Assembly: GCA_000299115.1 (NCBI GenBank)
Contig: CP003801.1
Span: forward strand, 124,001-188,000
Source of the DNA: an alpha proteobacterium HIMB59
Lineage (GTDB): Bacteria; Pseudomonadota; Alphaproteobacteria; HIMB59
Direction of reading: 5' to 3'
DNA: 64,000 bases
Shown here: positions 1 through 64,000 of the stretch, in pieces
Position numbering within the stretch: the stretch's first letter is position 1
Layout: every line of letters begins with the position of its first letter
Program-made: the position numbers and the translations under genes
The notes under the pieces: model-generated
The model's input: only the letters and a program-made list of their open reading frames with translations
Told to the model about the DNA's origin: nothing
Database searches by the model: none

Positions 1-139
1 AAAATTATCATTTTTTGGTGCTACGAGATTTGATCCTCGCTCTGATCGATGGGTTCGAATTACCATGTATCAAGGGGCGCCGCTTATGAAAGAAATCAGT
101 CTTTCAGATGATACTTGGTCTTATAAAAAAATTGCCTGA
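1..139 (+). CDS. 3' end of an unidentified protein (partial at window edge)
   Basis: An open frame enters from the left edge (first full codon at base 2) and ends at the TGA at 137-139, giving about 45 residues that include GATRFDPRSDRW and MYQGAPLMKEISL. The stop shares a base with the start of the next gene (TGATG), so the two are almost certainly translationally coupled in one operon. The fragment is too short for me to assign a family. The coding call rests on the open frame, the tight coupling and protein-like composition. Confidence 0.6.
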   Translation, partial: KLSFFGATRFDPRSDRWVRITMYQGAPLMKEISLSDDTWSYKKIA

Positions 140-735
140 TGCATTCTCTTTATGAAATAGAGACTACTGTAAAACGGGTAACCAAACATCAAGGATTGAG
201 TTGGGGTATAGCGGAAGAAGCTGGTAAAATTGTACGAATTTTAGAACAATCAGAGCTACCAGGATTAGAGAGCTTTAATCGTTTAATCAACACTCCTTAT
301 AGCAAATGCACCAAAACAATAGACCTTCAAATCAATAATCAAAAACAACTATGCCCAATTCATTTTGGTTTATTTTTTTTAGATCAATCACATCATTTCA
401 AAAATCAAAATCAATTTCATATAGATAGTATTCAAGAACCCCTTTTAACTATTCCATTTTTAATTAAATCTGCTCAAAAAAATTTAATTACTTTTAATTT
501 TTCTTCGAATGAAATTAATTTTTCTATTACACCAGGCCAAGTTATCTCTTTTGATAAAAAAAATATTCCTCCTCAAGCAAACAACATAATTGTAGATGTT
601 TCAAATCAACGTCAAAAACAATACTCTGATGAAACTTGGAATTATCTTTATGAGCTTTCTTTGGAAACTTTTGTCGATGAAAGTGAAGAAAAAAAATTAT
701 CTGGCGCGGGCGCTGGTCTAACGGATAACGATTAA
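139..735 (+). CDS. DUF3726-family protein of unknown function
   Basis: This 198-residue protein has no signal peptide or membrane segment. Its N-terminus (SLYEIETTVKRVTKHQGLSW, followed by an alpha-helical GIAEEAGK stretch) and its C-terminal tail SGAGAGLTDND match what I recall of the DUF3726 family, found in proteobacteria and without a known function. The start overlaps the stop of the upstream gene by one base, so both are likely made from one transcript. The stop codon abuts the stop of the convergent TPR gene with no bases between them. The middle of the protein is rich in Asn, Phe and Ile, as expected in an AT-rich genome. I infer a role tied to the upstream gene but cannot name it. 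Confidence 0.7.
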   Translation: MHSLYEIETTVKRVTKHQGLSWGIAEEAGKIVRILEQSELPGLESFNRLINTPYSKCTKTIDLQINNQKQLCPIHFGLFFLDQSHHFKNQNQFHIDSIQEPLLTIPFLIKSAQKNLITFNFSSNEINFSITPGQVISFDKKNIPPQANNIIVDVSNQRQKQYSDETWNYLYELSLETFVDESEEKKLSGAGAGLTDND

Positions 736-1284
736 TTAAATCGACTTTTCTAAATTTTGAATTTTCTTAGTCACTGCCTCATCAAAAGGTAAAATCTTAT
801 GAAGCTCAGTGTAAACATTTTTAGCTTCACTTAATTTATTTTGTTTTTCTAAAACCAATCCTAAAACCTTTAATGCATCGAAATGACGAGGCTCCAGTGC
901 AAGTGTTCGATACAAATCAGCCTCAGCTTCTACAATTTCACCTTGGTAGTAATGGACAATGGCTCTTTTATAGTAAGCATCTAGAAAATCGTCTTGTTCA
1001 GCAATAATTTCTGTTAAGAAATCTTCTGCTCCTTGATATTGACGAAGATTAATAAAATAGCCAATTTTATTAATTTTATCTTGCAATTCAGCGCTTTTGG
1101 AAACCTCCCATATTCTCATAATTGCTCCCTTTATTTCCTGTTGGGACTCATAATCTAATGGTTCTTGTAGTTGCTCTAAAAGATAGTCAACTCTCTCTGC
1201 ATTAGTTTGAGTAAATGCAATCAGTGGGAACAAAGAAATGAACGATAATAGGGATGAAAAGAAATAGAGTTTGATTTGTTTCAA
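736..1284 (-). CDS. periplasmic tetratricopeptide-repeat protein
   Basis: The 182-residue product begins with a basic residue pair and a hydrophobic stretch (MKQIKLYFFSSLLSFISLFP) ending near FTQTNA, which reads as a Sec signal peptide. Residues of about 75-170 form TPR helices, with typical A/Y/G and A/L/P spacing in YYKRAIVHYYQGEIVEAEAD and ALEPRHFDALKVLGLVLE. TPR domains hold protein partners, so this is likely an exported scaffold or assembly factor. It is a lone minus-strand gene, convergent with the DUF3726 gene and divergent from dmdA across 29 bases. No specific partner can be read from the sequence. Confidence 0.75.
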   Translation of the reverse strand: MKQIKLYFFSSLLSFISLFPLIAFTQTNAERVDYLLEQLQEPLDYESQQEIKGAIMRIWEVSKSAELQDKINKIGYFINLRQYQGAEDFLTEIIAEQDDFLDAYYKRAIVHYYQGEIVEAEADLYRTLALEPRHFDALKVLGLVLEKQNKLSEAKNVYTELHKILPFDEAVTKKIQNLEKSI

Positions 1285-1313
1285 GAATACATATTAACTA
1301 ATTTTCTATTTAT

Positions 1314-2420
1314 ATGAACCCTATTATTGCTAAAAGTGCCAGAGTAAGATCAACGCCTTTTACTCAACGAATTGAAGAATATGGTGTACAGGCTTATACA
1401 GTCTACAATCATATGTTATTGCCAGCTTCTTTTCATGGTGTTGTTGATGATTGCAATCATTTAAAAAATCATGTTCAGATTTGGGATGTCTCAGTTGAGA
1501 GACAAGTTCAAATTGAGGGGCCAGATGCAGATTATCTAACACAGCTAATTACTTGTCGAGATTTATCTCAAGCCAAAGATCATATTTGTTATTACGCCCC
1601 TGTAGTTGATGATCAGGGAAAAATTTTAAATGACCCTTTAGTGATGAAGGTGAAACCTAATACATGGTGGGTTTCCATCGCAGATACAGATGTTCTTCTC
1701 TACGCTAAAGGAATAGCAATAGGAAAAAACTTAGATGTCAATATTACTGAACCCAACGTTAATCCTCTTGCTGTTCAAGGGCCTAAATCTTTTGAACTCA
1801 TGAAACGAGTATTTGGAGAGGAAATTTTAAATTTAAAATTTTTTAATTTTAAAAGATATGCATTTAATAATCATGAATTTTTAATTGCACGATCTGGTTG
1901 GTCTAAACAAGGTGGGTTTGAAATCTATGTCGATCACGATGATATAGGTGTTCAATTATATGATCAACTTTTAAGGGAAGGTAAAGACTTAGGGGCTCGA
2001 CCAGGCTGTCCTAACTTAATTGAGCGCATTGAGTCTGGATTATTGTCTTACGGTAATGATATGGATATGAACGACACTCCTCTGGAGTGTGGACTTGATG
2101 CTTTTGTCAGCTTTAATCCTGATATTGAATATTTAGGCAAAGAAGTCCTTAAAAAGCAGCAACAGCAAGGTGTTTCCCGATCACTTGTGGGCATAATGAT
2201 GGATTTAGAAGAAATTTCTGTCACTCAACACTTACCTATATTGAATGGAGAAAATCAAATAGGCACTTTGAGATCTGCTTGTTATAGCCCAGACTTTGGT
2301 AAATGCTTAGGTATCGCTATGATTGACAAAACTCATCAAACTCTTGATCAAGATCTAAAACTACAAATAAATGGCATTGAAATCAGTGCTAAAATGACAA
2401 ACCTACCTTTCACAAAATAG
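1314..2420 (+). CDS. dmdA: dimethylsulfoniopropionate demethylase-like GcvT-family enzyme
   Basis: This 368-residue protein belongs to the aminomethyltransferase (GcvT) fold and resembles DmdA more closely than glycine-cleavage T protein. DmdA moves a methyl group from DMSP to tetrahydrofolate, giving methylmercaptopropionate. Supporting features are length (DmdA is about 369 residues), the N-terminal RSTPFTQR..GVQAYTVYNH, HVQIWDVSVERQVQI, LAVQGPKS, and ARSGWSKQGGFEIYVD near residue 200. Where GcvT has its folate-binding Asp in an I-D-D-L context, this protein has ILNDPLV, as in DmdA-type proteins. No glycine-cleavage gcvH or gcvP gene is nearby. An MFS gene follows after 38 bases. A DmdA paralogue with another methylated substrate cannot be excluded. 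Confidence 0.72.
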   Translation: MNPIIAKSARVRSTPFTQRIEEYGVQAYTVYNHMLLPASFHGVVDDCNHLKNHVQIWDVSVERQVQIEGPDADYLTQLITCRDLSQAKDHICYYAPVVDDQGKILNDPLVMKVKPNTWWVSIADTDVLLYAKGIAIGKNLDVNITEPNVNPLAVQGPKSFELMKRVFGEEILNLKFFNFKRYAFNNHEFLIARSGWSKQGGFEIYVDHDDIGVQLYDQLLREGKDLGARPGCPNLIERIESGLLSYGNDMDMNDTPLECGLDAFVSFNPDIEYLGKEVLKKQQQQGVSRSLVGIMMDLEEISVTQHLPILNGENQIGTLRSACYSPDFGKCLGIAMIDKTHQTLDQDLKLQINGIEISAKMTNLPFTK

Positions 2421-2458
2421 GTATTGCAATCCCATTTTAAAGGTTTAACTAAGCCGTA

Positions 2459-3730
2459 ATGTTTGGAACGATTATCAATTCTTGGGCCTTATTTAGTGGC
2501 TTTGGTATGATCATGCTCGCTCATGCTCTTCAAGGCACGCTTCTAAATATCAACGCAGTTGTTTTTAACTTTTCTGATTTTGAAATCGGATATGCATTTA
2601 CAGGATATTTTATTGGTTACCTATTTAGCTCCATTAAATGTCCAAGTCTGATTAAAAACGTTGGACATATAAGAGTCTTTGCTGCTTTCGCCTCATTAGG
2701 GTCAATCGCAATTCTGTTACATTGGGTAATTGTTCATCCCATTGCGTGGTTGTTATTTAGAATGATCACTGGATTTTCTTTCGCTGCTATTTATATTGTA
2801 TGTGAGAGTTGGTTAAATGATCGTGCTGACAATCAATCCAGAGGTCAGCTGATTGGTTTTTATATGATCGTACTCTATTTTTCTAATAGTGCTGGGGTGA
2901 TGTTAGTTAATCTAAGAACTACCACTGAAGCACATCTCTATATTCTTACATCTTTATTAATTTCAGTAGCACTTGTTCCGATACTACTGACAAAAAAGCC
3001 AGCACCAGAATTCACTGCTCCCAAATTTCTATCACTAAAAGATCTATACGCTAAATCACCTATGGCGTTCGTAGGTTCTTTTGCTATTGGTATGGTCTAT
3101 TCTGCTTTATTTGGATTAATGGCTGTTTTTGGAGCAAAGATAGGGCTTAGTGTATTTCAAATTTCTATTTTGGTATTTGTGAATACTATTGTTGGTGCTG
3201 TTTTCCAATACCCTGTAGGAAAAATTTCAGATAAATATGATCGACGTACAATTTTATTTGTTTTAAATCTCATAGCCATCGCATCTTTGATTTTTGCATT
3301 CTTATTAGGCTCAATTTCTTTTTATATTTTAATCATATTTATTGGTATTCATTCTGCTGTTTCGCTTCCTTATTATGCCGTTGTTATTTCACACATGAAT
3401 GACTTTTTAGAAAAAGAAGAAATAGTTTCAGCCAGTTCGACTTTAACCTTAGTGAATGCTCTTGGAATGGTGGCCGGGCCTTTATTAGCATCAGGCTTTA
3501 TGGCCTATTTTGGGGCCTATGGTTATTTTATTTATATGATTGTTATTTATTCTTTAGTTGCCCCTTATAACTTTGCACGTATTCGAGTTGGTCGAACCAG
3601 TGACATTTATGAAGATAATACCCCTTCTATGATTGTTCCAAGAACAGCTTCTCCTGTTGGAATGCAGTTGGCAACAGATCAAATTATTAATAAAATTGAA
3701 GAGGAAGAAGATAACTCCAATGAACGTTGA
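2459..3730 (+). CDS. major facilitator superfamily transporter
   Basis: The 423-residue product is strongly hydrophobic with about 12 predicted membrane segments, split by a cytoplasmic loop near residues 178-200 (KKPAPEFTAPKFLSLKDLY). A motif-A-like GKISDKYDRRTILF follows the eighth segment, as in the MFS_1/YcaD-like group. The last 50 residues are hydrophilic and acidic and probably cytosolic. The end overlaps the RidA start by 11 bases, so transport and deamination are likely coexpressed. The substrate is unknown. The neighbours (DMSP demethylase-like protein, betaine-type dioxygenase) suggest a small methylated or amine compound, which is inference only. Confidence 0.88.
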   Translation: MFGTIINSWALFSGFGMIMLAHALQGTLLNINAVVFNFSDFEIGYAFTGYFIGYLFSSIKCPSLIKNVGHIRVFAAFASLGSIAILLHWVIVHPIAWLLFRMITGFSFAAIYIVCESWLNDRADNQSRGQLIGFYMIVLYFSNSAGVMLVNLRTTTEAHLYILTSLLISVALVPILLTKKPAPEFTAPKFLSLKDLYAKSPMAFVGSFAIGMVYSALFGLMAVFGAKIGLSVFQISILVFVNTIVGAVFQYPVGKISDKYDRRTILFVLNLIAIASLIFAFLLGSISFYILIIFIGIHSAVSLPYYAVVISHMNDFLEKEEIVSASSTLTLVNALGMVAGPLLASGFMAYFGAYGYFIYMIVIYSLVAPYNFARIRVGRTSDIYEDNTPSMIVPRTASPVGMQLATDQIINKIEEEEDNSNER

Positions 3731-4181
3731 ACAAAAATTAGAAAAATTAGGACTACAGTTACCCAATCCAGCAAAACCTGCGGGAAGTTATAAACCTTGT
3801 GTGATTGTAGATAACATGGCTTACATTTCAGGCCAAGGCCCGCTTTTAGAGGATGGAACCTTTGCTCAAGGCGTTGTGGGAAAAGATTTAACTCTTGAAA
3901 TAGCTCAAGAGCATGCCCAAAGATGCGGTCTTGCAATTTTAGCTGCTCTAAAGAATGAAATTGGAGATTTAAATAAAGTCACCCAGCTTGTTAAATTAAC
4001 GGGCTTTGTGAATTGCACCAATGATTTTACTAAGCAACCATTAGTCATTAATGGATGTTCTGATTTGATGAAGAATGTTTTTGGCGAAAAAGGTGTTCAT
4101 GCTCGAGCGGCAGTGGGAGTAAACTCTCTACCTCTTGGTTTTTCTGTGGAAATAGAAGCTATTTTTCAAATTCAATTATAA
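3720..4181 (+). CDS. RidA/YjgF/UK114-family protein
   Basis: RidA proteins hydrolyse reactive enamine/imine intermediates to keto acids and ammonia. The start chosen is the ATG at 3720, which gives 153 residues, the size of the YjgF-like subgroup with an N-terminal EQKLEKLGLQLPNPAKP. An upstream in-frame ATG at 3633 would only add translated MFS sequence. The conserved Arg is seen in HARAAVGVNSLP and the terminal acidic residue in VEIEAIF. The gene overlaps the MFS gene by 11 bases and lies 68 bases upstream of the dioxygenase gene. Imine or enamine clean-up would fit a neighbouring demethylating or dehydrating pathway. Confidence 0.88.
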   Translation: MNVEQKLEKLGLQLPNPAKPAGSYKPCVIVDNMAYISGQGPLLEDGTFAQGVVGKDLTLEIAQEHAQRCGLAILAALKNEIGDLNKVTQLVKLTGFVNCTNDFTKQPLVINGCSDLMKNVFGEKGVHARAAVGVNSLPLGFSVEIEAIFQIQL

Positions 4182-4189
4182 TTTCTCGA

Positions 4190-4218
4190 TTGACAACCAA
4201 AATATTTTAGCAAAATAT
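4190..4218 (+). promoter_or_regulatory. candidate promoter and operator before the dioxygenase gene
   Basis: A perfect -35 hexamer TTGACA lies at 4190-4195. Seventeen bases later AAATAT (4213-4218) is a weak -10. An inverted repeat, ATATTTT-AGC-AAAATAT (4202-4218), fills the spacer and overlaps the -10, a typical place for a repressor site. The AT-rich background makes the repeat less surprising than it looks. Confidence 0.4.
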
Positions 4219-4249
4219 CTTTGCAGGAATAATATTTGAGGGTGGTGCC

Positions 4250-5356
4250 ATGGAGGTTCAATTTCAAAACAACTCACTCAGTGTGAGTCATCAAAGTAAA
4301 ATCTATCAACTACATCCGGTCTGGTTAAGAGAACGTTTGCCCGGAGATGAGTATTTTGACATAGATACCCATCAACGTTTATATGAGCCCTCTTCAATAG
4401 ATTTAGATCTACAAATTTCATCAGCTACTCTTTCTGATCATTTACTTAATATTGAATTCAATGACGGTGTGAAAGGTTCATATAATATGAATGATCTTCT
4501 TTTTGAAATGGATGATGAAAAAAATAAAAGAGGCCCCTTACCAAAAAGAGTTTTATGGAATTCATCCTTAAGTCAATTTCCAGAGGCCCAGTTTGAAGAA
4601 GGAATGGCAGAAAAAAAATCAATGTACGATCTCTTGATTGATTTTTATAAATATGGATTTGTCATTATTAAAAATGTGCCCACTAAAGACAAATATCTTC
4701 TCAAGTTTGTAAACTCCATTGGTCCAGTAAAAAATACAAATTTTGGAGAATACTTTGATGTGATGTCGAAGCCGAACCCTAATGATTTAGCCTATAAACC
4801 AATTGCTCTACCCCCTCATACGGATAATCCTTATCGAAAACCAACAGCACCTGGTATTCAATTTTTACATTGCCTTCAAAATGAAGTCAGTGGAGGTTTT
4901 TCAACGCTTGTTGATGGTTTTGCGGTTGCTGAACATATCAAAACACATGATCCTGAGGCCTTCCAATCACTGACGACCACCAATCTTCGATACCAATTTC
5001 AAGACAAAGATATTGTTTTAGAAAACTGGGGAGAGTTAATTGAATTAGATGATGATGGAGATTACAAACAAGTCCGCTACAGTACTCGAGTTGACTATGT
5101 TCCTCCATTAGATACTGAAAAACTTAATACTTTTTACCGTTCTCGAAAGTTATTAAGTGTGCTTTATTCTGCATCAGATTTTGAACTCAAATTTAAATTG
5201 CAACCAGGGGATATAATGATGTTTGATAATCACCGCCTTCTCCATGGTCGAACTGCTTATGACTCCAATGAGGGGATGCGTCACCTTCAAGGATGTTATT
5301 TAGAGTTTGATGCCACTGATGGGAAGCTTCGCCACTTAGCTCGAAAGTTTCAGTAA
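4250..5356 (+). CDS. gamma-butyrobetaine-hydroxylase-like 2-oxoglutarate/Fe(II) dioxygenase
   Basis: This 368-residue protein has two parts. Residues of about 1-100 form a DUF971/GBBH-like N-terminal domain (LHPVWLRERLPGDEYFD), here without the cysteines that bind zinc in gamma-butyrobetaine dioxygenase. Residues of about 120-365 form a TauD-type catalytic domain. The iron ligands are visible as H190 and D192 in PPHTDNPYRKP and H332 in RLLHGRTAYD; an Arg for 2-oxoglutarate follows (R344). Relatives hydroxylate trimethylammonium compounds such as gamma-butyrobetaine, trimethyllysine or trimethylaminoethylphosphonate. The substrate here is unknown. An enolase-superfamily gene follows after 7 bases, implying one operon. 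Confidence 0.85.
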   Translation: MEVQFQNNSLSVSHQSKIYQLHPVWLRERLPGDEYFDIDTHQRLYEPSSIDLDLQISSATLSDHLLNIEFNDGVKGSYNMNDLLFEMDDEKNKRGPLPKRVLWNSSLSQFPEAQFEEGMAEKKSMYDLLIDFYKYGFVIIKNVPTKDKYLLKFVNSIGPVKNTNFGEYFDVMSKPNPNDLAYKPIALPPHTDNPYRKPTAPGIQFLHCLQNEVSGGFSTLVDGFAVAEHIKTHDPEAFQSLTTTNLRYQFQDKDIVLENWGELIELDDDGDYKQVRYSTRVDYVPPLDTEKLNTFYRSRKLLSVLYSASDFELKFKLQPGDIMMFDNHRLLHGRTAYDSNEGMRHLQGCYLEFDATDGKLRHLARKFQ

Positions 5357-5363
5357 ATTCCCC

Positions 5364-6512
5364 ATGGCCGAGTTAAATATCATCTCGGCAGAAGTGTTTG
5401 CGTGTAAATCAAATGCTCCTCAAATTATTTGGGCAAAAGATATGTCTCCAATGTTTGAGGCTAATATCATCGTCAAGTTAACCACTGAGTCTGGCATTGA
5501 ATGTGTGGGAGGAGTTCTTATACCGACTGAACATCATTATGATCACTCTGTTGTCGAGGCCTGTCGAAATTTATTTCCTGAAATTCTGGGAAAAAATCTA
5601 GAACAACGATCTAAGCTTACTGAATTTATGTTAACTCGGTGTGTTCCTCTCAATCCACTTGCTGTTTCTTCTATTGATATTGCCATGTGGGATGGATATG
5701 CCAAGTCAATCGACAAACCTCTTTGTGATGTTCTGGGAAGAAAAAGAGATAGTATTGCTTCTTATGCTTCTACTCCCCTTTTTCATAGTATCGATGAATA
5801 TATAAACTTTGTTAAAAATTTAGAGGCTCAACATTTCCATACCGTCAAATTTCATACATGGTGTGATGTTGAATTTGATCTTCAAATGGTCGCAAAAGTC
5901 TGTCCGCTATTTCCCAATATGAAATTTATGATTGATTGTGAGCAGCGGTATAATCGTAAGGATGCGCTCCTGTTAGGTCAAAAATTAGATGAATTAAATT
6001 TCATTTGGTTTGAAGCACCGTTTAATGATTTTGATTGGGAAAGCTATCAATGGCTTCGACCACAAATCAACACACCTGTCATTGGTGCAGGAAATTCCAT
6101 ACTTAACCCCTTCCAAATTGAGCAGTCTCTCAAATTAGATGTTTTTCATCATGCTCGAGTTGATACGACCTATGTAGGCGGTATTACAAAAGTCTTGGAA
6201 GTGATGAAAATAGCAAAGAATTTCAATAAAAATACTGAGCTTCAATCTTGGTCCTACCCCTTAGGCCAAGCAGCAAATTTACATATTATGTTAAGCCACG
6301 ATAATTGTGATTATTTTGAACAAGTTGTCCCTTTTGAAGACCACGAGCATGGAGCCAAAACTTTTATTCGAACTAATGGTAAGGGTGAAGTGACCGTGAA
6401 CCCTGATCCTGGTCTGGGAATAGAAATAGACTGGGATGTGGTTCATCGGGATTGGTATTCCCATCTAAAACTTGGCCCAAACGGGCTTGAATCAGAAATC
6501 CGATCAATCTAG
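5364..6512 (+). CDS. enolase-superfamily (mandelate racemase/muconate lactonizing type) enzyme
   Basis: The 382-residue product has the capping domain (about 1-125) and barrel typical of the superfamily, whose members abstract a proton next to a carboxylate with Mg2+. Metal ligands appear as D191 (FMIDCEQRY), E217 (WFEAPF) and N244 (GAGNS); an Asn third ligand is known in glucarate dehydratase. The base on strand two is K162-F-H164. D267 sits where the Asp of a His-Asp dyad would lie, but the His expected near residue 296 is not obvious (QSWSYPL), so chemistry may depend on one face only. The gene follows the dioxygenase by 7 bases. Dehydratase, racemase and epimerase are all possible. Confidence 0.82.
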   Translation: MAELNIISAEVFACKSNAPQIIWAKDMSPMFEANIIVKLTTESGIECVGGVLIPTEHHYDHSVVEACRNLFPEILGKNLEQRSKLTEFMLTRCVPLNPLAVSSIDIAMWDGYAKSIDKPLCDVLGRKRDSIASYASTPLFHSIDEYINFVKNLEAQHFHTVKFHTWCDVEFDLQMVAKVCPLFPNMKFMIDCEQRYNRKDALLLGQKLDELNFIWFEAPFNDFDWESYQWLRPQINTPVIGAGNSILNPFQIEQSLKLDVFHHARVDTTYVGGITKVLEVMKIAKNFNKNTELQSWSYPLGQAANLHIMLSHDNCDYFEQVVPFEDHEHGAKTFIRTNGKGEVTVNPDPGLGIEIDWDVVHRDWYSHLKLGPNGLESEIRSI

Positions 6513-6538
6513 TTTCCTATCTTCAAGTATAAAAGGTC

Positions 6539-7063
6539 ATGAAGTGGCTGATACAAATTATAAGCATCATCACAATTATGACAGGAACAAGTATGGCACA
6601 AAACATCTATAATTTTTCTATTAACGATATTGATGGCAATGTAATCAATTTTAATGAATTTCAAGGAAAACCTATTTTATTAGTGAACACCGCAAGTCGT
6701 TGTGGTTTCACCAAACAGTATGCCAATCTCTCTAATCTTCATCGAGAGTACTTAGATAAAAATCTCATTATCATAAGCACACCCTCCAACTCCTTTAAGC
6801 AAGAATTAAGTGAGGAGGAAGACGTCAAAGAATTTTGCCTAGTAAATTATCAAACAAAATTTATTTTAACGGAGATCATTGAAGTTAAAGGAGATAATGC
6901 TCATCCGCTGTATCAATGGATAGCAAATGATTATGGGAAAACACCCAAGTGGAATTTTTATAAATACTTATTTGATGGTCAGGGCAATCTTGTCGAAAGC
7001 TGGTCGTCGATGACAAAGCCTGATAGCAAAAAAATCACAGATCAAATTGATCGATTAATTTAA
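6539..7063 (+). CDS. glutathione-peroxidase-family thiol peroxidase, exported
   Basis: The 174-residue protein starts with a signal peptide (MKWLIQIISIITIMTGTSMA, cut before QN) and then a thioredoxin-fold peroxidase domain. The peroxidatic Cys is C55 in TASRCGFTKQY, and the conserved Trp is in WNFYKYLF. The Gln of the usual P-x-N-Q-F catalytic motif is Ser here (PSNSFKQE), and the region after it is shorter than in classic GPx, so the active site is slightly divergent. Non-seleno bacterial members usually take electrons from thioredoxin-like donors. The gene ends with a 4-base overlap with the convergent HxlR gene. Confidence 0.85.
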   Translation: MKWLIQIISIITIMTGTSMAQNIYNFSINDIDGNVINFNEFQGKPILLVNTASRCGFTKQYANLSNLHREYLDKNLIIISTPSNSFKQELSEEEDVKEFCLVNYQTKFILTEIIEVKGDNAHPLYQWIANDYGKTPKWNFYKYLFDGQGNLVESWSSMTKPDSKKITDQIDRLI

Positions 7064-7419
7064 TTCGTAATTTGAATTTGATCGCTATGATTTTTTTTAA
7101 TTAACTTTGTTATTTTAGAGTCGTGGTGGGTACTCCAACTATATAGTGACTGAAGAACTGGAATGGCTGACTTTCCAAAATCCGTTAAAGAGTATTCCAC
7201 ACTCGGTGGCATCACACTGAGAACTGTTCTTTTGACAAGGCCATCATTTTCCATTTCTTTGAGCTGTTTTGAGAGCATTTGTTGGGTAACCTTGGTTAAT
7301 CGACTTTTAAGTTTGCCAAATCGATGAGGTTTTTCATTTAAGTGATGAATGATGGGTATTTTCCACTTACCTCCTATTACTTGAAGAGCTTGTTCTACAG
7401 GGCATTTTTCAGTTTTCAT
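7060..7419 (-). CDS. HxlR-family winged-helix transcriptional regulator
   Basis: The 119-residue protein shows the HxlR core: KCPVEQALQVIGGKWKIPII, RFGKLKSRL and TQQMLSKQLKEMENDGLVKR. C6 is at the position of the redox- or electrophile-sensing Cys in family members such as YodB and HypR. It is divergent from an azoreductase/pirin operon across 87 bases containing a symmetrical TACTAGTA element. Such pairs usually form a local switch in which the regulator represses the reductase until quinones or other electrophiles modify Cys. The sensing role is inferred from family and arrangement. Confidence 0.9.
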   Translation of the reverse strand: MKTEKCPVEQALQVIGGKWKIPIIHHLNEKPHRFGKLKSRLTKVTQQMLSKQLKEMENDGLVKRTVLSVMPPSVEYSLTDFGKSAIPVLQSLYSWSTHHDSKITKLIKKNHSDQIQITN

Positions 7420-7435
7420 GCAGTATGATTTTATA

Positions 7436-7464
7436 TACTACTATGTTTTTATTGTCTACTAGTA
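7436..7464. promoter_or_regulatory. candidate HxlR operator between regulator and azoreductase
   Basis: TACTACTA (7436-7443) and the perfect palindrome TACTAGTA (7457-7464) lie 13 bases apart in the divergent region. TACT...AGTA half-sites resemble operators reported for YodB-type HxlR regulators. A good Shine-Dalgarno AAGGAGA (7494-7500) precedes the azoreductase start. Binding is not shown by the sequence alone. Confidence 0.45.
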
Positions 7465-7506
7465 ATTTTCATATCAAAGCTTACATAACACTCAAGGAGA
7501 AAAACA

Positions 7507-8115
7507 ATGAGCAACATTTTATTTTTAAAAACGAGCCCTAAAAACGAAGGCTCAATTTCAACAGAATTAGGTGAATACCTTGTCAATCAATTAACCAGTG
7601 TTTCAAAAAGTACTGTAACTAAAAGACAACTTGATGAAGAAATTCCATTTATAAATCAACAGATAATCAACGGGCTTTATGTTGATGATAGTCAAAAAAC
7701 AGTTGAACAAAAAGAAGCTCTAAAATTGTCCGATACCATTGTAGATGATGTAAATAACCACGATACTATTGTAATCAGTACTCCAATATACAATTTCTCT
7801 GCACCAGCTGTTTTGAAAGCCTGGGCTGATATGGTAGCTAGAGTAAACAAGACATTTTCCTATACAGAAAATGGGCCTGTAGGATTATTAAAAGATAAAA
7901 AAGCTTATGTTGTTATTTCCTCTGGGGGAACAAAAGTTGGTAGTGAAATAGACTTTTTTACTCCTTGGATGAAACACTTCCTCAAATTTATTGGTATTAC
8001 TGATGTTGAATTTATTGCTGCCGATCAACTTATGAGTGATGATGGTACTAAGCTTCAAATTGTAAAAAACCAGATCGACGAACTATTCGTAGATGATAAA
8101 AAGGAAGTAGCTTAA
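7507..8115 (+). CDS. azoR: FMN-dependent NADH-azoreductase / quinone reductase
   Basis: The 202-residue protein has the flavodoxin-like fold of AzoR: the N-terminal FMN phosphate loop in KTSPKNEGSISTELG, the central STPIYNFSAPAVLKAWAD, and SGGTKVG near residue 140. AzoR reduces quinones and azo compounds by two electrons with FMN and NAD(P)H, protecting the cell from electrophiles. A Shine-Dalgarno lies six bases before the start. The stop shares one base with the pirin start, so the two are coupled. Regulation by the divergent HxlR protein is likely. Confidence 0.9.
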   Translation: MSNILFLKTSPKNEGSISTELGEYLVNQLTSVSKSTVTKRQLDEEIPFINQQIINGLYVDDSQKTVEQKEALKLSDTIVDDVNNHDTIVISTPIYNFSAPAVLKAWADMVARVNKTFSYTENGPVGLLKDKKAYVVISSGGTKVGSEIDFFTPWMKHFLKFIGITDVEFIAADQLMSDDGTKLQIVKNQIDELFVDDKKEVA

Positions 8116-8816
8116 TGATTACTATAAGAAAAAGTGAGGAGAGAGGTCCAAGTAATTTTGGATGGCTCGATAGCAAGCATACTTTTTCTTTTGGCCATTA
8201 TTATGATCCTCAAAATATGGGATTTGGGAATCTCCGAGTAATTAATGATGACCGAGTAGATGGAGGAAGGGGCTTCGATGCTCATCCTCATAACAACATG
8301 GAAATTATTTCTTATGTTATTGAGGGTGCCTTAGAACATAAAGATAGCATGGGAACTGGATCTGTTATTAAACCAGGAGATGTGCAACATATGAGTGCTG
8401 GAACTGGTGTTGTTCATAGTGAATTTAATCATTCTCCTACAGAGAAAGTGCATTTCTTACAGATTTGGATTGTGCCCAAAGAACGTGATATTGAACCTAA
8501 ATATAATCAAAAATATTTCAGTGAAGAAGATAAACTTAATAAATTAGCTAAAATCATATCCCCTGACGGGTCTGATAATTCGATTGAAATAAATCAAGAT
8601 ACAACGATATTTGCCTCGATAGTCGATAAAGACGGCGAAGTTAAATTCACTCCTTCCAACGACAAAGATTATTGGATTCATGTCGTTCAAGGGGATGTTA
8701 ATTTTCAAGAATACAATTTAAAAGAAGGCGATGGGGTTGCTATCACTAAAGGTGAGTTATCAGAGATGACTTTTCGATCTTCTAATAAAGGAGAGTTTTT
8801 GTTATTTGAAGTATAA
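8115..8816 (+). CDS. pirin-family protein (YhhW-like cupin)
   Basis: The 233-residue protein carries the pirin double cupin. The metal-binding motif of the N-terminal cupin appears as FDAHPHNNMEIISYVIEGA together with QHMSAGTGVVHSEFN. The N-terminus (RKSEERGPSNFGWLDSKHTF) is typical of the YhhW type, whose E. coli member shows quercetinase activity. The gene overlaps azoR by one base and is the last of its operon, followed at once by a bidirectional terminator. Pairing with a quinone reductase under an HxlR regulator suggests a role against quinone-like aromatics. Confidence 0.9.
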   Translation: MITIRKSEERGPSNFGWLDSKHTFSFGHYYDPQNMGFGNLRVINDDRVDGGRGFDAHPHNNMEIISYVIEGALEHKDSMGTGSVIKPGDVQHMSAGTGVVHSEFNHSPTEKVHFLQIWIVPKERDIEPKYNQKYFSEEDKLNKLAKIISPDGSDNSIEINQDTTIFASIVDKDGEVKFTPSNDKDYWIHVVQGDVNFQEYNLKEGDGVAITKGELSEMTFRSSNKGEFLLFEV

Positions 8817-8821
8817 AAAAA

Positions 8822-8842
8822 GGCGCCTGAAGGCGCCCTTTT
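8822..8842. terminator. bidirectional rho-independent terminator
   Basis: GGCGCC-TGAA-GGCGCC forms a six-base GC-only stem with a four-base loop at 8822-8837. It is followed by CTTTT on the plus strand and flanked by a run of A that becomes a seven-base T run when read on the minus strand. It sits between the convergent pirin and amtB genes and can end both. Confidence 0.85.
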
Positions 8843-8866
8843 AGAAGTAGTACTTATGTTTAAATA

Positions 8867-10174
8867 TTAATTGAACTCAGGATAAGCAACAGTAGTTAAC
8901 TCAGCTTTATCTAATCCTACTGCTTCAGTCTCTTCATCAACTCTTAAGCCAGTTGTTGCCTTTAGAATATAGAAGCCTATTGCACTTAAAGGTACAACCA
9001 GAACAGCTGCCGCTAAGATACCGACGATCTGGACCATCAGGTCACCGCCACCAAAGATACCAACAGCTAGTGTTCCCCAGATACCTGCAACTAAGTGAGC
9101 AGAGATCGCACCAACAACGTCATCAATTTTCATTTTATCCAACATTGGGATCGCGATTGTACATAGGATACCACCGATAGCACCGATGATCATTGACATG
9201 AAGTGGTTACTTAAATCTGGACCTGCAGTAATTGCAACTAGACCAGCAATGGCACCGTTCAGAGCAATTGATAAGTCGATCTTCTTGTACATTAACTGAG
9301 AAAGGACGATAGCCGCTACAACACCACCACACGCAGCGATGTTTGTGTTCACGACGACGATGGAAATTGCAACCGCATCTAAGGCACTACCTAATGCTAA
9401 TTGTGAACCACCATTAAATCCAAACCAACCAAACCATAGGATGAATGTACCTAGACAAGCTAATGGCATGTTTGCACCAGCAATTGGTGAAATCTTTCCA
9501 TCACTTGAATATTTACCAGCACGCGGGCCAAGAATTAAACAACCTACAACAGCTGCCCAACCACCTACAGAGTGAACGATAGTAGAACCAGCGAAGTCAG
9601 AAAAACCCATTTCAGCTAACCAACCGCCGCCCCAGGTCCATGAACCATAAATAGGGTAGATAATTCCAGTCATAATGGCTGCAAAGATCATAAATGGCCA
9701 TACTTTAATACGCTCAGCACATGCACCAGACACGATCGAAATTGCTGTTGCACAGAATACCATTTGGAAGAACCAGTCAGATGCAACTGAATAGCCTGTA
9801 TCTGCAATTGCAGCTACATTCTCGGCACCGTCTAGGAGGGCGAGTTCGTCAGATGAGGGATTATAGAAGGCCCCTCCTAGCGATCCGATCCAACCTGATA
9901 CGTCTACATACATTAAGCTGTAGCCGATTAGGTAAAACATAATTCCGGCAATAGAGTACAATGCAATATTTTTTAAGAGAATTGCTGATGTGTTCTTTTT
10001 GCGAACAAAACCTGCTTCTAACATTGCAAAACCTAAAGCCATAAACATGACTAAAATTCCACAGAAAACAAATAAGAATGTATTAAATACAAAAGCTGTC
10101 TCTGCGGAAACCTCAGCACTTGCTAATCCTGAGACTAGAAGTGTAGGAATTAAAAAAGTTAATATTTTTTTCAT
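8867..10174 (-). CDS. amtB: ammonium transporter
   Basis: The 435-residue protein has a cleavable-looking N-terminus (MKKILTFLIPTLLVSGLASA) and eleven membrane segments of the Amt family. The pore twin-histidines are H201 (STIVHSVGGWAAV) and H360 (ISAHLVAGIWG). The ammonium-site region FGWFGFNGGS and the early MLEAGFVRKKNT are present. It imports ammonium as NH3 plus a proton. It follows glnK by 9 bases with a Shine-Dalgarno (AAGGAGA), so the two are one operon and GlnK can plug the channel. Codon use is less AT-rich than in most neighbours, which suggests high expression. Confidence 0.97.
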   Translation of the reverse strand: MKKILTFLIPTLLVSGLASAEVSAETAFVFNTFLFVFCGILVMFMALGFAMLEAGFVRKKNTSAILLKNIALYSIAGIMFYLIGYSLMYVDVSGWIGSLGGAFYNPSSDELALLDGAENVAAIADTGYSVASDWFFQMVFCATAISIVSGACAERIKVWPFMIFAAIMTGIIYPIYGSWTWGGGWLAEMGFSDFAGSTIVHSVGGWAAVVGCLILGPRAGKYSSDGKISPIAGANMPLACLGTFILWFGWFGFNGGSQLALGSALDAVAISIVVVNTNIAACGGVVAAIVLSQLMYKKIDLSIALNGAIAGLVAITAGPDLSNHFMSMIIGAIGGILCTIAIPMLDKMKIDDVVGAISAHLVAGIWGTLAVGIFGGGDLMVQIVGILAAAVLVVPLSAIGFYILKATTGLRVDEETEAVGLDKAELTTVAYPEFN

Positions 10175-10183
10175 GGGGTCTCC

Positions 10184-10525
10184 TTATTTAATTGCTTCCG
10201 CACCGCGCTCGCCTGTACGAATACGAACGACATCAATAACATCAGTGACATAAATCTTACCGTCACCAATCTTACCTGATTTAACTGCTTCAGAAATTGT
10301 TGTGATTACTTTTTCAACATCGGCAGAATCTACGAGAACTTCTGCTCTTGATTTAGGAAGAAAGTGTACCTCATATTCCGCGCCTCGGTACAATTCAGTG
10401 TGGCCTTTCTGGCGCCCATATCCTTTAGCCTCAACGATTGTTAAACCTTGAATGTCCACGCCGGTTAGCGCTTGTCTCAAAGCTTCAACTTTATCGGGCT
10501 TGATAATTGCTGTTACTAATTTCAT
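10184..10525 (-). CDS. glnK: nitrogen regulatory protein P-II
   Basis: The 113-residue protein is a full-length P-II signal trimer. The uridylylation site Tyr51 is in the T-loop (GHTELYRGAEY), the B-loop in VKSGKIGDGKIYV and the C-loop in RIRTGERGAEA. It senses ATP/ADP and 2-oxoglutarate and blocks AmtB when nitrogen is plentiful. The placement immediately upstream of amtB favours the GlnK name over GlnB. In the 130 bases upstream I could not find a convincing sigma-54 (GG-N10-GC) promoter or NtrC site. Confidence 0.95.
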   Translation of the reverse strand: MKLVTAIIKPDKVEALRQALTGVDIQGLTIVEAKGYGRQKGHTELYRGAEYEVHFLPKSRAEVLVDSADVEKVITTISEAVKSGKIGDGKIYVTDVIDVVRIRTGERGAEAIK

Positions 10526-10655
10526 TTTTACCTCACTAATAATTTTTAGTATGCAGAGGGTTATAAGGAGTGAATCAGAAAAAAAATAATGCTAAGAAGT
10601 GAGAGAGACTATGCGCTAAAGGAATAGTTAAAAAAAAGTCAATAAATTCAATAAT

Positions 10656-11795
10656 TTAAGAGCTTGCGAGAGTTTTTTTGGGATCATAAAAAGGTTTTTC
10701 GACGACAAAACCATTTCGAATGTTTTCATCAATTAACACATTTACTGATTGACCATGCTTATTAGCTGCAACATCAATCATCGCAAGGGCTATATTTTTT
10801 TTCAAACGAGGTGAATAAACAGCTGAAGTTACTTTGCCTATATTTTTTCCATCCATTTGAATTGGCCAAAAAATAGTGTTCGGGCCTTCTAAAGGATCTC
10901 CAGAGATTTCTAAACCAACTTGAATACGTTTAATTCCCTCTTCATGAATTTTTTGTAAGGCTTTCTTGCCAATAAAATTGATATCGCTATCTAAAGCCAC
11001 CAAACGATCCAATCCTACCTCAAAAGGATTAGTGTGAATGTCCGCATCTGCATGATAGGAAAGCATTCCACCTTCAATACGGCGAATACTTGAAGTATGA
11101 CCTGGCTGTAAACCAAACTCTTTTCCGGCATCCATAATCAACTCCCAAAGTTGATCACCTTTAGAACCATTGCGAAGATATAATTCATAGCCAAGTTCAC
11201 TCGACCATCCTGTTCGCGAAACTACTAAAGGTATCCCTTCTAATTCGAATTCACGAAGCCAATAATATTTTAAATCTTTTATGCCCTCCCCGAATAACTT
11301 TTCCATAATCATGCCAGATTTTGGCCCTTGCAGTTGTAAAGGTGAAACATCTGGTTCTTGAATAGAAACATTTAATCCGGAATTTACAGCAACACCTTGT
11401 GCCCAAAATAAAATATCGCTATCAGAAAGAGAAAGCCAAAAATGATTTTCCCCTAATCGAAGTAAAACAGGATCATTAAGAATTCCCCCTTGTTCATTGA
11501 CTATTAAAACATATTTACATTGTCCTACAGCTAGTTTGCTGAGATCACGTGGTGTTAAAAGCTGAATAAATTGATATGCATCAGGACCGGTTATTTCTAC
11601 TTGCCGCTCGACCGCCACATCGCAGAGAATCGCATCGTTCACCAAATTCCAAAAATTTTGCTCAGGGCTTCCAAAGTCCCGAGGGATGTACATATGATTG
11701 TAGACAGAGAAGCCTGTAGCGCCCCATCTCACAGTTGCATCAAAATAAGGAGATTTTCTTATTTGTGTGCCGAAACCAAAGTTTTTATTGGACAT
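10656..11795 (-). CDS. DmdA-like GcvT-family methyltransferase, second copy
   Basis: The 379-residue protein shares the DmdA/GcvT fold with the gene at 1314-2420: FSVYNHMYIPRDFG, CDVAVERQVEITGPDA, GILNDPVLL, LQLQGPKSG, SRTGWSSELGYELYL and SIRRIEGGMLSY. As in that gene, N replaces the Asp of the GcvT folate motif. It differs in the N-terminus and in having YYWLREFELEG where DmdA has FFNFK, so it belongs to a different clade, probably demethylating another methylated substrate with tetrahydrofolate. It is monocistronic; the nearest genes are an ion channel and glnK. The substrate is unknown. Confidence 0.8.
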   Translation of the reverse strand: MSNKNFGFGTQIRKSPYFDATVRWGATGFSVYNHMYIPRDFGSPEQNFWNLVNDAILCDVAVERQVEITGPDAYQFIQLLTPRDLSKLAVGQCKYVLIVNEQGGILNDPVLLRLGENHFWLSLSDSDILFWAQGVAVNSGLNVSIQEPDVSPLQLQGPKSGMIMEKLFGEGIKDLKYYWLREFELEGIPLVVSRTGWSSELGYELYLRNGSKGDQLWELIMDAGKEFGLQPGHTSSIRRIEGGMLSYHADADIHTNPFEVGLDRLVALDSDINFIGKKALQKIHEEGIKRIQVGLEISGDPLEGPNTIFWPIQMDGKNIGKVTSAVYSPRLKKNIALAMIDVAANKHGQSVNVLIDENIRNGFVVEKPFYDPKKTLASS

Positions 11796-11862
11796 TTCCC
11801 CCCTAATGTAGCCCCTAACACTAACTTACATGCAGGAATTGAACAACAATAGAAATTTGAAC

Positions 11863-12552
11863 TTAGAGTTTTTTTTGATTAATGACGACATCAACTAAAA
11901 TAGCTATTAATAAGTTGAGCATTGTAATCCCGCAAATGATGATGAAGCTGAAGAAATATATCCAAGCCCACCAATAAATATCTTGAATGGGCAACATGAC
12001 CTGCTCCCATGAGGACAAAGTCAAAACTTGAAACAAAGTAATCATCGCTGTTCCTACATTTCCCCAGCGACTGGGGATATCTTCACTAAATAAAATTGAA
12101 CCGATCGTAGAGTAAATATAAAGAATGATAAATAAAAGTAGACTGACATAAAAAACACGTTTGACAGACTGGAGTAATGCTTCAATGATCATTTTTAGTT
12201 CAGGAACAACTGAAATAATTCTTAAAACCCGAAATACTCTCAGCAATCTCAGAAGAAGAAAGCTTGAATTATTTGGAATAGGAATTAAAGATATGCAAAC
12301 AATTAAAGTATCAAAAACATTCCATCCATTTTTAAAAAATTGTGATTTTTTTGGCTCTCCTATAAATCGGATGATAATTTCTATAACAAAAAAAATAGTG
12401 ATTGAGTAATCTAGTAAGTTAATTACTTGGTTACTAAACTCTGATAATTCATAAGTATTAACACCAATAGTAAAAGCATTAAATATGATAATAGTTATAA
12501 CTAAGAGTTGAAAAAACCTACTTTCTTTAATTTTAAAAAATGTTGTATTCAT
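11863..12552 (-). CDS. single-domain voltage-gated ion channel (NaChBac-like)
   Basis: The 229-residue protein has six membrane segments. The S4 voltage sensor is RLLRVFRVLRI with arginines every third position (R102, R105, R108, R111), and the S6 end is MLNLLIAILVDVV. It would form a homotetramer. The pore loop reads FQVLTLSSWEQVMLP (about residues 174-188). Bacterial sodium channels have T-L-E-S-W there; here the filter Glu is Ser180, and the only nearby acid is E183, after the Trp. Ion selectivity therefore cannot be assumed to be sodium. There is no C-terminal coiled coil beyond residue 229. The gene stands alone. Confidence 0.88.
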   Translation of the reverse strand: MNTTFFKIKESRFFQLLVITIIIFNAFTIGVNTYELSEFSNQVINLLDYSITIFFVIEIIIRFIGEPKKSQFFKNGWNVFDTLIVCISLIPIPNNSSFLLLRLLRVFRVLRIISVVPELKMIIEALLQSVKRVFYVSLLLFIILYIYSTIGSILFSEDIPSRWGNVGTAMITLFQVLTLSSWEQVMLPIQDIYWWAWIYFFSFIIICGITMLNLLIAILVDVVINQKKL

Positions 12553-12609
12553 GGGTGTGAGATATGATTTTTAATCTATTATATTTCCTTCCAAATCAAA
12601 CTAATTAAG

Positions 12610-13758
12610 TTAAATCCTAAATAATAAGCTACTTACATCTTTGATGTCTTCATTCCAAAAAACATCATGTCTAAGACGATCGAATTCAACATCGAAAACA
12701 GCAGTCATCGCAGATGCATAAATAGATCTGGAGTCAATGGTGCTATGTAAATCACGCCCTTGAAATAAATCTCCTTTTTTTAACCCAGGCCAATCTGTAA
12801 ATATTTGAGATTTTTTTAGTAAGCCACCTGCCATTAAAATAGCAGACCCATAACCATGTTCCGTCCCATTACCTCCATTTTGTTCAACGGTTCTGCCAAA
12901 TTCTGTAAGCGTCAGAATTAGTGTATTATCAAAATCACTACCCATTCCAGCATGGAGATTTTTGATAATTAAATCAACATCTTGAAGGTTATCAGCATGT
13001 TCCCCGGTATCTGTTCCTTGAGCGGTATGAGTATCAAAACCCTCTAAATCAAAGACAGCTACTTTAGGTCCCAAAGGATCTTTCAGTATTTGCGCTGTTC
13101 TTTTTGAAAGACTATCCAAAGTCTCATCGCCACCTTGCATTGTCAGGGGACGATTCATTATCACATTGTATACTTCTTGGAGTTTATCTTGCTCCACTCC
13201 ATCATAGGCTCGGGTTATTCTCTCAATCACTTCTCTTTTTGGTAAGTGCATCCAAGTTGGATAATAATTGTTATTTTTTTCTACTCCCCTTAACAAAAGA
13301 GGCATAGGCAAACTTAAAGCAAGACTAGATCCATAGAGTCCAGCGGATTTCATCCCTCTTCCAAGCCAACCAGTTTTTTCGGTATAAGCCTTTAGTGCCC
13401 CTGTTTCCATAATATTCTGTCCATCAAAATGGGATCTCTCTGTATAAGGCATGTTGGTTGCATGAACAATTGCTGCTAAGTTTTCAGACCATAAACTGTG
13501 GAGTGTTTTGAGTTTTGGATGAAGTGAAAAATCAGAATTAAGTTTAAGTTTATTGTTTAAAATTAAATCAGATCGATATCGATTAATAAGACTATCATTT
13601 ACAGGAACAGCAGTTAGTCCATCCATTCCTCCTCGAAGACTGATAATAACAATATTTTTTTTAGGATTTTTAATCGATCCATAAAGAGGAACATTAAAAT
13701 TAGAAAAGAAAATAGTCGCTAAACTACCTTTTAAAAAACTTCTTCTAGTACAATTCAT
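12610..13758 (-). CDS. Tat-exported DUF1501 protein
   Basis: The 382-residue protein starts with a twin-arginine signal (TRRSFLKGSLATIFF), so it is exported folded. The rest matches DUF1501, an alkaline-phosphatase-like fold: IISLRGGMDGLTAVPV near residue 37, HATNMPYTERSHFDGQNIME, FDLEGFDTHTAQG and LTEFGRTVEQNGGNGTEHG. The function is unknown. Members nearly always follow a DUF1800 gene, as here, where the ATG overlaps the upstream stop by four bases. A surface or periplasmic hydrolase role has been proposed for the pair but not settled. Confidence 0.88.
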   Translation of the reverse strand: MNCTRRSFLKGSLATIFFSNFNVPLYGSIKNPKKNIVIISLRGGMDGLTAVPVNDSLINRYRSDLILNNKLKLNSDFSLHPKLKTLHSLWSENLAAIVHATNMPYTERSHFDGQNIMETGALKAYTEKTGWLGRGMKSAGLYGSSLALSLPMPLLLRGVEKNNNYYPTWMHLPKREVIERITRAYDGVEQDKLQEVYNVIMNRPLTMQGGDETLDSLSKRTAQILKDPLGPKVAVFDLEGFDTHTAQGTDTGEHADNLQDVDLIIKNLHAGMGSDFDNTLILTLTEFGRTVEQNGGNGTEHGYGSAILMAGGLLKKSQIFTDWPGLKKGDLFQGRDLHSTIDSRSIYASAMTAVFDVEFDRLRHDVFWNEDIKDVSSLLFRI

Positions 13759-15221
13759 GCTCTCATCACCTCAGGACTATTAGCAAATACTGCAAATCGA
13801 TCAGCGTAAAAAGTCGAGTCTTTCATCAACTTTAATAGATTATCAGGATGATCAAAATTCTTTAAAATAACATTTTCAAAATATTCTTGATCATAATTCA
13901 CATTAGGGTTTGTAATATCTGCAAATCTTCGAGCGGCAGCTAATCTTCTGATTATTAATTCGGGTGATAACCATTCATCCTCTAAATCAATATAACCATT
14001 GGGTTGTTTGGCGCGATATATAGGATGTCCAATTTCCCAAAGGATGTCTTTTACCAGTTTATGCGATCTGCTTGGTTTAGACCCTTTAAACTCAAATCCT
14101 TGGGGAAACATATATAAATAAAACAATCCAAGCATTTTTGCATTTTGTAGTAGCCACAATTCGGGCATTGAAAATTTTTTATAATTGGAACCATGTTGAA
14201 ATACTGTTTGCATAGTCGCTTTGTGAATTTCCACCAAATTTCCATCATTTTTTTCCCATGCTTTTACAATGGGATTTATCATTTCTTCAGTTGGCTCGTC
14301 ACAGATGAAATGTTGACAAAGTTTTTTAGCAACATGTCTTCGAGTAGATGGATGATTAGCGAGATCTTTAATAACGACTTTTAGCTCCTTTCCTTGATTA
14401 ACTGTATTGAAGTCTTTGATGTCATACACTTTACCTAAAATTTTATAAGGTCCCTGCTCGTGATATTCAGGCTGAAATTTAATGGGGCCAGCCTCTAATT
14501 TTTTTTCACTCCATAAATGACGCCAACCCGTCATTACTTTTGCCATCTCAACAACATCCTCTTGAGTATAATTAGCTTCTGGCGATAAAGTATGTAGCTC
14601 AAGTAATTCTCTTGCATGATTTTCATTGAGACCTACTTTTCGTTTGTCATTGTCAGAATTTTCCCTTACTCCCTCTTTAGAGTTCGGTCCGATATTCTCT
14701 GCATTATCTAAATGATGAAGCATGCACCAAGAGGTTGTCACTGTATACACTAAATCTTCAAAGGTGTTAACCATATTTGGACGAATAACTTCTCGTTGGT
14801 AAACGCCGGTAGAAAAACTAGCTAAAAAATCTTTTTCACTGATAGCAAAAAAATTTCCCCAAAAATGCCACATCCTCTCAAATGCTGGTGAGTCAGATGC
14901 AAGGGCGTTCGTGTGCCTCACTGATAATTCTAAAGACTCAAAAAATCTCTCCCCTGTAATTTTTCGGAGATGATCTTTTTCTTTTTCATATGCTAATCGA
15001 TCATTTTTATGTTTTTCTCTTAGGACTTCTCTGTCCTGATAAACCCAATGGCCATATCTGTCTCTTTGCTCGTCTAGAGTTGGTAATTTTTTTTCCCATA
15101 TAAAATCAGGAACAGCATCAAATTGATTTTGCGCCCAAACTAGAGGATCGCTAGGGATGCTTTCATCCACACTAATGCCGAAAGCGACTTTTCTTAGATA
15201 ATCCCTATTCATTGTTTTCAT
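13755..15221 (-). CDS. DUF1800 protein, partner of DUF1501
   Basis: The 488-residue protein fits DUF1800: a helical N-terminal part with WHFWGNFFAIS, the hallmark NENHARELLELHTL near residue 200, MAKVMTGWRH, and HVAKKLCQHFICDEP. There is no clear signal peptide, so export may rely on its Tat-borne partner. It is the first gene of a two-gene operon, overlapping the DUF1501 start by four bases. Its biochemical role is not known to me. Confidence 0.88.
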   Translation of the reverse strand: MKTMNRDYLRKVAFGISVDESIPSDPLVWAQNQFDAVPDFIWEKKLPTLDEQRDRYGHWVYQDREVLREKHKNDRLAYEKEKDHLRKITGERFFESLELSVRHTNALASDSPAFERMWHFWGNFFAISEKDFLASFSTGVYQREVIRPNMVNTFEDLVYTVTTSWCMLHHLDNAENIGPNSKEGVRENSDNDKRKVGLNENHARELLELHTLSPEANYTQEDVVEMAKVMTGWRHLWSEKKLEAGPIKFQPEYHEQGPYKILGKVYDIKDFNTVNQGKELKVVIKDLANHPSTRRHVAKKLCQHFICDEPTEEMINPIVKAWEKNDGNLVEIHKATMQTVFQHGSNYKKFSMPELWLLQNAKMLGLFYLYMFPQGFEFKGSKPSRSHKLVKDILWEIGHPIYRAKQPNGYIDLEDEWLSPELIIRRLAAARRFADITNPNVNYDQEYFENVILKNFDHPDNLLKLMKDSTFYADRFAVFANSPEVMRA

Positions 15222-15245
15222 AGTTTAAAAAACAATGATAATTTT

Positions 15246-15821
15246 TCAATTATTCCAGTTAACTAGATACATCGCTTCATTTCTTCTAAGGTTTGGAAGC
15301 GTAAAAGGCCCATTATAGGTGGCTTTTATGGGTGGTTCCTTGAATTCAATATTCTCTTTTTCCAAACTATTTTTTAAGATTGAAGCATGCTTGAAAAAGT
15401 TTTTATCTGAGGCAAATCCTGAGTATCGGATCACGGCAAAATATCCTGCTTTGATGCTGGCCACCTCTACTGAATTATTCAAGGGGACAGGGGCATTTTT
15501 TTGATCAAATCGGTCTGGTAAGTAAAACTGCATGACTTGTTGATTGCCTGAAGAATATTGAGTAACAGGTGTAGTCATTTCTATTTTTTCTGATTTTTGA
15601 TTTTTGCCTGAAATGTAGTTAAAGAGTTTTTGAAATCCTCCATCTTCGTTGTTGTAGCGAACTTGTATGACATATCGCTCTTGATAAGAGCGAATTTCAA
15701 AATTTTCAAATTTTTGAACTACCTGATAATTAGCTTCCTCATAAGCCATGGTATTTTTTATCATGAAAAAAATTAGGAAAAAATATTTAATCAAAATCTT
15801 GTTGCATTTCTTTAGGGTCAT
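15246..15821 (-). CDS. SOUL-family heme-binding-like protein, exported
   Basis: Using the ATG at 15821, the product is 191 residues, with a signal peptide (MTLKKCNKILIKYFFLIFFM, processed after NTMA). An upstream in-frame ATG at 15875 would add 18 residues ahead of the signal and deepen the overlap with the SH3 gene, so I prefer 15821 (35-base overlap). The body matches SOUL/HBP proteins: YEEANYQVVQKFENFEIRSY, GFQKLFNYISGKN, EKIEMTTPVTQY, MQFYLPDRF and YAVIRYSG-like GYFAVIRYSGF. Heme or tetrapyrrole binding is known for some members. No fixed His ligand can be named here. Confidence 0.8.
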   Translation of the reverse strand: MTLKKCNKILIKYFFLIFFMIKNTMAYEEANYQVVQKFENFEIRSYQERYVIQVRYNNEDGGFQKLFNYISGKNQKSEKIEMTTPVTQYSSGNQQVMQFYLPDRFDQKNAPVPLNNSVEVASIKAGYFAVIRYSGFASDKNFFKHASILKNSLEKENIEFKEPPIKATYNGPFTLPNLRRNEAMYLVNWNN

Positions 15822-16317
15822 CTCCCCAAATACGATTATCACGTGGTATCCATCCTTTAATTTCTTTTCGATCACTAATACTGATACTGACTTTTAGCAT
15901 CTCTGGAGTTACTTCCAATAAATTAACAGTTTTTGGAGCTAGTATCTCTCCTTTGAGGATTGTTAACCAAGAGTCAGGGTCATAAGAATTTAAGGCATAG
16001 AGTTCTGTATCTTCTAATACCAACAATGTTCTTTTTCGGGTTAACTGATTGTGATAGATCCACCCTTTAATGCCATTGAATAATTCAATTCGGTACCAAT
16101 CAATATAATTATTTCCAACACTTTGATATTCTTCGATCACTTTGACAGGCATTCCTTTGTGTGTGAGAAAAAATTTTTCAGTTTGTTCTTTGAAATCTCT
16201 TAAATCTGGATAGTGACGAAGCCAAGACTCTGACTTAGATAAGGATTTGTAGTAAGGCACATGTTTGTCGGCAAACGCAAAATAAGGAATAAGAAGAAGG
16301 ATAAGAAGACGTATCAA
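15787..16317 (-). CDS. exported bacterial SH3-domain protein
   Basis: The 176-residue protein has a short signal peptide (MIRLLILLLIPYFAFA) and two bacterial SH3-like repeats. One is around residues 50-95 (GMPVKVIEEYQ, WYRIELFNGIKGWIYHNQL). The other is around residues 97-165 (LYALNSYDPDSWLTILKGE, KGWIPRDNRIWGD). Such domains usually bind cell-wall peptides or act in periplasmic adaptors. The gene runs into the SOUL gene, giving a probable two-gene operon. The role is unknown beyond periplasmic location. Confidence 0.82.
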   Translation of the reverse strand: MIRLLILLLIPYFAFADKHVPYYKSLSKSESWLRHYPDLRDFKEQTEKFFLTHKGMPVKVIEEYQSVGNNYIDWYRIELFNGIKGWIYHNQLTRKRTLLVLEDTELYALNSYDPDSWLTILKGEILAPKTVNLLEVTPEMLKVSISISDRKEIKGWIPRDNRIWGDDPKEMQQDFD

Positions 16318-16350
16318 GTTAAATAAATAGTAATTTCATTATTGTTGAAT

Positions 16351-17799
16351 TCAATGAGATTTTCGACTTCCATGTTTTAAAAATACTGATTTTGCTAATG
16401 TTTTATGATCAATCATTTTCCTGATACCATAAATAGTATCCTTTGCTTTTTTGGATGACTGACTGACATTAACTATCGGGCTCTTCCATGTGGATGGAAG
16501 GAGTTGTTGCTCAAAAGGAGTCACCGTCTCTGGATAATGTAATAAGTTTTTGGGAACGTTTTTATAACTTGGAATATTGTTGATAATAAAATGAGCATCT
16601 GGGTCCTGTTCTTCAGATTGTTTATAAGGGTTGTACATTCTAATTGTATTGATACCTGTTGTCCCTGATTGCATCTGGATTTGGCTGTAATGAATTCCTG
16701 GTTCAAAATCTGTAAAAAGTGCTGCTAGAGGAGGAGCATAATATCTCCAGTCAAGCCATAAATTATAAGCAGCAAAAGAAGCAAGCATCGCTCTCATACG
16801 AAAATTAATCCATCCATGATTTCTTAAGTAAATCATGCAGGCATCAATAAATGGAATACCTGTTTCTCCTTTGATCCATGATTGAAGTTTTTCTTCATCT
16901 TGATCACGAATATCATCATAAAGAGGGATAAAGCTTTTCAGCTCAATACTAGGCTCATCTTCTAATTTTTGAATAAAATGTGATCTCCAATATAATCGTG
17001 AAAGAAAGGCATTGATGGATTTGGCAAAAACTTTATTAGTCGATTGAATCTCAAATCTTTTTTTTTCTGCAAGCTGAAATGCTTGTCGTAGTGAAAGAGT
17101 CCCATGAGCAAAATGAGGGGATAGTCGAGAACAGCTATGCTCGGCCGTAATAGGACTAGACATTTCACTTTGATAGTTCTCTCCCCTACACTCTAAAAAA
17201 GTGTCCAATAAGTCATGAGCTTGATGACTGCCTCCCTTTTGCCTGAAAGGACATGGGGTTTTATCATAAAAATTTACGGGTTTTTCATGTTCATCAAAAT
17301 CTAAAATTTCACTTTGATCGATATATTTTTCTATGTTTATCAGTGGTTTTTTAAAGATTTGCTGTATGGATCCAGCCCAATGATCTCGATTATGATTACC
17401 TCTTTTTACTCCGAAATAAGGATACTCAATCCAATTGACATTTAAGTTGTTGAATAGTGATTTTAGCTTTTTATCTCGCTCAAAAGTCCAATGGATACCT
17501 GTTTCTTGCTCGCTGATTACTTCAGTGAAGCTATATTTTTGATGAAGTGATTGAAATATCTCCGCGGCATCTCCGGAGAGAATATTTAAATGCAGGTTAT
17601 GCTTTGCTAAATCTGTTTTTAATGACTCTACACTTTCCCAAATAAAGTCCCATTGTCTTTGAGACATGTCTTTTTGTAACCAAAGTTCTGGCTCAATAAT
17701 GTAAAGCAAAATTGAAGAAGAATTATCTTTCTTTAATAGAATTTCGTTATCTTGAAATCGAAGATTTTTTTTAAACCAGTGTATTCGATAGGGCATCAA
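16351..17799 (-). CDS. photolyase/cryptochrome-family flavoprotein
   Basis: The 482-residue protein has the N-terminal antenna domain (YRIHWFKKNLRFQDNEILLK) and the C-terminal FAD domain (RLYWRSHFIQKLED, TGIPFIDACMIYLRNHGWIN, RMRAMLASF, DFEPGIHYSQIQMQSGTTG). Photolyases use blue light to split pyrimidine dimers, and photolyase is the likeliest activity. The Q-M-Q-S-G-T-T-G stretch differs from the class I motif, so it may belong to a less-studied clade. The start lies two bases after the stop of the ABC-2 permease gene, so it is probably the third gene of that operon. Confidence 0.85.
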   Translation of the reverse strand: MMPYRIHWFKKNLRFQDNEILLKKDNSSSILLYIIEPELWLQKDMSQRQWDFIWESVESLKTDLAKHNLHLNILSGDAAEIFQSLHQKYSFTEVISEQETGIHWTFERDKKLKSLFNNLNVNWIEYPYFGVKRGNHNRDHWAGSIQQIFKKPLINIEKYIDQSEILDFDEHEKPVNFYDKTPCPFRQKGGSHQAHDLLDTFLECRGENYQSEMSSPITAEHSCSRLSPHFAHGTLSLRQAFQLAEKKRFEIQSTNKVFAKSINAFLSRLYWRSHFIQKLEDEPSIELKSFIPLYDDIRDQDEEKLQSWIKGETGIPFIDACMIYLRNHGWINFRMRAMLASFAAYNLWLDWRYYAPPLAALFTDFEPGIHYSQIQMQSGTTGINTIRMYNPYKQSEEQDPDAHFIINNIPSYKNVPKNLLHYPETVTPFEQQLLPSTWKSPIVNVSQSSKKAKDTIYGIRKMIDHKTLAKSVFLKHGSRKSH

Positions 17800-17800
17800 A

Positions 17801-18562
17801 TTAAAATTTGATTTTGTACCCTTTAGAAAATATGTATGCGATGGCTGATAAATTCATCACACAGAAAATTGTAATCATCGATAAGCTGATCGCGATACTG
17901 ACATCTGCCATATTATAAAAACTCCATCGAAATCCACTAACTAAGTATAAGACTGGGTTAGCTAAAGATACTTTTTGCCAAAATTCTGGAAGCCAAGCGA
18001 TAGAGTAAAGAGAACCTCCCAAGAAAACCATGGGGGTAATGATGATAGTAGGAATTAGAGATAATTGCTCCCAATTAGAAGATACCACTCCGATCAAAAA
18101 ACCAAGTAAACTAAAAGTCAGTGCTGTTAAAACAAGCATCAAGATCATTACCAAAGGATGAGCAATAGAGATTTCCACAAAAACACTTGCGGTGCCCAAA
18201 ATTAAAACACCCAAAATGATAGATTTCGATGTGGCAGCGCCCACAAACCCCATCACAATTTCCCAAGAAGATAAGGGAGCGGCATAAATTTCATTAATCG
18301 TGCCTAGAAACTTAGGGAAGAATATTCCAGAGGCAGCGTTTGATAAACTCTGAGTTAAAAGCACCAACATCATCAGACCTGGAACAATAAAAGATCCATA
18401 ACTCACATCCTCGATTAAAGGAATTCGAGAACCAATAGCAGAGCCAAAAACCACGAAATATAAGGATGTTGAGATAACCGGGGAGAGAATACTTTGAATA
18501 ATCGTACGTCTCATTCTGTCCATTTCATGAAGATATATTGCTTTTACGCCAATCCAGTTCAT
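17801..18562 (-). CDS. ABC-2-type exporter permease
   Basis: The 253-residue membrane protein has six hydrophobic segments and the ABC-2 signature region (LGTINEIYAAPLSSWEIVMG). It resembles YadH/NodJ-type permeases. It overlaps the upstream ATPase gene by four bases, forming an exporter pair. Substrates of such pairs vary (lipids, drugs, polysaccharide) and none can be read here. Confidence 0.88.
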   Translation of the reverse strand: MNWIGVKAIYLHEMDRMRRTIIQSILSPVISTSLYFVVFGSAIGSRIPLIEDVSYGSFIVPGLMMLVLLTQSLSNAASGIFFPKFLGTINEIYAAPLSSWEIVMGFVGAATSKSIILGVLILGTASVFVEISIAHPLVMILMLVLTALTFSLLGFLIGVVSSNWEQLSLIPTIIITPMVFLGGSLYSIAWLPEFWQKVSLANPVLYLVSGFRWSFYNMADVSIAISLSMITIFCVMNLSAIAYIFSKGYKIKF

Positions 18563-19491
18563 GCGCTCTCCTTTAATAATTGTTCAAATATATTCTCTAA
18601 TGAGGTCTGAGCTGACTTTAGGTCTTTGAGCTTCAGACCTGAGTTTTTGACTTCTTGAAGTAAGGCGGTGATCCCAGTTGACTCAGCTTGAGAGTTATAC
18701 GTAAAGCATAAAGCTTGTCCCTCATTAGTAATTGTCAGGTTGTATTCTTTTAAGGAGTCTGGAATAGCTTCAACTTTTTCTTGTAGTTCGATGGTTAATA
18801 GTTTTTGTCCCATCTTTTGCATCAGGTCATCTTTATTCTCAGTTAGAATTATTTCACCGTGGTTGATCACAGATACTCGATCAGCGATGGCTTCCGCCTC
18901 TTCAATATAGTGCGTTGTAAGAATAATGGTCACGCCCTTTTCTTGTAATTGCTTCACCACTCTCCACATATCTCTTCGCAGATTAATATCAACGCCCGCT
19001 GTGGGTTCATCTAAAAACAAGATTTGTGGTTCATGGCTAAGTGCCTTTGCAATTAATGCGCGTCGCTTCATCCCACCAGAAAGTTCACGCAGTCGATTAT
19101 CTTTTTTATCCCAAAGACTCAAATCTTTTAAAATTTTTTCAATAACTTCAGGGTTTGCTCTTTTTCCATACAGACCTCTGGTATAAGAAACATTTTGAAA
19201 AACTTTTTCAAAAGCCTCAAGTTGTAATTCTTGAGGGACCAGTCCGATCATCGAACGAGTTTTTCGAAAATCTTTAATAACATCGAATCCATCAACACTG
19301 ATATTTCCTGATGTTGGTACCACTACGCCACAAATAGCGTTTATGAGAGTTGTCTTCCCTGCGCCGTTGGGGCCAAGAAGAGCTAGGATTTCACCTCGTT
19401 TAATTTCAAGATTAACCCCTTTAAGGGCTTCAAATTTACCTGCATAGGTTTTTCGAACATTATCAATTTTAATTAGAGTGTCGGATGTCAT
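18559..19491 (-). CDS. ABC-2 exporter ATP-binding subunit
   Basis: The 310-residue ATPase has Walker A LLGPNGAGKTTLIN, a Q-loop in GLVPQELQLE, signature LRELSGGMKRRALIAKAL, Walker B QILFLDEPTAGVD and switch His in LTTHYIEEAE. A C-terminal extension of about 80 residues is typical of the CcmA/YadG group. It drives the permease encoded immediately downstream (4-base overlap) and is followed in turn by the photolyase gene. It is the first gene of the probable three-gene operon. Confidence 0.92.
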   Translation of the reverse strand: MTSDTLIKIDNVRKTYAGKFEALKGVNLEIKRGEILALLGPNGAGKTTLINAICGVVVPTSGNISVDGFDVIKDFRKTRSMIGLVPQELQLEAFEKVFQNVSYTRGLYGKRANPEVIEKILKDLSLWDKKDNRLRELSGGMKRRALIAKALSHEPQILFLDEPTAGVDINLRRDMWRVVKQLQEKGVTIILTTHYIEEAEAIADRVSVINHGEIILTENKDDLMQKMGQKLLTIELQEKVEAIPDSLKEYNLTITNEGQALCFTYNSQAESTGITALLQEVKNSGLKLKDLKSAQTSLENIFEQLLKESA

Positions 19492-19539
19492 AGGCTAGAT
19501 GAGGTAACTTATATTATAAGACACAAAGGGCAATATGCT

Positions 19540-20439
19540 TTAAGACGTCGACTTGGCTATTTTGGCCGATTTACCTCGTTCGATCAAATACGTACTAATC
19601 ATCACCGCTATCAAAGCCACAATAATTTTATAGGTAATCTGTTCTCCTAAGAATAGGTAGCCAAAAATCAGACCAAAAATCGGGATGATGTAAGCCACTT
19701 GGGACTGAAAAACAAGGCCATTATGCTTTAAAAGATAAAAACGCAATAACCATGCAATTGCGGTAGCTACGATTCCTAAGTAAATAAGAGATATAGTTGG
19801 GATCAAGGCAGGGCGCATCTCTGTTGGATTTTCTAAGATGAAAAGGAACGGCAATAGAACCATGACTCCCCATACAAGACAGCTAGAAGTAAGCGTCTCA
19901 TTTTTGACATGTTTTAATCGAAGAGTGAATAGTCCTCCTAAGGTATAGCAAAATGGGCCCAAGATGATGATCAAAGCATAAAGAAAGTTTGATTGATTAA
20001 TCAAAATATCATCAGAGAATAAATAGACGATCCCCAAAAATCCAATCAACACCCCTAATAATTTTGAGGGATTAATTTTTTCATCTTGAATAAATAGCTG
20101 TCCTAAAATAGTGGCATAGATCGGAGCTGTGGACATCAAGATAGCACCGAGGTTGCTTTGAACTTTGACCATTCCAAAAGAGATAAAGAAAAAAGGCAGA
20201 ACGAGATTAACCGTACCAATGGAAAAATACCAAAACCAGTGCTCACCAAATGGATCAATCTTAATTCCTTTAATCCAGCAATAGAAAACTAAAATCAATG
20301 CCGCAAAAAATATTCGACCAAACGCAATAGTCATCGGGGTAAAAGAGTCAGAGGCAATTTTAATATTAAAAAATGCACTTCCCCAAATCGCAGCTAGTGC
20401 TATGAGTAAAAGAAAGTCTTTAAGAGAGGCTTTGTGCAT
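19540..20439 (-). CDS. EamA/DMT-family transporter
   Basis: The 299-residue protein has ten predicted membrane segments in two EamA repeats. Conserved pieces include AAIWGSAFFNIKIA near the start and VFQSQVAYIIPIFGLIFGY in the second half. DMT proteins export amino acids or other metabolites. The start overlaps the last base of the AlaX stop, so it is cotranscribed with the tRNA-editing gene. The substrate is unknown. Confidence 0.88.
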   Translation of the reverse strand: MHKASLKDFLLLIALAAIWGSAFFNIKIASDSFTPMTIAFGRIFFAALILVFYCWIKGIKIDPFGEHWFWYFSIGTVNLVLPFFFISFGMVKVQSNLGAILMSTAPIYATILGQLFIQDEKINPSKLLGVLIGFLGIVYLFSDDILINQSNFLYALIIILGPFCYTLGGLFTLRLKHVKNETLTSSCLVWGVMVLLPFLFILENPTEMRPALIPTISLIYLGIVATAIAWLLRFYLLKHNGLVFQSQVAYIIPIFGLIFGYLFLGEQITYKIIVALIAVMISTYLIERGKSAKIAKSTS

Positions 20440-21122
20440 TAATCAAGGGTAAACTGAACACGTTTATTCATTTTCCCTTTACTCTCATATTTTAAAAACT
20501 TGAACTCTCCAATCTCTTTAGTGTTGGCTACATGGGTTCCCCCACAAGGTTGAAGATCAATGGTTCCTATTTTCACCAATCGGATTTGACCGTTGGTTCG
20601 AGGAGGCTGAACAGAAAGAGTGCGAACTAGTTCAGGCTGTTGATCAAGCTCCTCGCTGGTAATCCACTGATACGAAATCGGATGTGCTTGTTGGATAAAC
20701 TCATTGATGATTTGATTAAGGGTCTCAAATTCAAAAGACTCCTCTCCCAAGTCAAAATCAATTCGACTTTTCTCCAAGCCAATCGAACCCCCGGTGACAT
20801 AATAGGGAAGAGCTGCGCATAATAAGTGCATGGTCGTATGCATCCGCATTAAACGAAAACGGTGGTCCCAATCAATACTGCCTTGAATATCACCAGAAGC
20901 GTCTTCAATAGCACTTTCTAGAACATGAGCGATCCCTTTTTCATGCTTAATCGTGTTGATTACATTGATTTTTTGGCCGTTAACTTCCACAACCCCTTTA
21001 TCTCCAGGTTGTCCTCCGCTTTGAGCATAAAAGCAGCTATCCGCCGTGATAATTTTTTCTTCCTCCACTGCCACAATCGGAGCCTGGAATTCTTTAATAT
21101 AGCTATCGTTTAAATAAATCAT
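20439..21122 (-). CDS. AlaX-type alanyl-tRNA editing protein
   Basis: The 227-residue protein is a stand-alone editing domain related to the AlaRS C-terminal half. Zinc-binding HxxxH is in RMHTTMHLLCAALP and the second metal motif in LQPCGGTHVANTKEIG. The N-terminal FYAQSGGQPGDKG loop is typical. It removes Ser or Gly from mischarged tRNA-Ala. The start overlaps the stop of the small membrane gene (ATGA) and the stop overlaps the EamA start, so all are coupled. Confidence 0.93.
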   Translation of the reverse strand: MIYLNDSYIKEFQAPIVAVEEEKIITADSCFYAQSGGQPGDKGVVEVNGQKINVINTIKHEKGIAHVLESAIEDASGDIQGSIDWDHRFRLMRMHTTMHLLCAALPYYVTGGSIGLEKSRIDFDLGEESFEFETLNQIINEFIQQAHPISYQWITSEELDQQPELVRTLSVQPPRTNGQIRLVKIGTIDLQPCGGTHVANTKEIGEFKFLKYESKGKMNKRVQFTLD

Positions 21123-21295
21123 TTTTTACTCTCTTCTATTTTGTACTCGACGCATGCCTCAATTCCCCCTTGGGAATTACTTTCCATTTTACACTCTTCA
21201 TAGATGCCATAATACTCAAAAGTAGAGGCCACATAGAGCGCTAAACCCATGATGGTAAAAACGGTAATGGCGTAGATGATTTGTTTTGCTTTCAT
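21119..21295 (-). CDS. small single-pass membrane protein (58 residues)
   Basis: This short gene fits exactly between two larger ones: its ATG overlaps the helicase stop by one base (TAATG) and its TGA overlaps the AlaX start by four bases (ATGA). The product has a basic start (MKAKQIIYAITVF), one membrane segment up to about residue 24, and an acidic outer region with two cysteines (C35 and C48), which could form a disulfide if exported. Tight coupling on both sides is the main evidence that it is translated. I do not recognise a family. Confidence 0.7.
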   Translation of the reverse strand: MKAKQIIYAITVFTIMGLALYVASTFEYYGIYEECKMESNSQGGIEACVEYKIEESKK

Positions 21296-22596
21296 TAGAT
21301 TAATCGGTCCTGAAATCCTATCAGTTGTTTGTTGACGATCACATCAGATTTTTTTAAAGGGCGAAGTAACTCAATTCCCTCTAAGCTGATGCATCGACTC
21401 AAGGCCACATAGAGTTGCCCTGGAGCAAAAGAACCCTGGCTCATATCGATAATCACTTTTTCAAATGTCTGGCCTTGGCTTTTATGAATCGTAATCGCCC
21501 AGGCAAGTCTCATGGGATACTGCTTAAAGGAGCCCGTCACATTTTCTAATACTTCTTGTTGATCATCATCGTAGGAATATTGAATTCGATCCCACTTCTC
21601 TTTTTTGACCTCATAGATTTTATGATTAATTTTGACCTTGATCTTTTTTTCAGCAATATCATGAATGGTTCCAATCGAACCATTCACCCATCGTTTCTCA
21701 GGGTCATTCTTGATCATAATAACTTGGGCACCCTTTTTGAGTTTAAGCACTTCATCGGTAGGGAAAAGTTCTTTGTAAAACTGTCCGGTGGCTTGAGCTC
21801 GATAAGAGAACTCTTCGCTACTTAATTGTTTGAGATAATTTTGATTAATGCCACTGGCACGAGCATTGGTGGTCGTCAAAATAATCTTCCCCTCATCCAT
21901 TTCAAAGTTTTCTACTAAGGAGTCATTGAGATTATCAATTTGAGAATTGGTAATCGAACCATCACGAACAGCATTCAATAGATAGATGAAATGATCATCG
22001 GTTTGACGATAAATGCTTTGTAATTCAAGGGTTTTAAATTGGGCGTCCTGGAAGATATTCGAATGAAAGAAAAACTGACCATTGGGATAAATGCGCTCCA
22101 ATAAACTCGACTCATCCATATTGACTACTGGGGGTAATTGGAAGAGATCTCCAAAGACGATGACTTGAACCCCTCCAAAGGGTTGGGTTAATTTTTTGCG
22201 ATGAACACGAAGCGAGTAATCAATAGCATCGAAGACATCGGCTCGGACCATGGATATCTCATCAATAATAAGTGTTTCTAAATTTTGAAGTAATTCTACC
22301 TGTCTTACTTTTTTAATATGACGAGTTTGGATGACCTTGGGAGGAAATCCAAAGAAAGAATGAATGGTCTGTCCCTTTACACGAATAGCGGCTACTCCAG
22401 TTGGAGCTAGAACAGCTGTATTTTTTTGAGTGACTGAACGAAAATAAGCAAGAAGGGTAGACTTACCACTTCCAGCTTTTCCGGTAATATAAAAATGATC
22501 TTTGGTATTTTCTAATTGTTCAACAATCGACTCGAACTCTTCACTAAGAACAAAGTCATCTGGTAAAAGACTATTATAATTTTTTTTATAACCCAT
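21295..22596 (-). CDS. PIF1/RecD-like superfamily 1 DNA helicase
   Basis: The 433-residue protein has Walker A ITGKAGSGKSTLL, motif Ia AVLAPTGVAAIRV, Walker B LIIDEISMVRADVFD, VIVFGDLFQLPPV (motif III), and C-terminal RLAWAITIHKSQGQT plus LYVALSRC (motifs V/VI). These are characteristic of PIF1-like 5'-3' helicases in bacteria, often involved in resolving structured DNA. It overlaps the pncC (CinA) gene upstream by 11 bases and the small membrane gene downstream by one. Confidence 0.9.
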   Translation of the reverse strand: MGYKKNYNSLLPDDFVLSEEFESIVEQLENTKDHFYITGKAGSGKSTLLAYFRSVTQKNTAVLAPTGVAAIRVKGQTIHSFFGFPPKVIQTRHIKKVRQVELLQNLETLIIDEISMVRADVFDAIDYSLRVHRKKLTQPFGGVQVIVFGDLFQLPPVVNMDESSLLERIYPNGQFFFHSNIFQDAQFKTLELQSIYRQTDDHFIYLLNAVRDGSITNSQIDNLNDSLVENFEMDEGKIILTTTNARASGINQNYLKQLSSEEFSYRAQATGQFYKELFPTDEVLKLKKGAQVIMIKNDPEKRWVNGSIGTIHDIAEKKIKVKINHKIYEVKKEKWDRIQYSYDDDQQEVLENVTGSFKQYPMRLAWAITIHKSQGQTFEKVIIDMSQGSFAPGQLYVALSRCISLEGIELLRPLKKSDVIVNKQLIGFQDRLI

Positions 22597-23074
22597 CGGT
22601 GATCTCTTTAATCATTTCAAAACATTCTTTAACGGTTCCTTTTTGGATTTGTAGTCGCGAGAGCTTTGATGAGAACTGCAATTTTTTGATATAAATTGTT
22701 TTTTGATAACACACCCCTGCATACACCAAACCTACAGGCTTTGTTTTGGTGCCTCCACCAGGTCCTGCCACTCCAGTCGTAGCAAGGGTCAGTTGGCATT
22801 TTGAACTTTTAGCTAAATTAAAACACATCTGAGCACAGACTTGACGACTCACCGCTCCATTTCGACGAAGCGTCTCAGAGCTGACTTTTAATAACTTGTT
22901 TTTTGCTTCATTGGAATAGGTAATCACTCCATTTTGATAGATAGCCGAAACCCCAGGATAAGATGTAAAGGCTGCAGCCAGCAAACCTCCAGTGCAAGAC
23001 TCTGCCGTAGCAACAGTGATGTTATTTTCAATTAGATATTGGATGATGCGGGATTCGAATTTCATTAGATACAT
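22586..23074 (-). CDS. pncC: CinA C-terminal-type nicotinamide-nucleotide amidohydrolase
   Basis: The short CinA form converts NMN to nicotinate mononucleotide for NAD recycling. Motifs are VATAESCTGGLLAA, SNEAKNKLL, and TTGVAGPGGGTKTKPVGLVY. I chose the ATG at 23074 (162 residues): a TATAAT at 23086-23081 ends exactly six bases before it, which would make the mRNA leaderless there. The ATG at 23065 (MKFESR) is an alternative, and an ATG at 23104 would lie upstream of that box. It overlaps the helicase gene by 11 bases. Confidence 0.88.
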   Translation of the reverse strand: MYLMKFESRIIQYLIENNITVATAESCTGGLLAAAFTSYPGVSAIYQNGVITYSNEAKNKLLKVSSETLRRNGAVSRQVCAQMCFNLAKSSKCQLTLATTGVAGPGGGTKTKPVGLVYAGVCYQKTIYIKKLQFSSKLSRLQIQKGTVKECFEMIKEITDGL

Positions 23075-23246
23075 ATACTTATTATATGCCCTGTGAAATA
23101 ACAACGGGTCATTATCTATCTATAATTTGCATATGAATCACGTATTATCGCGATATTTTTTGAGTATATTTTAAAAATATATGCGTCTATTGCATATTAA
23201 GAAGAAATCAATAACCTAAAGATAATATTTATAGGAGGTATTTAAG

Positions 23247-23324
23247 ATGTTAATGGGCGGTTATTATCCTTTTATCATTATGGCCATTTGGTTAGTGATC
23301 GGCATTGCCGGAGCTCGAATGTAG
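23247..23324 (+). CDS. possible 25-residue hydrophobic membrane microprotein
   Basis: In the roughly 330-base gap between the pncC and acyl-CoA synthetase genes, a perfect Shine-Dalgarno AGGAGG (23233-23238) stands eight bases before an ATG. That ATG opens a 25-codon frame ending at TAG 23322-23324. The product (MLMGGYYPFIIMAIWLVIGI plus AGARM) is one membrane helix with a lone Arg near the end. Few genes here have such a strong ribosome site, which argues for real translation. It resembles in size the small subunits of respiratory oxidases, but I see no sequence match. The function is unknown. Confidence 0.5.
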   Translation: MLMGGYYPFIIMAIWLVIGIAGARM

Positions 23325-23336
23325 CAAAATTCAGAT

Positions 23337-23409
23337 TAGAGGGTAGGTCCTCCTTGACTATCCTCTACATCCTTCTTTAGAGGGTAGTTATCCTTACAAT
23401 CTACCCTCT
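23337..23409. repeat. two related hairpins, possible terminators
   Basis: TAGAGGGTAG (23337-23346) pairs with CTATCCTCTA (23358-23367) with one G-U. AGAGGGTAG (23379-23387) pairs perfectly with CTACCCTCT (23401-23409). The two left arms are the same sequence, so arm 1 can also pair with arm 4. They lie between the microORF and the convergent acyl-CoA synthetase stop and probably end transcription in one or both directions, though no long T run follows. Confidence 0.5.
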
Positions 23410-25064
23410 CACTTATTTAATAAATTTTTAGCTTTCTCTCGTAAGATATATTTCTGGATCTTTCCAGTCGAAGTTCTGGGAATACTTTCAAAAAAATAAT
23501 ATTTAGGAATTTTAAAAGAAGCTAAATGACTAGCACACCATTGCTTCGCTGAGTCTTCCTGCCATTGCGATTGATCTTTAACTTCAATAAAGGCACAAGG
23601 TACCTCTCCCCATTTTTCATCAGGAACAGCGATAACCGCTGCGGCACTTACAACTTCATTTTTTAAAAGAGCTTCTTCTATTTCAATAGAGGATATATTC
23701 TCACCACCAGAGATAATGATATCTTTGGAGCGATCTTTTAATTGAAGATATCCGTCAGGATACATTACCGCTAAGTCACCTGAATGAAACCATCCACCAG
23801 CAAATGCTTTGTCGTTGGCTGGTTTGTTTTTCAAATATCCCTTCATAACAATATTTCCTTGAAACATGACCTCTCCTATCGTTTGACCATCTGCAGGAAC
23901 AGGTTTAAGAGTATCAGGATCAAGTACTTGTAGATGTTCCAAAGGAAGATAACGAACCCCTTGGCGTGCTTTGAGTGAAGCTTGAGAGGTCATATCTAAA
24001 TCATCCCAATCACGATTCCATTCATTGATAACTGCTGGTCCATAAGTCTCTGTTAATCCATAAAGGTGAGTAACCAAGAACCCTGCCTCTGACATTTGTT
24101 TTAAAACATTCTCTGGTGGTGGAGCGGCGGCTGTGAAAAATTGTACTTGATGCTCTGGTTGATAGTCTTGTTGGTTTTCCATGGAGAGAATGATGGACAT
24201 AACGATAGGAGCACCACATAAATGGCTAACTTTATGGTCTTTTATACTTTTCCAAATAGGCTCCGCCCGTACTTGTCTGAGACAAACATGAGTTCCAATG
24301 ATTGCTGATAGGGTCCATGGAAAACACCAACCATTACAATGAAACATAGGAAGGGTCCAAAGGTAAACGGAGTGTTTAGGCATGGAAGCAACAAGGGCAT
24401 TTCCCTGAGCTAACAAATAAGCTCCACGATGATGAGAGACGACGCCTTTGGGGTCACCTGTCGTTCCTGATGTGTATCCTACAGAAATAGCATCCCATTC
24501 ATTTTCTGGCATCAGCCATTGATAATCTGGATCTCCTACTTCAATAAAATTTTCATAATCAATGATCTTATGAGAACTTAAATTTGTGTCTTTAGATAAG
24601 TCTTTAGTGTCTAATTGCTTATCTTGGTAGCAAACCAGTAATGGATTGACTTTACATAATTCTAAAACTTCTTTGATGACCAAAGATAATTCTTGATCAA
24701 ATAATAAAATTTGTGAGTCAGCGTGATCTAATTGAAATGCAATGGTTGCTGGATCCAATCTTGTATTGATGGCATGGATAACCGCACCGCACATAGGGAT
24801 ACCATAATGAGCCTCCAGCATGGGTGGAGTATTCATCAAAAGAGTCGATACAGTGCTCCCTCTTGTCATTCCTTGTTTTGAAAGGGCTGAAGCTAATTGT
24901 TTGGAGCGGGTATAAAATTCACGATACGTAAATCGCTGAGATCCATGAATGATCGCCACAAAATCAGGAAACACATCAGAAGCTCGCTCTAAAAAAGAAA
25001 GAGGGGTGAGGGGCTGGTAGTTGGCGGGATTAGGGTCGAGGTTTTGATTGTAGGGGTTGACCAT
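23409..25064 (-). CDS. AMP-dependent acyl-CoA synthetase
   Basis: The 551-residue enzyme forms an acyl-AMP and then an acyl-CoA. The phosphate loop is VGYTSGTTGDPKGVV near residue 200, followed by LYGLTETYGP, GWFHSGDLAVMYPDGYLQLK, RSKDIIISGGENISS and the catalytic Lys in RTSTGKIQKYILR. The N-terminus (NPANYQPLTPLSFLERASDV) is typical of the plant-AAE-like medium-chain group. It is the last gene of an OsmC-hydratase-synthetase operon (9 bases after the hydratase). It could act on methylmercaptopropionate like DmdB, but the N-terminus looks unlike that type as I recall it. Confidence 0.9.
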   Translation of the reverse strand: MVNPYNQNLDPNPANYQPLTPLSFLERASDVFPDFVAIIHGSQRFTYREFYTRSKQLASALSKQGMTRGSTVSTLLMNTPPMLEAHYGIPMCGAVIHAINTRLDPATIAFQLDHADSQILLFDQELSLVIKEVLELCKVNPLLVCYQDKQLDTKDLSKDTNLSSHKIIDYENFIEVGDPDYQWLMPENEWDAISVGYTSGTTGDPKGVVSHHRGAYLLAQGNALVASMPKHSVYLWTLPMFHCNGWCFPWTLSAIIGTHVCLRQVRAEPIWKSIKDHKVSHLCGAPIVMSIILSMENQQDYQPEHQVQFFTAAAPPPENVLKQMSEAGFLVTHLYGLTETYGPAVINEWNRDWDDLDMTSQASLKARQGVRYLPLEHLQVLDPDTLKPVPADGQTIGEVMFQGNIVMKGYLKNKPANDKAFAGGWFHSGDLAVMYPDGYLQLKDRSKDIIISGGENISSIEIEEALLKNEVVSAAAVIAVPDEKWGEVPCAFIEVKDQSQWQEDSAKQWCASHLASFKIPKYYFFESIPRTSTGKIQKYILREKAKNLLNK

Positions 25065-25073
25065 TAATGAAGA

Positions 25074-25868
25074 TTACTCTTCCCACTGGGGTGTTCTTTT
25101 TTCTAAAAATGCATCAATACCCTCTTTGGCATCTTGCTCCAGCATATTTTCTACCATTACCTGGGAGGCATAATCATAAGCCTGACCCAATGGCATTTCG
25201 CTTTGACGATAATAAGCGCCCTTACCTATTTTAAGAGTTTTCGATGATTTAGAGGCTATTTTATTAGCTTTTTCTAATACATGTTTTGTAATTTCACTGC
25301 CTTCTAAGGCTTTAGTAATAATTCCCTTTTGGGCTGCCTCAATTGCAGAAATAGGATCTCCTGTTAGAAGTATTTCCATGGCATGCTTAGAAGAGGCATT
25401 GCGTGATAAAGCAACCATTGGTGTGGAACAGAATAATCCGATATTCACCCCTGGAGTGGCAAACATTGAATTAGAGCTGGCATAAACTAAATCACAGCTC
25501 AACGCTAACTGGCAACCGGCAGCCGTAGCTACTCCCTCCACTTGGGCAATCACGGGTTTAGGATGATTAACGATCGATTGCATCATCGACGAGCATTGTT
25601 TGAGGATTTTTTGAAAATACGCATGACCTTGATCAGACTGCGATCGGGCTGATTTTAATTCACGCAAATCATGACCAGCAGAAAATACTTTTCCAGTTGA
25701 GCTTAGGACAATTACTTTGCTTGGCCCTTGTTGGAGATCATCAAGAGCCTGTTGTAACTCACCAATCATTTTTTCAGAGAGCGTATTTTGAGTCTCAGGT
25801 GAATTTAATTGGATGTTTACTACTCCCTTATCAAGATCATTTATTTGAATAAGAGAATAATTACTCAT
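25074..25868 (-). CDS. enoyl-CoA hydratase/isomerase-family protein
   Basis: The 264-residue crotonase has the CoA/oxyanion motifs FSAGHDLRELKSA (about 66-78) and GVATAAGCQLALSCDLVYA (about 111-129), and the later FATPGVNIGLFCST. The sequence is closest in style to ECHDC3-type proteins. In this group a catalytic Glu is often absent in the second motif (A-A-G-C-Q-L here), so hydratase activity should not be taken for granted. It lies three bases after the OsmC gene and nine before the synthetase gene, so all three share a pathway or condition. Confidence 0.88.
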   Translation of the reverse strand: MSNYSLIQINDLDKGVVNIQLNSPETQNTLSEKMIGELQQALDDLQQGPSKVIVLSSTGKVFSAGHDLRELKSARSQSDQGHAYFQKILKQCSSMMQSIVNHPKPVIAQVEGVATAAGCQLALSCDLVYASSNSMFATPGVNIGLFCSTPMVALSRNASSKHAMEILLTGDPISAIEAAQKGIITKALEGSEITKHVLEKANKIASKSSKTLKIGKGAYYRQSEMPLGQAYDYASQVMVENMLEQDAKEGIDAFLEKRTPQWEE

Positions 25869-25871
25869 GAT

Positions 25872-26324
25872 TTATAAATTTACCTCAAACTCTACTTCTT
25901 CAGAAAGGGAGTTAGCAATAAAACAGTATCGATGAGATCGATCATGCATCTCGTTCATCTCTTGATCACTCACAGTAAACCCATCACTAAATTGAACAGA
26001 AGGATTTAATCGAATTTTAGTCACAGCCATTTGGCCTTTAGCATTTTTTCCCAAGAAAGCTTCAGCCTTATCTTCATAAGAGGATACTGGCCATTTTGCT
26101 TTGGCAGCAAGTGCCAGAAAAGTCATCATATGACAACTACTAATAGAAGCAGCCAGCGCTTGTTCAGGGTTTGTGTTAGCCACATCGCCACCCCAATCCG
26201 GTGCCGCATCAGCTGTCAGTTGAAATTGATCATTATAAGCAATCTCGTGTTTATTGGAGTACTTCCCTTGAACTAGTTCTCCTTCACCAAGCTGCCATTT
26301 CAATTGAATGGATAATTCAGACAT
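25872..26324 (-). CDS. OsmC-family protein
   Basis: The 150-residue protein has the OsmC fold: APDWGGDVANTNPEQALAAS, then SSCHMMTFLALAAK with the first Cys (about C63), and HRYCFIANS with the second (about C133). Paired cysteines at these sites reduce organic hydroperoxides. It starts the minus-strand operon with the hydratase and synthetase genes. A TACTAT box at 26338-26333 places a likely transcription start only two bases before the ATG, so the message may be nearly leaderless. Confidence 0.88.
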   Translation of the reverse strand: MSELSIQLKWQLGEGELVQGKYSNKHEIAYNDQFQLTADAAPDWGGDVANTNPEQALAASISSCHMMTFLALAAKAKWPVSSYEDKAEAFLGKNAKGQMAVTKIRLNPSVQFSDGFTVSDQEMNEMHDRSHRYCFIANSLSEEVEFEVNL

Positions 26325-26364
26325 AACTCAAAATAGTACGATTGAGCCAAAAGACCACCATAAA

Positions 26365-26379
26365 TTCATTATAAATGAA
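26365..26379. promoter_or_regulatory. palindrome in the osmC/aminotransferase divergent region
   Basis: TTCATT-ATA-AATGAA is a perfect 6-3-6 inverted repeat at 26365-26379, lying between the divergent OsmC and aminotransferase genes. It could bind a dimeric regulator of either gene. The 15-base length and AT-rich content leave room for chance. Confidence 0.35.
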
Positions 26380-26487
26380 CCATTTTTTCAAATACCCATA
26401 AGTCCAAAAAGTACGTCATAATTGCTCTTGCTCCATATTTCGAGAAGGAATAGAGTTTTCCTATTAAATGAGTTTCTTGGAGGAAGT

Positions 26488-27801
26488 ATGAGTAAACCGA
26501 ATAATCTTGAGTCTTTATGGATGCCTTTTACACCCAATAAGACTTTTAAAAAAGATCCCCGCATTATTGTCAAAGCGAAAGATATGCACTTTACTAGTGA
26601 TGATAACCGTCAAATCCTTGATGGCACGGCTGGTTTATGGTGTGTGAATGCTGGTCATGGTCGAAAAAAAATTCAAGAAGCGGTTACTCAACAAATTGAA
26701 GAACTTGATTATTCTCCTCCCTTCCAATTCGGTCATCCTAAACAGTTTGAACTCGCTAATCGTCTAGCGGAAATATTCCCTGAGGGAATGAACCATGTGT
26801 TCTTCTCTAATTCGGGCTCCGAAGCCGTTGATAGTGCATTAAAGATTGCGCTTGCCTATCAGCGTGCACGTGGTCATGCAACCAAGACAAGATTGATTGG
26901 TCGTGAGCGTGGTTACCACGGTGTTGGCTTCGGTGGAATTAGTGTAGGTGGTATGGTGAAAAATAGAATGTACTTCGGCTCGATGCTCAGTGGTGTCGAT
27001 CATTTACGTCATACTCATAACCCCAGTGTCAACGCGTTCTCTCAAGGTCAACCAGAACATGGTGCCGAACTCGCCGATGATCTCGAGCGCTTAGTTCAAC
27101 TCCATGATGCGTCTACTATTGCGGCTGTTATCGTAGAACCGATTGCAGGATCTACAGGCGTTCTTCCACCACCTCAAGGTTATTTAAAAAGACTAAGAGA
27201 GATTTGTACTAAACACGATATTCTTCTGATTTTTGATGAAGTAATTTCTGCTTTTGGAAGACTCGGAAAAGCCACAGGTTCTGAGTACTTTGGAGTCACT
27301 CCCGATATCATCACTTGCGCCAAAGGGCTAACCAACGCGACTATTCCGATGGGCGCTACCGTCGTCCAAGATTATATTTATGAGTCTATGTTAGAAAATG
27401 CAGACGCTCCGATTGAGCTCTTCCATGGCTATACGTATTCCGGTCACCCCGTTGCTTGTGCGGCTGCCCTAGCTACTTTAGATATCTACAAAGAAGAAGG
27501 ATTATTTGAGCATGCGGGTGAACAAGCACCTAAAATTGAAAAGGCCGCTCATTCTTTAAAAGGCACCAAACATATTGTCGATATCAGAAACCTTGGTGTG
27601 ATCGCAGCCCTGGAACTAGAACCCAGAGGAAATGCTGTGGGCGCTCGAGGATTTGAAGTCATGAAAAAGGCTTGGGATATGGGATTAATGGTGCGAGCGA
27701 ATGGAGATACGCTAGCATTCTCACCGCCTTTGATTGTTCAAGATAGTCAGATTGATGAGATGTTTACGACAGTAAAATCAGCCCTGGAGCAAGTAGACTA
27801 A
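26488..27801 (+). CDS. omega-amino acid (beta-alanine type)--pyruvate aminotransferase
   Basis: The start at 26488 follows a Shine-Dalgarno (TTGGAGGAAGT), giving 437 residues. The sequence is class III aminotransferase and close to beta-alanine:pyruvate transaminase as I remember it: LWMPFTPNKTFKKDPRIIV, SPPFQFGHPKQFELANRLAE, HVFFSNSGSEAVDSALKIA, GRERGYHGVGFGG, IFDEVISAFGRLG, PLP-binding Lys in CAKGLTNATIPMGA, and HGYTYSGHPVACAAAL. It moves amino groups from beta-alanine, taurine-like or other terminal amines to pyruvate. Codon choice is richer in GC than the neighbours, suggesting strong expression. The exact amine is uncertain. Confidence 0.88.
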   Translation: MSKPNNLESLWMPFTPNKTFKKDPRIIVKAKDMHFTSDDNRQILDGTAGLWCVNAGHGRKKIQEAVTQQIEELDYSPPFQFGHPKQFELANRLAEIFPEGMNHVFFSNSGSEAVDSALKIALAYQRARGHATKTRLIGRERGYHGVGFGGISVGGMVKNRMYFGSMLSGVDHLRHTHNPSVNAFSQGQPEHGAELADDLERLVQLHDASTIAAVIVEPIAGSTGVLPPPQGYLKRLREICTKHDILLIFDEVISAFGRLGKATGSEYFGVTPDIITCAKGLTNATIPMGATVVQDYIYESMLENADAPIELFHGYTYSGHPVACAAALATLDIYKEEGLFEHAGEQAPKIEKAAHSLKGTKHIVDIRNLGVIAALELEPRGNAVGARGFEVMKKAWDMGLMVRANGDTLAFSPPLIVQDSQIDEMFTTVKSALEQVD

Positions 27802-28069
27802 AAACATCTCCACTGCAGCCGTTACTATAATTAAAAGCACCGCTCGGCTGATAGAAGCCACAGAGCATAATCCAACGGTATAAAAAGACGACTCCCGGGA
27901 CGATCATAATGGCGTTGATAATAAATAAAATTACAGACGTCAGTACCCGCATTGCTAGCTTCAATTTCATGTAGGCATTATAGAAAATACGAATGATCAA
28001 TCCTGTGGTCACCGCTGATAATAATAAGAATGGTGCATCTAAATGAGTGACTAAAAATTCGTAATACAT
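27764..28069 (-). CDS. hypothetical small membrane protein
   Basis: The 101-residue product has about three hydrophobic segments (VTHLDAPFLLLSAVTTGLII, then MRVLTSVILFIINAIMIVP, then FSLLAPGLILL). Its last 38 bases overlap the end of the aminotransferase gene on the other strand. A TATTAT/TATAAA box ends 7-10 bases before the ATG, so the transcript could be nearly leaderless. I do not recognise a family. Coding status rests on composition and length, and is less sure than for its neighbours. Confidence 0.5.
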   Translation of the reverse strand: MYYEFLVTHLDAPFLLLSAVTTGLIIRIFYNAYMKLKLAMRVLTSVILFIINAIMIVPGVVFLYRWIMLCGFYQPSGAFNYSNGCSGDVFSLLAPGLILLS

Positions 28070-28113
28070 CTATGTCTTTATAATATGTATTTCTGATAAG
28101 GCTTCTAGAGGTA

Positions 28114-28134
28114 AATCATTGATATTCAATGATT
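28114..28134. terminator. hairpin after the peptide ABC operon
   Basis: AATCATTGA-TAT-TCAATGATT is a perfect nine-base stem with a three-base loop, lying 36 bases beyond the last gene of the minus-strand ABC operon. It lacks a following T run in either direction, so it may be a transcript end stabiliser rather than a classic terminator. Confidence 0.4.
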
Positions 28135-28169
28135 CCGTGGGTTCGTTTGTAAAAATATAAAAGTGAGAT

Positions 28170-29123
28170 CTATTCGATTGGATTAAAACAACTAACAAAG
28201 GGTAGTTTCAAATCTGATTTTATTGGAGTTTTGTTATTTTTACAATTATCTGTTCTATAGGAACACCGAGAATAAAAAGAGCATCCTAAAGGAGGATTAG
28301 CAGGATCAGGGAGTTCGGTGTGCTTTGTTTGTATATCAGCAAACTGTTTATTAAGTTTTGGGACACTACCAACCAGTAATTCTGTATAAGGATGAAGAGG
28401 TGACTGGAAAATTTCTTTTGAGGAGTTATGCTCGACAATATCGCCGAAATACATCACCGCTATTTCATCACTGATATTCTCCACCACCGCCAAATCATGA
28501 CTGATCACAATAAAGGAGAGGTTAAATTTTCGCTTCAGGTCATTCAGAAGGTTTAGGACCTGAGACTGGATTGAAACGTCAAGAGCTGAGACAGGTTCAT
28601 CGAGGATAAGGATTTTAGCATCAGCCAAAAGTGCTCGAGCGATACCAATTCGCTGGGCCTGGCCTCCAGAGAATTCATGGGGATAGCGATCGAGGAACTC
28701 TTCTTTTAACCCTACTTCACCCATTACTGATAACATCTTCTCTTTAATCAGAGAATTATCATGTTGATGGAGATATTTTAAAGGCGCTGCTAATGATTGG
28801 TAAATAGTTTTTCTGGGATTAAGACTACTTAAGGGATCTTGGAATACATATTGGATGACCCGACCTAATTCTTGGCGTTGGTACTGGTTGATATTTTTAT
28901 CTTGAAGGTTAATGGTCCCTGAGGTGGGCTCTAATAATCCTACGAGCATTCGAGCTAAGGTTGATTTTCCACAACCTGACTCTCCGACAATCCCTAGGGT
29001 TTGATTTTCCTTCAGCGTAAAACTGATATCGTTAACCGCTCGGATATTTTTTTTGTTCTTTAAAAAAAATCCGTCTGTAGCGCTGAAGGTCTTGGAGAGT
29101 TTGATGGCTTCTAGGGCATTCAT
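28170..29123 (-). CDS. peptide-type ABC transporter ATPase (DppF/OppF-like)
   Basis: The ATG at 29123 overlaps the preceding stop (ATGA) and gives 317 residues; an upstream in-frame ATG at 29150 would only add residues inside the previous gene. Walker A IVGESGCGKSTLARML, Q-loop in YVFQDPLSSLNPRKT, signature FSGGQAQRIGIARAL, Walker B KILILDEPVSALD and switch ISHDLAVVE are complete. The C-terminal CSFYSRCSYRTDNC cysteines match the iron-sulfur motif found in Dpp/Opp ATPases. It pairs with the ATPase half of the fused upstream protein. Confidence 0.92.
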   Translation of the reverse strand: MNALEAIKLSKTFSATDGFFLKNKKNIRAVNDISFTLKENQTLGIVGESGCGKSTLARMLVGLLEPTSGTINLQDKNINQYQRQELGRVIQYVFQDPLSSLNPRKTIYQSLAAPLKYLHQHDNSLIKEKMLSVMGEVGLKEEFLDRYPHEFSGGQAQRIGIARALLADAKILILDEPVSALDVSIQSQVLNLLNDLKRKFNLSFIVISHDLAVVENISDEIAVMYFGDIVEHNSSKEIFQSPLHPYTELLVGSVPKLNKQFADIQTKHTELPDPANPPLGCSFYSRCSYRTDNCKNNKTPIKSDLKLPFVSCFNPIE

Positions 29124-30991
29124 GCAGCACCTCCTACGGGATAGAAACATTTATAGGATCGATTATCTTTAGAGCTGACAGGCACTGACTCCTTAAGGCA
29201 CTGATCTTGTTTGTACTGGCATCGATTAGCAAAAGCACATCCTTCAGGAAGCTGATTTAATGAAGGAGGAATTCCCGGAATACTGTGCAGAGCATGTTCC
29301 TTATTACCGAGCTGAGGAACGCACTTGATCAACTCACTAGTATAGGGGTGAGCAGCTTGTTGCATAATATTTTTGACCGGGCCCTCTTCTACAATTGAGC
29401 CGGCATACATCACAATCACGCGGTCACAAAGTTGAGAAATAACGCCAAAATCATGGGAAATGAAGAGAATGGAGAGTTTTCGCTCTTTTCGAAGACTATT
29501 GAGAATATTAAGAATTTGAGCTTGAACGGTAACGTCTAATGCAGTGGTGGGCTCATCAGCAATAATCAATTCTGGGTCATTGATTAAAGCCATAGCAATG
29601 CAAACACGCTGGCGCATCCCTCCAGAGAGTTGATGAGGGTAGACATCCCAGACATTATCAGGGTTGGGGATTTGAACTGACTTCAATAAATCTTTGGATT
29701 TCGAGATGGACCCTGAAGCGGAGAGTTTGGAGTCATGTGCTTGCAAAGCTTCTAGAAGTTGATCTCCAATGGTGTGTAGGGGATGCAAAGTAGTCAGAGG
29801 GTCTTGGAAGATATAAGAGATTTTATTACCTCGAATAGATCGCAGCTTCTCATAAGGCAGAGCCAGAAGATTTTGGTTTTTGTAATTTACAGATCCTTTT
29901 TTAATTACCCCGGGTGGCGACGCGACAAGACTAGTCACCGACAGAGCGGTAACGGATTTGCCTGAGCCACTCTCTCCAATTAAACCCAAACACTCACCCT
30001 CCTGAATTTCAAAAGAGACATCATTGGATGATTGATAGACATCTTGGTTGACATGAAACTGTGTAGATAAATTTTGAACGGATAATAATTTGGTGGAAGG
30101 TTGAGGTTGGGTGTCTCCTCCCTCATAAATGGTTTGAGGAAGAGGTCGGATGAGGTTTCCTTTTTTTAGTCGAGGGTCCAATGCATCTCTCACACCATCT
30201 CCGAATAAATTGATACCAATAACAATACAAAAGATCATGATACCGGGAACAAATGATGTATGAGGATTGGTGATGAGTGCACTTCGAGCCTCACCCAGCA
30301 TCGATCCTAGATCGGCTTGAGGGGGCTGGGAGCCCAATCCTAAAAAAGAAAGACCCGCCGTCTCTAAAATCATCCAACCCACAGTAGTCGACATAGCAAT
30401 AACGATCATTGGAAGGAGGTTTGGGAATATCTCAACAATCAAAATTCTCAGATTACTCATCCCTGATAATCTGGCTGCCTCAATGAATTCTTTATTGGCC
30501 AAGGTGACGGTGACACCTCGGATATTACGGGCAAAGAAAGGGATGTTCACCAGAGCCACCGCTATCAAGGCATTAAACAATCCTGGACCCAGCGCCGCTA
30601 CAATAGCAAGAGCTAAGAGTATATAAGGAAAGGCCATCAACATATCGATGAAGCGCATGATAATATTGTCAGTCTTTTGGCCATAAAACCCAGCAATAGC
30701 GCCTAAAATTGAGCCAAAAGTGGCTGCAATGAATGCCGCTGCAAATCCAACTGCCAAGCTCAACTGTGTTCCCCATAAAAGTCGAGAGAGAAGATCTCGT
30801 CCTAAGTGATCAGTGCCTAAAATATGTCCTCCCTCAAAGGGGACCATGAAGCGATCCGCCGTATTGGTGATGTTCGGTTCTTTAAGAGGTAGGATGGGAG
30901 CAAGAATGGAAAGGGTTAAAATAATTAAAAGGAGAATTCCTCCAAAAGCGGCGAGTCTGTTCTTAGCTACGATTTTAAGAAAGTTGATCAT
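29120..30991 (-). CDS. fused peptide ABC permease-ATPase (DppC-DppD type)
   Basis: The 623-residue protein joins two subunits that are usually separate. Residues 1-277 are a DppC/OppC permease with [20 protein letters not shown], the EAA loop in [15 protein letters not shown], and [17 protein letters not shown] linker of about 23 residues rich in Pro and Gln follows. Residues 301-623 are a DppD-type ATPase with Walker [13 protein letters not shown] (339-), signature [15 protein letters not shown], Walker [14 protein letters not shown] and the C-terminal cysteine motif [14 protein letters not shown]. No stop or frameshift interrupts the joint. Such fusions are known but uncommon. It sits between the DppB and DppF genes with 4-base overlaps. 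Confidence 0.92.
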
Positions 30992-31929
30992 CGAATTCTG
31001 GGGTCCAGTACCCGCTGTAATACATCGACAGCAATATTAAAAAAGACATAACAGATGGAGACAAAGACCACGCCTCCCTGCACTAAAATGATATCGCGCT
31101 TTAAAATAGCATCGACAAGCATTCGACCCACACCTGGCCACTGAAAGACAATCTCAATATAAACAGATCCGGATAAAACAAAGCCTGCCTGAAGACCAAG
31201 CACAGGTAAAATCGTGACAATGGCGACACGCAGTACATGAGAAATTAAAATTGATCGCTCCTTGACACCCTTGGCGCGAGCAGTGCGAACGTAGTCTTGT
31301 CGAAGAATTTCTAAAACAGCATTTCTCGATATTCGAGCTACCACACCTGTAGCAACAATCGCCAGTGCAATGGAAGGCATCACAAGGTGATTAATTAAAT
31401 CAGGTAAATCTCCACCACCCCAGATCGCATACATCCCCGAGACGGGAAAGAGCTTAAGCCGGACGGCAAAAGTCAAGATCATCATCATTCCTAAAAAGAA
31501 GGAAGGAATGGAGATGCCGATTAAAACAATAAAAGTAATAAACTTATCAGTGAGTGTATATTGACGGGCGGCAGAAATCGTCCCGACTAAAATACCAAAA
31601 AAGGAACACAGGACAAAAGCGGTCCCAGAGAGAATAAGAGTGGCGTTGAAACGCTCCATGACCTCATCAATGACGGGACGGTTCAAGGAGAATGATCGTC
31701 CAAAGTCTCCTTGGATGATATTGCCGAGCCATATCAAGTATCGCTCGGGTAAGCTCTTATCAAGACCTAAATCTTTATTGATTTTCGCCACATTTTCAGG
31801 GGTGGCGTACGATCCCAGGATAGCCGTTGCAGGATCGCCAGGGATTAAGGAGATAATTAAAAAGACAATAATCGTAATACCTAAAACAACGGGGATTGCC
31901 GATAGTAATCGGTTCATCAAGTATCTCAT
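30988..31929 (-). CDS. peptide-type ABC transporter permease (DppB-like)
   Basis: The 313-residue membrane protein begins MRYLMNRLLSAIPVVLGITI, the usual DppB/OppB start, followed by PGDPATAILGSYATPE and LGLDKSLPERYLIWLGN. The ATPase-contact loop is RQDYVRTARAKGVKERSIL and the last segment ends [13 protein letters not shown]. It forms the heterodimeric channel with the permease half of the fused protein. It overlaps the downstream gene by four bases. A strong hairpin separates it from the binding-protein gene. Confidence 0.93.
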   Translation of the reverse strand: MRYLMNRLLSAIPVVLGITIIVFLIISLIPGDPATAILGSYATPENVAKINKDLGLDKSLPERYLIWLGNIIQGDFGRSFSLNRPVIDEVMERFNATLILSGTAFVLCSFFGILVGTISAARQYTLTDKFITFIVLIGISIPSFFLGMMMILTFAVRLKLFPVSGMYAIWGGGDLPDLINHLVMPSIALAIVATGVVARISRNAVLEILRQDYVRTARAKGVKERSILISHVLRVAIVTILPVLGLQAGFVLSGSVYIEIVFQWPGVGRMLVDAILKRDIILVQGGVVFVSICYVFFNIAVDVLQRVLDPRIR

Positions 31930-31953
31930 AGGCTACGAAAAAAAAGATCTGCA

Positions 31954-31973
31954 CGAGCCGCCGAAGCGGCTCG
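31954..31973 (-). terminator. UUCG hairpin between binding-protein and permease genes
   Basis: Read on the minus strand, CGAGCCGC-TTCG-GCGGCTCG forms a perfect eight-base stem capped by the very stable C(UUCG)G tetraloop; a run of T follows about 10 bases later. It lies between the binding-protein stop and the permease start. It probably protects or partly terminates the message so that binding protein exceeds the membrane subunits. Confidence 0.65.
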
Positions 31974-31988
31974 CGGAATTAAAGTTGA

Positions 31989-33557
31989 TTAGTTCTTCTC
32001 GACGTCTTTTAGAAGTAAGAAGAATGAAGGCTGCAAGTTGAAGTTCTTGACGCTGCTGTTCGTCACGGCATTCTGTTTCCAGTTTGCAACGAAGACCCAA
32101 GGAGCATCATCTTGAACGATGACTTGCATTTCCTGATAGAGACGAGCTCTTTCTGCTTGATCAGTAGAAGCACGAGCAGCATTGAGTAATTCATCTACTT
32201 CAGGGTTAGAATAATAACCAGAGTTAAATCCACCCTCTTCTGGCCATGATTGGGTACGTAGCGCTAAGAATGGAAGAGTGTCTGGATCGTTTGTCATCCA
32301 AGCCATCTCAGCCATGTCTGCTTTACCTTCAAGACCTGGGTTCACTTCCCCAAGGAAAGAGTTCCACTCATAAGTCTCGATCTTCACATCAAAACCAACT
32401 GCCTCTAAGTCAGCTTGAATAGCTGTACCCATCGCAACAGGATCTAACATACCTGAACCACCTTCGGTCACAAAGAATGTGAGCTCTGCACCTTCAGCAC
32501 CTGCTTCAGCGATTAATGCTTTCGCTTTTTCAGGATCATATGGATATGGCTCAAGATCATTATTGTAAGCCCATGCAAACGCAGGTGGAGTTGGTCCTGC
32601 TGCAACTGCAGCTGTTCCTTCTAACACATCATTCACAATCGCTTCTTTATTAATCGCGTAGTTTGCCGCTTGACGGACTTTCTTGTCTGCAAAAGGCCCT
32701 TCTTTCGCGTTTAAAATCAAGAACCAAACGTGAGGTCCGGCTTGTTCTACAACGCTAAATTCAGAACCACCGAACTCGCTGAGTGATGTTGGAGGAACTT
32801 CCACCATCAGATCGATACCACCAGCAAGCATTTCTGCTACACGAGTGTTGCCATCCGTTAAAGGTCTGAAGATCACTGCATCAACACCTGCTTGTCCATC
32901 CCAGTGGTCAGCATTACGAGTCACTACAACACGCTCATTAGATTTCCACTCTTCAAATTGGAACGCACCTGTACCAGATGGATTTCTTCCGAAATCTTTT
33001 CCGTGCTTCATCACTGCGTCCGGAGACACAATCAAACCTGTCGGATATGCTAGGTTAGATAAGAATGGAGCATATGGTGCATTCAGAGTAAACTTCACAG
33101 TTGTATCATCAATCACATCCACAGATGTAATTGCAGAGAAGAAGAATGAAAGTGGGAAAGGTCCAGTATCGTGATATGGATGATTTTCATCTAGCATTCT
33201 ATCAAAGTTGAACTTCACGTCTTCCGCTTCAAAAGAAGTTCCATCATGGAATGTTACTCCTGAGCGAAGATTAAATGTATACTCGGTACCATCATCACTG
33301 ATCGTCCAACTTTCGGCGAGGGCTGGTTCTACTTCTAAAGTTCCATCTTTATAGCGAACAAGACCATCATAGATATTCATTAAAATTCTGAAATCATTCA
33401 CCGCAGTCACTGCAGCTGGATCCAGAGCTTTAGGTTCGGCAATTTGACCGACAACAAGAATGTCGTTTGCCTGGGCTGAAAATCCGAAAAATACAAAAGC
33501 TACGAGGGCAGCTACTGATTTTTTCAAATTTTGAGCGTACTTATGTACATTACGCAT
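31989..33557 (-). CDS. peptide-type ABC solute-binding protein (family 5)
   Basis: The 522-residue protein has a signal peptide (about 1-30, ending FGFSAQA) and the SBP_bac_5 body: IAEPKALDPAAVTAVNDFRI, LAESWTISDDGTEYTFNLR, GVTFHDGTSFEAEDVKFNFD, and PSGTGAFQFEEWKSNERVVV. Family members bind di- or oligopeptides, opines, glutathione or nickel. It is the first gene of the operon and has a strong Shine-Dalgarno (AGGAGG) nine bases before its ATG. GC-richer codons suggest high expression. It is divergent from a DUF1028-amidohydrolase pair, which hints at carbamoyl- or amide-containing substrates. Confidence 0.93.
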   Translation of the reverse strand: MRNVHKYAQNLKKSVAALVAFVFFGFSAQANDILVVGQIAEPKALDPAAVTAVNDFRILMNIYDGLVRYKDGTLEVEPALAESWTISDDGTEYTFNLRSGVTFHDGTSFEAEDVKFNFDRMLDENHPYHDTGPFPLSFFFSAITSVDVIDDTTVKFTLNAPYAPFLSNLAYPTGLIVSPDAVMKHGKDFGRNPSGTGAFQFEEWKSNERVVVTRNADHWDGQAGVDAVIFRPLTDGNTRVAEMLAGGIDLMVEVPPTSLSEFGGSEFSVVEQAGPHVWFLILNAKEGPFADKKVRQAANYAINKEAIVNDVLEGTAAVAAGPTPPAFAWAYNNDLEPYPYDPEKAKALIAEAGAEGAELTFFVTEGGSGMLDPVAMGTAIQADLEAVGFDVKIETYEWNSFLGEVNPGLEGKADMAEMAWMTNDPDTLPFLALRTQSWPEEGGFNSGYYSNPEVDELLNAARASTDQAERARLYQEMQVIVQDDAPWVFVANWKQNAVTNSSVKNFNLQPSFFLLLKDVEKN

Positions 33558-33638
33558 AGGTAATCCCTCCTCTAAATATATGTAATAATTGTAGCACTTC
33601 TTTTAAAATCAGATCAACCCCCTGAAATTAAAAAAATG

Positions 33639-33677
33639 GTTGATTTTTATTAATATTTATCAAAAAAGTTGATTTTT
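33639..33677. promoter_or_regulatory. repeated ATCAA/TTGAT half-sites in divergent promoter region
   Basis: GTTGATTTTT occurs twice (33639-33648 and 33668-33677), 29 bases apart. The second copy forms ATCAA-N6-TTGAT with 33658-33662, and an outlying ATCAA lies at 33613-33617. The region separates the solute-binding-protein gene from the DUF1028 gene. Arrayed half-sites suggest one regulator controlling both directions. No regulator gene is adjacent. Confidence 0.35.
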
Positions 33678-33731
33678 CTGGTCTTCAGTCTCTGATATGG
33701 TCTTGGAGATCAAAATACTTATTATAATAAT

Positions 33732-34397
33732 ATGACATACTCAGTTTTAGCTCGAGACCCTGAAACAGGGACTATTGGAGGAGTTGCCACTACAGGCAGT
33801 TATTGTGTGGGGGGCTGGGTTCTTCGAGGAGATGTCAAAATAGGAATGAGCGCTTCTCAAGGAGCGTCTGCAAGCACCATTCTAGGAGATCAAATGTTGG
33901 CGCAAATGAATGGAGGAGATGCCCCAAACTTCATCATCCAGGCTATTCAAGAAAAAGATCAAGGTCTAGAACACCGTCAAATCTCCATGTTATCGATTGA
34001 AGGTCAAACGGCAGTCTATTCTGGGAAAAGCAATGAGAGTATTGTCGATGACTTTCATGAAGAAAATTTTGTTACTGCAGGGAATATGTTAGGAGGAGAT
34101 CAAGTTATCTCTTCTATTAAAGATTACTATCAAAGTGCTGACACCAACCTACCCTTAGCAGAAAGACTTTTAGAATGTCTCAAGCAAGGAGCCCAAGCTG
34201 GAGGCGATAAGCGAGGATTGTTATCGGCAGCGATGTTGATCTTACACCCTGATCAGGCGCCTTTAACTCTTCGCATCGATCACCATGAAGACCCCATTAC
34301 TCAATTAGATCTTCTTTACCAAAAGGTCACCAGCGGCGATTACTATGAATGGACTAAGACTGTCCCTACACGAAACAACCCTTATCGATACAAATGA
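33732..34397 (+). CDS. DUF1028-family protein (Ntn-hydrolase-like)
   Basis: The 221-residue protein matches DUF1028: MTYSVLARDPETGTIGGVAT, GASASTILGDQMLAQM, EGQTAVYSGKS and ENFVTAGNMLGGDQV. The family is thought to have an Ntn-hydrolase-like fold but no proven reaction. It overlaps the amidohydrolase gene by four bases and is divergent from the peptide-type ABC operon. DUF1028 genes often sit beside such transporters. A TATTAT box (33720-33725) ends six bases before the ATG, so translation may start on a leaderless message. Confidence 0.85.
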   Translation: MTYSVLARDPETGTIGGVATTGSYCVGGWVLRGDVKIGMSASQGASASTILGDQMLAQMNGGDAPNFIIQAIQEKDQGLEHRQISMLSIEGQTAVYSGKSNESIVDDFHEENFVTAGNMLGGDQVISSIKDYYQSADTNLPLAERLLECLKQGAQAGGDKRGLLSAAMLILHPDQAPLTLRIDHHEDPITQLDLLYQKVTSGDYYEWTKTVPTRNNPYRYK

Positions 34398-35602
34398 ATA
34401 TTTTAAAAACACTCAATACTATTGCACAATGCTCTCAACCCTCATTCGGAGTCACCCGACTTCCTTTTACCAAAGAGCACAAGCAAGCAAATAAAATCAT
34501 AACCCAATGGATGAAGGATGCCGGGATGCAAGTCCATCTCGATGCAGCCGGGACCTTGATTGGAACTTATAAGTCTTCAAATAAAAATGCGAAGACACTG
34601 ATTTTAGGTTCCCATCAAGACAGCGTGATTAATGCAGGACGCTTTGATGGAATTATGGGTGTATTATTGCCTATTTTAGCGGTTAAAAAGTTTCATCAAA
34701 AGAAAACCAAGCTTCCTTTTCACATTGAGTGTGTGGCCTTTGCTGATGAGGAAGGAGTTCGTTTTCCCACGGCCCTCATGGGACCCCAAGTATTAGCTGG
34801 GACTTTCCAAATGAAAGATATCCGATTTAAAGACTCCAAAGGGATTTCCATTCAACAAGCCTTAAATAGCTTTGGGGGCAATCATCGAAAACTCACCCAA
34901 TTAAAAAGATCTAAAAAGTCTATCGTTGGATTTGTTGAAACTCATATTGAACAAGGACCGGTTTTAGAAAAACATAAATTACCTGTAGGTGTGGTCACTG
35001 GTATTTCAGGGATTACCCGTTACACATGTACACTCAAAGGTAAGGCGAGCCATGCGGGCACCACCCCCATGAACCTTCGCCAAGACGCCCTCGCCGGCGC
35101 TGCAGAAATTATTCATGACTTAGAGAAAAAAGCTCGAAGCACGAAGAACATTATTATCACCGTGGGGAGTATCCAAAATACTCCTAATGCGGTAAATGTC
35201 ATTTCAGGGGAAGTGACAATCTCTGTTGAGTCTCGTAGCCTTGATAATAAAAAACGAGTCAGCATTCAAAAAGAGATAGCGAGCATCATCAAAAAAATAT
35301 GCCGTGCTCGTAACCTAGCTTGTCAGTTCAAGAGAACCTACGATCAAAAAGCGGTTCTTTGTGATAAGCGCCTGACGGGTGCCTTGTCCAAATCAGTAAA
35401 AGACTTGGGCTATCCATTAATGAAAATCCCTTCTGGGGCTACCCATGATGCATCTGCGATGTCTGATCTCTGTCCTATTGCGATGCTGTTCGTCCAAAGT
35501 AAAGATGGGCTCAGTCATAACCCGAAAGAGTTCTCGAAGGAAAGTGATATGCAAGTAGCCGTTCGGGTTTTAGAGAATTTGATCACAAACCTTAAAGTTT
35601 AA
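34394..35602 (+). CDS. M20-family allantoate/N-carbamoyl-amino-acid amidohydrolase
   Basis: The 402-residue protein is a two-metal M20 hydrolase of the AllC/AmaB/beta-ureidopropionase group. Metal-site motifs are LGSHQDSVINAGRFDG (His and bridging Asp), FADEEGVRFPTALMG (Glu pair) and VETHIEQGPVLE; the dimerisation lid has GKASHAGTTPMNLRQDAL. It cleaves ureido or carbamoyl groups from amino acids or allantoate. Coupling with DUF1028 (4-base overlap) next to a peptide-type importer suggests uptake and hydrolysis of one compound class. The exact substrate cannot be set. Confidence 0.88.
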   Translation: MNILKTLNTIAQCSQPSFGVTRLPFTKEHKQANKIITQWMKDAGMQVHLDAAGTLIGTYKSSNKNAKTLILGSHQDSVINAGRFDGIMGVLLPILAVKKFHQKKTKLPFHIECVAFADEEGVRFPTALMGPQVLAGTFQMKDIRFKDSKGISIQQALNSFGGNHRKLTQLKRSKKSIVGFVETHIEQGPVLEKHKLPVGVVTGISGITRYTCTLKGKASHAGTTPMNLRQDALAGAAEIIHDLEKKARSTKNIIITVGSIQNTPNAVNVISGEVTISVESRSLDNKKRVSIQKEIASIIKKICRARNLACQFKRTYDQKAVLCDKRLTGALSKSVKDLGYPLMKIPSGATHDASAMSDLCPIAMLFVQSKDGLSHNPKEFSKESDMQVAVRVLENLITNLKV

Positions 35603-35642
35603 AGCTGTAAATTACCCACACTTAAATTAAATGGACTAAGTA

Positions 35643-35667
35643 AAAATATTGACTAATTCAATATTTT
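35643..35667. promoter_or_regulatory. perfect inverted repeat, likely PerR/Fur-type box
   Basis: AAAATATTGA-CTAAT-TCAATATTTT is a perfect ten-base inverted repeat with a five-base centre, ending 15 bases before the start of the Fur-family regulator that is cotranscribed with katG. Its layout resembles Fur/PerR operators, so autoregulation of the regulator-katG operon is the simplest reading. Confidence 0.6.
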
Positions 35668-35682
35668 GAATAGCTTCATGGA

Positions 35683-38273
<2,591 letters not shown>

Positions 38274-38283
38274 AAACAATTAC

Positions 38284-38323
38284 GAGCAAGTCTTATTATA
38301 TAGTGAAATAATGAGACTTGCTC
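38284..38323 (+). terminator. long hairpin after katG
   Basis: GAGCAAGTCTTATTAT (38284-38299) pairs with ATAATGAGACTTGCTC (38308-38323), a 16-base stem with one T-G pair and an eight-base loop, starting 11 bases after the katG stop. No T run follows, so it may act as a 3'-end stabiliser or need Rho. Confidence 0.55.
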
Positions 38324-38385
38324 ACTAATGTCGCTTATACAATTTAAGCATATCAATTCTCATATTTTTAGAGTTAAATTTTCAT

Positions 38386-39333
38386 ATGTTAAAAATTATT
38401 GTTGTACTTTTCTCATGGTTTGCAACTGCAAATCTGTGGGCTTTTGATAACGTTAAACTCTCACTCGATTGGGTTCCCCAGGGTGAGCATGGTGGATTCT
38501 TTCAAGCGATCGCTAAGGGATATTATGCAGACCAAAATATAGAATTAGAAATTATTCCAGGCGGTCCTTCTGTTAATACCAAAGCAATGCTGATGGCTGA
38601 CCAAGTCGAATTTAATATTGGTGGTAGTGCTGGCGCCTTAAATTATGCTAAGCAAGATTTACCATTCACAGCTGTTGCTGCTTTTTTCCAAAAAACACCC
38701 CAAGTGTTAATGTCTCATCCTAATGTCGGCATTGATCACCCATCTGATTTTAAAGGAAAAACAATTTTCCTTTCTAACTTTGGAAGACTTTCTTTCTGGG
38801 GTTTCATTAAAAATAAATATGACTTATCTGATGATCAGCTAGAGAGTTATAATTTTAACTCGCAACCTTTTATTGATGATCCTCAATCTGTTCAACAAGG
38901 GTATTTATCCAGCGAACCCTTTGCGATCAAAAAAGCAGCTGGGTTTGAGCCTGTTGTCCACTTACTCGCGGACCACGGCTTTAGTGCTTATGCCAATACC
39001 ATTGAAGCATCCGATAAATTGATTGCAGAAAATCCTGATCTCATTAATCGATTTCTGACCGCTTCCCGTCAAGGGTGGGAGGATTATCTCAATAACGATC
39101 CTCAACCAGCTTTTGATTTAATCCAGCAACTTAACCCTGACATGCCTTCCGACAAACTTGCGTATGCTCACAGTAAAATGATTGAGTATAATATCGTTAC
39201 TGGCAATGGGGAGAAGATTGGTTCGATGAGTGCTGATCGTTGGAAAGAATTTTATGAAATGTCAGTAGAATTAGGCATTTATGATAGCGAATTCGACCAC
39301 GAAAAAGCTTACACTTTAGAATTTTCTAACTAA
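38386..39333 (+). CDS. NMT1/THI5-type ABC solute-binding protein
   Basis: The 315-residue protein has a signal peptide (MLKIIVVLFSWFATANLWA) and the NMT1/THI5 fold (LSLDWVPQGEHGGFFQAIAK, PGGPSVNTKAMLMADQVEFN, GKTIFLSNFGRLSFWGF). Relatives bind thiamine pyrimidine precursors, riboflavin, alkanesulfonates or nitriles. The D-W-V-P start and G-x-F-x-A spacing are most like the pyrimidine-binding ThiY type. I found no TPP riboswitch fold in the 62 bases after the katG hairpin. ATPase and permease genes follow closely. Confidence 0.85.
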   Translation: MLKIIVVLFSWFATANLWAFDNVKLSLDWVPQGEHGGFFQAIAKGYYADQNIELEIIPGGPSVNTKAMLMADQVEFNIGGSAGALNYAKQDLPFTAVAAFFQKTPQVLMSHPNVGIDHPSDFKGKTIFLSNFGRLSFWGFIKNKYDLSDDQLESYNFNSQPFIDDPQSVQQGYLSSEPFAIKKAAGFEPVVHLLADHGFSAYANTIEASDKLIAENPDLINRFLTASRQGWEDYLNNDPQPAFDLIQQLNPDMPSDKLAYAHSKMIEYNIVTGNGEKIGSMSADRWKEFYEMSVELGIYDSEFDHEKAYTLEFSN

Positions 39334-39346
39334 AATAAGCCCCGCT

Positions 39347-40171
39347 ATGAGTTTGCGGGTATTATCAGATACGGATCGCCAGACCAAATTGGCCGATGGG
39401 CGGTCCAATGTCTTAGCGCAATTAGAGGGGGTTTCCAAGAAATTTGCTGGAGCCTCCCATAATGCCCTAGAAGATATTAAGCTGGAGGTTTTCCAAAAAG
39501 ACTTTTTATCCATCGTGGGTCCTTCCGGCTGTGGCAAGACCTCGTTACTGAAGATGATGTGTGGCTTGATCAAACCCACCTCCGGTAAAATTAGCTGGCC
39601 TACCTCCAACTTTCAAAACTCACCCGAAAACCCAGCCAATTTAAGTTATGTTTTCCAAGAGCCCAATCTGCTTCCGTGGATGAATGTTTATGAAAACATC
39701 AAACTTCCTTTAAAAATTGTCAAAGAAGATACGTATAGCGCCGATGAAAAAATTTATGAGATCATTAACCTAGTCGGGCTCCAAGGGTTTGAGGGATATT
39801 ATCCAAGACAACTCTCCGGAGGGATGAGTATGCGTGTTTCGATCGCTCGTGCGCTCGTCACTCAACCAAAAGTGTTACTCATGGATGAACCCTTTAGTGC
39901 ACTGGATGAAACCAGACGATTTGAATTAAGCCAAGAAATTTTAAAAATTAAAAAAGAGAAAAATTTAACAGTAATCTATGTCACTCACTCTATTTATGAG
40001 TCTGTTTATTTGAGTGATCGGATTTATGTCATGCAACCTAACCCAGGAAAAGTTTTTGAGGAGTTTGATTTCTCAGGAATTGAGAAAAATGAAGACTATC
40101 GATTTACCCCTGAGTTTTTTGAACAAGCCAAAGTCGTCTCTGACTCCCTGCAGCGAGCCCAACATGCCTAA
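39347..40171 (+). CDS. ABC transporter ATPase (SsuB/TauB/ThiZ-like)
   Basis: The 274-residue protein has Walker A IVGPSGCGKTSLLKM, Q-loop in YVFQEPNLLPWM, signature LSGGMSMRVSIARAL, Walker B VLLMDEPFSALDE and switch His in YVTHSIYESVYLSD. The first 27 residues precede the usual start of the domain, and no later Met is available, so a short N-terminal extension is real or the start codon is non-ATG. It overlaps the permease gene by eight bases. Confidence 0.9.
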   Translation: MSLRVLSDTDRQTKLADGRSNVLAQLEGVSKKFAGASHNALEDIKLEVFQKDFLSIVGPSGCGKTSLLKMMCGLIKPTSGKISWPTSNFQNSPENPANLSYVFQEPNLLPWMNVYENIKLPLKIVKEDTYSADEKIYEIINLVGLQGFEGYYPRQLSGGMSMRVSIARALVTQPKVLLMDEPFSALDETRRFELSQEILKIKKEKNLTVIYVTHSIYESVYLSDRIYVMQPNPGKVFEEFDFSGIEKNEDYRFTPEFFEQAKVVSDSLQRAQHA

Positions 40172-40931
40172 GACCTATTCCATAATTGTGATCGTGAGTC
40201 TCTTCATTTTATGGGAAGTTCTTTTTCATGCTTTAAATTTACGATGGTACTTACTCCCACCCCCCTCCATGATCTTAGAGTCCATCCAATCTAACTTTAT
40301 TTCTTTAATGGGGTCTCTGGCGGTAACTATTAAAGTTACTCTCACCGCTCTGATGGCCTCTGTAATAATAAGTGTTTGCTTAGCAATCATTTTCTACTTC
40401 TCTAAAATTGTAGAGCGCTCGATGATGCCCATTACGGTTATACTTCAAGTCACACCGATCATCGCGATTGCTCCGCTAATCTCAATTTGGGTGGATAGTT
40501 CTCAAATGGCAACGTTAATATGCGCGTTTTTAGTGGCTTTTTTTCCTTTATTAACGAATACGATTTCAGGCCTGAAAAGCACAGAACGAAACCATCTTGA
40601 TTTAATGAAACTCTATCGAGCTAATAAATATCAATTATTACGCTATGTGGTGTTACCGAATGCGCTGCCCTACTTTCTGTCAGGTTTAAAAATTAGCACG
40701 GGTTTAGCTCTGATCGGCGCCATTGTTGGAGAATTTGTCATTGGTCCTATTTCTGGTCATAGCGGTTTGGCTTACCGCATTATTGAGTCGGGATATCAAT
40801 TAGAAATCCCAAAAATGTTTGCTTCCGTCTTTTTAATTTCTATCACCGGTATACTTTTATATAACGCGGTTCGCCTGTTAAGCTTTATGATCTTGAGAAA
40901 TTGGCATTCAAGCTTCAGTGAAGCAGAATAA
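40164..40931 (+). CDS. ABC transporter permease (SsuC/ThiX-like)
   Basis: I chose the ATG at 40164 (MPKTYSIIVIVSLFILWEV), giving 255 residues; an upstream in-frame start at 40014 would add only out-of-frame ATPase sequence. Six membrane segments and the coupling loop in LMKLYRANKYQLLRYVVLPN are typical of the BPD_transp_1 SsuC/TauC group, and ALPYFLSGLKISTGLALIGAI follows. It ends one base from the convergent iron-binding-protein gene. Confidence 0.9.
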   Translation: MPKTYSIIVIVSLFILWEVLFHALNLRWYLLPPPSMILESIQSNFISLMGSLAVTIKVTLTALMASVIISVCLAIIFYFSKIVERSMMPITVILQVTPIIAIAPLISIWVDSSQMATLICAFLVAFFPLLTNTISGLKSTERNHLDLMKLYRANKYQLLRYVVLPNALPYFLSGLKISTGLALIGAIVGEFVIGPISGHSGLAYRIIESGYQLEIPKMFASVFLISITGILLYNAVRLLSFMILRNWHSSFSEAE

Positions 40932-40932
40932 T

Positions 40933-41937
40933 CTAGCCGTCGAAATTAATTCGATTTAAAATTTGAATTACAGATGCTCTATTTTTAGCTATAGAGGATA
41001 AAGAAAGATCATCAAAAATAACATCTTGAGCTATTGATTGAACTTTAGGGGAAGGCTGAACTGTCTCTAAAACAGGAAATTCATTATTGTCATTAGCATA
41101 AACCGACTGTGACTCTTCACTTAGCAAGAATGAAACTAATTTATTAGCTAAATCTTTGGTTTCTTCATTAAGTAACGCTACTCCTGAGATATTCACATGA
41201 GCACCTCTATTAGTTTGATTAGGGAATACGATCTTAGCTTTCTCTAACCAAATCTTTTGATCCTCATTCTCCATCATTTGAAAATAATAGTAATGATTAC
41301 CAATACTAATATCACAAACACCAGCGTAAATGGCTTTAACTTGATCACGATCATTGCCTTGTGGTTTTCTAGCTAAATTCGATTTCAAAACAGTTAAATA
41401 ATTCTCCAGCCACTCATCTCCATGGTGAGCTAACAAAGAAGCAAATAGAGAAATATTATAGGGATGAAATCCTGAGCGCGTACAAATTTTACCTTTGAAT
41501 TGATCGGAGATTAGATCCTCATAATTCAATTGCTGATTAGCAAGTGACTCATTGACATAAAACACACGAGCTCGTTGTGTTAGACCTACCCAATCTTTAC
41601 TTTGAAATTTTTCAGGAATATCAAAGGATTGATCAAATGAAATGCTAGCACCAGCCTCTGCTACATCAATTAAGCGTGATATATCTGATGATAAATACAG
41701 ATCTGCTACTGGTCTCTTTTTTTCTAAAATCGCTTTTTGAACTAAGCCTTTTTGAGAGTAAATCCACTCTACTTTAATACCACTTTGATCTTCAAACTTT
41801 TCTAAAAGAGGCTCAATTAATAAGGGCTGCCTTTCAGAATAAATTTTTAACTCTGCTGCCTTAATATTGCTAAATAAAATAATATATAAAGCACAAAAAA
41901 TAAGACTTTTTATAAATATAGATTGAGTGCTTTTCAT
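40933..41937 (-). CDS. ferric-iron ABC solute-binding protein (FutA/FbpA-like)
   Basis: The 334-residue protein has a signal peptide ending near NIKAAE and the family body: LKIYSERQPLLIEPLLEKFE, GIKVEWIYSQKGLVQKA, ICTRSGFHPYNISLFASL, and the C-terminal iron-binding Tyr cluster NHYYYFQMM. Such proteins hand Fe3+ to an ABC importer. Neither neighbour is a ferric permease or ATPase, so its partners are elsewhere. It is convergent with the NMT1-type transporter and 63 bases upstream of the end of znuA. Confidence 0.88.
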   Translation of the reverse strand: MKSTQSIFIKSLIFCALYIILFSNIKAAELKIYSERQPLLIEPLLEKFEDQSGIKVEWIYSQKGLVQKAILEKKRPVADLYLSSDISRLIDVAEAGASISFDQSFDIPEKFQSKDWVGLTQRARVFYVNESLANQQLNYEDLISDQFKGKICTRSGFHPYNISLFASLLAHHGDEWLENYLTVLKSNLARKPQGNDRDQVKAIYAGVCDISIGNHYYYFQMMENEDQKIWLEKAKIVFPNQTNRGAHVNISGVALLNEETKDLANKLVSFLLSEESQSVYANDNNEFPVLETVQPSPKVQSIAQDVIFDDLSLSSIAKNRASVIQILNRINFDG

Positions 41938-42000
41938 AATTTTAATCTAGTTATAAATCAAAAAAATCAGAACTTAAATTTAATAAACTTACTTGTAAAT

Positions 42001-43032
42001 TTAGTCACATCTACTGAGCGAATTGGCTATCTCTAAAATTAATTCATTATACATTTTAGGACCTACTTCAATATTAGCCCCCAAAGGGTCTAAAACACTC
42101 GTTGATACGTTCATATCAGCTGAGAGCATTTCAATAATCTTAGGATTATATTGAGGTTCTGAAAAAATACATTTCACATTATCGTGCTCAATTAATTCTT
42201 GAATCTCTGCTATCTGTTTTGCTCCTGGTAAAACTTCAGGGTTTAGAGTCAAAGCTCCAGCGGCCTTGATGTTAAATCTATTTTCAAAATATTGATAAGC
42301 ATCATGAAAAACTATGAAGCTTGGATTATTTTGAACAATAATGCTTACTCGATCAATCAGATCATCCAATGAAGAAATCATTTTTTCAGCATTTTTTTCA
42401 TAATTAGACTTATTTTGAGGATCTAACTCAGATAATTCATGAGCTATTTCTGAAATCATAACTTTTGCATTCTCTGGATCTAGCCAAATGTGGGCATCAA
42501 ATTCTCCATGATTATGTCCATCATGGCTTGAGTCATCATCTTCATCTTCATGGCCGTGATGATCGTCGTGACCGTGGTCATCGTGGTCATCATCTTTATG
42601 ACCATCATCGTCATGATCATCATGTCCTTCATGTTCATCTTCATGGCCGTGATGATCGTCGTGATCATCATGATCGTTCATTTCTCTAAATTTTAGTTTT
42701 TTAATTGATTTTAAATCCATAAAAGAGATTTGAACTGCATTTTTAGCCAGTGAATTTAATGGTTTTTCCATAAAACTCTCTAAATCTTCTCCAATCCAAA
42801 AGACAATGTCGGCTTCCTCTAGTATTTTGGCATGTGACGGCTTCAGGGAAAAATTATGAGGAGAGTTACTACCTTCTATAATTAGGGTGGGATTGCTGAC
42901 GCCGTCCATGACACCACTCACAAGAGAGTGAATTGGTTTAATTGTTGTGACTACTTTAATTTCAGCGATAGCTGAAAAACTGCTAAATAAAAGAGCTATT
43001 CCAAAAAGGATTGATTTTTTAATTAAATTCAT
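42001..43032 (-). CDS. znuA: zinc ABC solute-binding protein
   Basis: The 343-residue protein has a signal peptide (MNLIKKSILFGIALLFSSFS, cut after AIA) and the cluster A-I metal-binding fold. Zinc ligands are H59 (NSPHNFSLKPS), H181 (FDAHIWLDPENAK) and the His in FIVFHDAYQYF, with a distal acidic residue. A loop of about 55 residues (121-176) is almost all His, Asp and Glu, typical of ZnuA and thought to collect zinc. It is divergent from znuC across 73 bases holding two Zur-type boxes. Confidence 0.96.
   Translation of the reverse strand: MNLIKKSILFGIALLFSSFSAIAEIKVVTTIKPIHSLVSGVMDGVSNPTLIIEGSNSPHNFSLKPSHAKILEEADIVFWIGEDLESFMEKPLNSLAKNAVQISFMDLKSIKKLKFREMNDHDDHDDHHGHEDEHEGHDDHDDDGHKDDDHDDHGHDDHHGHEDEDDDSSHDGHNHGEFDAHIWLDPENAKVMISEIAHELSELDPQNKSNYEKNAEKMISSLDDLIDRVSIIVQNNPSFIVFHDAYQYFENRFNIKAAGALTLNPEVLPGAKQIAEIQELIEHDNVKCIFSEPQYNPKIIEMLSADMNVSTSVLDPLGANIEVGPKMYNELILEIANSLSRCD
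42541..42664 (-). repeat. 31-bp in-frame direct repeat in the ZnuA His-rich loop
   Basis: The same 31 bases occur at 42541-42571 and 42634-42664, exactly 93 bases (31 codons) apart. Both encode DDHHGHEDE. The spacing in whole codons shows that the metal-binding loop grew by tandem duplication or can change length by recombination. Confidence 0.85.
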
Positions 43033-43049
43033 GTTTATTGCCTTATCAA

Positions 43050-43086
43050 TGTAATAATATTACATATGTAATATTATAACATTACA
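43050..43086. promoter_or_regulatory. two Zur-type operators between znuA and znuC
   Basis: TGTAATA-A-TATTACA (43050-43064) is a perfect 7-1-7 inverted repeat. TGTAATATTATAACATTACA (43067-43086) is a second symmetric box, and its reverse strand contains GTTATAATATTAC, which matches the known Zur consensus closely. They are two bases apart, so two Zur dimers could bind side by side and shut both directions. The zur gene is the last of the znuCB operon. Confidence 0.85.
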
Positions 43087-43105
43087 AACAAGTCAAATAA
43101 GAAAC

Positions 43106-43849
43106 ATGGATAATACTTTAATTCAATTAAATAACTGTGGAATACTTCGCAATCGTAAGTGGTTAGTAAGAGGAGTTTCTTTAACTGTTGATCGTGGACA
43201 GATTGTAACCCTTATTGGTCCTAATGGATCGGGAAAATCAACAACTGCAAAAATGGCTTTAGGTATAATGAAACCGGATGAAGGAGATAACTCAATCAAA
43301 GAAAACTTGAAAATATCATATGTTCCCCAAAAACTTGTTATTGATTGGTCGCTTCCTTTACGAGTTCTTGATTTCATGAATTTAACTGAAAATTATGAAC
43401 GCTCTATAATTAATGAAATGCTGACTATCACTGGTATTCAACATTTACAAAATGAAGATGTTCGAAATCTTTCAGGAGGAGAATTTCAACGACTTTTAAT
43501 GGCAAGAGCTATTGCCAAAAAGCCAGATTTTTTAGTTCTCGATGAACCCGTCCAAGGGGTTGATTACGCCGGAGAAATTGCTCTCTATCAAATTATTCAA
43601 GATATTAGAAAAAATTTAAATTGTGGCATTTTACTAATCTCGCACAATCTTCATGTAGTTATGTCTCAAACCAATCATGTGATTTGTTTAAATGGACATA
43701 TTTGCTGTTCTGGGGAGCCCAAGTCAATTGTCAAAAATCCTGAATACATCAAACTTTTTGGAGAGAATATGGATCCTACGTTGGCTTTTTATAAACATGA
43801 ACATGACCATCATCATCACCCTGATGGCAGCGTGGATCATTCCCATTAA
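43106..43849 (+). CDS. znuC: zinc ABC transporter ATPase
   Basis: The 247-residue protein has Walker A LIGPNGSGKSTTAKM, signature LSGGEFQRLLMARAI, Walker B PDFLVLDEPVQGVD and switch ISHNLHVVM. As in other ZnuC proteins, the C-terminus is His-rich (HEHDHHHHPDGSVDHSH) and may sense or buffer zinc. It is the first gene of znuC-znuB-zur and sits next to the Zur boxes. Confidence 0.96.
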   Translation: MDNTLIQLNNCGILRNRKWLVRGVSLTVDRGQIVTLIGPNGSGKSTTAKMALGIMKPDEGDNSIKENLKISYVPQKLVIDWSLPLRVLDFMNLTENYERSIINEMLTITGIQHLQNEDVRNLSGGEFQRLLMARAIAKKPDFLVLDEPVQGVDYAGEIALYQIIQDIRKNLNCGILLISHNLHVVMSQTNHVICLNGHICCSGEPKSIVKNPEYIKLFGENMDPTLAFYKHEHDHHHHPDGSVDHSH

Positions 43850-43853
43850 TTAC

Positions 43854-44675
43854 ATGTTTGAGGATTTTCTTTTTCGAGCTTTTGTTGCTGGTATTGGATT
43901 AGCATTAATTGCAGGTCCTTTGGGCTGTTTTATTGTTTGGCGAAGATTGTCTTATTTTGGTGATACTCTTGCTCACTCAGCTTTATTGGGAGTGGTCATC
44001 GGCTATGCTTTAAATCTAAATTTCATCATTTCTGTTTTCGTCATATCAGCTTTGATATCTCTGTCTTTGTTATACCTACAAAAAAGAACTACTCTTCCTA
44101 ATGATGCCTTGTTAGGACTCTTAGCTCATTCCGTCTTATCGATAGGGTTAGTGTTGCTAGGTATTCTTTCATTTATTCGCATCGATTTAATGAGTTTACT
44201 ATTTGGCGATATCTTGGCTGTTAACGTTCAAGATTTAATGATTGTATGGGCAGGAGGAGGCCTGTCTTTATTAATTTTAATTTATATTTGGAGGCCATTA
44301 TTTGCGGGAACGGTCAATTTAGAATTAGCCAAAGCTGAGGGATTAAATCCAGAATTAGCAAATACGATTTTTACTTTACTAATTGCTTTGGTCATTGCCA
44401 TCTCCATAAAAATTGTTGGCATTTTACTAATCACTGGCTTACTTATTATCCCAGCTGCGGCATCGAGAAATCTATCTAGCTATCCAATTCAAATGGCGGT
44501 TGTCTCCAGTTTACTAGGAGTACTTGCCGTTATAACTGGTTTGCTTTCCTCTATCAACTGGGACACGTCTACGGGTCCTACTATATTAAGTGCAGCACTT
44601 GGAATTTTTATTCTGACACTTTTTCCATGGAAAAAATTGCCAATATTCGAAAAAAAAAATAGATTAGTAAAATAG
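43854..44675 (+). CDS. znuB: zinc ABC transporter permease
   Basis: The ATG at 43854 (MFEDFLFRAFVAGIGLALIA) gives 273 residues, the normal ZnuB length, and lies four bases after the znuC stop. An in-frame ATG further upstream would be inside znuC. The protein has about eight membrane segments and family motifs CFIVWRRLSYFGDTLAHSAL and GLLIIPAAASRNLSSYP. It forms the membrane pore for zinc import with ZnuA and ZnuC. Confidence 0.94.
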   Translation: MFEDFLFRAFVAGIGLALIAGPLGCFIVWRRLSYFGDTLAHSALLGVVIGYALNLNFIISVFVISALISLSLLYLQKRTTLPNDALLGLLAHSVLSIGLVLLGILSFIRIDLMSLLFGDILAVNVQDLMIVWAGGGLSLLILIYIWRPLFAGTVNLELAKAEGLNPELANTIFTLLIALVIAISIKIVGILLITGLLIIPAAASRNLSSYPIQMAVVSSLLGVLAVITGLLSSINWDTSTGPTILSAALGIFILTLFPWKKLPIFEKKNRLVK

Positions 44676-44678
44676 AAA

Positions 44679-45107
44679 ATGAGTACATCAGAGACATCAC
44701 TATCAAAAAAAATTCAAAGTCCTACTTTGACAAAAAATCAAAAAATTGTTTTAGATTTATTAGAAAATTCAGCTGAACCATTAAAGGCCTATTCCATATT
44801 AGCAAGTCTACAAAAAGAAGGTCTCAAGTCTCCCTTACAGGTATATCGAGCACTCGATAAATTGGTTGAATTAGGCAAAATCCATAAAATTGAAAGCAAA
44901 AATTCCTTTATTATTTGCAATAACTCGAATTGTGCAAATTCTAGCAATACTGTATTTGCCATTTGTGAAAAATGTGAAAATGTCAGAGAGATTAAAAATA
45001 CCCAACTTTTCGAGGGCGTTAGCCAATTAGCAAAAAAACACCGCCTGAATGTGAATCGATATAACTTAGAGTTTTATGAGTTATGTAAAAACTGTAAAAC
45101 TAATTAA
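44679..45107 (+). CDS. zur: zinc uptake regulator, Fur family
   Basis: The 142-residue protein has a Fur-type winged helix (LTKNQKIVLDLLENSAEPLK, SPLQVYRALDKLVELGKIHK) and two CxxC pairs for structural zinc (AICEKCENV, YELCKNCKTN). The position three bases after znuB and the Zur boxes upstream of the operon identify it as Zur rather than Fur or PerR. It would repress znuA and its own operon when zinc is replete. Confidence 0.92.
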   Translation: MSTSETSLSKKIQSPTLTKNQKIVLDLLENSAEPLKAYSILASLQKEGLKSPLQVYRALDKLVELGKIHKIESKNSFIICNNSNCANSSNTVFAICEKCENVREIKNTQLFEGVSQLAKKHRLNVNRYNLEFYELCKNCKTN

Positions 45108-45156
45108 TTTTTAATTTTCCCTCCTAAAAATACTGAATTTATTACATTTTTGTCTA

Positions 45157-45184
45157 TTGACATAAATAAAGACCTATATATATT
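45157..45184 (+). promoter_or_regulatory. sigma-70-type promoter of the rplU operon
   Basis: TTGACA (45157-45162), a 16-base spacer and TATATT (45179-45184) form a good promoter. The expected transcription start near 45191 leaves only about six bases before the rplU ATG, so the leader is very short and no Shine-Dalgarno fits in it. Confidence 0.65.
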
Positions 45185-45196
45185 GTGCACCTCATT

Positions 45197-45673
45197 ATGT
45201 ACGCAGTTCTAAAATCAGTAGGAAAACAGTTCAAAGTATCACCTGGTGATATTTTAAAAATGGACAAAATTGAAGGAAATGTAGGAGATACTATTTCTTT
45301 TAAAGATGTCGTAGCTGTTGGAAATGGCGATAAGTTTGAATTAGGGTCACCTGCCGTTCAGGGTGCTGAAGTTTCTGCAAAACTTCTACACCAGACGAGA
45401 GATGACAAAATTCGTGTTTTCAGAAAGAACAGAAGAAAGCACTTCCAAAGAACAAAAGGTCATCGTCAATACATCTCTATTTTAAAAGTGATGTCTATTA
45501 AATCTGCAATTGGTGAAGAAAGCTTCAAAGAGCCAGCTAAAAAAGCTGCTCCAAAAAAAGAAGCTGCACCAAAAGCTGAAGCTCCAAAAAAGGAAGCAGC
45601 TCCAAAAGTAGAAGCTCCTAAAACTGAAGAAAAAAAGACTGTGAAAAAAGAAACAACTGAGGTAAAAGAGTAG
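45197..45673 (+). CDS. rplU: 50S ribosomal protein L21
   Basis: The ATG at 45197 ([20 protein letters not shown]) gives 158 residues; an in-frame GTG at 45185 would add four residues upstream of the expected transcription start. The L21 core spans about 1-100 ([20 protein letters not shown]). The last 50 residues are an Ala-Lys-Pro-Glu repeat tail, common in alphaproteobacterial L21. It is the first gene of the conserved ribosomal and proline block, with rpmA four bases downstream. Confidence 0.97.
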
Positions 45674-45677
45674 AACT

Positions 45678-45923
45678 ATGGCAACAAAAAAAGCAGGCGG
45701 AAGTTCGAAAAACGGAAGAGACTCGGCTGGTAGAAGGCTGGGTGTCAAGAAGTTTGGCGGCGAACACGTTATCCCTGGAAACATTTTAGTTCGTCAGCGT
45801 GGTACTAAATTTTACCCGGGCGACAATGTCGGAATTGGGAAAGATCACACTCTTTTCTCCAAAGCTGAGGGAAAAGTGCAGTTCAAAAAATCCCGTAACA
45901 GACAGTTTGTTTCCGTCCACTAA
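45678..45923 (+). CDS. rpmA: 50S ribosomal protein L27
   Basis: The 81-residue protein matches L27 along its whole length ([40 protein letters not shown]). Its N-terminus reaches the peptidyl-transferase centre. MATKKAGGS needs no long-leader cleavage, unlike Firmicute L27. It lies between rplU and obgE as in most bacteria. Confidence 0.98.
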
Positions 45924-45954
45924 AATTTCCTAATCTCTCACATTTCTATCTGTT

Positions 45955-46941
45955 ATGGCGTTCATCGATAAAGCAAAAATTTATATTAAATCTGGCAACG
46001 GTGGTCATGGCGCCTTAAGTTTTCGTAGAGAAAAGTTTATTGAATATGGTGGCCCGAATGGTGGCAATGGAGGCAAAGGTGGAGACGTTATTTTCCGAGG
46101 GAACAAAGGAATTAATACCCTTCAACGATATCGCTTTAATCAACACCATAAAGCACAGAATGGTATGGGTGGCGCTGGTCAACTCAAAACAGGATCCAGC
46201 GGAAAAGATCTGATTTTAGATGTTCCATGCGGAACGGAAATCTACAATGAAGATATGACTATCAAGTTGCATGAAATCCTCGATGATGATCAAACCTATC
46301 ACTTTCTTCGTGGTGGCCAAGGGGGTAAAGGCAATGCTCACTTTAAAAGCTCCACAAATCGAGCACCTCGAAAATTTCAACAAGGAGAAAAGGGTCAAGA
46401 AGCAACTGTCCGATTAAAACTCAAGATCCTAGCTGATGTTGGTTTAGTAGGAATGCCTAACGCAGGAAAGTCTTCTATTTTAAATTTTGTCACAAATGCA
46501 AAATCGAAAGTAGCAGATTACGCTTTTACCACACTTCATCCTCATATCGGCATGGTTCAAAAGGAAGATTTAGAATTCGTCTTAGCTGATATTCCTGGTT
46601 TAATTGAAAATGCTAGTGATGGAAAAGGTCTAGGACATGACTTTCTCTCTCATGTAGAGCGATGTAAGATTTTAATTCATGTAATTGATACAACAGAGGC
46701 TGATCCTTTCAAAAATTATCAAATCATCCGCCAAGAATTAGAGAATTATGGGGCTGAAATCGAAAGTAAAAAAGAAATTATTGCACTTAATAAAGTGGAG
46801 CTGCTTGATGAAAAAGAAGTAGAACAAATCAAAGAAAAATTCTCCTCTCTAGATCGACGAATCTTTACTATCTCTGCCGCTACGGGATATCATCTCGATC
46901 AACTGACAAATTTATGCTTAGAATACCTTCAAGATGAATAA
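45955..46941 (+). CDS. obgE: Obg-family GTPase (ribosome assembly)
   Basis: The 328-residue protein has the glycine-rich Obg domain (about 1-158; KIYIKSGNGGHGALSFRREK, GGPNGGNGGKGGDVI) and the G domain. G1 is GMPNAGKSS, G3 DIPGLIENASDGKG and G4 IALNKVELL. There is no long C-terminal tail. It acts in 50S maturation and stress control. The end overlaps the proB start by eight bases, so it is coupled to proline synthesis genes as in many alphaproteobacteria. Confidence 0.97.
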   Translation: MAFIDKAKIYIKSGNGGHGALSFRREKFIEYGGPNGGNGGKGGDVIFRGNKGINTLQRYRFNQHHKAQNGMGGAGQLKTGSSGKDLILDVPCGTEIYNEDMTIKLHEILDDDQTYHFLRGGQGGKGNAHFKSSTNRAPRKFQQGEKGQEATVRLKLKILADVGLVGMPNAGKSSILNFVTNAKSKVADYAFTTLHPHIGMVQKEDLEFVLADIPGLIENASDGKGLGHDFLSHVERCKILIHVIDTTEADPFKNYQIIRQELENYGAEIESKKEIIALNKVELLDEKEVEQIKEKFSSLDRRIFTISAATGYHLDQLTNLCLEYLQDE

Positions 46942-48052
46942 AACATTTCAAAACTTAGCTAAACAATCAAAAGTCATTGTGATCAAAGTAGGCTCTAACA
47001 TCTTAGTCAATGAGAAATTTAAACTACGCAAAAAATGGCTGAATTCCCTAGTAGATGATGTTGCCAAGTTACAAAAAAAAGGCTCTAAAATTATAATTGT
47101 CTCCTCTGGGGCGATTGCATTGGGAAGAGATGTTTTGCAAAAGAAAAAACTCACCAACTTGCATGAAAAACAAGCCGCCGCCTCTATTGGTCAAATTCAA
47201 TTATCTCAGAATTGGCAGCGTGCCTTTGCAAGATCTAAAATTCAAAGTTCTCAAATTTTAATTACTGCAGAAGACCTCAATGAACGAAGAAAATATTTAA
47301 ATATTCGAAATACAATTTATTCACTGATGGATCTCAATGTTATTCCTATTATTAATGAAAATGATACAACCTCCACAGAAGAAATTCGCTTTGGAGATAA
47401 CGACAAACTCTCTGCTATGATTGCCAATGCTCTGTCTGCTGAACTCTTAATATTACTTTCTGATGTCAATGGTCTATATACAAGTAATCCAAAAAAGTCT
47501 TCTAACGCAAAGTTACTGACTTCAGTTTCAGAGATTGATCAAAAAATTGAAAAGTATGTTGATCAAGACTTAAGCGAATTTGGTTCTGGCGGAATGCTTG
47601 CCAAAGTCAATGCTGCGAAGCTTTGCATGCAATCTGGATCTACAATGATCATCTCCAACGGATTAGTGAATAATCCTATCGATCAAATCCATCCTAAAAA
47701 ATCTACCTGGTTTCATCCAGCAAAGAATATTCTGACTAGCCGCCAGCAATGGATCTGGAATAGACCCATACAAAAAGCCATCATTCACATCGATGAAGGT
47801 GCATCCAAAGCTTTGGGTAAAAATTCAAGCTTACTGGCTATTGGGGTAAAGGGCATCGAAGGACGGTTTTATCGTGGTGATACAGTTTCAATTCACTACA
47901 ATAAAAAAGAAGTGGCGCGTGGAATGATTAACTATGATTTTAAGGAAATGGACCAAATTAAAGGAAAAAAATCCAATGAAATCAGTACTATTTTAGGTTT
48001 TGTGCGTGAAGATGAGATCATTCATAAAGACAACTTGGTGGCTTCTCGATGA
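46934..48052 (+). CDS. proB: glutamate 5-kinase
   Basis: The 372-residue enzyme phosphorylates glutamate in the first step of proline synthesis. It has the amino acid kinase domain (VIVIKVGSNILVNE, IIIVSSGAIALGRDVL, VIPIINENDTTSTEEIRFGD, FGSGGMLAKVNAAKLC) and a C-terminal PUA domain (about 275-365). It overlaps obgE by eight bases and proA by four. Confidence 0.97.
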   Translation: MNKTFQNLAKQSKVIVIKVGSNILVNEKFKLRKKWLNSLVDDVAKLQKKGSKIIIVSSGAIALGRDVLQKKKLTNLHEKQAAASIGQIQLSQNWQRAFARSKIQSSQILITAEDLNERRKYLNIRNTIYSLMDLNVIPIINENDTTSTEEIRFGDNDKLSAMIANALSAELLILLSDVNGLYTSNPKKSSNAKLLTSVSEIDQKIEKYVDQDLSEFGSGGMLAKVNAAKLCMQSGSTMIISNGLVNNPIDQIHPKKSTWFHPAKNILTSRQQWIWNRPIQKAIIHIDEGASKALGKNSSLLAIGVKGIEGRFYRGDTVSIHYNKKEVARGMINYDFKEMDQIKGKKSNEISTILGFVREDEIIHKDNLVASR

Positions 48053-49302
48053 GTGAATACTTTGATCAAATTCTAACTCAAGCAAAGCAAGCTTCCTTTG
48101 ATATGGCAAAATTATCAGCCAAAGATCGCAGCAAAATTTTAATGAACATCTCTGGATTTTTAGTTGCTCGCAAACAAGAAATCTTACAGGCCAACCAAAT
48201 CGATATAGATCGAGCCAAACAAAACAATTTATCCGCGCCCATGGTCAACCGATTAATTCTTACAGATATAAAAATCGATCAACTCGCACAAGATGTAGAA
48301 AAAATTGCTCAAATGGCTGATCCTTTAAATCAAGAATTAGAAAAATGGTCAAACCCAACAAACGGACTTCAGTTCTCCAAAGTCTCTGTTCCGATTGGAG
48401 TTATTGGAATTATTTATGAGTCACGTCCTAATGTCACTATTGATGCAGCAAGCTTATGTCTTCGCTCAGGCAATGTTTCCATTTTACGGGGAGGCTCTGA
48501 GTGTATTGAGACCAATAAAAAATTATACGAATGTATTCAAGAAGCCTTAAAAGATTTGCAACTAAATCCTTATCTTGTTTGCTTTGTGGAGCAAACAGAT
48601 CGTGCTTATGTCCAAGAGTTACTTCAGGCCGAAGGGAAAGTTGATGTAATTATTCCACGAGGAGGAAAATCGCTTATTCAAACGATCACTGATAACTCTC
48701 GAGTTCCTACGATTAAACATTTAGAGGGTATTTGCCATACGATTTGGGATGAAGGTTATCCTAAAGAGCAAGCCCAATCGATTATTCATAATGCAAAACT
48801 TCGCAGACCTGAAATATGTGGTGCTACCGAAACATTGCTCATTCATTCTAGTCATTCTGCTGAAGATATCGCGTATGTCTTAGATGATCTGAAATCACAA
48901 GGATGTGAGATTATTGGCTGTGAGAAACTAGCTCAACTTTATTCCATCGATCGTCCAGCCGTGGAGGAAGATTGGTCGACGGAGTATCTGGATAAAAAAA
49001 TATCTGTCAAAATCGTTGATAATATTGAAGAATCAGTTGATCACGTTAATCAATACGCCAGCGGTCACACCGAAAGTTGTTTGACCAATAATAGCCAGTC
49101 CATTCAATACTTTTTTCAAAACTGCAAAAGTGCCATCCTCATGCATAATGCTTCCACTCAATTTGCTGATGGGGGAGAGTTTGGCTTTGGAGCAGAGATA
49201 GGGATTTCAACCGATAAGCTTCATGTCCGTGGACCGGTGGGAGCCAAACACCTCACGACTTTTAAATACCAAGTAACAGGCAATCATACGACCAGACCCT
49301 AA
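48049..49302 (+). CDS. proA: gamma-glutamyl phosphate reductase
   Basis: The 417-residue enzyme reduces gamma-glutamyl phosphate with NADPH for proline synthesis. Family motifs are VPIGVIGIIYESRPNVTIDA, LRSGNVSILRGGSE, IIPRGGKSLI, the catalytic Cys in HLEGICHTIWDEG and FGFGAEIGISTDKLHVRGPV. It overlaps proB by four bases and the following hypothetical gene by one, so it lies mid-operon. Confidence 0.97.
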   Translation: MSEYFDQILTQAKQASFDMAKLSAKDRSKILMNISGFLVARKQEILQANQIDIDRAKQNNLSAPMVNRLILTDIKIDQLAQDVEKIAQMADPLNQELEKWSNPTNGLQFSKVSVPIGVIGIIYESRPNVTIDAASLCLRSGNVSILRGGSECIETNKKLYECIQEALKDLQLNPYLVCFVEQTDRAYVQELLQAEGKVDVIIPRGGKSLIQTITDNSRVPTIKHLEGICHTIWDEGYPKEQAQSIIHNAKLRRPEICGATETLLIHSSHSAEDIAYVLDDLKSQGCEIIGCEKLAQLYSIDRPAVEEDWSTEYLDKKISVKIVDNIEESVDHVNQYASGHTESCLTNNSQSIQYFFQNCKSAILMHNASTQFADGGEFGFGAEIGISTDKLHVRGPVGAKHLTTFKYQVTGNHTTRP

Positions 49303-49712
49303 TGGATTTTACTCAAACTGCTCTTGAATTAGAAAAGCATCGAGCCTATTTGAATGAAATTTCAAAAGAAGACATTGTTCATATTATTAAGTCTGTCATT
49401 TTTCATTTAGAGCAGAAAAAAATCTTTCAAGAAGAAGAGTTAAAAAAAATAAATTTAACAGTTCTGACGAATGAGCCCTTTAATAATCTTTACTTTAAAT
49501 ATAATAAGGAGCGACTTCCTCTGGCTGGAACTATCATCCTACAAGAAAGTGATAATTTAACTTTTACTATTTCTTTGTGCCATCATTTTAAAATGAGAAA
49601 CGCTCTTATTATTACAGGTTCAAATTCTCAGCAATCGGAAATACTTGATATCTTCTTTCAAACATTAAGTGAAAATCAATTGAAGAGTGATTTCATCAAA
49701 ATAATTCAATGA
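49302..49712 (+). CDS. hypothetical protein between proA and nadD
   Basis: The 136-residue product is soluble, Lys/Asn/Ile-rich and has no signal peptide. The first 55 residues look helical (ALELEKHRAYLNEISKEDIV), followed by alternating strands (LAGTIILQES, LTFTISLCHHF, ALIITGSNSQ). The start shares a base with the proA stop and the stop overlaps the nadD start by four, which makes translation very likely. I do not recognise a family. Its fixed place in a conserved operon suggests a housekeeping role. Confidence 0.75.
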   Translation: MDFTQTALELEKHRAYLNEISKEDIVHIIKSVIFHLEQKKIFQEEELKKINLTVLTNEPFNNLYFKYNKERLPLAGTIILQESDNLTFTISLCHHFKMRNALIITGSNSQQSEILDIFFQTLSENQLKSDFIKIIQ

Positions 49713-50266
49713 ATAGGACCGTAGGAATTTATGGGGGGTTCTTTAATCCTTTTCATTTAGGACACCTTCATGTTATTCAATCCTCTCTGGAGCACCTTCA
49801 GCTCCAAAAACTCATTACCCTTCCAACTTTTCACAATCCTTTAAAAGAGAATATCAATTCCCTCCATCCTCATGATCAGATAAAACAACTTCGTTCAGAA
49901 ATTTCCCTGCCGAAAGTGAAAATTTCAGATTTTGAATTTCGCCATCAAACTAAATGTACTGCTGATGTATTAAAAAAAATTCAGTCTCGATGTTCTTTAG
50001 ACCAATTCTATTTAATTGTAGGATTAGACCAATTAGGTCAATTTCACCGTTGGACGGAATATCAATGGATAATCCAAAATATTAGTATTTGCGTTATTTA
50101 TAGACCGAGATATGATGAACATATTGAAAATACACACATTCATAAGGAATTTCCCCACTTATTCATGTCTGATTTAACTAAATTTATCAACCATTCTACG
50201 CCTTGTTTACATATTCTTAACCTTCCTGGGGTAGACTTATCATCAAGTGAGTTACGAGATTCCTAA
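49709..50266 (+). CDS. nadD: nicotinate-nucleotide adenylyltransferase
   Basis: The 185-residue enzyme makes deamido-NAD from nicotinate mononucleotide. The nucleotidyltransferase motif is GIYGGFFNPFHLGHLHVIQS, with LYLIVGLDQL-like FYLIVGLDQLGQFHRWTEY later. The C-terminal S-S-x-x-R motif is present as LSSSELRDS. The end overlaps the rsfS start by 20 bases. Confidence 0.93.
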   Translation: MNRTVGIYGGFFNPFHLGHLHVIQSSLEHLQLQKLITLPTFHNPLKENINSLHPHDQIKQLRSEISLPKVKISDFEFRHQTKCTADVLKKIQSRCSLDQFYLIVGLDQLGQFHRWTEYQWIIQNISICVIYRPRYDEHIENTHIHKEFPHLFMSDLTKFINHSTPCLHILNLPGVDLSSSELRDS

Positions 50267-50615
50267 TCAACACAAAGACCCTGCTGTTCAAGCCATCGTC
50301 AATAGCCTTGAGGATAATAAAGCTGAAAACGTCACTGTCATCCCCTTAAAAGGAAAAGCAGAATTTGCTGAATTCATGGTTGTCGCTTCCGGTCGTTCCA
50401 ATAAACATGTGGACTCCGTCTCGGAGAAAGTTTATCGAGATTTAAAATCTCAAAAGCATTTTGTTCACAAGCCAGAAGGAAAGCCTCTTTGCGACTGGAC
50501 GGTTATTGATGCAGGTCACGTTTTAGTGCATATTTTTAGAAATGAAGTTCGTGAAGTTTACGATTTGGAAAAGCTTTGGTCTGAAGACTTTACCAATATT
50601 AATACGGCCTCTTAA
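50247..50615 (+). CDS. rsfS: ribosome silencing factor
   Basis: The 122-residue protein is RsfS/Iojap, which binds L14 and keeps subunits apart under starvation. Motifs are FAEFMVVASGRSNKHVDSVS, KPEGKPLCDWTVIDAGHVLV and VREVYDLEKLW. It starts with GTG at 50247 inside nadD, since no ATG lies near the conserved start. The next gene is ctpA; rlmH, which often follows rsfS, is absent here. Confidence 0.93.
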   Translation: MSYEIPNQHKDPAVQAIVNSLEDNKAENVTVIPLKGKAEFAEFMVVASGRSNKHVDSVSEKVYRDLKSQKHFVHKPEGKPLCDWTVIDAGHVLVHIFRNEVREVYDLEKLWSEDFTNINTAS

Positions 50616-50625
50616 ATACAAATCG

Positions 50626-51855
50626 ATGTTAAAGTACATTTTAATTTTTCTTTTCGCCTTTCATGCCCCCTCTAGTTTTGCCGATACTACAAAAGAAACT
50701 TATCGCCAACTCAGCATTTTTAATGAAGTATATAACCGAGTCAAAAATCAATATGTTGAAGAACTCACCGACAAAGAGTTAGTGGAAAAAGCATTAAACG
50801 GAATGCTTCAAGCTCTTGATCCTCATTCCAGTTATATGAATGAAGAAGTTTTTAAAGAAATGCAGGAAGACACTTCCGGTACCTTTGGTGGACTTGGAAT
50901 TGAAATTACAACTGATAAAGGATTTATTAAAATCATCTCACCGATTGATGATACTCCAGCATTTGAAGCTGGCATTCAAGCAGGGGATTACATCACTCAC
51001 CTTAATGGCGAGTCTGTTGTAGATATGAACCTAAAAGAAGCAATTGATATTATGCGAGGGGAAGTAGGAACTTCTATTACCATTACTATTATTCGAGGTT
51101 CAGAAGAGCCATTCGATGTTGAACTCATCAGAGATACAATCAAAATGGCTTCTGTAAAGCACCGTGTTTTAAATGATGTTGGTGTTCTTCGTGTTAGTAC
51201 ATTTAATGAGCAAACAACTTCCGGACTCAAAGAAAGTATTCAAGAACTAGAAGAAAGTGAAAATCCACCGATTGGTTATGTGCTTGACCTTCGTAATAAC
51301 CCAGGAGGTTTACTAACGGAGTCTGTATCCGTTTCTGATGTTTTCTTAGAAGAAGGGGAAATCGTCTCTATTCGAGGTAGAGAGAAAAAAGATGTTCAAG
51401 TATTTTCCGCCAAAAAAGGCGATTTAATTAATAAAAAACCCCTAGTGGTATTAATTAATGAGGGTTCAGCATCGGCCTCTGAAATTGTAGCAGGTGCTCT
51501 TCAAGATCATGATCGAGCAGTCATCATGGGAATGAAATCTTTTGGTAAGGGGTCTGTGCAAACTATCGTACCTATTGATGGTGGTGCGATACGATTAACC
51601 ATAGCCAAATACTACACCCCAAGTGGAGACTCAATTCAAGCTGTGGGTATTGAACCTGACGTTGTGGTTCCCAGAGCAGAACTAAATATCATTGATAATT
51701 ATTTTACCTTCCGAGAGTCTGATTATAAAGACGCTCTGGATAATGAAACTACAGATGGCAGTGAAGAAGAAGCTACATCAACTGATATTTTAGAAAAAGA
51801 TTATCAGCTCTCTCGTGCTGTAGACGCTGTTAAGACCATTGCTGTTCTTAATTAA
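50626..51855 (+). CDS. ctpA: C-terminal processing protease (S41)
   Basis: The ATG at 50626 gives 409 residues with a signal peptide (MLKYILIFLFAFHAPSSFA). A PDZ domain follows (FGGLGIEITTDKGFIKIISP, about 80-165), then the S41 domain with catalytic Ser in NEGSASASEIVAGAL and Lys in SFGKGSVQT. An in-frame ATG at 50542 would add 28 residues of rsfS overlap before the signal, so it is rejected. It trims or degrades periplasmic proteins. It overlaps rppH by one base. Confidence 0.95.
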   Translation: MLKYILIFLFAFHAPSSFADTTKETYRQLSIFNEVYNRVKNQYVEELTDKELVEKALNGMLQALDPHSSYMNEEVFKEMQEDTSGTFGGLGIEITTDKGFIKIISPIDDTPAFEAGIQAGDYITHLNGESVVDMNLKEAIDIMRGEVGTSITITIIRGSEEPFDVELIRDTIKMASVKHRVLNDVGVLRVSTFNEQTTSGLKESIQELEESENPPIGYVLDLRNNPGGLLTESVSVSDVFLEEGEIVSIRGREKKDVQVFSAKKGDLINKKPLVVLINEGSASASEIVAGALQDHDRAVIMGMKSFGKGSVQTIVPIDGGAIRLTIAKYYTPSGDSIQAVGIEPDVVVPRAELNIIDNYFTFRESDYKDALDNETTDGSEEEATSTDILEKDYQLSRAVDAVKTIAVLN

Positions 51856-52328
51856 TGAAAACTAATCCCAAAGACTATCGTCCTAATGTAGGGATGATGA
51901 TCATCAATCAAAAAAAAGAAATTTTTGTTGGAAAAAGAATTGATCACCCTTCTGAGTTTTGGCAAATGCCCCAAGGAGGAATTGATGCTCAAGAAGTTCC
52001 TTCCATTGCCGCTTTAAGAGAAATGGAAGAAGAAGTAGGTATTAAGGAAAATAAAGTAGAGATGCTGACTGAAAGTCAGGACTGGTACTACTACTCTATT
52101 CCTAAAGATCTTGCGGAAACCTTATGGAAAGGAAAATATAAAGGCCAACGTCAAAAGTGGTTTTTATATAAATTTAAGGGCACAGACAAAGATATCAATA
52201 TTCACACAGAACATCCCGAGTTCTCTGATTACAAATGGGTTACCAAAGATTTCTTAGTACCTAATATTGTTCCTTTTAAAAAGGAAATTTACGAAAAACT
52301 TTTAGTAGAATTTAAAGATTATTTATAA
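51855..52328 (+). CDS. rppH: RNA pyrophosphohydrolase (Nudix)
   Basis: The 157-residue protein contains the complete Nudix box, GGIDAQEVPSIAALREMEEE followed by VGI, and the RppH-style N-terminus YRPNVGMMIINQKKEIFVGK. WFLYKFKG is also typical. It removes pyrophosphate from the 5' ends of mRNAs before decay. Its last ten bases overlap the end of atpC on the opposite strand. Confidence 0.95.
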   Translation: MKTNPKDYRPNVGMMIINQKKEIFVGKRIDHPSEFWQMPQGGIDAQEVPSIAALREMEEEVGIKENKVEMLTESQDWYYYSIPKDLAETLWKGKYKGQRQKWFLYKFKGTDKDINIHTEHPEFSDYKWVTKDFLVPNIVPFKKEIYEKLLVEFKDYL

Positions 52329-52684
52329 GAGGGGGAATTAATGACCTGCTCAAAAGTCCCTTGAGCTGACTCATTGCCTTCTAATTCTTGATAGGTTTTA
52401 GTCTGTTGATAGTTAGAACTATTCACATCACCTAAAGACTCGATTTGATCAACCAAAACCTCACAAGTCTTATCTTTCAACATCACCAGGCCGCCAGAAA
52501 CAAAAAAGCTTTCTTGGAGCTGATTATTGGCCATTATTGCCATTTGTCCGGGTCGTAGCGAGCTGATGAAGGGTGAGTGATTTTCCATTGCTGCAAAATC
52601 ACCCTCCGCTCCTGGCAATACTGCCATTTCAACTTCTTTTTCAAAAATAACTTTTTGAGGTGAGACGACCTTTAAGTTAATCAT
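52319..52684 (-). CDS. atpC: F1F0 ATP synthase epsilon subunit
   Basis: The 121-residue protein has the beta-sandwich domain (MINLKVVSPQKVIFEKEVEM, GAEGDFAAMENHSPFISSLR, FVSGGLVMLKDKTCEVLVD). The C-terminal helical hairpin is short compared with E. coli epsilon (139 residues), which is common in alphaproteobacteria. It is the last gene of the atp cluster, two bases after atpD. Confidence 0.94.
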   Translation of the reverse strand: MINLKVVSPQKVIFEKEVEMAVLPGAEGDFAAMENHSPFISSLRPGQMAIMANNQLQESFFVSGGLVMLKDKTCEVLVDQIESLGDVNSSNYQQTKTYQELEGNESAQGTFEQVINSPSYK

Positions 52685-52686
52685 TC

Positions 52687-57084
<4,398 letters not shown>

Positions 57085-57148
57085 ATTATTAAGTAATCCG
57101 GCTTTTTTACCACATCATGCGGTTGAATGAGAACATACAAATGACGCA

Positions 57149-59221
57149 TCAAGCAATTGATAGGGGATCAATATCAATATGCAAAAAACGTTTATTTTTC
57201 GGGCTTAATTGAGACAAAAGCTTAGAAATTTTACTACTTAATTGAGCATAGGATGTTTCTTTAAAGTAAAAATTCTCTTGATAGTGGTTTTTTTTGTAAG
57301 GAATCAAAGAAGGGGTAGGTCCCAGCACTCCTAGTTGGAGTTTTTTGGAGGTTTCCAAGATTTCTAAACAGATCGAGCGTAACTCCGGGTAATTTGGGTG
57401 GACCAATTGTAGTTGGGCAATTTTAGCATAAGGAGGAAGATGGCTTTGTTTTCTTCGCTCTAACTCATTTTTAATAAAGTTCTCTCTATTTTGATCTTTG
57501 ATGCTTTGAAAAATTGGATGCTGAGGACTATAGGTTTGGATAAGCACCTTTCCTCTTTCCCCCTCACGACCAGATCGGCCAGCAACCTGTTGCAGTAATT
57601 GATAGGTTTTCTCCATCGCACGAAAGTCAGGACTAAATAAACTCGAGTCCCCATCAATAATATTGACTAACTTCAGATTAGGAAAATGAAAGGACTTCCC
57701 AATAATTTGCGAACCTATAAGTAAATTGGTTTCTTGTTCGAAAATTTTTTCCATCATCAGTTTTTTATTTTTTTTTGAGCTGAGTGTATCACTAGAGAAA
57801 ACCTGACTTTGGTATCCTGGAAACAATCGCATCACTTCTTCTTGAAGTCGCTCCAGACCAATACCTAAAGAAACAAATTTATCAGAGGAGCACATTTTAC
57901 AGATTTGTTGAGGATCATAAAAACTCGAACAGTGATGACAAATCAGTCGATCAATTTTTTTATGATAAACTAGATTCACAGCACAGTGTTGACATTGGAT
58001 TGCTGTATGGCAACTCACACAAATTTTTGTAGGAGCATATCCTCGACGATTTAAAAAAAACAAAACTTGTCCTTTGCTTTTTAAAACTGACATGGTCTCG
58101 TCATAAATTTCTTTAGAAATCCAACTTTTGGAACTGGGTCGATGAATGTTCATATCAATTACAGAAATTTGAGGTAATGCTGTTTGATGAAACTGCTGAG
58201 TTAAATGATGAGCAGTAATTTTTTGATTTTCAGAATTATACAAGCTCTCAAGTGAGGGTGACGCGCTCACCAATGCGCAAATACTCTGAGAACATTTAGC
58301 TTTATAAATCGCCATATCTCGAGCATGGTATCGAGGTCCCTCTTCTTGTTTATAAGAAGAGTCGTGTTCTTCATCGCAAATCAACATTTGTAAGTTTTCA
58401 AATGGTAACAGGACAGCTGATCGAGCGCCCACGATAACGCACGGCTCTCCTTTTAATAAAGATTGTAAAATTCTACTCTTTTGGGATCGGGTTTGTTTGG
58501 AATGCCATACAAAAGGCTCACATCCAAAATAGCTTTTAAACCGTTTTATCCATTCCTCGGTGAGCGCTATTTCAGGTAATAAAACAAGGGATTGTCCACC
58601 TTGCATCAAAGTTTCTTCAATTAATTTTAAATATAATTCTGTTTTCCCAGAGCCTGTGACGCCATCAATCAAATGAGTTTTAAAACCTTGTTTTTTGATT
58701 TGCCATATATCATCAAAAATTTTTTGCTGTTCTTGATTTAATTTGATTTCTTTTTGCATTTGATGAAAAAGAAAATTTTTTGAAGTCAAAGATATTTCTT
58801 TTGAGTCCAGGAGCTCTTTGAATTGTTTGGGTTTTAATTCAAAGGTATTAGTTAAGTCTTTTTGTGAGGAAAAAGTTTTTCCTTTGTAACTCAAAAAACT
58901 TTTATGTTGCGTATCTGGATATTGTTGAATAGCCATTTTAAAAACCATCCCTAAATCAATAAAGTAGTGACTCGAGAGATATTGATAAAAATTTAAATTT
59001 TCTTGATTAATTGAGTGAGCATAAGTCTTTTGAATTTTTAAAATTTTTTTTACATCGAAAGTAATATTCTCAACCTTAGTCTCAGATAAAATAACTCCTG
59101 TAGCAGTTTTTTTTCTTAAAGGAATTTGAACAATCGATCCAAGAGGAATTTGTTCATTTGATTGATAAGATAAACCCTCATTAATCTGGCTGAGAGGGAT
59201 AACTTCATAATAATAAGGCAT
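57149..59221 (-). CDS. priA: primosomal replication-restart helicase
   Basis: The 690-residue protein has the N-terminal 3'-DNA-binding domain (about 1-100), helicase motifs Walker A LIDGVTGSGKTELYLKLIEE, DEEHDSSYKQEEGPRYHARD and QVAGRSGREGERGKVLIQTY, and the cysteine-rich zinc insert (CVSCHTAIQCQHCAVNL, CHHCSSFYDPQQICKMCSSD). It reloads the replisome at stalled forks. It is divergent from xerC across 35 bases, a common alphaproteobacterial arrangement. Confidence 0.97.
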   Translation of the reverse strand: MPYYYEVIPLSQINEGLSYQSNEQIPLGSIVQIPLRKKTATGVILSETKVENITFDVKKILKIQKTYAHSINQENLNFYQYLSSHYFIDLGMVFKMAIQQYPDTQHKSFLSYKGKTFSSQKDLTNTFELKPKQFKELLDSKEISLTSKNFLFHQMQKEIKLNQEQQKIFDDIWQIKKQGFKTHLIDGVTGSGKTELYLKLIEETLMQGGQSLVLLPEIALTEEWIKRFKSYFGCEPFVWHSKQTRSQKSRILQSLLKGEPCVIVGARSAVLLPFENLQMLICDEEHDSSYKQEEGPRYHARDMAIYKAKCSQSICALVSASPSLESLYNSENQKITAHHLTQQFHQTALPQISVIDMNIHRPSSKSWISKEIYDETMSVLKSKGQVLFFLNRRGYAPTKICVSCHTAIQCQHCAVNLVYHKKIDRLICHHCSSFYDPQQICKMCSSDKFVSLGIGLERLQEEVMRLFPGYQSQVFSSDTLSSKKNKKLMMEKIFEQETNLLIGSQIIGKSFHFPNLKLVNIIDGDSSLFSPDFRAMEKTYQLLQQVAGRSGREGERGKVLIQTYSPQHPIFQSIKDQNRENFIKNELERRKQSHLPPYAKIAQLQLVHPNYPELRSICLEILETSKKLQLGVLGPTPSLIPYKKNHYQENFYFKETSYAQLSSKISKLLSQLSPKNKRFLHIDIDPLSIA

Positions 59222-59242
59222 TTTTTAAATTCGATTCTTACT

Positions 59243-59248
59243 TATAAT
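59243..59248 (+). promoter_or_regulatory. candidate -10 box giving a near-leaderless xerC message
   Basis: A perfect TATAAT ends eight bases before the xerC ATG (59257), so transcription would start about two bases upstream of it. No Shine-Dalgarno is present. The -35 region is only a T run, which lowers confidence. Confidence 0.45.
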
Positions 59249-59256
59249 ATAATGAA

Positions 59257-60237
59257 ATGAATTTTACAGAACTCCTAGAACATTCAAATGTTGATAAGTC
59301 TGTCATCGATGATTTTCAAGGTTGGCTGTTTCACCTCAAAGATATCAAAGGCTATTCAGAAAATACCTATCATTCGTACTGTTATGATATTTGTGATTTT
59401 TTAATCTTCTATCAGTTCTACCATCAAGAACCTTTAACTCATGGAATTCTACAAAACTTGAGTCTTCAAACTTTTCGAGCCTGGGTAGCCGATATGGCTG
59501 CTCCTCGAGAATACAATAATGTTTACAAAAAACCCCTCTCTGCAAGATCCCGTCGTAGATCGATCAGCTCGTTAAAAAGCTTTTTAAAGTTCTCCTCTTC
59601 AAAAATTGAAGGTTACAAATTTGGATATGCTGAAATACAGCTTTTAAAAAATCCAAAAATTCCAAAATCTCTACCGAAGCCTATTTCGGAGGAGCAAATA
59701 GATCAGCTTATGGAGGAACTGGTCAAAATATCGAAAAAAAGCTGGGTGCAAAAAAGAAATTTAGCCCTTCTCTATTTACTTTATGGTTGTGGATTGCGAA
59801 TAGCTGAGGCCTTATCCATTACAAAAAATCATTTAACGGAAAAGGAATCAATCACAGTAATGGGCAAAGGGAATAAAGAAAGAATGATTCCTATGTTAGA
59901 TATTGTTTATCAATCAGTCGAAAATTATTTACAAGAACTGCCTCACGACTTGAAACCTAATGAGCCTATTTTCGTTGGAGATAGAGGAGCACCTCTGAAG
60001 GCATCGGCTTTTCAAAGGGATTTGAAACAGGCTCGAATTAATTTAGGACTTCCCAATACAACAACGCCTCATGCACTTCGACATAGTTTTGCAACGCACC
60101 TTCTTAAAAACGGTGGTGACTTACGAGTAATCCAAGAACTCTTAGGACATAGCTCTTTGTCCACGACTCAAATTTATACAGAAGTCGATGATGTTAGTTT
60201 AGAGAAAACTTACAGAGAAAAAAATCCCAGCAAGTAA
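59257..60237 (+). CDS. xerC: tyrosine recombinase, XerC type
   Basis: The 326-residue protein has the SAM-like core-binding domain (about 15-125, with YSENTYHSYCYDICDFLIFY) and catalytic domain. Active-site residues are seen as Arg in YGCGLRIAEALSI, Lys in GKGNKERMIP, His/Arg in HALRHSFATHLL, His in LLGHSSLSTTQIY and the nucleophile Tyr in that last motif. It resolves chromosome dimers at dif with XerD. The position beside priA supports XerC rather than XerD or a phage integrase. Confidence 0.9.
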   Translation: MNFTELLEHSNVDKSVIDDFQGWLFHLKDIKGYSENTYHSYCYDICDFLIFYQFYHQEPLTHGILQNLSLQTFRAWVADMAAPREYNNVYKKPLSARSRRRSISSLKSFLKFSSSKIEGYKFGYAEIQLLKNPKIPKSLPKPISEEQIDQLMEELVKISKKSWVQKRNLALLYLLYGCGLRIAEALSITKNHLTEKESITVMGKGNKERMIPMLDIVYQSVENYLQELPHDLKPNEPIFVGDRGAPLKASAFQRDLKQARINLGLPNTTTPHALRHSFATHLLKNGGDLRVIQELLGHSSLSTTQIYTEVDDVSLEKTYREKNPSK

Positions 60238-60238
60238 T

Positions 60239-61000
60239 TTACTTATTTCCTTTAACGATGAAATGAGGATTTAAAATATTATCTTTTTGATAAATCAGTC
60301 TGTTGCCATCGGCATCTAGCACAGAACCTCCCGCACCTTCAACGACTGCTTGGGCAGCGGCGGTATCCCATTCTGAAGTAGGAGCAAAACGAGGATAAAC
60401 ATCAGCCTTACCCTCCGCAACCATACAAAATTTAATAGAGCTACCTGACTGAAGTAATTCATATTTAGGAAATTGAGAGATATATTTTTTTGTCTCTTCG
60501 TTTAAATGACTTCGACTGGCAACTATTCGGATAGGATCAGAAACTGATGATGTTTGTATCTGTTCTACGATTGAATTTTTTATTTTATAAGAATTTTTAT
60601 TTATGCCTCCAACATAAAGAGTTTTCATCATAGGAGAATAAACATAGCCCTCTACAGGATATCCATTTTCAATTAAAGCTATGTTGACTGTAAATTCCCC
60701 ATTCTTATTAATAAATTCCTTTGTTCCATCCAGAGGATCAACTAACCAATATTTGGCAGCTTTGGTATTAATATCATCTGACTCCTCAGATATAATTGGG
60801 TACCCAGATGATTGAAGACATTCACTAATAATCTGATGAGAAGCCAAATCAGCTTTAGTTAAGGGGCTATTGTCATCTTTAATTTGTACGTCGATATTAA
60901 AATCCTCATAAATTTCCATAATTTTTTGACCACAATGCTCTAAACAAGGGATGATTTGATCAACTAATTCAAAATGTCGTAATTTGTTATAAATTTCCAT
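60239..61000 (-). CDS. cysQ: 3'(2'),5'-bisphosphate nucleotidase
   Basis: The 253-residue protein is an inositol-monophosphatase-family phosphatase of the CysQ type. Metal sites appear in KADLASHQIISECL, ISEESDD, VDPLDGTKEFINKNGEFTVN and SEWDTAAAQAVVEGAGG. It removes phosphate from PAP left after sulfate activation. It is divergent from cysD and cysNC across 84 bases, placing PAPS formation and PAP recycling together. Confidence 0.94.
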   Translation of the reverse strand: MEIYNKLRHFELVDQIIPCLEHCGQKIMEIYEDFNIDVQIKDDNSPLTKADLASHQIISECLQSSGYPIISEESDDINTKAAKYWLVDPLDGTKEFINKNGEFTVNIALIENGYPVEGYVYSPMMKTLYVGGINKNSYKIKNSIVEQIQTSSVSDPIRIVASRSHLNEETKKYISQFPKYELLQSGSSIKFCMVAEGKADVYPRFAPTSEWDTAAAQAVVEGAGGSVLDADGNRLIYQKDNILNPHFIVKGNK

Positions 61001-61051
61001 TTTTGACTAAATAAATAATTTTTCTATATACATTTAAATAAATTTTAGTAA

Positions 61052-61063
61052 ATTTGCGCAAAT
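61052..61063. promoter_or_regulatory. palindrome between cysQ and cysD
   Basis: ATTTGCGCAAAT is a perfect 12-base palindrome with a GC core in an otherwise very AT-rich gap, 22 bases before the cysD ATG and 52 bases from the cysQ ATG. It is a good candidate for a regulator site controlling both directions. Confidence 0.45.
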
Positions 61064-61084
61064 ACGTCATAAAGCTATATTATT

Positions 61085-62545
61085 ATGAATCCTACTTTAT
61101 TTTATAACAATAACCCATCATTAAAACATCCGGCTTGGGATGCTGATAGCCATTTTAAATATTTAGCCCAAAAGAAAGTTTTTAAAACTAAACGCTCCTA
61201 TGAAAGATGGGTAGAAAAAGAAAATTTCCTTCCGAACAATATTGATCTTGAAAATTACACAAACACTCTCAGTGAAAGTATTAATTCCTTAATTCAAAAT
61301 TACTTTATTCAAGAATATGAAAGACAAAGAAAATTAATTTTATTTATTCAATTCTTTGAAAGTAAAAATAACAAATTTATTTTTGCTAATGATCGTCGAA
61401 AAGGACGACTTTGGGTTAAGGTGAAGTCCAATAAGATAGAAGATATTTATGAGGGAATAAAATACTTATCAAAACTTCGAAAAAAAAATATTGTGCTTTT
61501 CCCTCATCAGGAATTACTTCCAAAATTTCAAGACTTTAAATTTCCAACGACCAAAAACAAATATCAATTAGAATTTCCTCATCATATTTTTCAAGCTACA
61601 GAAGTTGACGCAACAAAAACAACATTTACAAAAAGTTTTAGTCTTAAACAAAATAGTTACCTCTCAGACTTAGAAGCAGAAAGTATTCATATAATCAGAG
61701 AGGTTGTAAGCGAAACCAAAAACCCCGTGATGTTGTATTCAGTGGGCAAAGATAGCTCGGTGATGCTTCATTTAGCTCAGAAAGCTTTTTATCCCAGCCC
61801 TCCTCCTTTCCCATTAATGCATGTGGATACAAGATGGAAATTTAGAGAAATGTATTTATTTCGAAATTGGATGGCTCAAAAATCTAATATGAAACTCATC
61901 ACTCATATTAATCCAGAGGGAGTGAAATCTAATATTAATCCTTTTGATCATGGATCCTCTGTTCATACAGACATCATGAAAACACAAGGCCTCAAACAAG
62001 CATTGGATCAGTATCAATTTGATGCTGCTTTTGGAGGTGCTCGAAGAGATGAGGAAAAGTCTCGTGCTAAAGAGAGAATTTTTTCTTTTCGTACATCTTC
62101 TCACCAGTGGGATCCCAAAAATCAACGACCAGAGCTTTGGAGCTTATACAATGCTAAGGTCAATAAATCCGAGAGTATAAGGGTGTTTCCCTTATCCAAT
62201 TGGACTGAATTAGATATTTGGCAATATATCTATCAAGAACAAATCCCTATTGTCCCTCTTTATTTTGCCAAAACTAGACCTGTGATTAATCGTGATGGTA
62301 TGCTGATTATGGTCGATGACAATCGTCTAAATTTACAGCCCCATGAAAAAATTGAATTAAAAAAGATACGTTTTCGAACATTAGGTTGTTATCCCCTCAC
62401 CGGTGCCATTGAGTCCGATGCAGATAGTTTAGAAAGTATTGTCTTAGAATTACTTCAATCGAAAACCTCTGAGCGTCAAGGAAGAGCGATTGATGCAGAC
62501 TCCAGCAATTCGATGGAAAAGAAAAAACTAGAGGGTTATTTTTAA
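61085..62545 (+). CDS. cysD: sulfate adenylyltransferase small subunit with a novel N-terminal region
   Basis: The 486-residue protein is far longer than usual CysD (about 300). The CysD core starts near residue 188: [20 protein letters not shown]-loop [20 protein letters not shown] (218-237), [35 protein letters not shown] and [19 protein letters not shown]. Residues 1-187 are basic, without a signal or membrane segment, and match no domain I know. Between residues 138 and 215 there is no ATG, GTG or TTG in frame, so the core cannot start on its own. It forms ATP sulfurylase with CysN, encoded immediately downstream with a one-base overlap. Confidence 0.93.
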
Positions 62546-64000
62546 TGAAAAATTCAACAGCCATTAATCAGTATCTCAAAGAACAAGCATCTCTTGATCT
62601 TCTTCGTTTTATCACTTGTGGATCTGTCGATGATGGAAAGAGCACTCTTATTGGAAGAATGCTTTATGAGTCTCAAATGATATTTGATGATCAAGTTGCT
62701 TCTTTAAAAAAAGACTCTCAAAAACATGGCACTCAAGGTGAAGACATTGACTTCGCTTTACTCGTGGATGGTCTATCTGCTGAACGTGAACAGGGAATTA
62801 CTATTGATGTTGCCTATCGTTTTTTTTCGAGCAGTAAAAGAAAATTTATAGTAGCAGATACTCCAGGTCATGAACAATACACACGCAACATGGCTACGGG
62901 CGCTTCCACGGCTGACTTAGCTATCTTGTTAGTAGACGCTCGAAATGGTGTCATGACTCAAACCAAACGTCACTCTTTCATTGTTTCTCTTTTAGGAATT
63001 AAAAAAGTTATTTTAGCTATTAATAAAATGGATTTAGTGAATTACGATCAAAAAACCTATCAACAGATAGATCAACATTATCGAAGCTTTGCAAAAAATT
63101 TAAATTTTGATCATATTCAAAGTATACCCATCTCTGCTCTTAAAGGTGATAACGTTTATGAGAAGTCTACAACGATGAAGTGGTATACTGAACAGACTCT
63201 TTTTAGTTACTTAGAGACTGTTAAAGTTACTTCCGCAAAGTCTTCTAAATTTATTTTACCTGTTCAAAGAGTGAATCGACCTAATTTAGATTTTCGTGGG
63301 TACTCAGGGACTATTGCCTCCGGTAATATCAAGGTGGGAGAAGAAATTCGCACCGTTCCATCCAATCAAAAAGCTAAGGTAAAAGAGCTATTTATCGGTG
63401 ATAAATCAATAAAATCATCATCTAATAAACAAAGCATTACCCTGACCTTAAATAAAGAGATCGATATATCTCGTGGAGATATTATTTGTAAAAAAGACTC
63501 AATTGTGGAGAGCGCTGATCAGTTTAATATTAATATGATTTGGATGTCAGAGGAAAATTGCTTTCCTGGAAGATCTTACATTGCCAAAATTCATAATAAC
63601 TCCAGCACTGTTAAAATATTAGATATCAAAAAAATATACAACGTTAATACATTAGAACATTCTCCAGGAAAACAATTAGAACTAAATGATGTTGCAGAGG
63701 TAACTGTTTCCCTCAATAAAAATGTTCCTTTCATGTCTTATCAAGAAAATAAAAATATGGGCTCGATGATTATTATCGATCCTATCAGCAATCAAACGAT
63801 AGGTGTGGGGATGATTAATTTTGCACTGCGTCGTGCACAAAACATTCATTTACAATCACTCAGCATCACAAAAGAATTAAGAGAAAAAATGAATGGGCAC
63901 AAAGGTCAAGTGCTTTGGCTTACTGGACTATCGGGTTCTGGTAAGTCGACAATCGCCAATGCTTTAGAGAAACAATTATATGCAGAAGGAAAAAAAACCT
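62545..64000 (+). CDS. cysNC: bifunctional sulfate adenylyltransferase GTPase / APS kinase (CysNC), partial
   Basis: The frame starts at the ATG overlapping the cysD stop and runs off the right edge after 485 codons. The CysN part has G1 GSVDDGKSTLIGRMLYE, G3 ADTPGHEQYTRNMATGA and G4 INKMDLV, followed by EF-Tu-like domains. From about residue 455 an APS kinase domain begins (GQVLWLTGLSGSGKSTIANA), so this is the fused CysNC form. The GTPase drives sulfate adenylation; the kinase then makes PAPS. Confidence 0.95.
   Translation, partial: MKNSTAINQYLKEQASLDLLRFITCGSVDDGKSTLIGRMLYESQMIFDDQVASLKKDSQKHGTQGEDIDFALLVDGLSAEREQGITIDVAYRFFSSSKRKFIVADTPGHEQYTRNMATGASTADLAILLVDARNGVMTQTKRHSFIVSLLGIKKVILAINKMDLVNYDQKTYQQIDQHYRSFAKNLNFDHIQSIPISALKGDNVYEKSTTMKWYTEQTLFSYLETVKVTSAKSSKFILPVQRVNRPNLDFRGYSGTIASGNIKVGEEIRTVPSNQKAKVKELFIGDKSIKSSSNKQSITLTLNKEIDISRGDIICKKDSIVESADQFNINMIWMSEENCFPGRSYIAKIHNNSSTVKILDIKKIYNVNTLEHSPGKQLELNDVAEVTVSLNKNVPFMSYQENKNMGSMIIIDPISNQTIGVGMINFALRRAQNIHLQSLSITKELREKMNGHKGQVLWLTGLSGSGKSTIANALEKQLYAEGKKT

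Follow-up and report, generated by a model that had tools for sequence, protein, structure and literature searches.

In the HIMB59 genus, two genes are exchanged in the slot behind a GBBH/TmpA-like Fe(II)/2-oxoglutarate (2OG) dioxygenase: one encodes an enolase-superfamily enzyme (ENOL), the other an HD-domain protein (HD). That the two share a slot is proven by this exchange; that they share a substrate is not. Our tentative interpretation is that the genes form a module for the breakdown of an alpha-amino acid that is zwitterionic and carries a methylated onium group, most likely N-epsilon-trimethyllysine and after it S-methylmethionine; in this module the dioxygenase would be followed by ENOL or HD and then by a RidA-like deaminase.

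The window, a 64,000-nucleotide stretch of a HIMB59 genome, holds the ENOL form of the cluster on its forward strand. The upstream neighbour is dmdA1 (1314–2420), a DMSP demethylase orthologue that exceeds the curated cutoff of NF009133 (514.6 vs 410 bits) and has 3tfh as its top PDB match (E 1.2e-136). After 38 bp comes an MFS carrier, presumed to be an importer (2459–3730; PF07690, 137 bits), whose 3′ end overlaps by 11 bp the gene for a RidA-like imine/enamine deaminase of 153 residues (3720–4181). A gap of 68 bp separates the latter from the dioxygenase, which belongs to an Asp-type subfamily (4250–5356); ENOL (5364–6512; PF13378, 122 bits) begins 7 bp further on, and a glutathione-peroxidase-like gene, GPX (6539–7063; PF00255, 107 bits), follows at 26 bp. 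The sequence-only reading had described the four central genes as a same-strand cluster with short gaps or overlaps next to dmdA, and both points hold: the coordinates are right, and the families are MFS_1, YjgF_endoribonc, TauD and MR_MLE. The start of the RidA-like gene is the ATG at 3720, the TTG at 3633 merely giving the longest frame. Its product exceeds the Pfam gathering scores of PF14588 (68.9 bits) and PF01042 (53.6 bits), is under the curated cutoff of TIGR00004 (39.7 vs 106.25 bits), and keeps a HARAAV segment whose Arg we take to be catalytic. Upstream on the same strand are an aldehyde dehydrogenase (ALDH) gene and, also on that strand, genes for an OpuAC-type binding protein and ProW- and ProV-like components; the last two were named from their own sequences, while their L126 counterparts were scanned.

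ENOL was found at 71 genome loci, 12 of which are HIMB59-clade orthologues (61–96% identity). The order dmdA1-MFS-RidA-dioxygenase-ENOL-GPX is present in 10 of these 12, a count that takes in L050, whose genes are broken by frame errors. At L042 the contig end falls inside RidA; at L052 (genome G015) the order is present and ENOL is kept, but the dioxygenase is cut after about 104 residues and the dmdA1 match is partial. The linkage is more than chance, and the sequence-only reading passes the test of conserved linkage in relatives that it had set itself. ENOL compared with five relatives gives dN of 0.021–0.149 and dS of 0.311–2.362, the larger dS values being saturated. The dioxygenase is constrained among ENOL genomes (dN 0.039–0.158, with saturated dS of 1.08–2.98, in five comparisons). 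Wherever a fetched genus locus extends as far as MFS, that gene adjoins RidA, and dmdA1 is a constant upstream neighbour in the genus; no dmdA1 match was found near homologous dioxygenases at the loci examined in other lineages. Membership of DmdA in the pathway is uncertain, and nothing was found that ties the cluster to DMSP itself.

Among 52 genomes of the genus, many of them incomplete, so that an apparent absence may reflect gaps in the data, ENOL is present in 12, HD directly after the dioxygenase in 31, and both in none. The 43 genomes with ENOL or HD consist of the 42 with a dioxygenase match plus G015, and the nine with neither gene also have no dioxygenase. In the ten genomes that are at least 90% complete, the dioxygenase is found in nine, accompanied by HD in six and ENOL in three. 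Genomes G338 (ENOL) and G335 (HD), compared in 200-bp bins, are 98–100% identical over the 3′ part of MFS, RidA and the dioxygenase, and identity falls to 54–63% across the slot. G338 is one of three genomes, with G022 and G348, that carry MFS, RidA and dioxygenase genes of the HD lineage, yet a window-like ENOL and GPX. Mapped onto the dioxygenase tree, the slot type has to change four times, and well-supported branches force three of these changes; the GPX tree is split by slot type with a single change. GPX moves with the slot gene in recombination, the GPX tree showing that ENOL and GPX travelled as a single block. Frame-broken copies occur in G330 and at L050, and the HD copy of G340 has one in-frame stop.

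The dioxygenase lies below the cutoffs of the profiles for TmpA (NF049936, 341 vs 400 bits), gamma-butyrobetaine dioxygenase (TIGR02409, 267.6 vs 414.75) and trimethyllysine dioxygenase (TIGR02410, 183.4 vs 268.3). Its predicted model (pLDDT 86, pTM 0.78), which served solely to find the nearest fold, is closest to TmpA (6npb) and BBOX. In common with BBOX/GBBH it has the fold, the iron triad (H190/D192/H332) and aromatic residues F165/F169/Y182 at BBOX positions 177/181/194, and it retains the aromatic onium cage. Unlike those enzymes, it has L/G/Y at the human BBOX zinc cysteines C38/C40/C43, whose loss the sequence-only reading had recognised, and replacements at N191 and N293. At the first of these, which corresponds to TmpA N187, it has Asp179; an Asp is found there in every genus row shown, as it is in 9 of the 12 further homologues. 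The second Asn (TmpA N287) is Thr, and an Arg still stands in the place of TmpA R288. N191 and N293 of BBOX contact the anion of the substrate, as N187, N287 and R288 of TmpA contact the phosphonate (PMC9296572). According to PMC7764450, Asp231 of TMLH, homologous to BBOX N191, is thought to bind the alpha-ammonium, and the cage is given as Y217, W221 and Y234. The dioxygenase thus resembles TMLH/TMLD in the Asp at the alpha-ammonium position, three aromatic cage positions and the H-D-H triad, and differs from TMLH in its score and its F/F/Y cage. We take the F/F/Y columns to be those of the three TMLH cage residues, and Ser292/Thr293 presumably occupy the place of TMLH N334. The shared TMLH-type Asp suggests an alpha-amino-acid substrate, and the enzyme is predicted to be a beta-hydroxylase of a methylated-onium amino acid.

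HD of the sister genomes is predicted to have an HD-domain oxygenase-type fold, matching PhnZ (Z 17.2), TmpB (16.5) and MIOX (11.3), with other listed entries at 8.1 or less. The ligand motif H..HD..H..H..D (PMC8177086) corresponds to H59, H83-D84, H94, H117 and D156, invariant in eight of eight members. The dioxygenase-HD arrangement is like TmpA/TmpB, which oxidise 2-trimethylaminoethylphosphonate (TMAEP) in Leisingera by a caged Fe/2OG hydroxylase followed by an HD-domain protein; structurally, TmpA comes closest to the dioxygenase, while HD is closest to PhnZ and TmpB. It differs in that the window has ENOL in the HD place, that Asp and Thr replace the phosphonate Asn pair, and that HD lacks the YxxE substrate loop, Tyr replacing Glu in 8/8 aligned members. 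The HD family is present in 82 of 289 alphaproteobacterial genomes. A strict coupling of the Asp to HD was dropped because of L167, where an Asn-type dioxygenase homologue (34% identical) and an HD gene are divergently oriented neighbours; the coupling holds in seven of eight cases outside the genus. A carnitine route to gamma-butyrobetaine, considered for L201, was set aside because the HD-linked dioxygenase there has lost its cage (W/A/M); near it are genes that resemble those for carnitine dehydrogenase (413.7 vs a cutoff of 414 bits), a keto-acid-cleavage enzyme (270.8 vs 382) and GBBH.

In ENOL, the metal ligands D191/E217/N244 are kept in all 32 aligned members, and the usual K-x-K base motif on the second strand of the enolase superfamily is replaced by K-x-H (K162-x-H164), again in 32/32. 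The dyad Asp (D267) is present and kept in 31 of 32. The His that should accompany it had been reported missing, and indeed Ser295 stands where 1rvk has His, with no His there in any of the 32, which places ENOL outside the His-Asp dyad definition of the mandelate racemase subgroup.

How the module would work can be sketched as follows. The cage of the dioxygenase would hold the onium group and Asp179 the alpha-ammonium, so that the beta carbon is hydroxylated. In genomes with HD, this putative di-iron oxygenase would use O2 to cut C2-C3 of the beta-hydroxy amino acid, yielding gamma-butyrobetaine and iminoglyoxylate from trimethyllysine. In the window, Mg-dependent ENOL may instead take the alpha proton with K162/H164 and eliminate the beta-hydroxyl to give an enamine/imine. 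RidA could then hydrolyse the imine of either branch to a 2-oxo acid or glyoxylate and ammonia. The substrate and both second reactions are what we infer. The elimination proposed for ENOL has a precedent in cis-3-hydroxy-L-proline dehydratase, a distant superfamily relative (NF043002, 35 bits, cutoff 500), which forms an imine by removing water from a beta-hydroxy amino acid. Against the amino-acid reading stand the score under the trimethyllysine dioxygenase cutoff, the L167 exception and the small share of HD loci outside the genus with a GBBH/TmpA-like gene nearby (5 of 28); the hydroxyproline precedent speaks for it.

An acidic onium compound without an amino group, such as gamma-butyrobetaine, beta-alanine betaine or DMSP, is a rather unlikely alternative. 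The dioxygenase would make an alpha- or beta-hydroxy acid from which ENOL eliminates water, trimethylamine or dimethylsulfide and which HD cleaves oxidatively. The preserved cage, the dmdA1 and ProXWV-like neighbours, the BCCT carriers beside ENOL homologues in other lineages, and an Asp-type dioxygenase-HD pair that adjoins genes for a choline-type binding protein, choline dehydrogenase and aldehyde dehydrogenase would all suit such a substrate, but it leaves RidA without a job, and the anion-contacting Asn of BBOX/TmpA is Asp and the second is Thr (PMC9296572). A TmpAB-like pathway, in which TMAEP or a relative is hydroxylated, HD frees phosphate and a related hydroxy acid or phosphonate is the substrate of ENOL, is decidedly unlikely. 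Among both families and PDB entries the dioxygenase matches TmpA best, the R288-equivalent Arg is kept, PhnZ/TmpB best match the HD fold, and the phosphate-type binding protein after one dioxygenase-HD pair (L132) would fit a phosphonate. Against this, the dioxygenase is under the TmpA cutoff with both phosphonate-contacting Asn replaced, HD is far under that of TmpB (26–28 vs 300 bits) and has no YxxE loop, and enolase chemistry normally needs a carboxylate.

It is also possible, though unlikely, that ENOL and HD belong to different pathways, recombination having swapped neighbouring cargo while the dioxygenase acts alone or with distant genes. The ENOL-GPX block would then be such cargo, ENOL persists in G015 beside a truncated dioxygenase, L128 and L129 have Asp-type dioxygenases with neither gene alongside, the dioxygenase and HD of G245 are ~68 kb apart, and beyond the genus five out of 28 HD loci have a GBBH/TmpA-like gene in the 1.5-kb flanks, the other 23 having none. 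Separate pathways fit less well with the co-occurrence, since both genes are found in 0/43 genomes and neither in 0/42 with a dioxygenase match, or with the 7 bp before ENOL in the window, the overlaps of 4 bp (L126) and 8 bp (L127) between the dioxygenase and HD, the constraint on the dioxygenase in ENOL genomes, and the HD relatives that adjoin 2OG oxygenases from still other families, PhyH at L164 and a DIOX_N type at L189. Very improbable is a scheme in which ENOL works on 3-hydroxytrimethyllysine as a retro-aldolase that needs no PLP and the upstream ALDH makes gamma-butyrobetaine, ENOL plus ALDH equalling HD. The reaction would use the same stabilised carboxylate enolate as others of the enolase superfamily, and the ALDH gene is on the same strand, but the co-occurrence test gave no support: ALDH (E ≤ 1e-150) is found in 7 of 12 ENOL genomes and 9 of 31 HD genomes, an eighth ENOL genome, G013, has an ALDH-like fragment at a contig end, and the gene is missing from ENOL genomes G338 (89% complete) and G348 (92% complete).

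The preferred amino-acid reading narrows an earlier one. The sequence-only reading had suggested that the pathway acts on a methylated ammonium or sulfonium compound; the conserved cage, the OpuAC/ProW/ProV neighbours and the BCCT and choline contexts support that part, while the ENOL/HD exchange and the TMLH-type Asp were not visible to it. In surface seawater, methylated onium compounds rank among the main currencies of carbon, nitrogen and sulfur. In a more specific and doubtful form, our proposal is that the abundant open-ocean HIMB59 bacteria break down trimethyllysine or S-methylmethionine by a pathway that the papers searched do not describe: a bacterial Asp-type beta-hydroxylase, then either HD as a di-iron oxygenase that cleaves C2-C3 directly to a betaine acid, or ENOL, whose elimination would need neither O2 nor PLP, with RidA clearing the imine and two unrelated second steps exchanged behind one dioxygenase. 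A near-identical dioxygenase followed by ENOL or HD is a natural experiment, in which one product may serve both. If ENOL does act on an open-chain onium beta-hydroxy amino acid, the range of the superfamily would extend past the hydroxyproline precedent.

The cluster follows TmpAB/PhnYZ logic, and the enolase-superfamily replacement was not found in the papers searched, relative to which it is new. The searched passages of two HIMB59 papers mention neither DMSP, enolase, dioxygenase, butyrobetaine or trimethyl (PMC10308909) nor betaine, dioxygenase, DMSP, phytanoyl or mandelate (PMC10734472); in the latter, HIMB59 is described as cosmopolitan, and the phosphonate mentions seen concern other islands with C-P lyase. 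Searches of the open literature, which most subscription papers lie outside, returned no paper linking the enolase superfamily with carnitine and betaine, mandelate racemase with BCCT, betaine and enolase, or HIMB59 with mandelate racemase, and among the matches listed no trimethyllysine paper title names such a bacterial pathway.

Finally, the exchange makes two groups with no known function, the HD family and a K-x-H enolase group, a small decidable assay set. The latter includes 4jhm, the best PDB match of ENOL (E 8.5e-73), which has no function named in its PDB listing and which we take to come from Pseudovibrio. It is only distantly related to ENOL (phmmer, 248 bits), and shares K-x-H, the D/E/N ligands, the dyad Asp without His, and Q-S on the seventh strand. 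A close 4jhm relative on a Vibrio plasmid adjoins a BCCT carrier, and the genes annotated in this region include no dioxygenase. ENOL also has relatives in GntR-enolase-enolase-BCCT clusters of Bacillaceae, Actinomycetota and Psychrobacter, whose first enolase is 38–42% identical to it with the same motifs; unlike the window, these clusters include a BCCT carrier and another gene of the enolase superfamily, and neither a dioxygenase nor RidA was matched in their fetched flanks, nor HD at loci L051 and L053–L055. No ENOL match was found among viral contigs, and relatives at 34–38% identity (Latescibacteria, SAR202, Gemmatimonadota and others) have no coherent betaine context. Judged by sequence, the recurrent neighbours of these last relatives resemble short-chain dehydrogenases, parts of ABC transporters and an amidohydrolase.

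The four genes named by the sequence-only reading are present on the forward strand as it placed them, with families assigned from Pfam and NCBIfam: an MFS transporter gene (2459-3730), a RidA-like gene (3720-4181), a GBBH/TmpA-like Fe(II)/2-oxoglutarate dioxygenase gene (4250-5356) and a gene for an enolase-superfamily enzyme, ENOL (5364-6512). They lie in a genome that is a single contig of 1,410,127 bases, between dmdA1 (1314-2420), which scores above the DMSP demethylase cutoff, and the glutathione-peroxidase-like gene GPX (6539-7063). The close named records belong to HIMB59-clade alphaproteobacteria, e.g., alpha proteobacterium HIMB59 isolate MED-G104, and a HIMB59 protein, AFS48343.1, is handled as a DmdA sequence in a study of DmdA evolution (PMC7487153). 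The view of these genes as a linked cluster is borne out in relatives. When the genome collection was scanned with the ENOL alignment, 71 loci were recovered, including 12 orthologues from the HIMB59 clade (61-96% identity), and the order dmdA1-MFS-RidA-dioxygenase-ENOL-GPX occurs in 10 of the 12, including L050, where the order is kept and the genes are frame-broken. Locus L042 starts at a contig end inside RidA; in L052 the order is kept, the dioxygenase being truncated and dmdA1 matching only in part. ENOL and the dioxygenase are under purifying selection, with dS mostly saturated. In L052 (8876-10001), the dioxygenase breaks off after ~104 residues. An unrelated frame comes next, judged by eye to resemble a restriction-endonuclease-type protein, and directly after it an intact ENOL; an insertion may explain the break, or the MAG contig may be chimeric.

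In sister genomes the ENOL slot is held by HD, a gene for an HD-domain protein of predicted PhnZ/TmpB-like fold, and the two genes are exchanged within the genus. Among 52 genomes compared, many of them incomplete, the dioxygenase is found in 42, HD in 31, ENOL in 12, and HD and ENOL together in none; for the 10 genomes with completeness of 90% or more and contamination of 5% or less, dioxygenase, HD and ENOL number nine, six and three. The 43 genomes with HD or ENOL are the 42 dioxygenase carriers and G015, which retains ENOL beside a truncated dioxygenase, and the remaining nine have none of the three genes. HD is directly 3′ of the dioxygenase by coordinates in 31/31 genomes (in G350 across a contig break). 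The dioxygenase and ENOL copies of G330 are frame-broken, and HD of G340 has one in-frame stop. Under free assortment over the 43 genomes, zero overlap has a probability of 6.5e-11, which makes too strong a case because the genomes are related; the trees, which several genomes entered twice, once per collection, are a fairer test of exchange. The slot label must change four times on the dioxygenase tree (three forced by well-supported branches), five on the RidA tree (two forced), seven on the MFS tree (four forced) and once on the GPX tree. These changes show that ENOL-GPX blocks moved jointly by recombination into HD-lineage upstream backgrounds (G022, G338 and G348). The clearest pair is G338 (ENOL) and G335 (HD): in 200-bp bins their DNA is 98-100% identical over RidA and the dioxygenase, falling to 54-63% in the slot. 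The exchange is one of two genes replacing each other in genomes, and does not establish a common substrate.

The HD protein scores 26-28 bits against a TmpB cutoff of 300, and 38-40 bits against a phosphonate-HD cutoff of 214.6. Its AlphaFold2 model (pLDDT 89) best matches PhnZ (Z 17.2, rmsd 3.0, 154 aligned) and TmpB (Z 16.5, rmsd 3.2, 156 aligned), followed by MIOX (Z 11.3), with the remaining structures among the matches listed at Z 8.1 or lower. The H..HD..H..H..D pattern that marks di-iron HD enzymes is present in the protein, whereas the YxxE loop found in PhnZ and TmpB is missing (ligand pattern and loop motifs as given in PMC8177086). Outside the genus, the dioxygenase-HD pair occurs in seven loci (L116, L117, L120, L121, L200, L201 and L210), a pattern suggesting HD as the older partner. 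However, a GBBH/TmpA-like gene lies in the 1.5-kb flanks of only five of the 28 best HD loci outside the genus. Other HD relatives adjoin a PhyH-family protein (L164) or a DIOX_N/2OG-FeII_Oxy protein (L189), and this association with various 2OG oxygenases is in line with the hydroxylase and HD oxygenase logic of PhnYZ and TmpAB.

What might the substrate be? The best family for the dioxygenase is TmpA, under cutoff, with GBBH and TMLD scoring lower, and its model best matches the structures of TmpA and gamma-butyrobetaine hydroxylase (BBOX). When aligned with these two enzymes it keeps the iron triad and has aromatic residues at all three cage positions. Asp179 replaces the Asn with which BBOX (N191) and TmpA (N187) contact the anionic end of the substrate (PMC9296572); the genus has Thr in place of a second Asn (BBOX N293, TmpA N287), and the Arg corresponding to TmpA R288 is retained. 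With L050 and L052 excluded as broken, Asp occupies the N191 position in every genus row shown and in nine of 12 other homologues; an HD match was not found in the flanks of the three Asn homologues (L123-L125). Beside HD outside the genus, seven of eight homologues are of the Asp type, in the seven pair loci, L201 being without the aromatic cage. The eighth, L167, is an exception to the Asp-HD association: this locus, among the five noted earlier, has an Asn-type GBBH-like gene (34% identity) in divergent orientation beside a same-family HD gene. In trimethyllysine hydroxylase (TMLH), Asp231, homologous to BBOX N191, is thought to bind the alpha-ammonium group, according to a review (PMC7764450). 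Because Asp179 matches this residue, the substrate is predicted to be a methylated-onium alpha-amino acid. Trimethyllysine would be the preferred candidate, a hydroxylase of that kind being already known, and S-methylmethionine, a sulfonium of fitting shape, is a predicted alternative. A phosphonate substrate is still a live reading, because in L132 a phosphate-type binding protein (PBP_like_2; named from sequence) follows the dioxygenase-HD pair. Asp-type dioxygenases also occur with neither HD nor ENOL nearby (L128 and L129). In L133 and L134, the regions around an Asp-type dioxygenase also include genes for MttB-like methyltransferases (319-320 bits, against a cutoff of 525), with oligopeptide-type ABC genes in L133 and another enolase-superfamily gene in L134.

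For a methylated-onium amino acid, we propose that the dioxygenase would beta-hydroxylate the substrate. HD would then carry out an O2-dependent C2-C3 cleavage, or ENOL a Mg-assisted alpha-proton abstraction with loss of the beta-hydroxyl, and RidA would hydrolyse the imine from either branch. Within the superfamily, the chemistry of cis-3-hydroxy-L-proline dehydratase offers a precedent for the ENOL step, but ENOL matches that enzyme at only 35 bits. This is the sole scheme we found that gives RidA, ENOL, HD and the Asp predicted jobs; dmdA1 is a possible member of the pathway.

The metal ligands of ENOL (D191/E217/N244) and K162-x-H164 are present in 32/32 aligned homologues, and D267 in 31/32. 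The dyad His, already judged missing, is absent throughout, with His at the Ser295 position in 0/32. Position 294 is Gln in all five HIMB59 rows, all 11 BCCT-linked rows, 4jhm and two of 15 others, the other 13 having Met or Leu. A BCCT carrier is close by in 9/58 non-HIMB59 ENOL loci (a GntR-type regulator in 8/58) and adjoins all three plasmid matches, so that this superfamily branch is linked in more than one case with the uptake of quaternary ammonium compounds. The loci with adjoining BCCT carriers include L051, L053, L054, L058 and plasmid L207, L208 and L209; all of these except L209 have a second enolase-superfamily gene. The L053 copy is closely related to a protein of solved structure, 3sjn (E 2.7e-169), and L208 additionally carries genes for RidA and DUF3726.

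The first gene of the window (139-735) is itself a DUF3726 gene by Pfam. In the sister locus L127 it is preceded by a 551-residue protein that matches no Pfam family (15146-16801), and the two adjoin an M19 dipeptidase-like gene; a Pseudomonas sp. MPC6 plasmid has a hypothetical protein and a DUF3726 gene near its BCCT-enolase cluster. Farther upstream on the same strand of the window's own genome are genes for an OpuAC-type binding protein, ProW- and ProV-like proteins (labelled from sequence, their counterparts in L126 being those scanned), an aldehyde dehydrogenase and an M19 dipeptidase. Downstream, beyond AMT and GlnB genes, a second DmdA-like GcvT-family gene (10656-11795, reverse strand) scores 387 bits, just under the 410 cutoff, and is found at 4702-5871 in L127, which is of the HD type. 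Between GPX and AMT are HxlR regulator, flavin-reductase-like and pirin-like genes (7060-8816); L031 has pirin only and L126 none of the three, so this stretch is variable among relatives.
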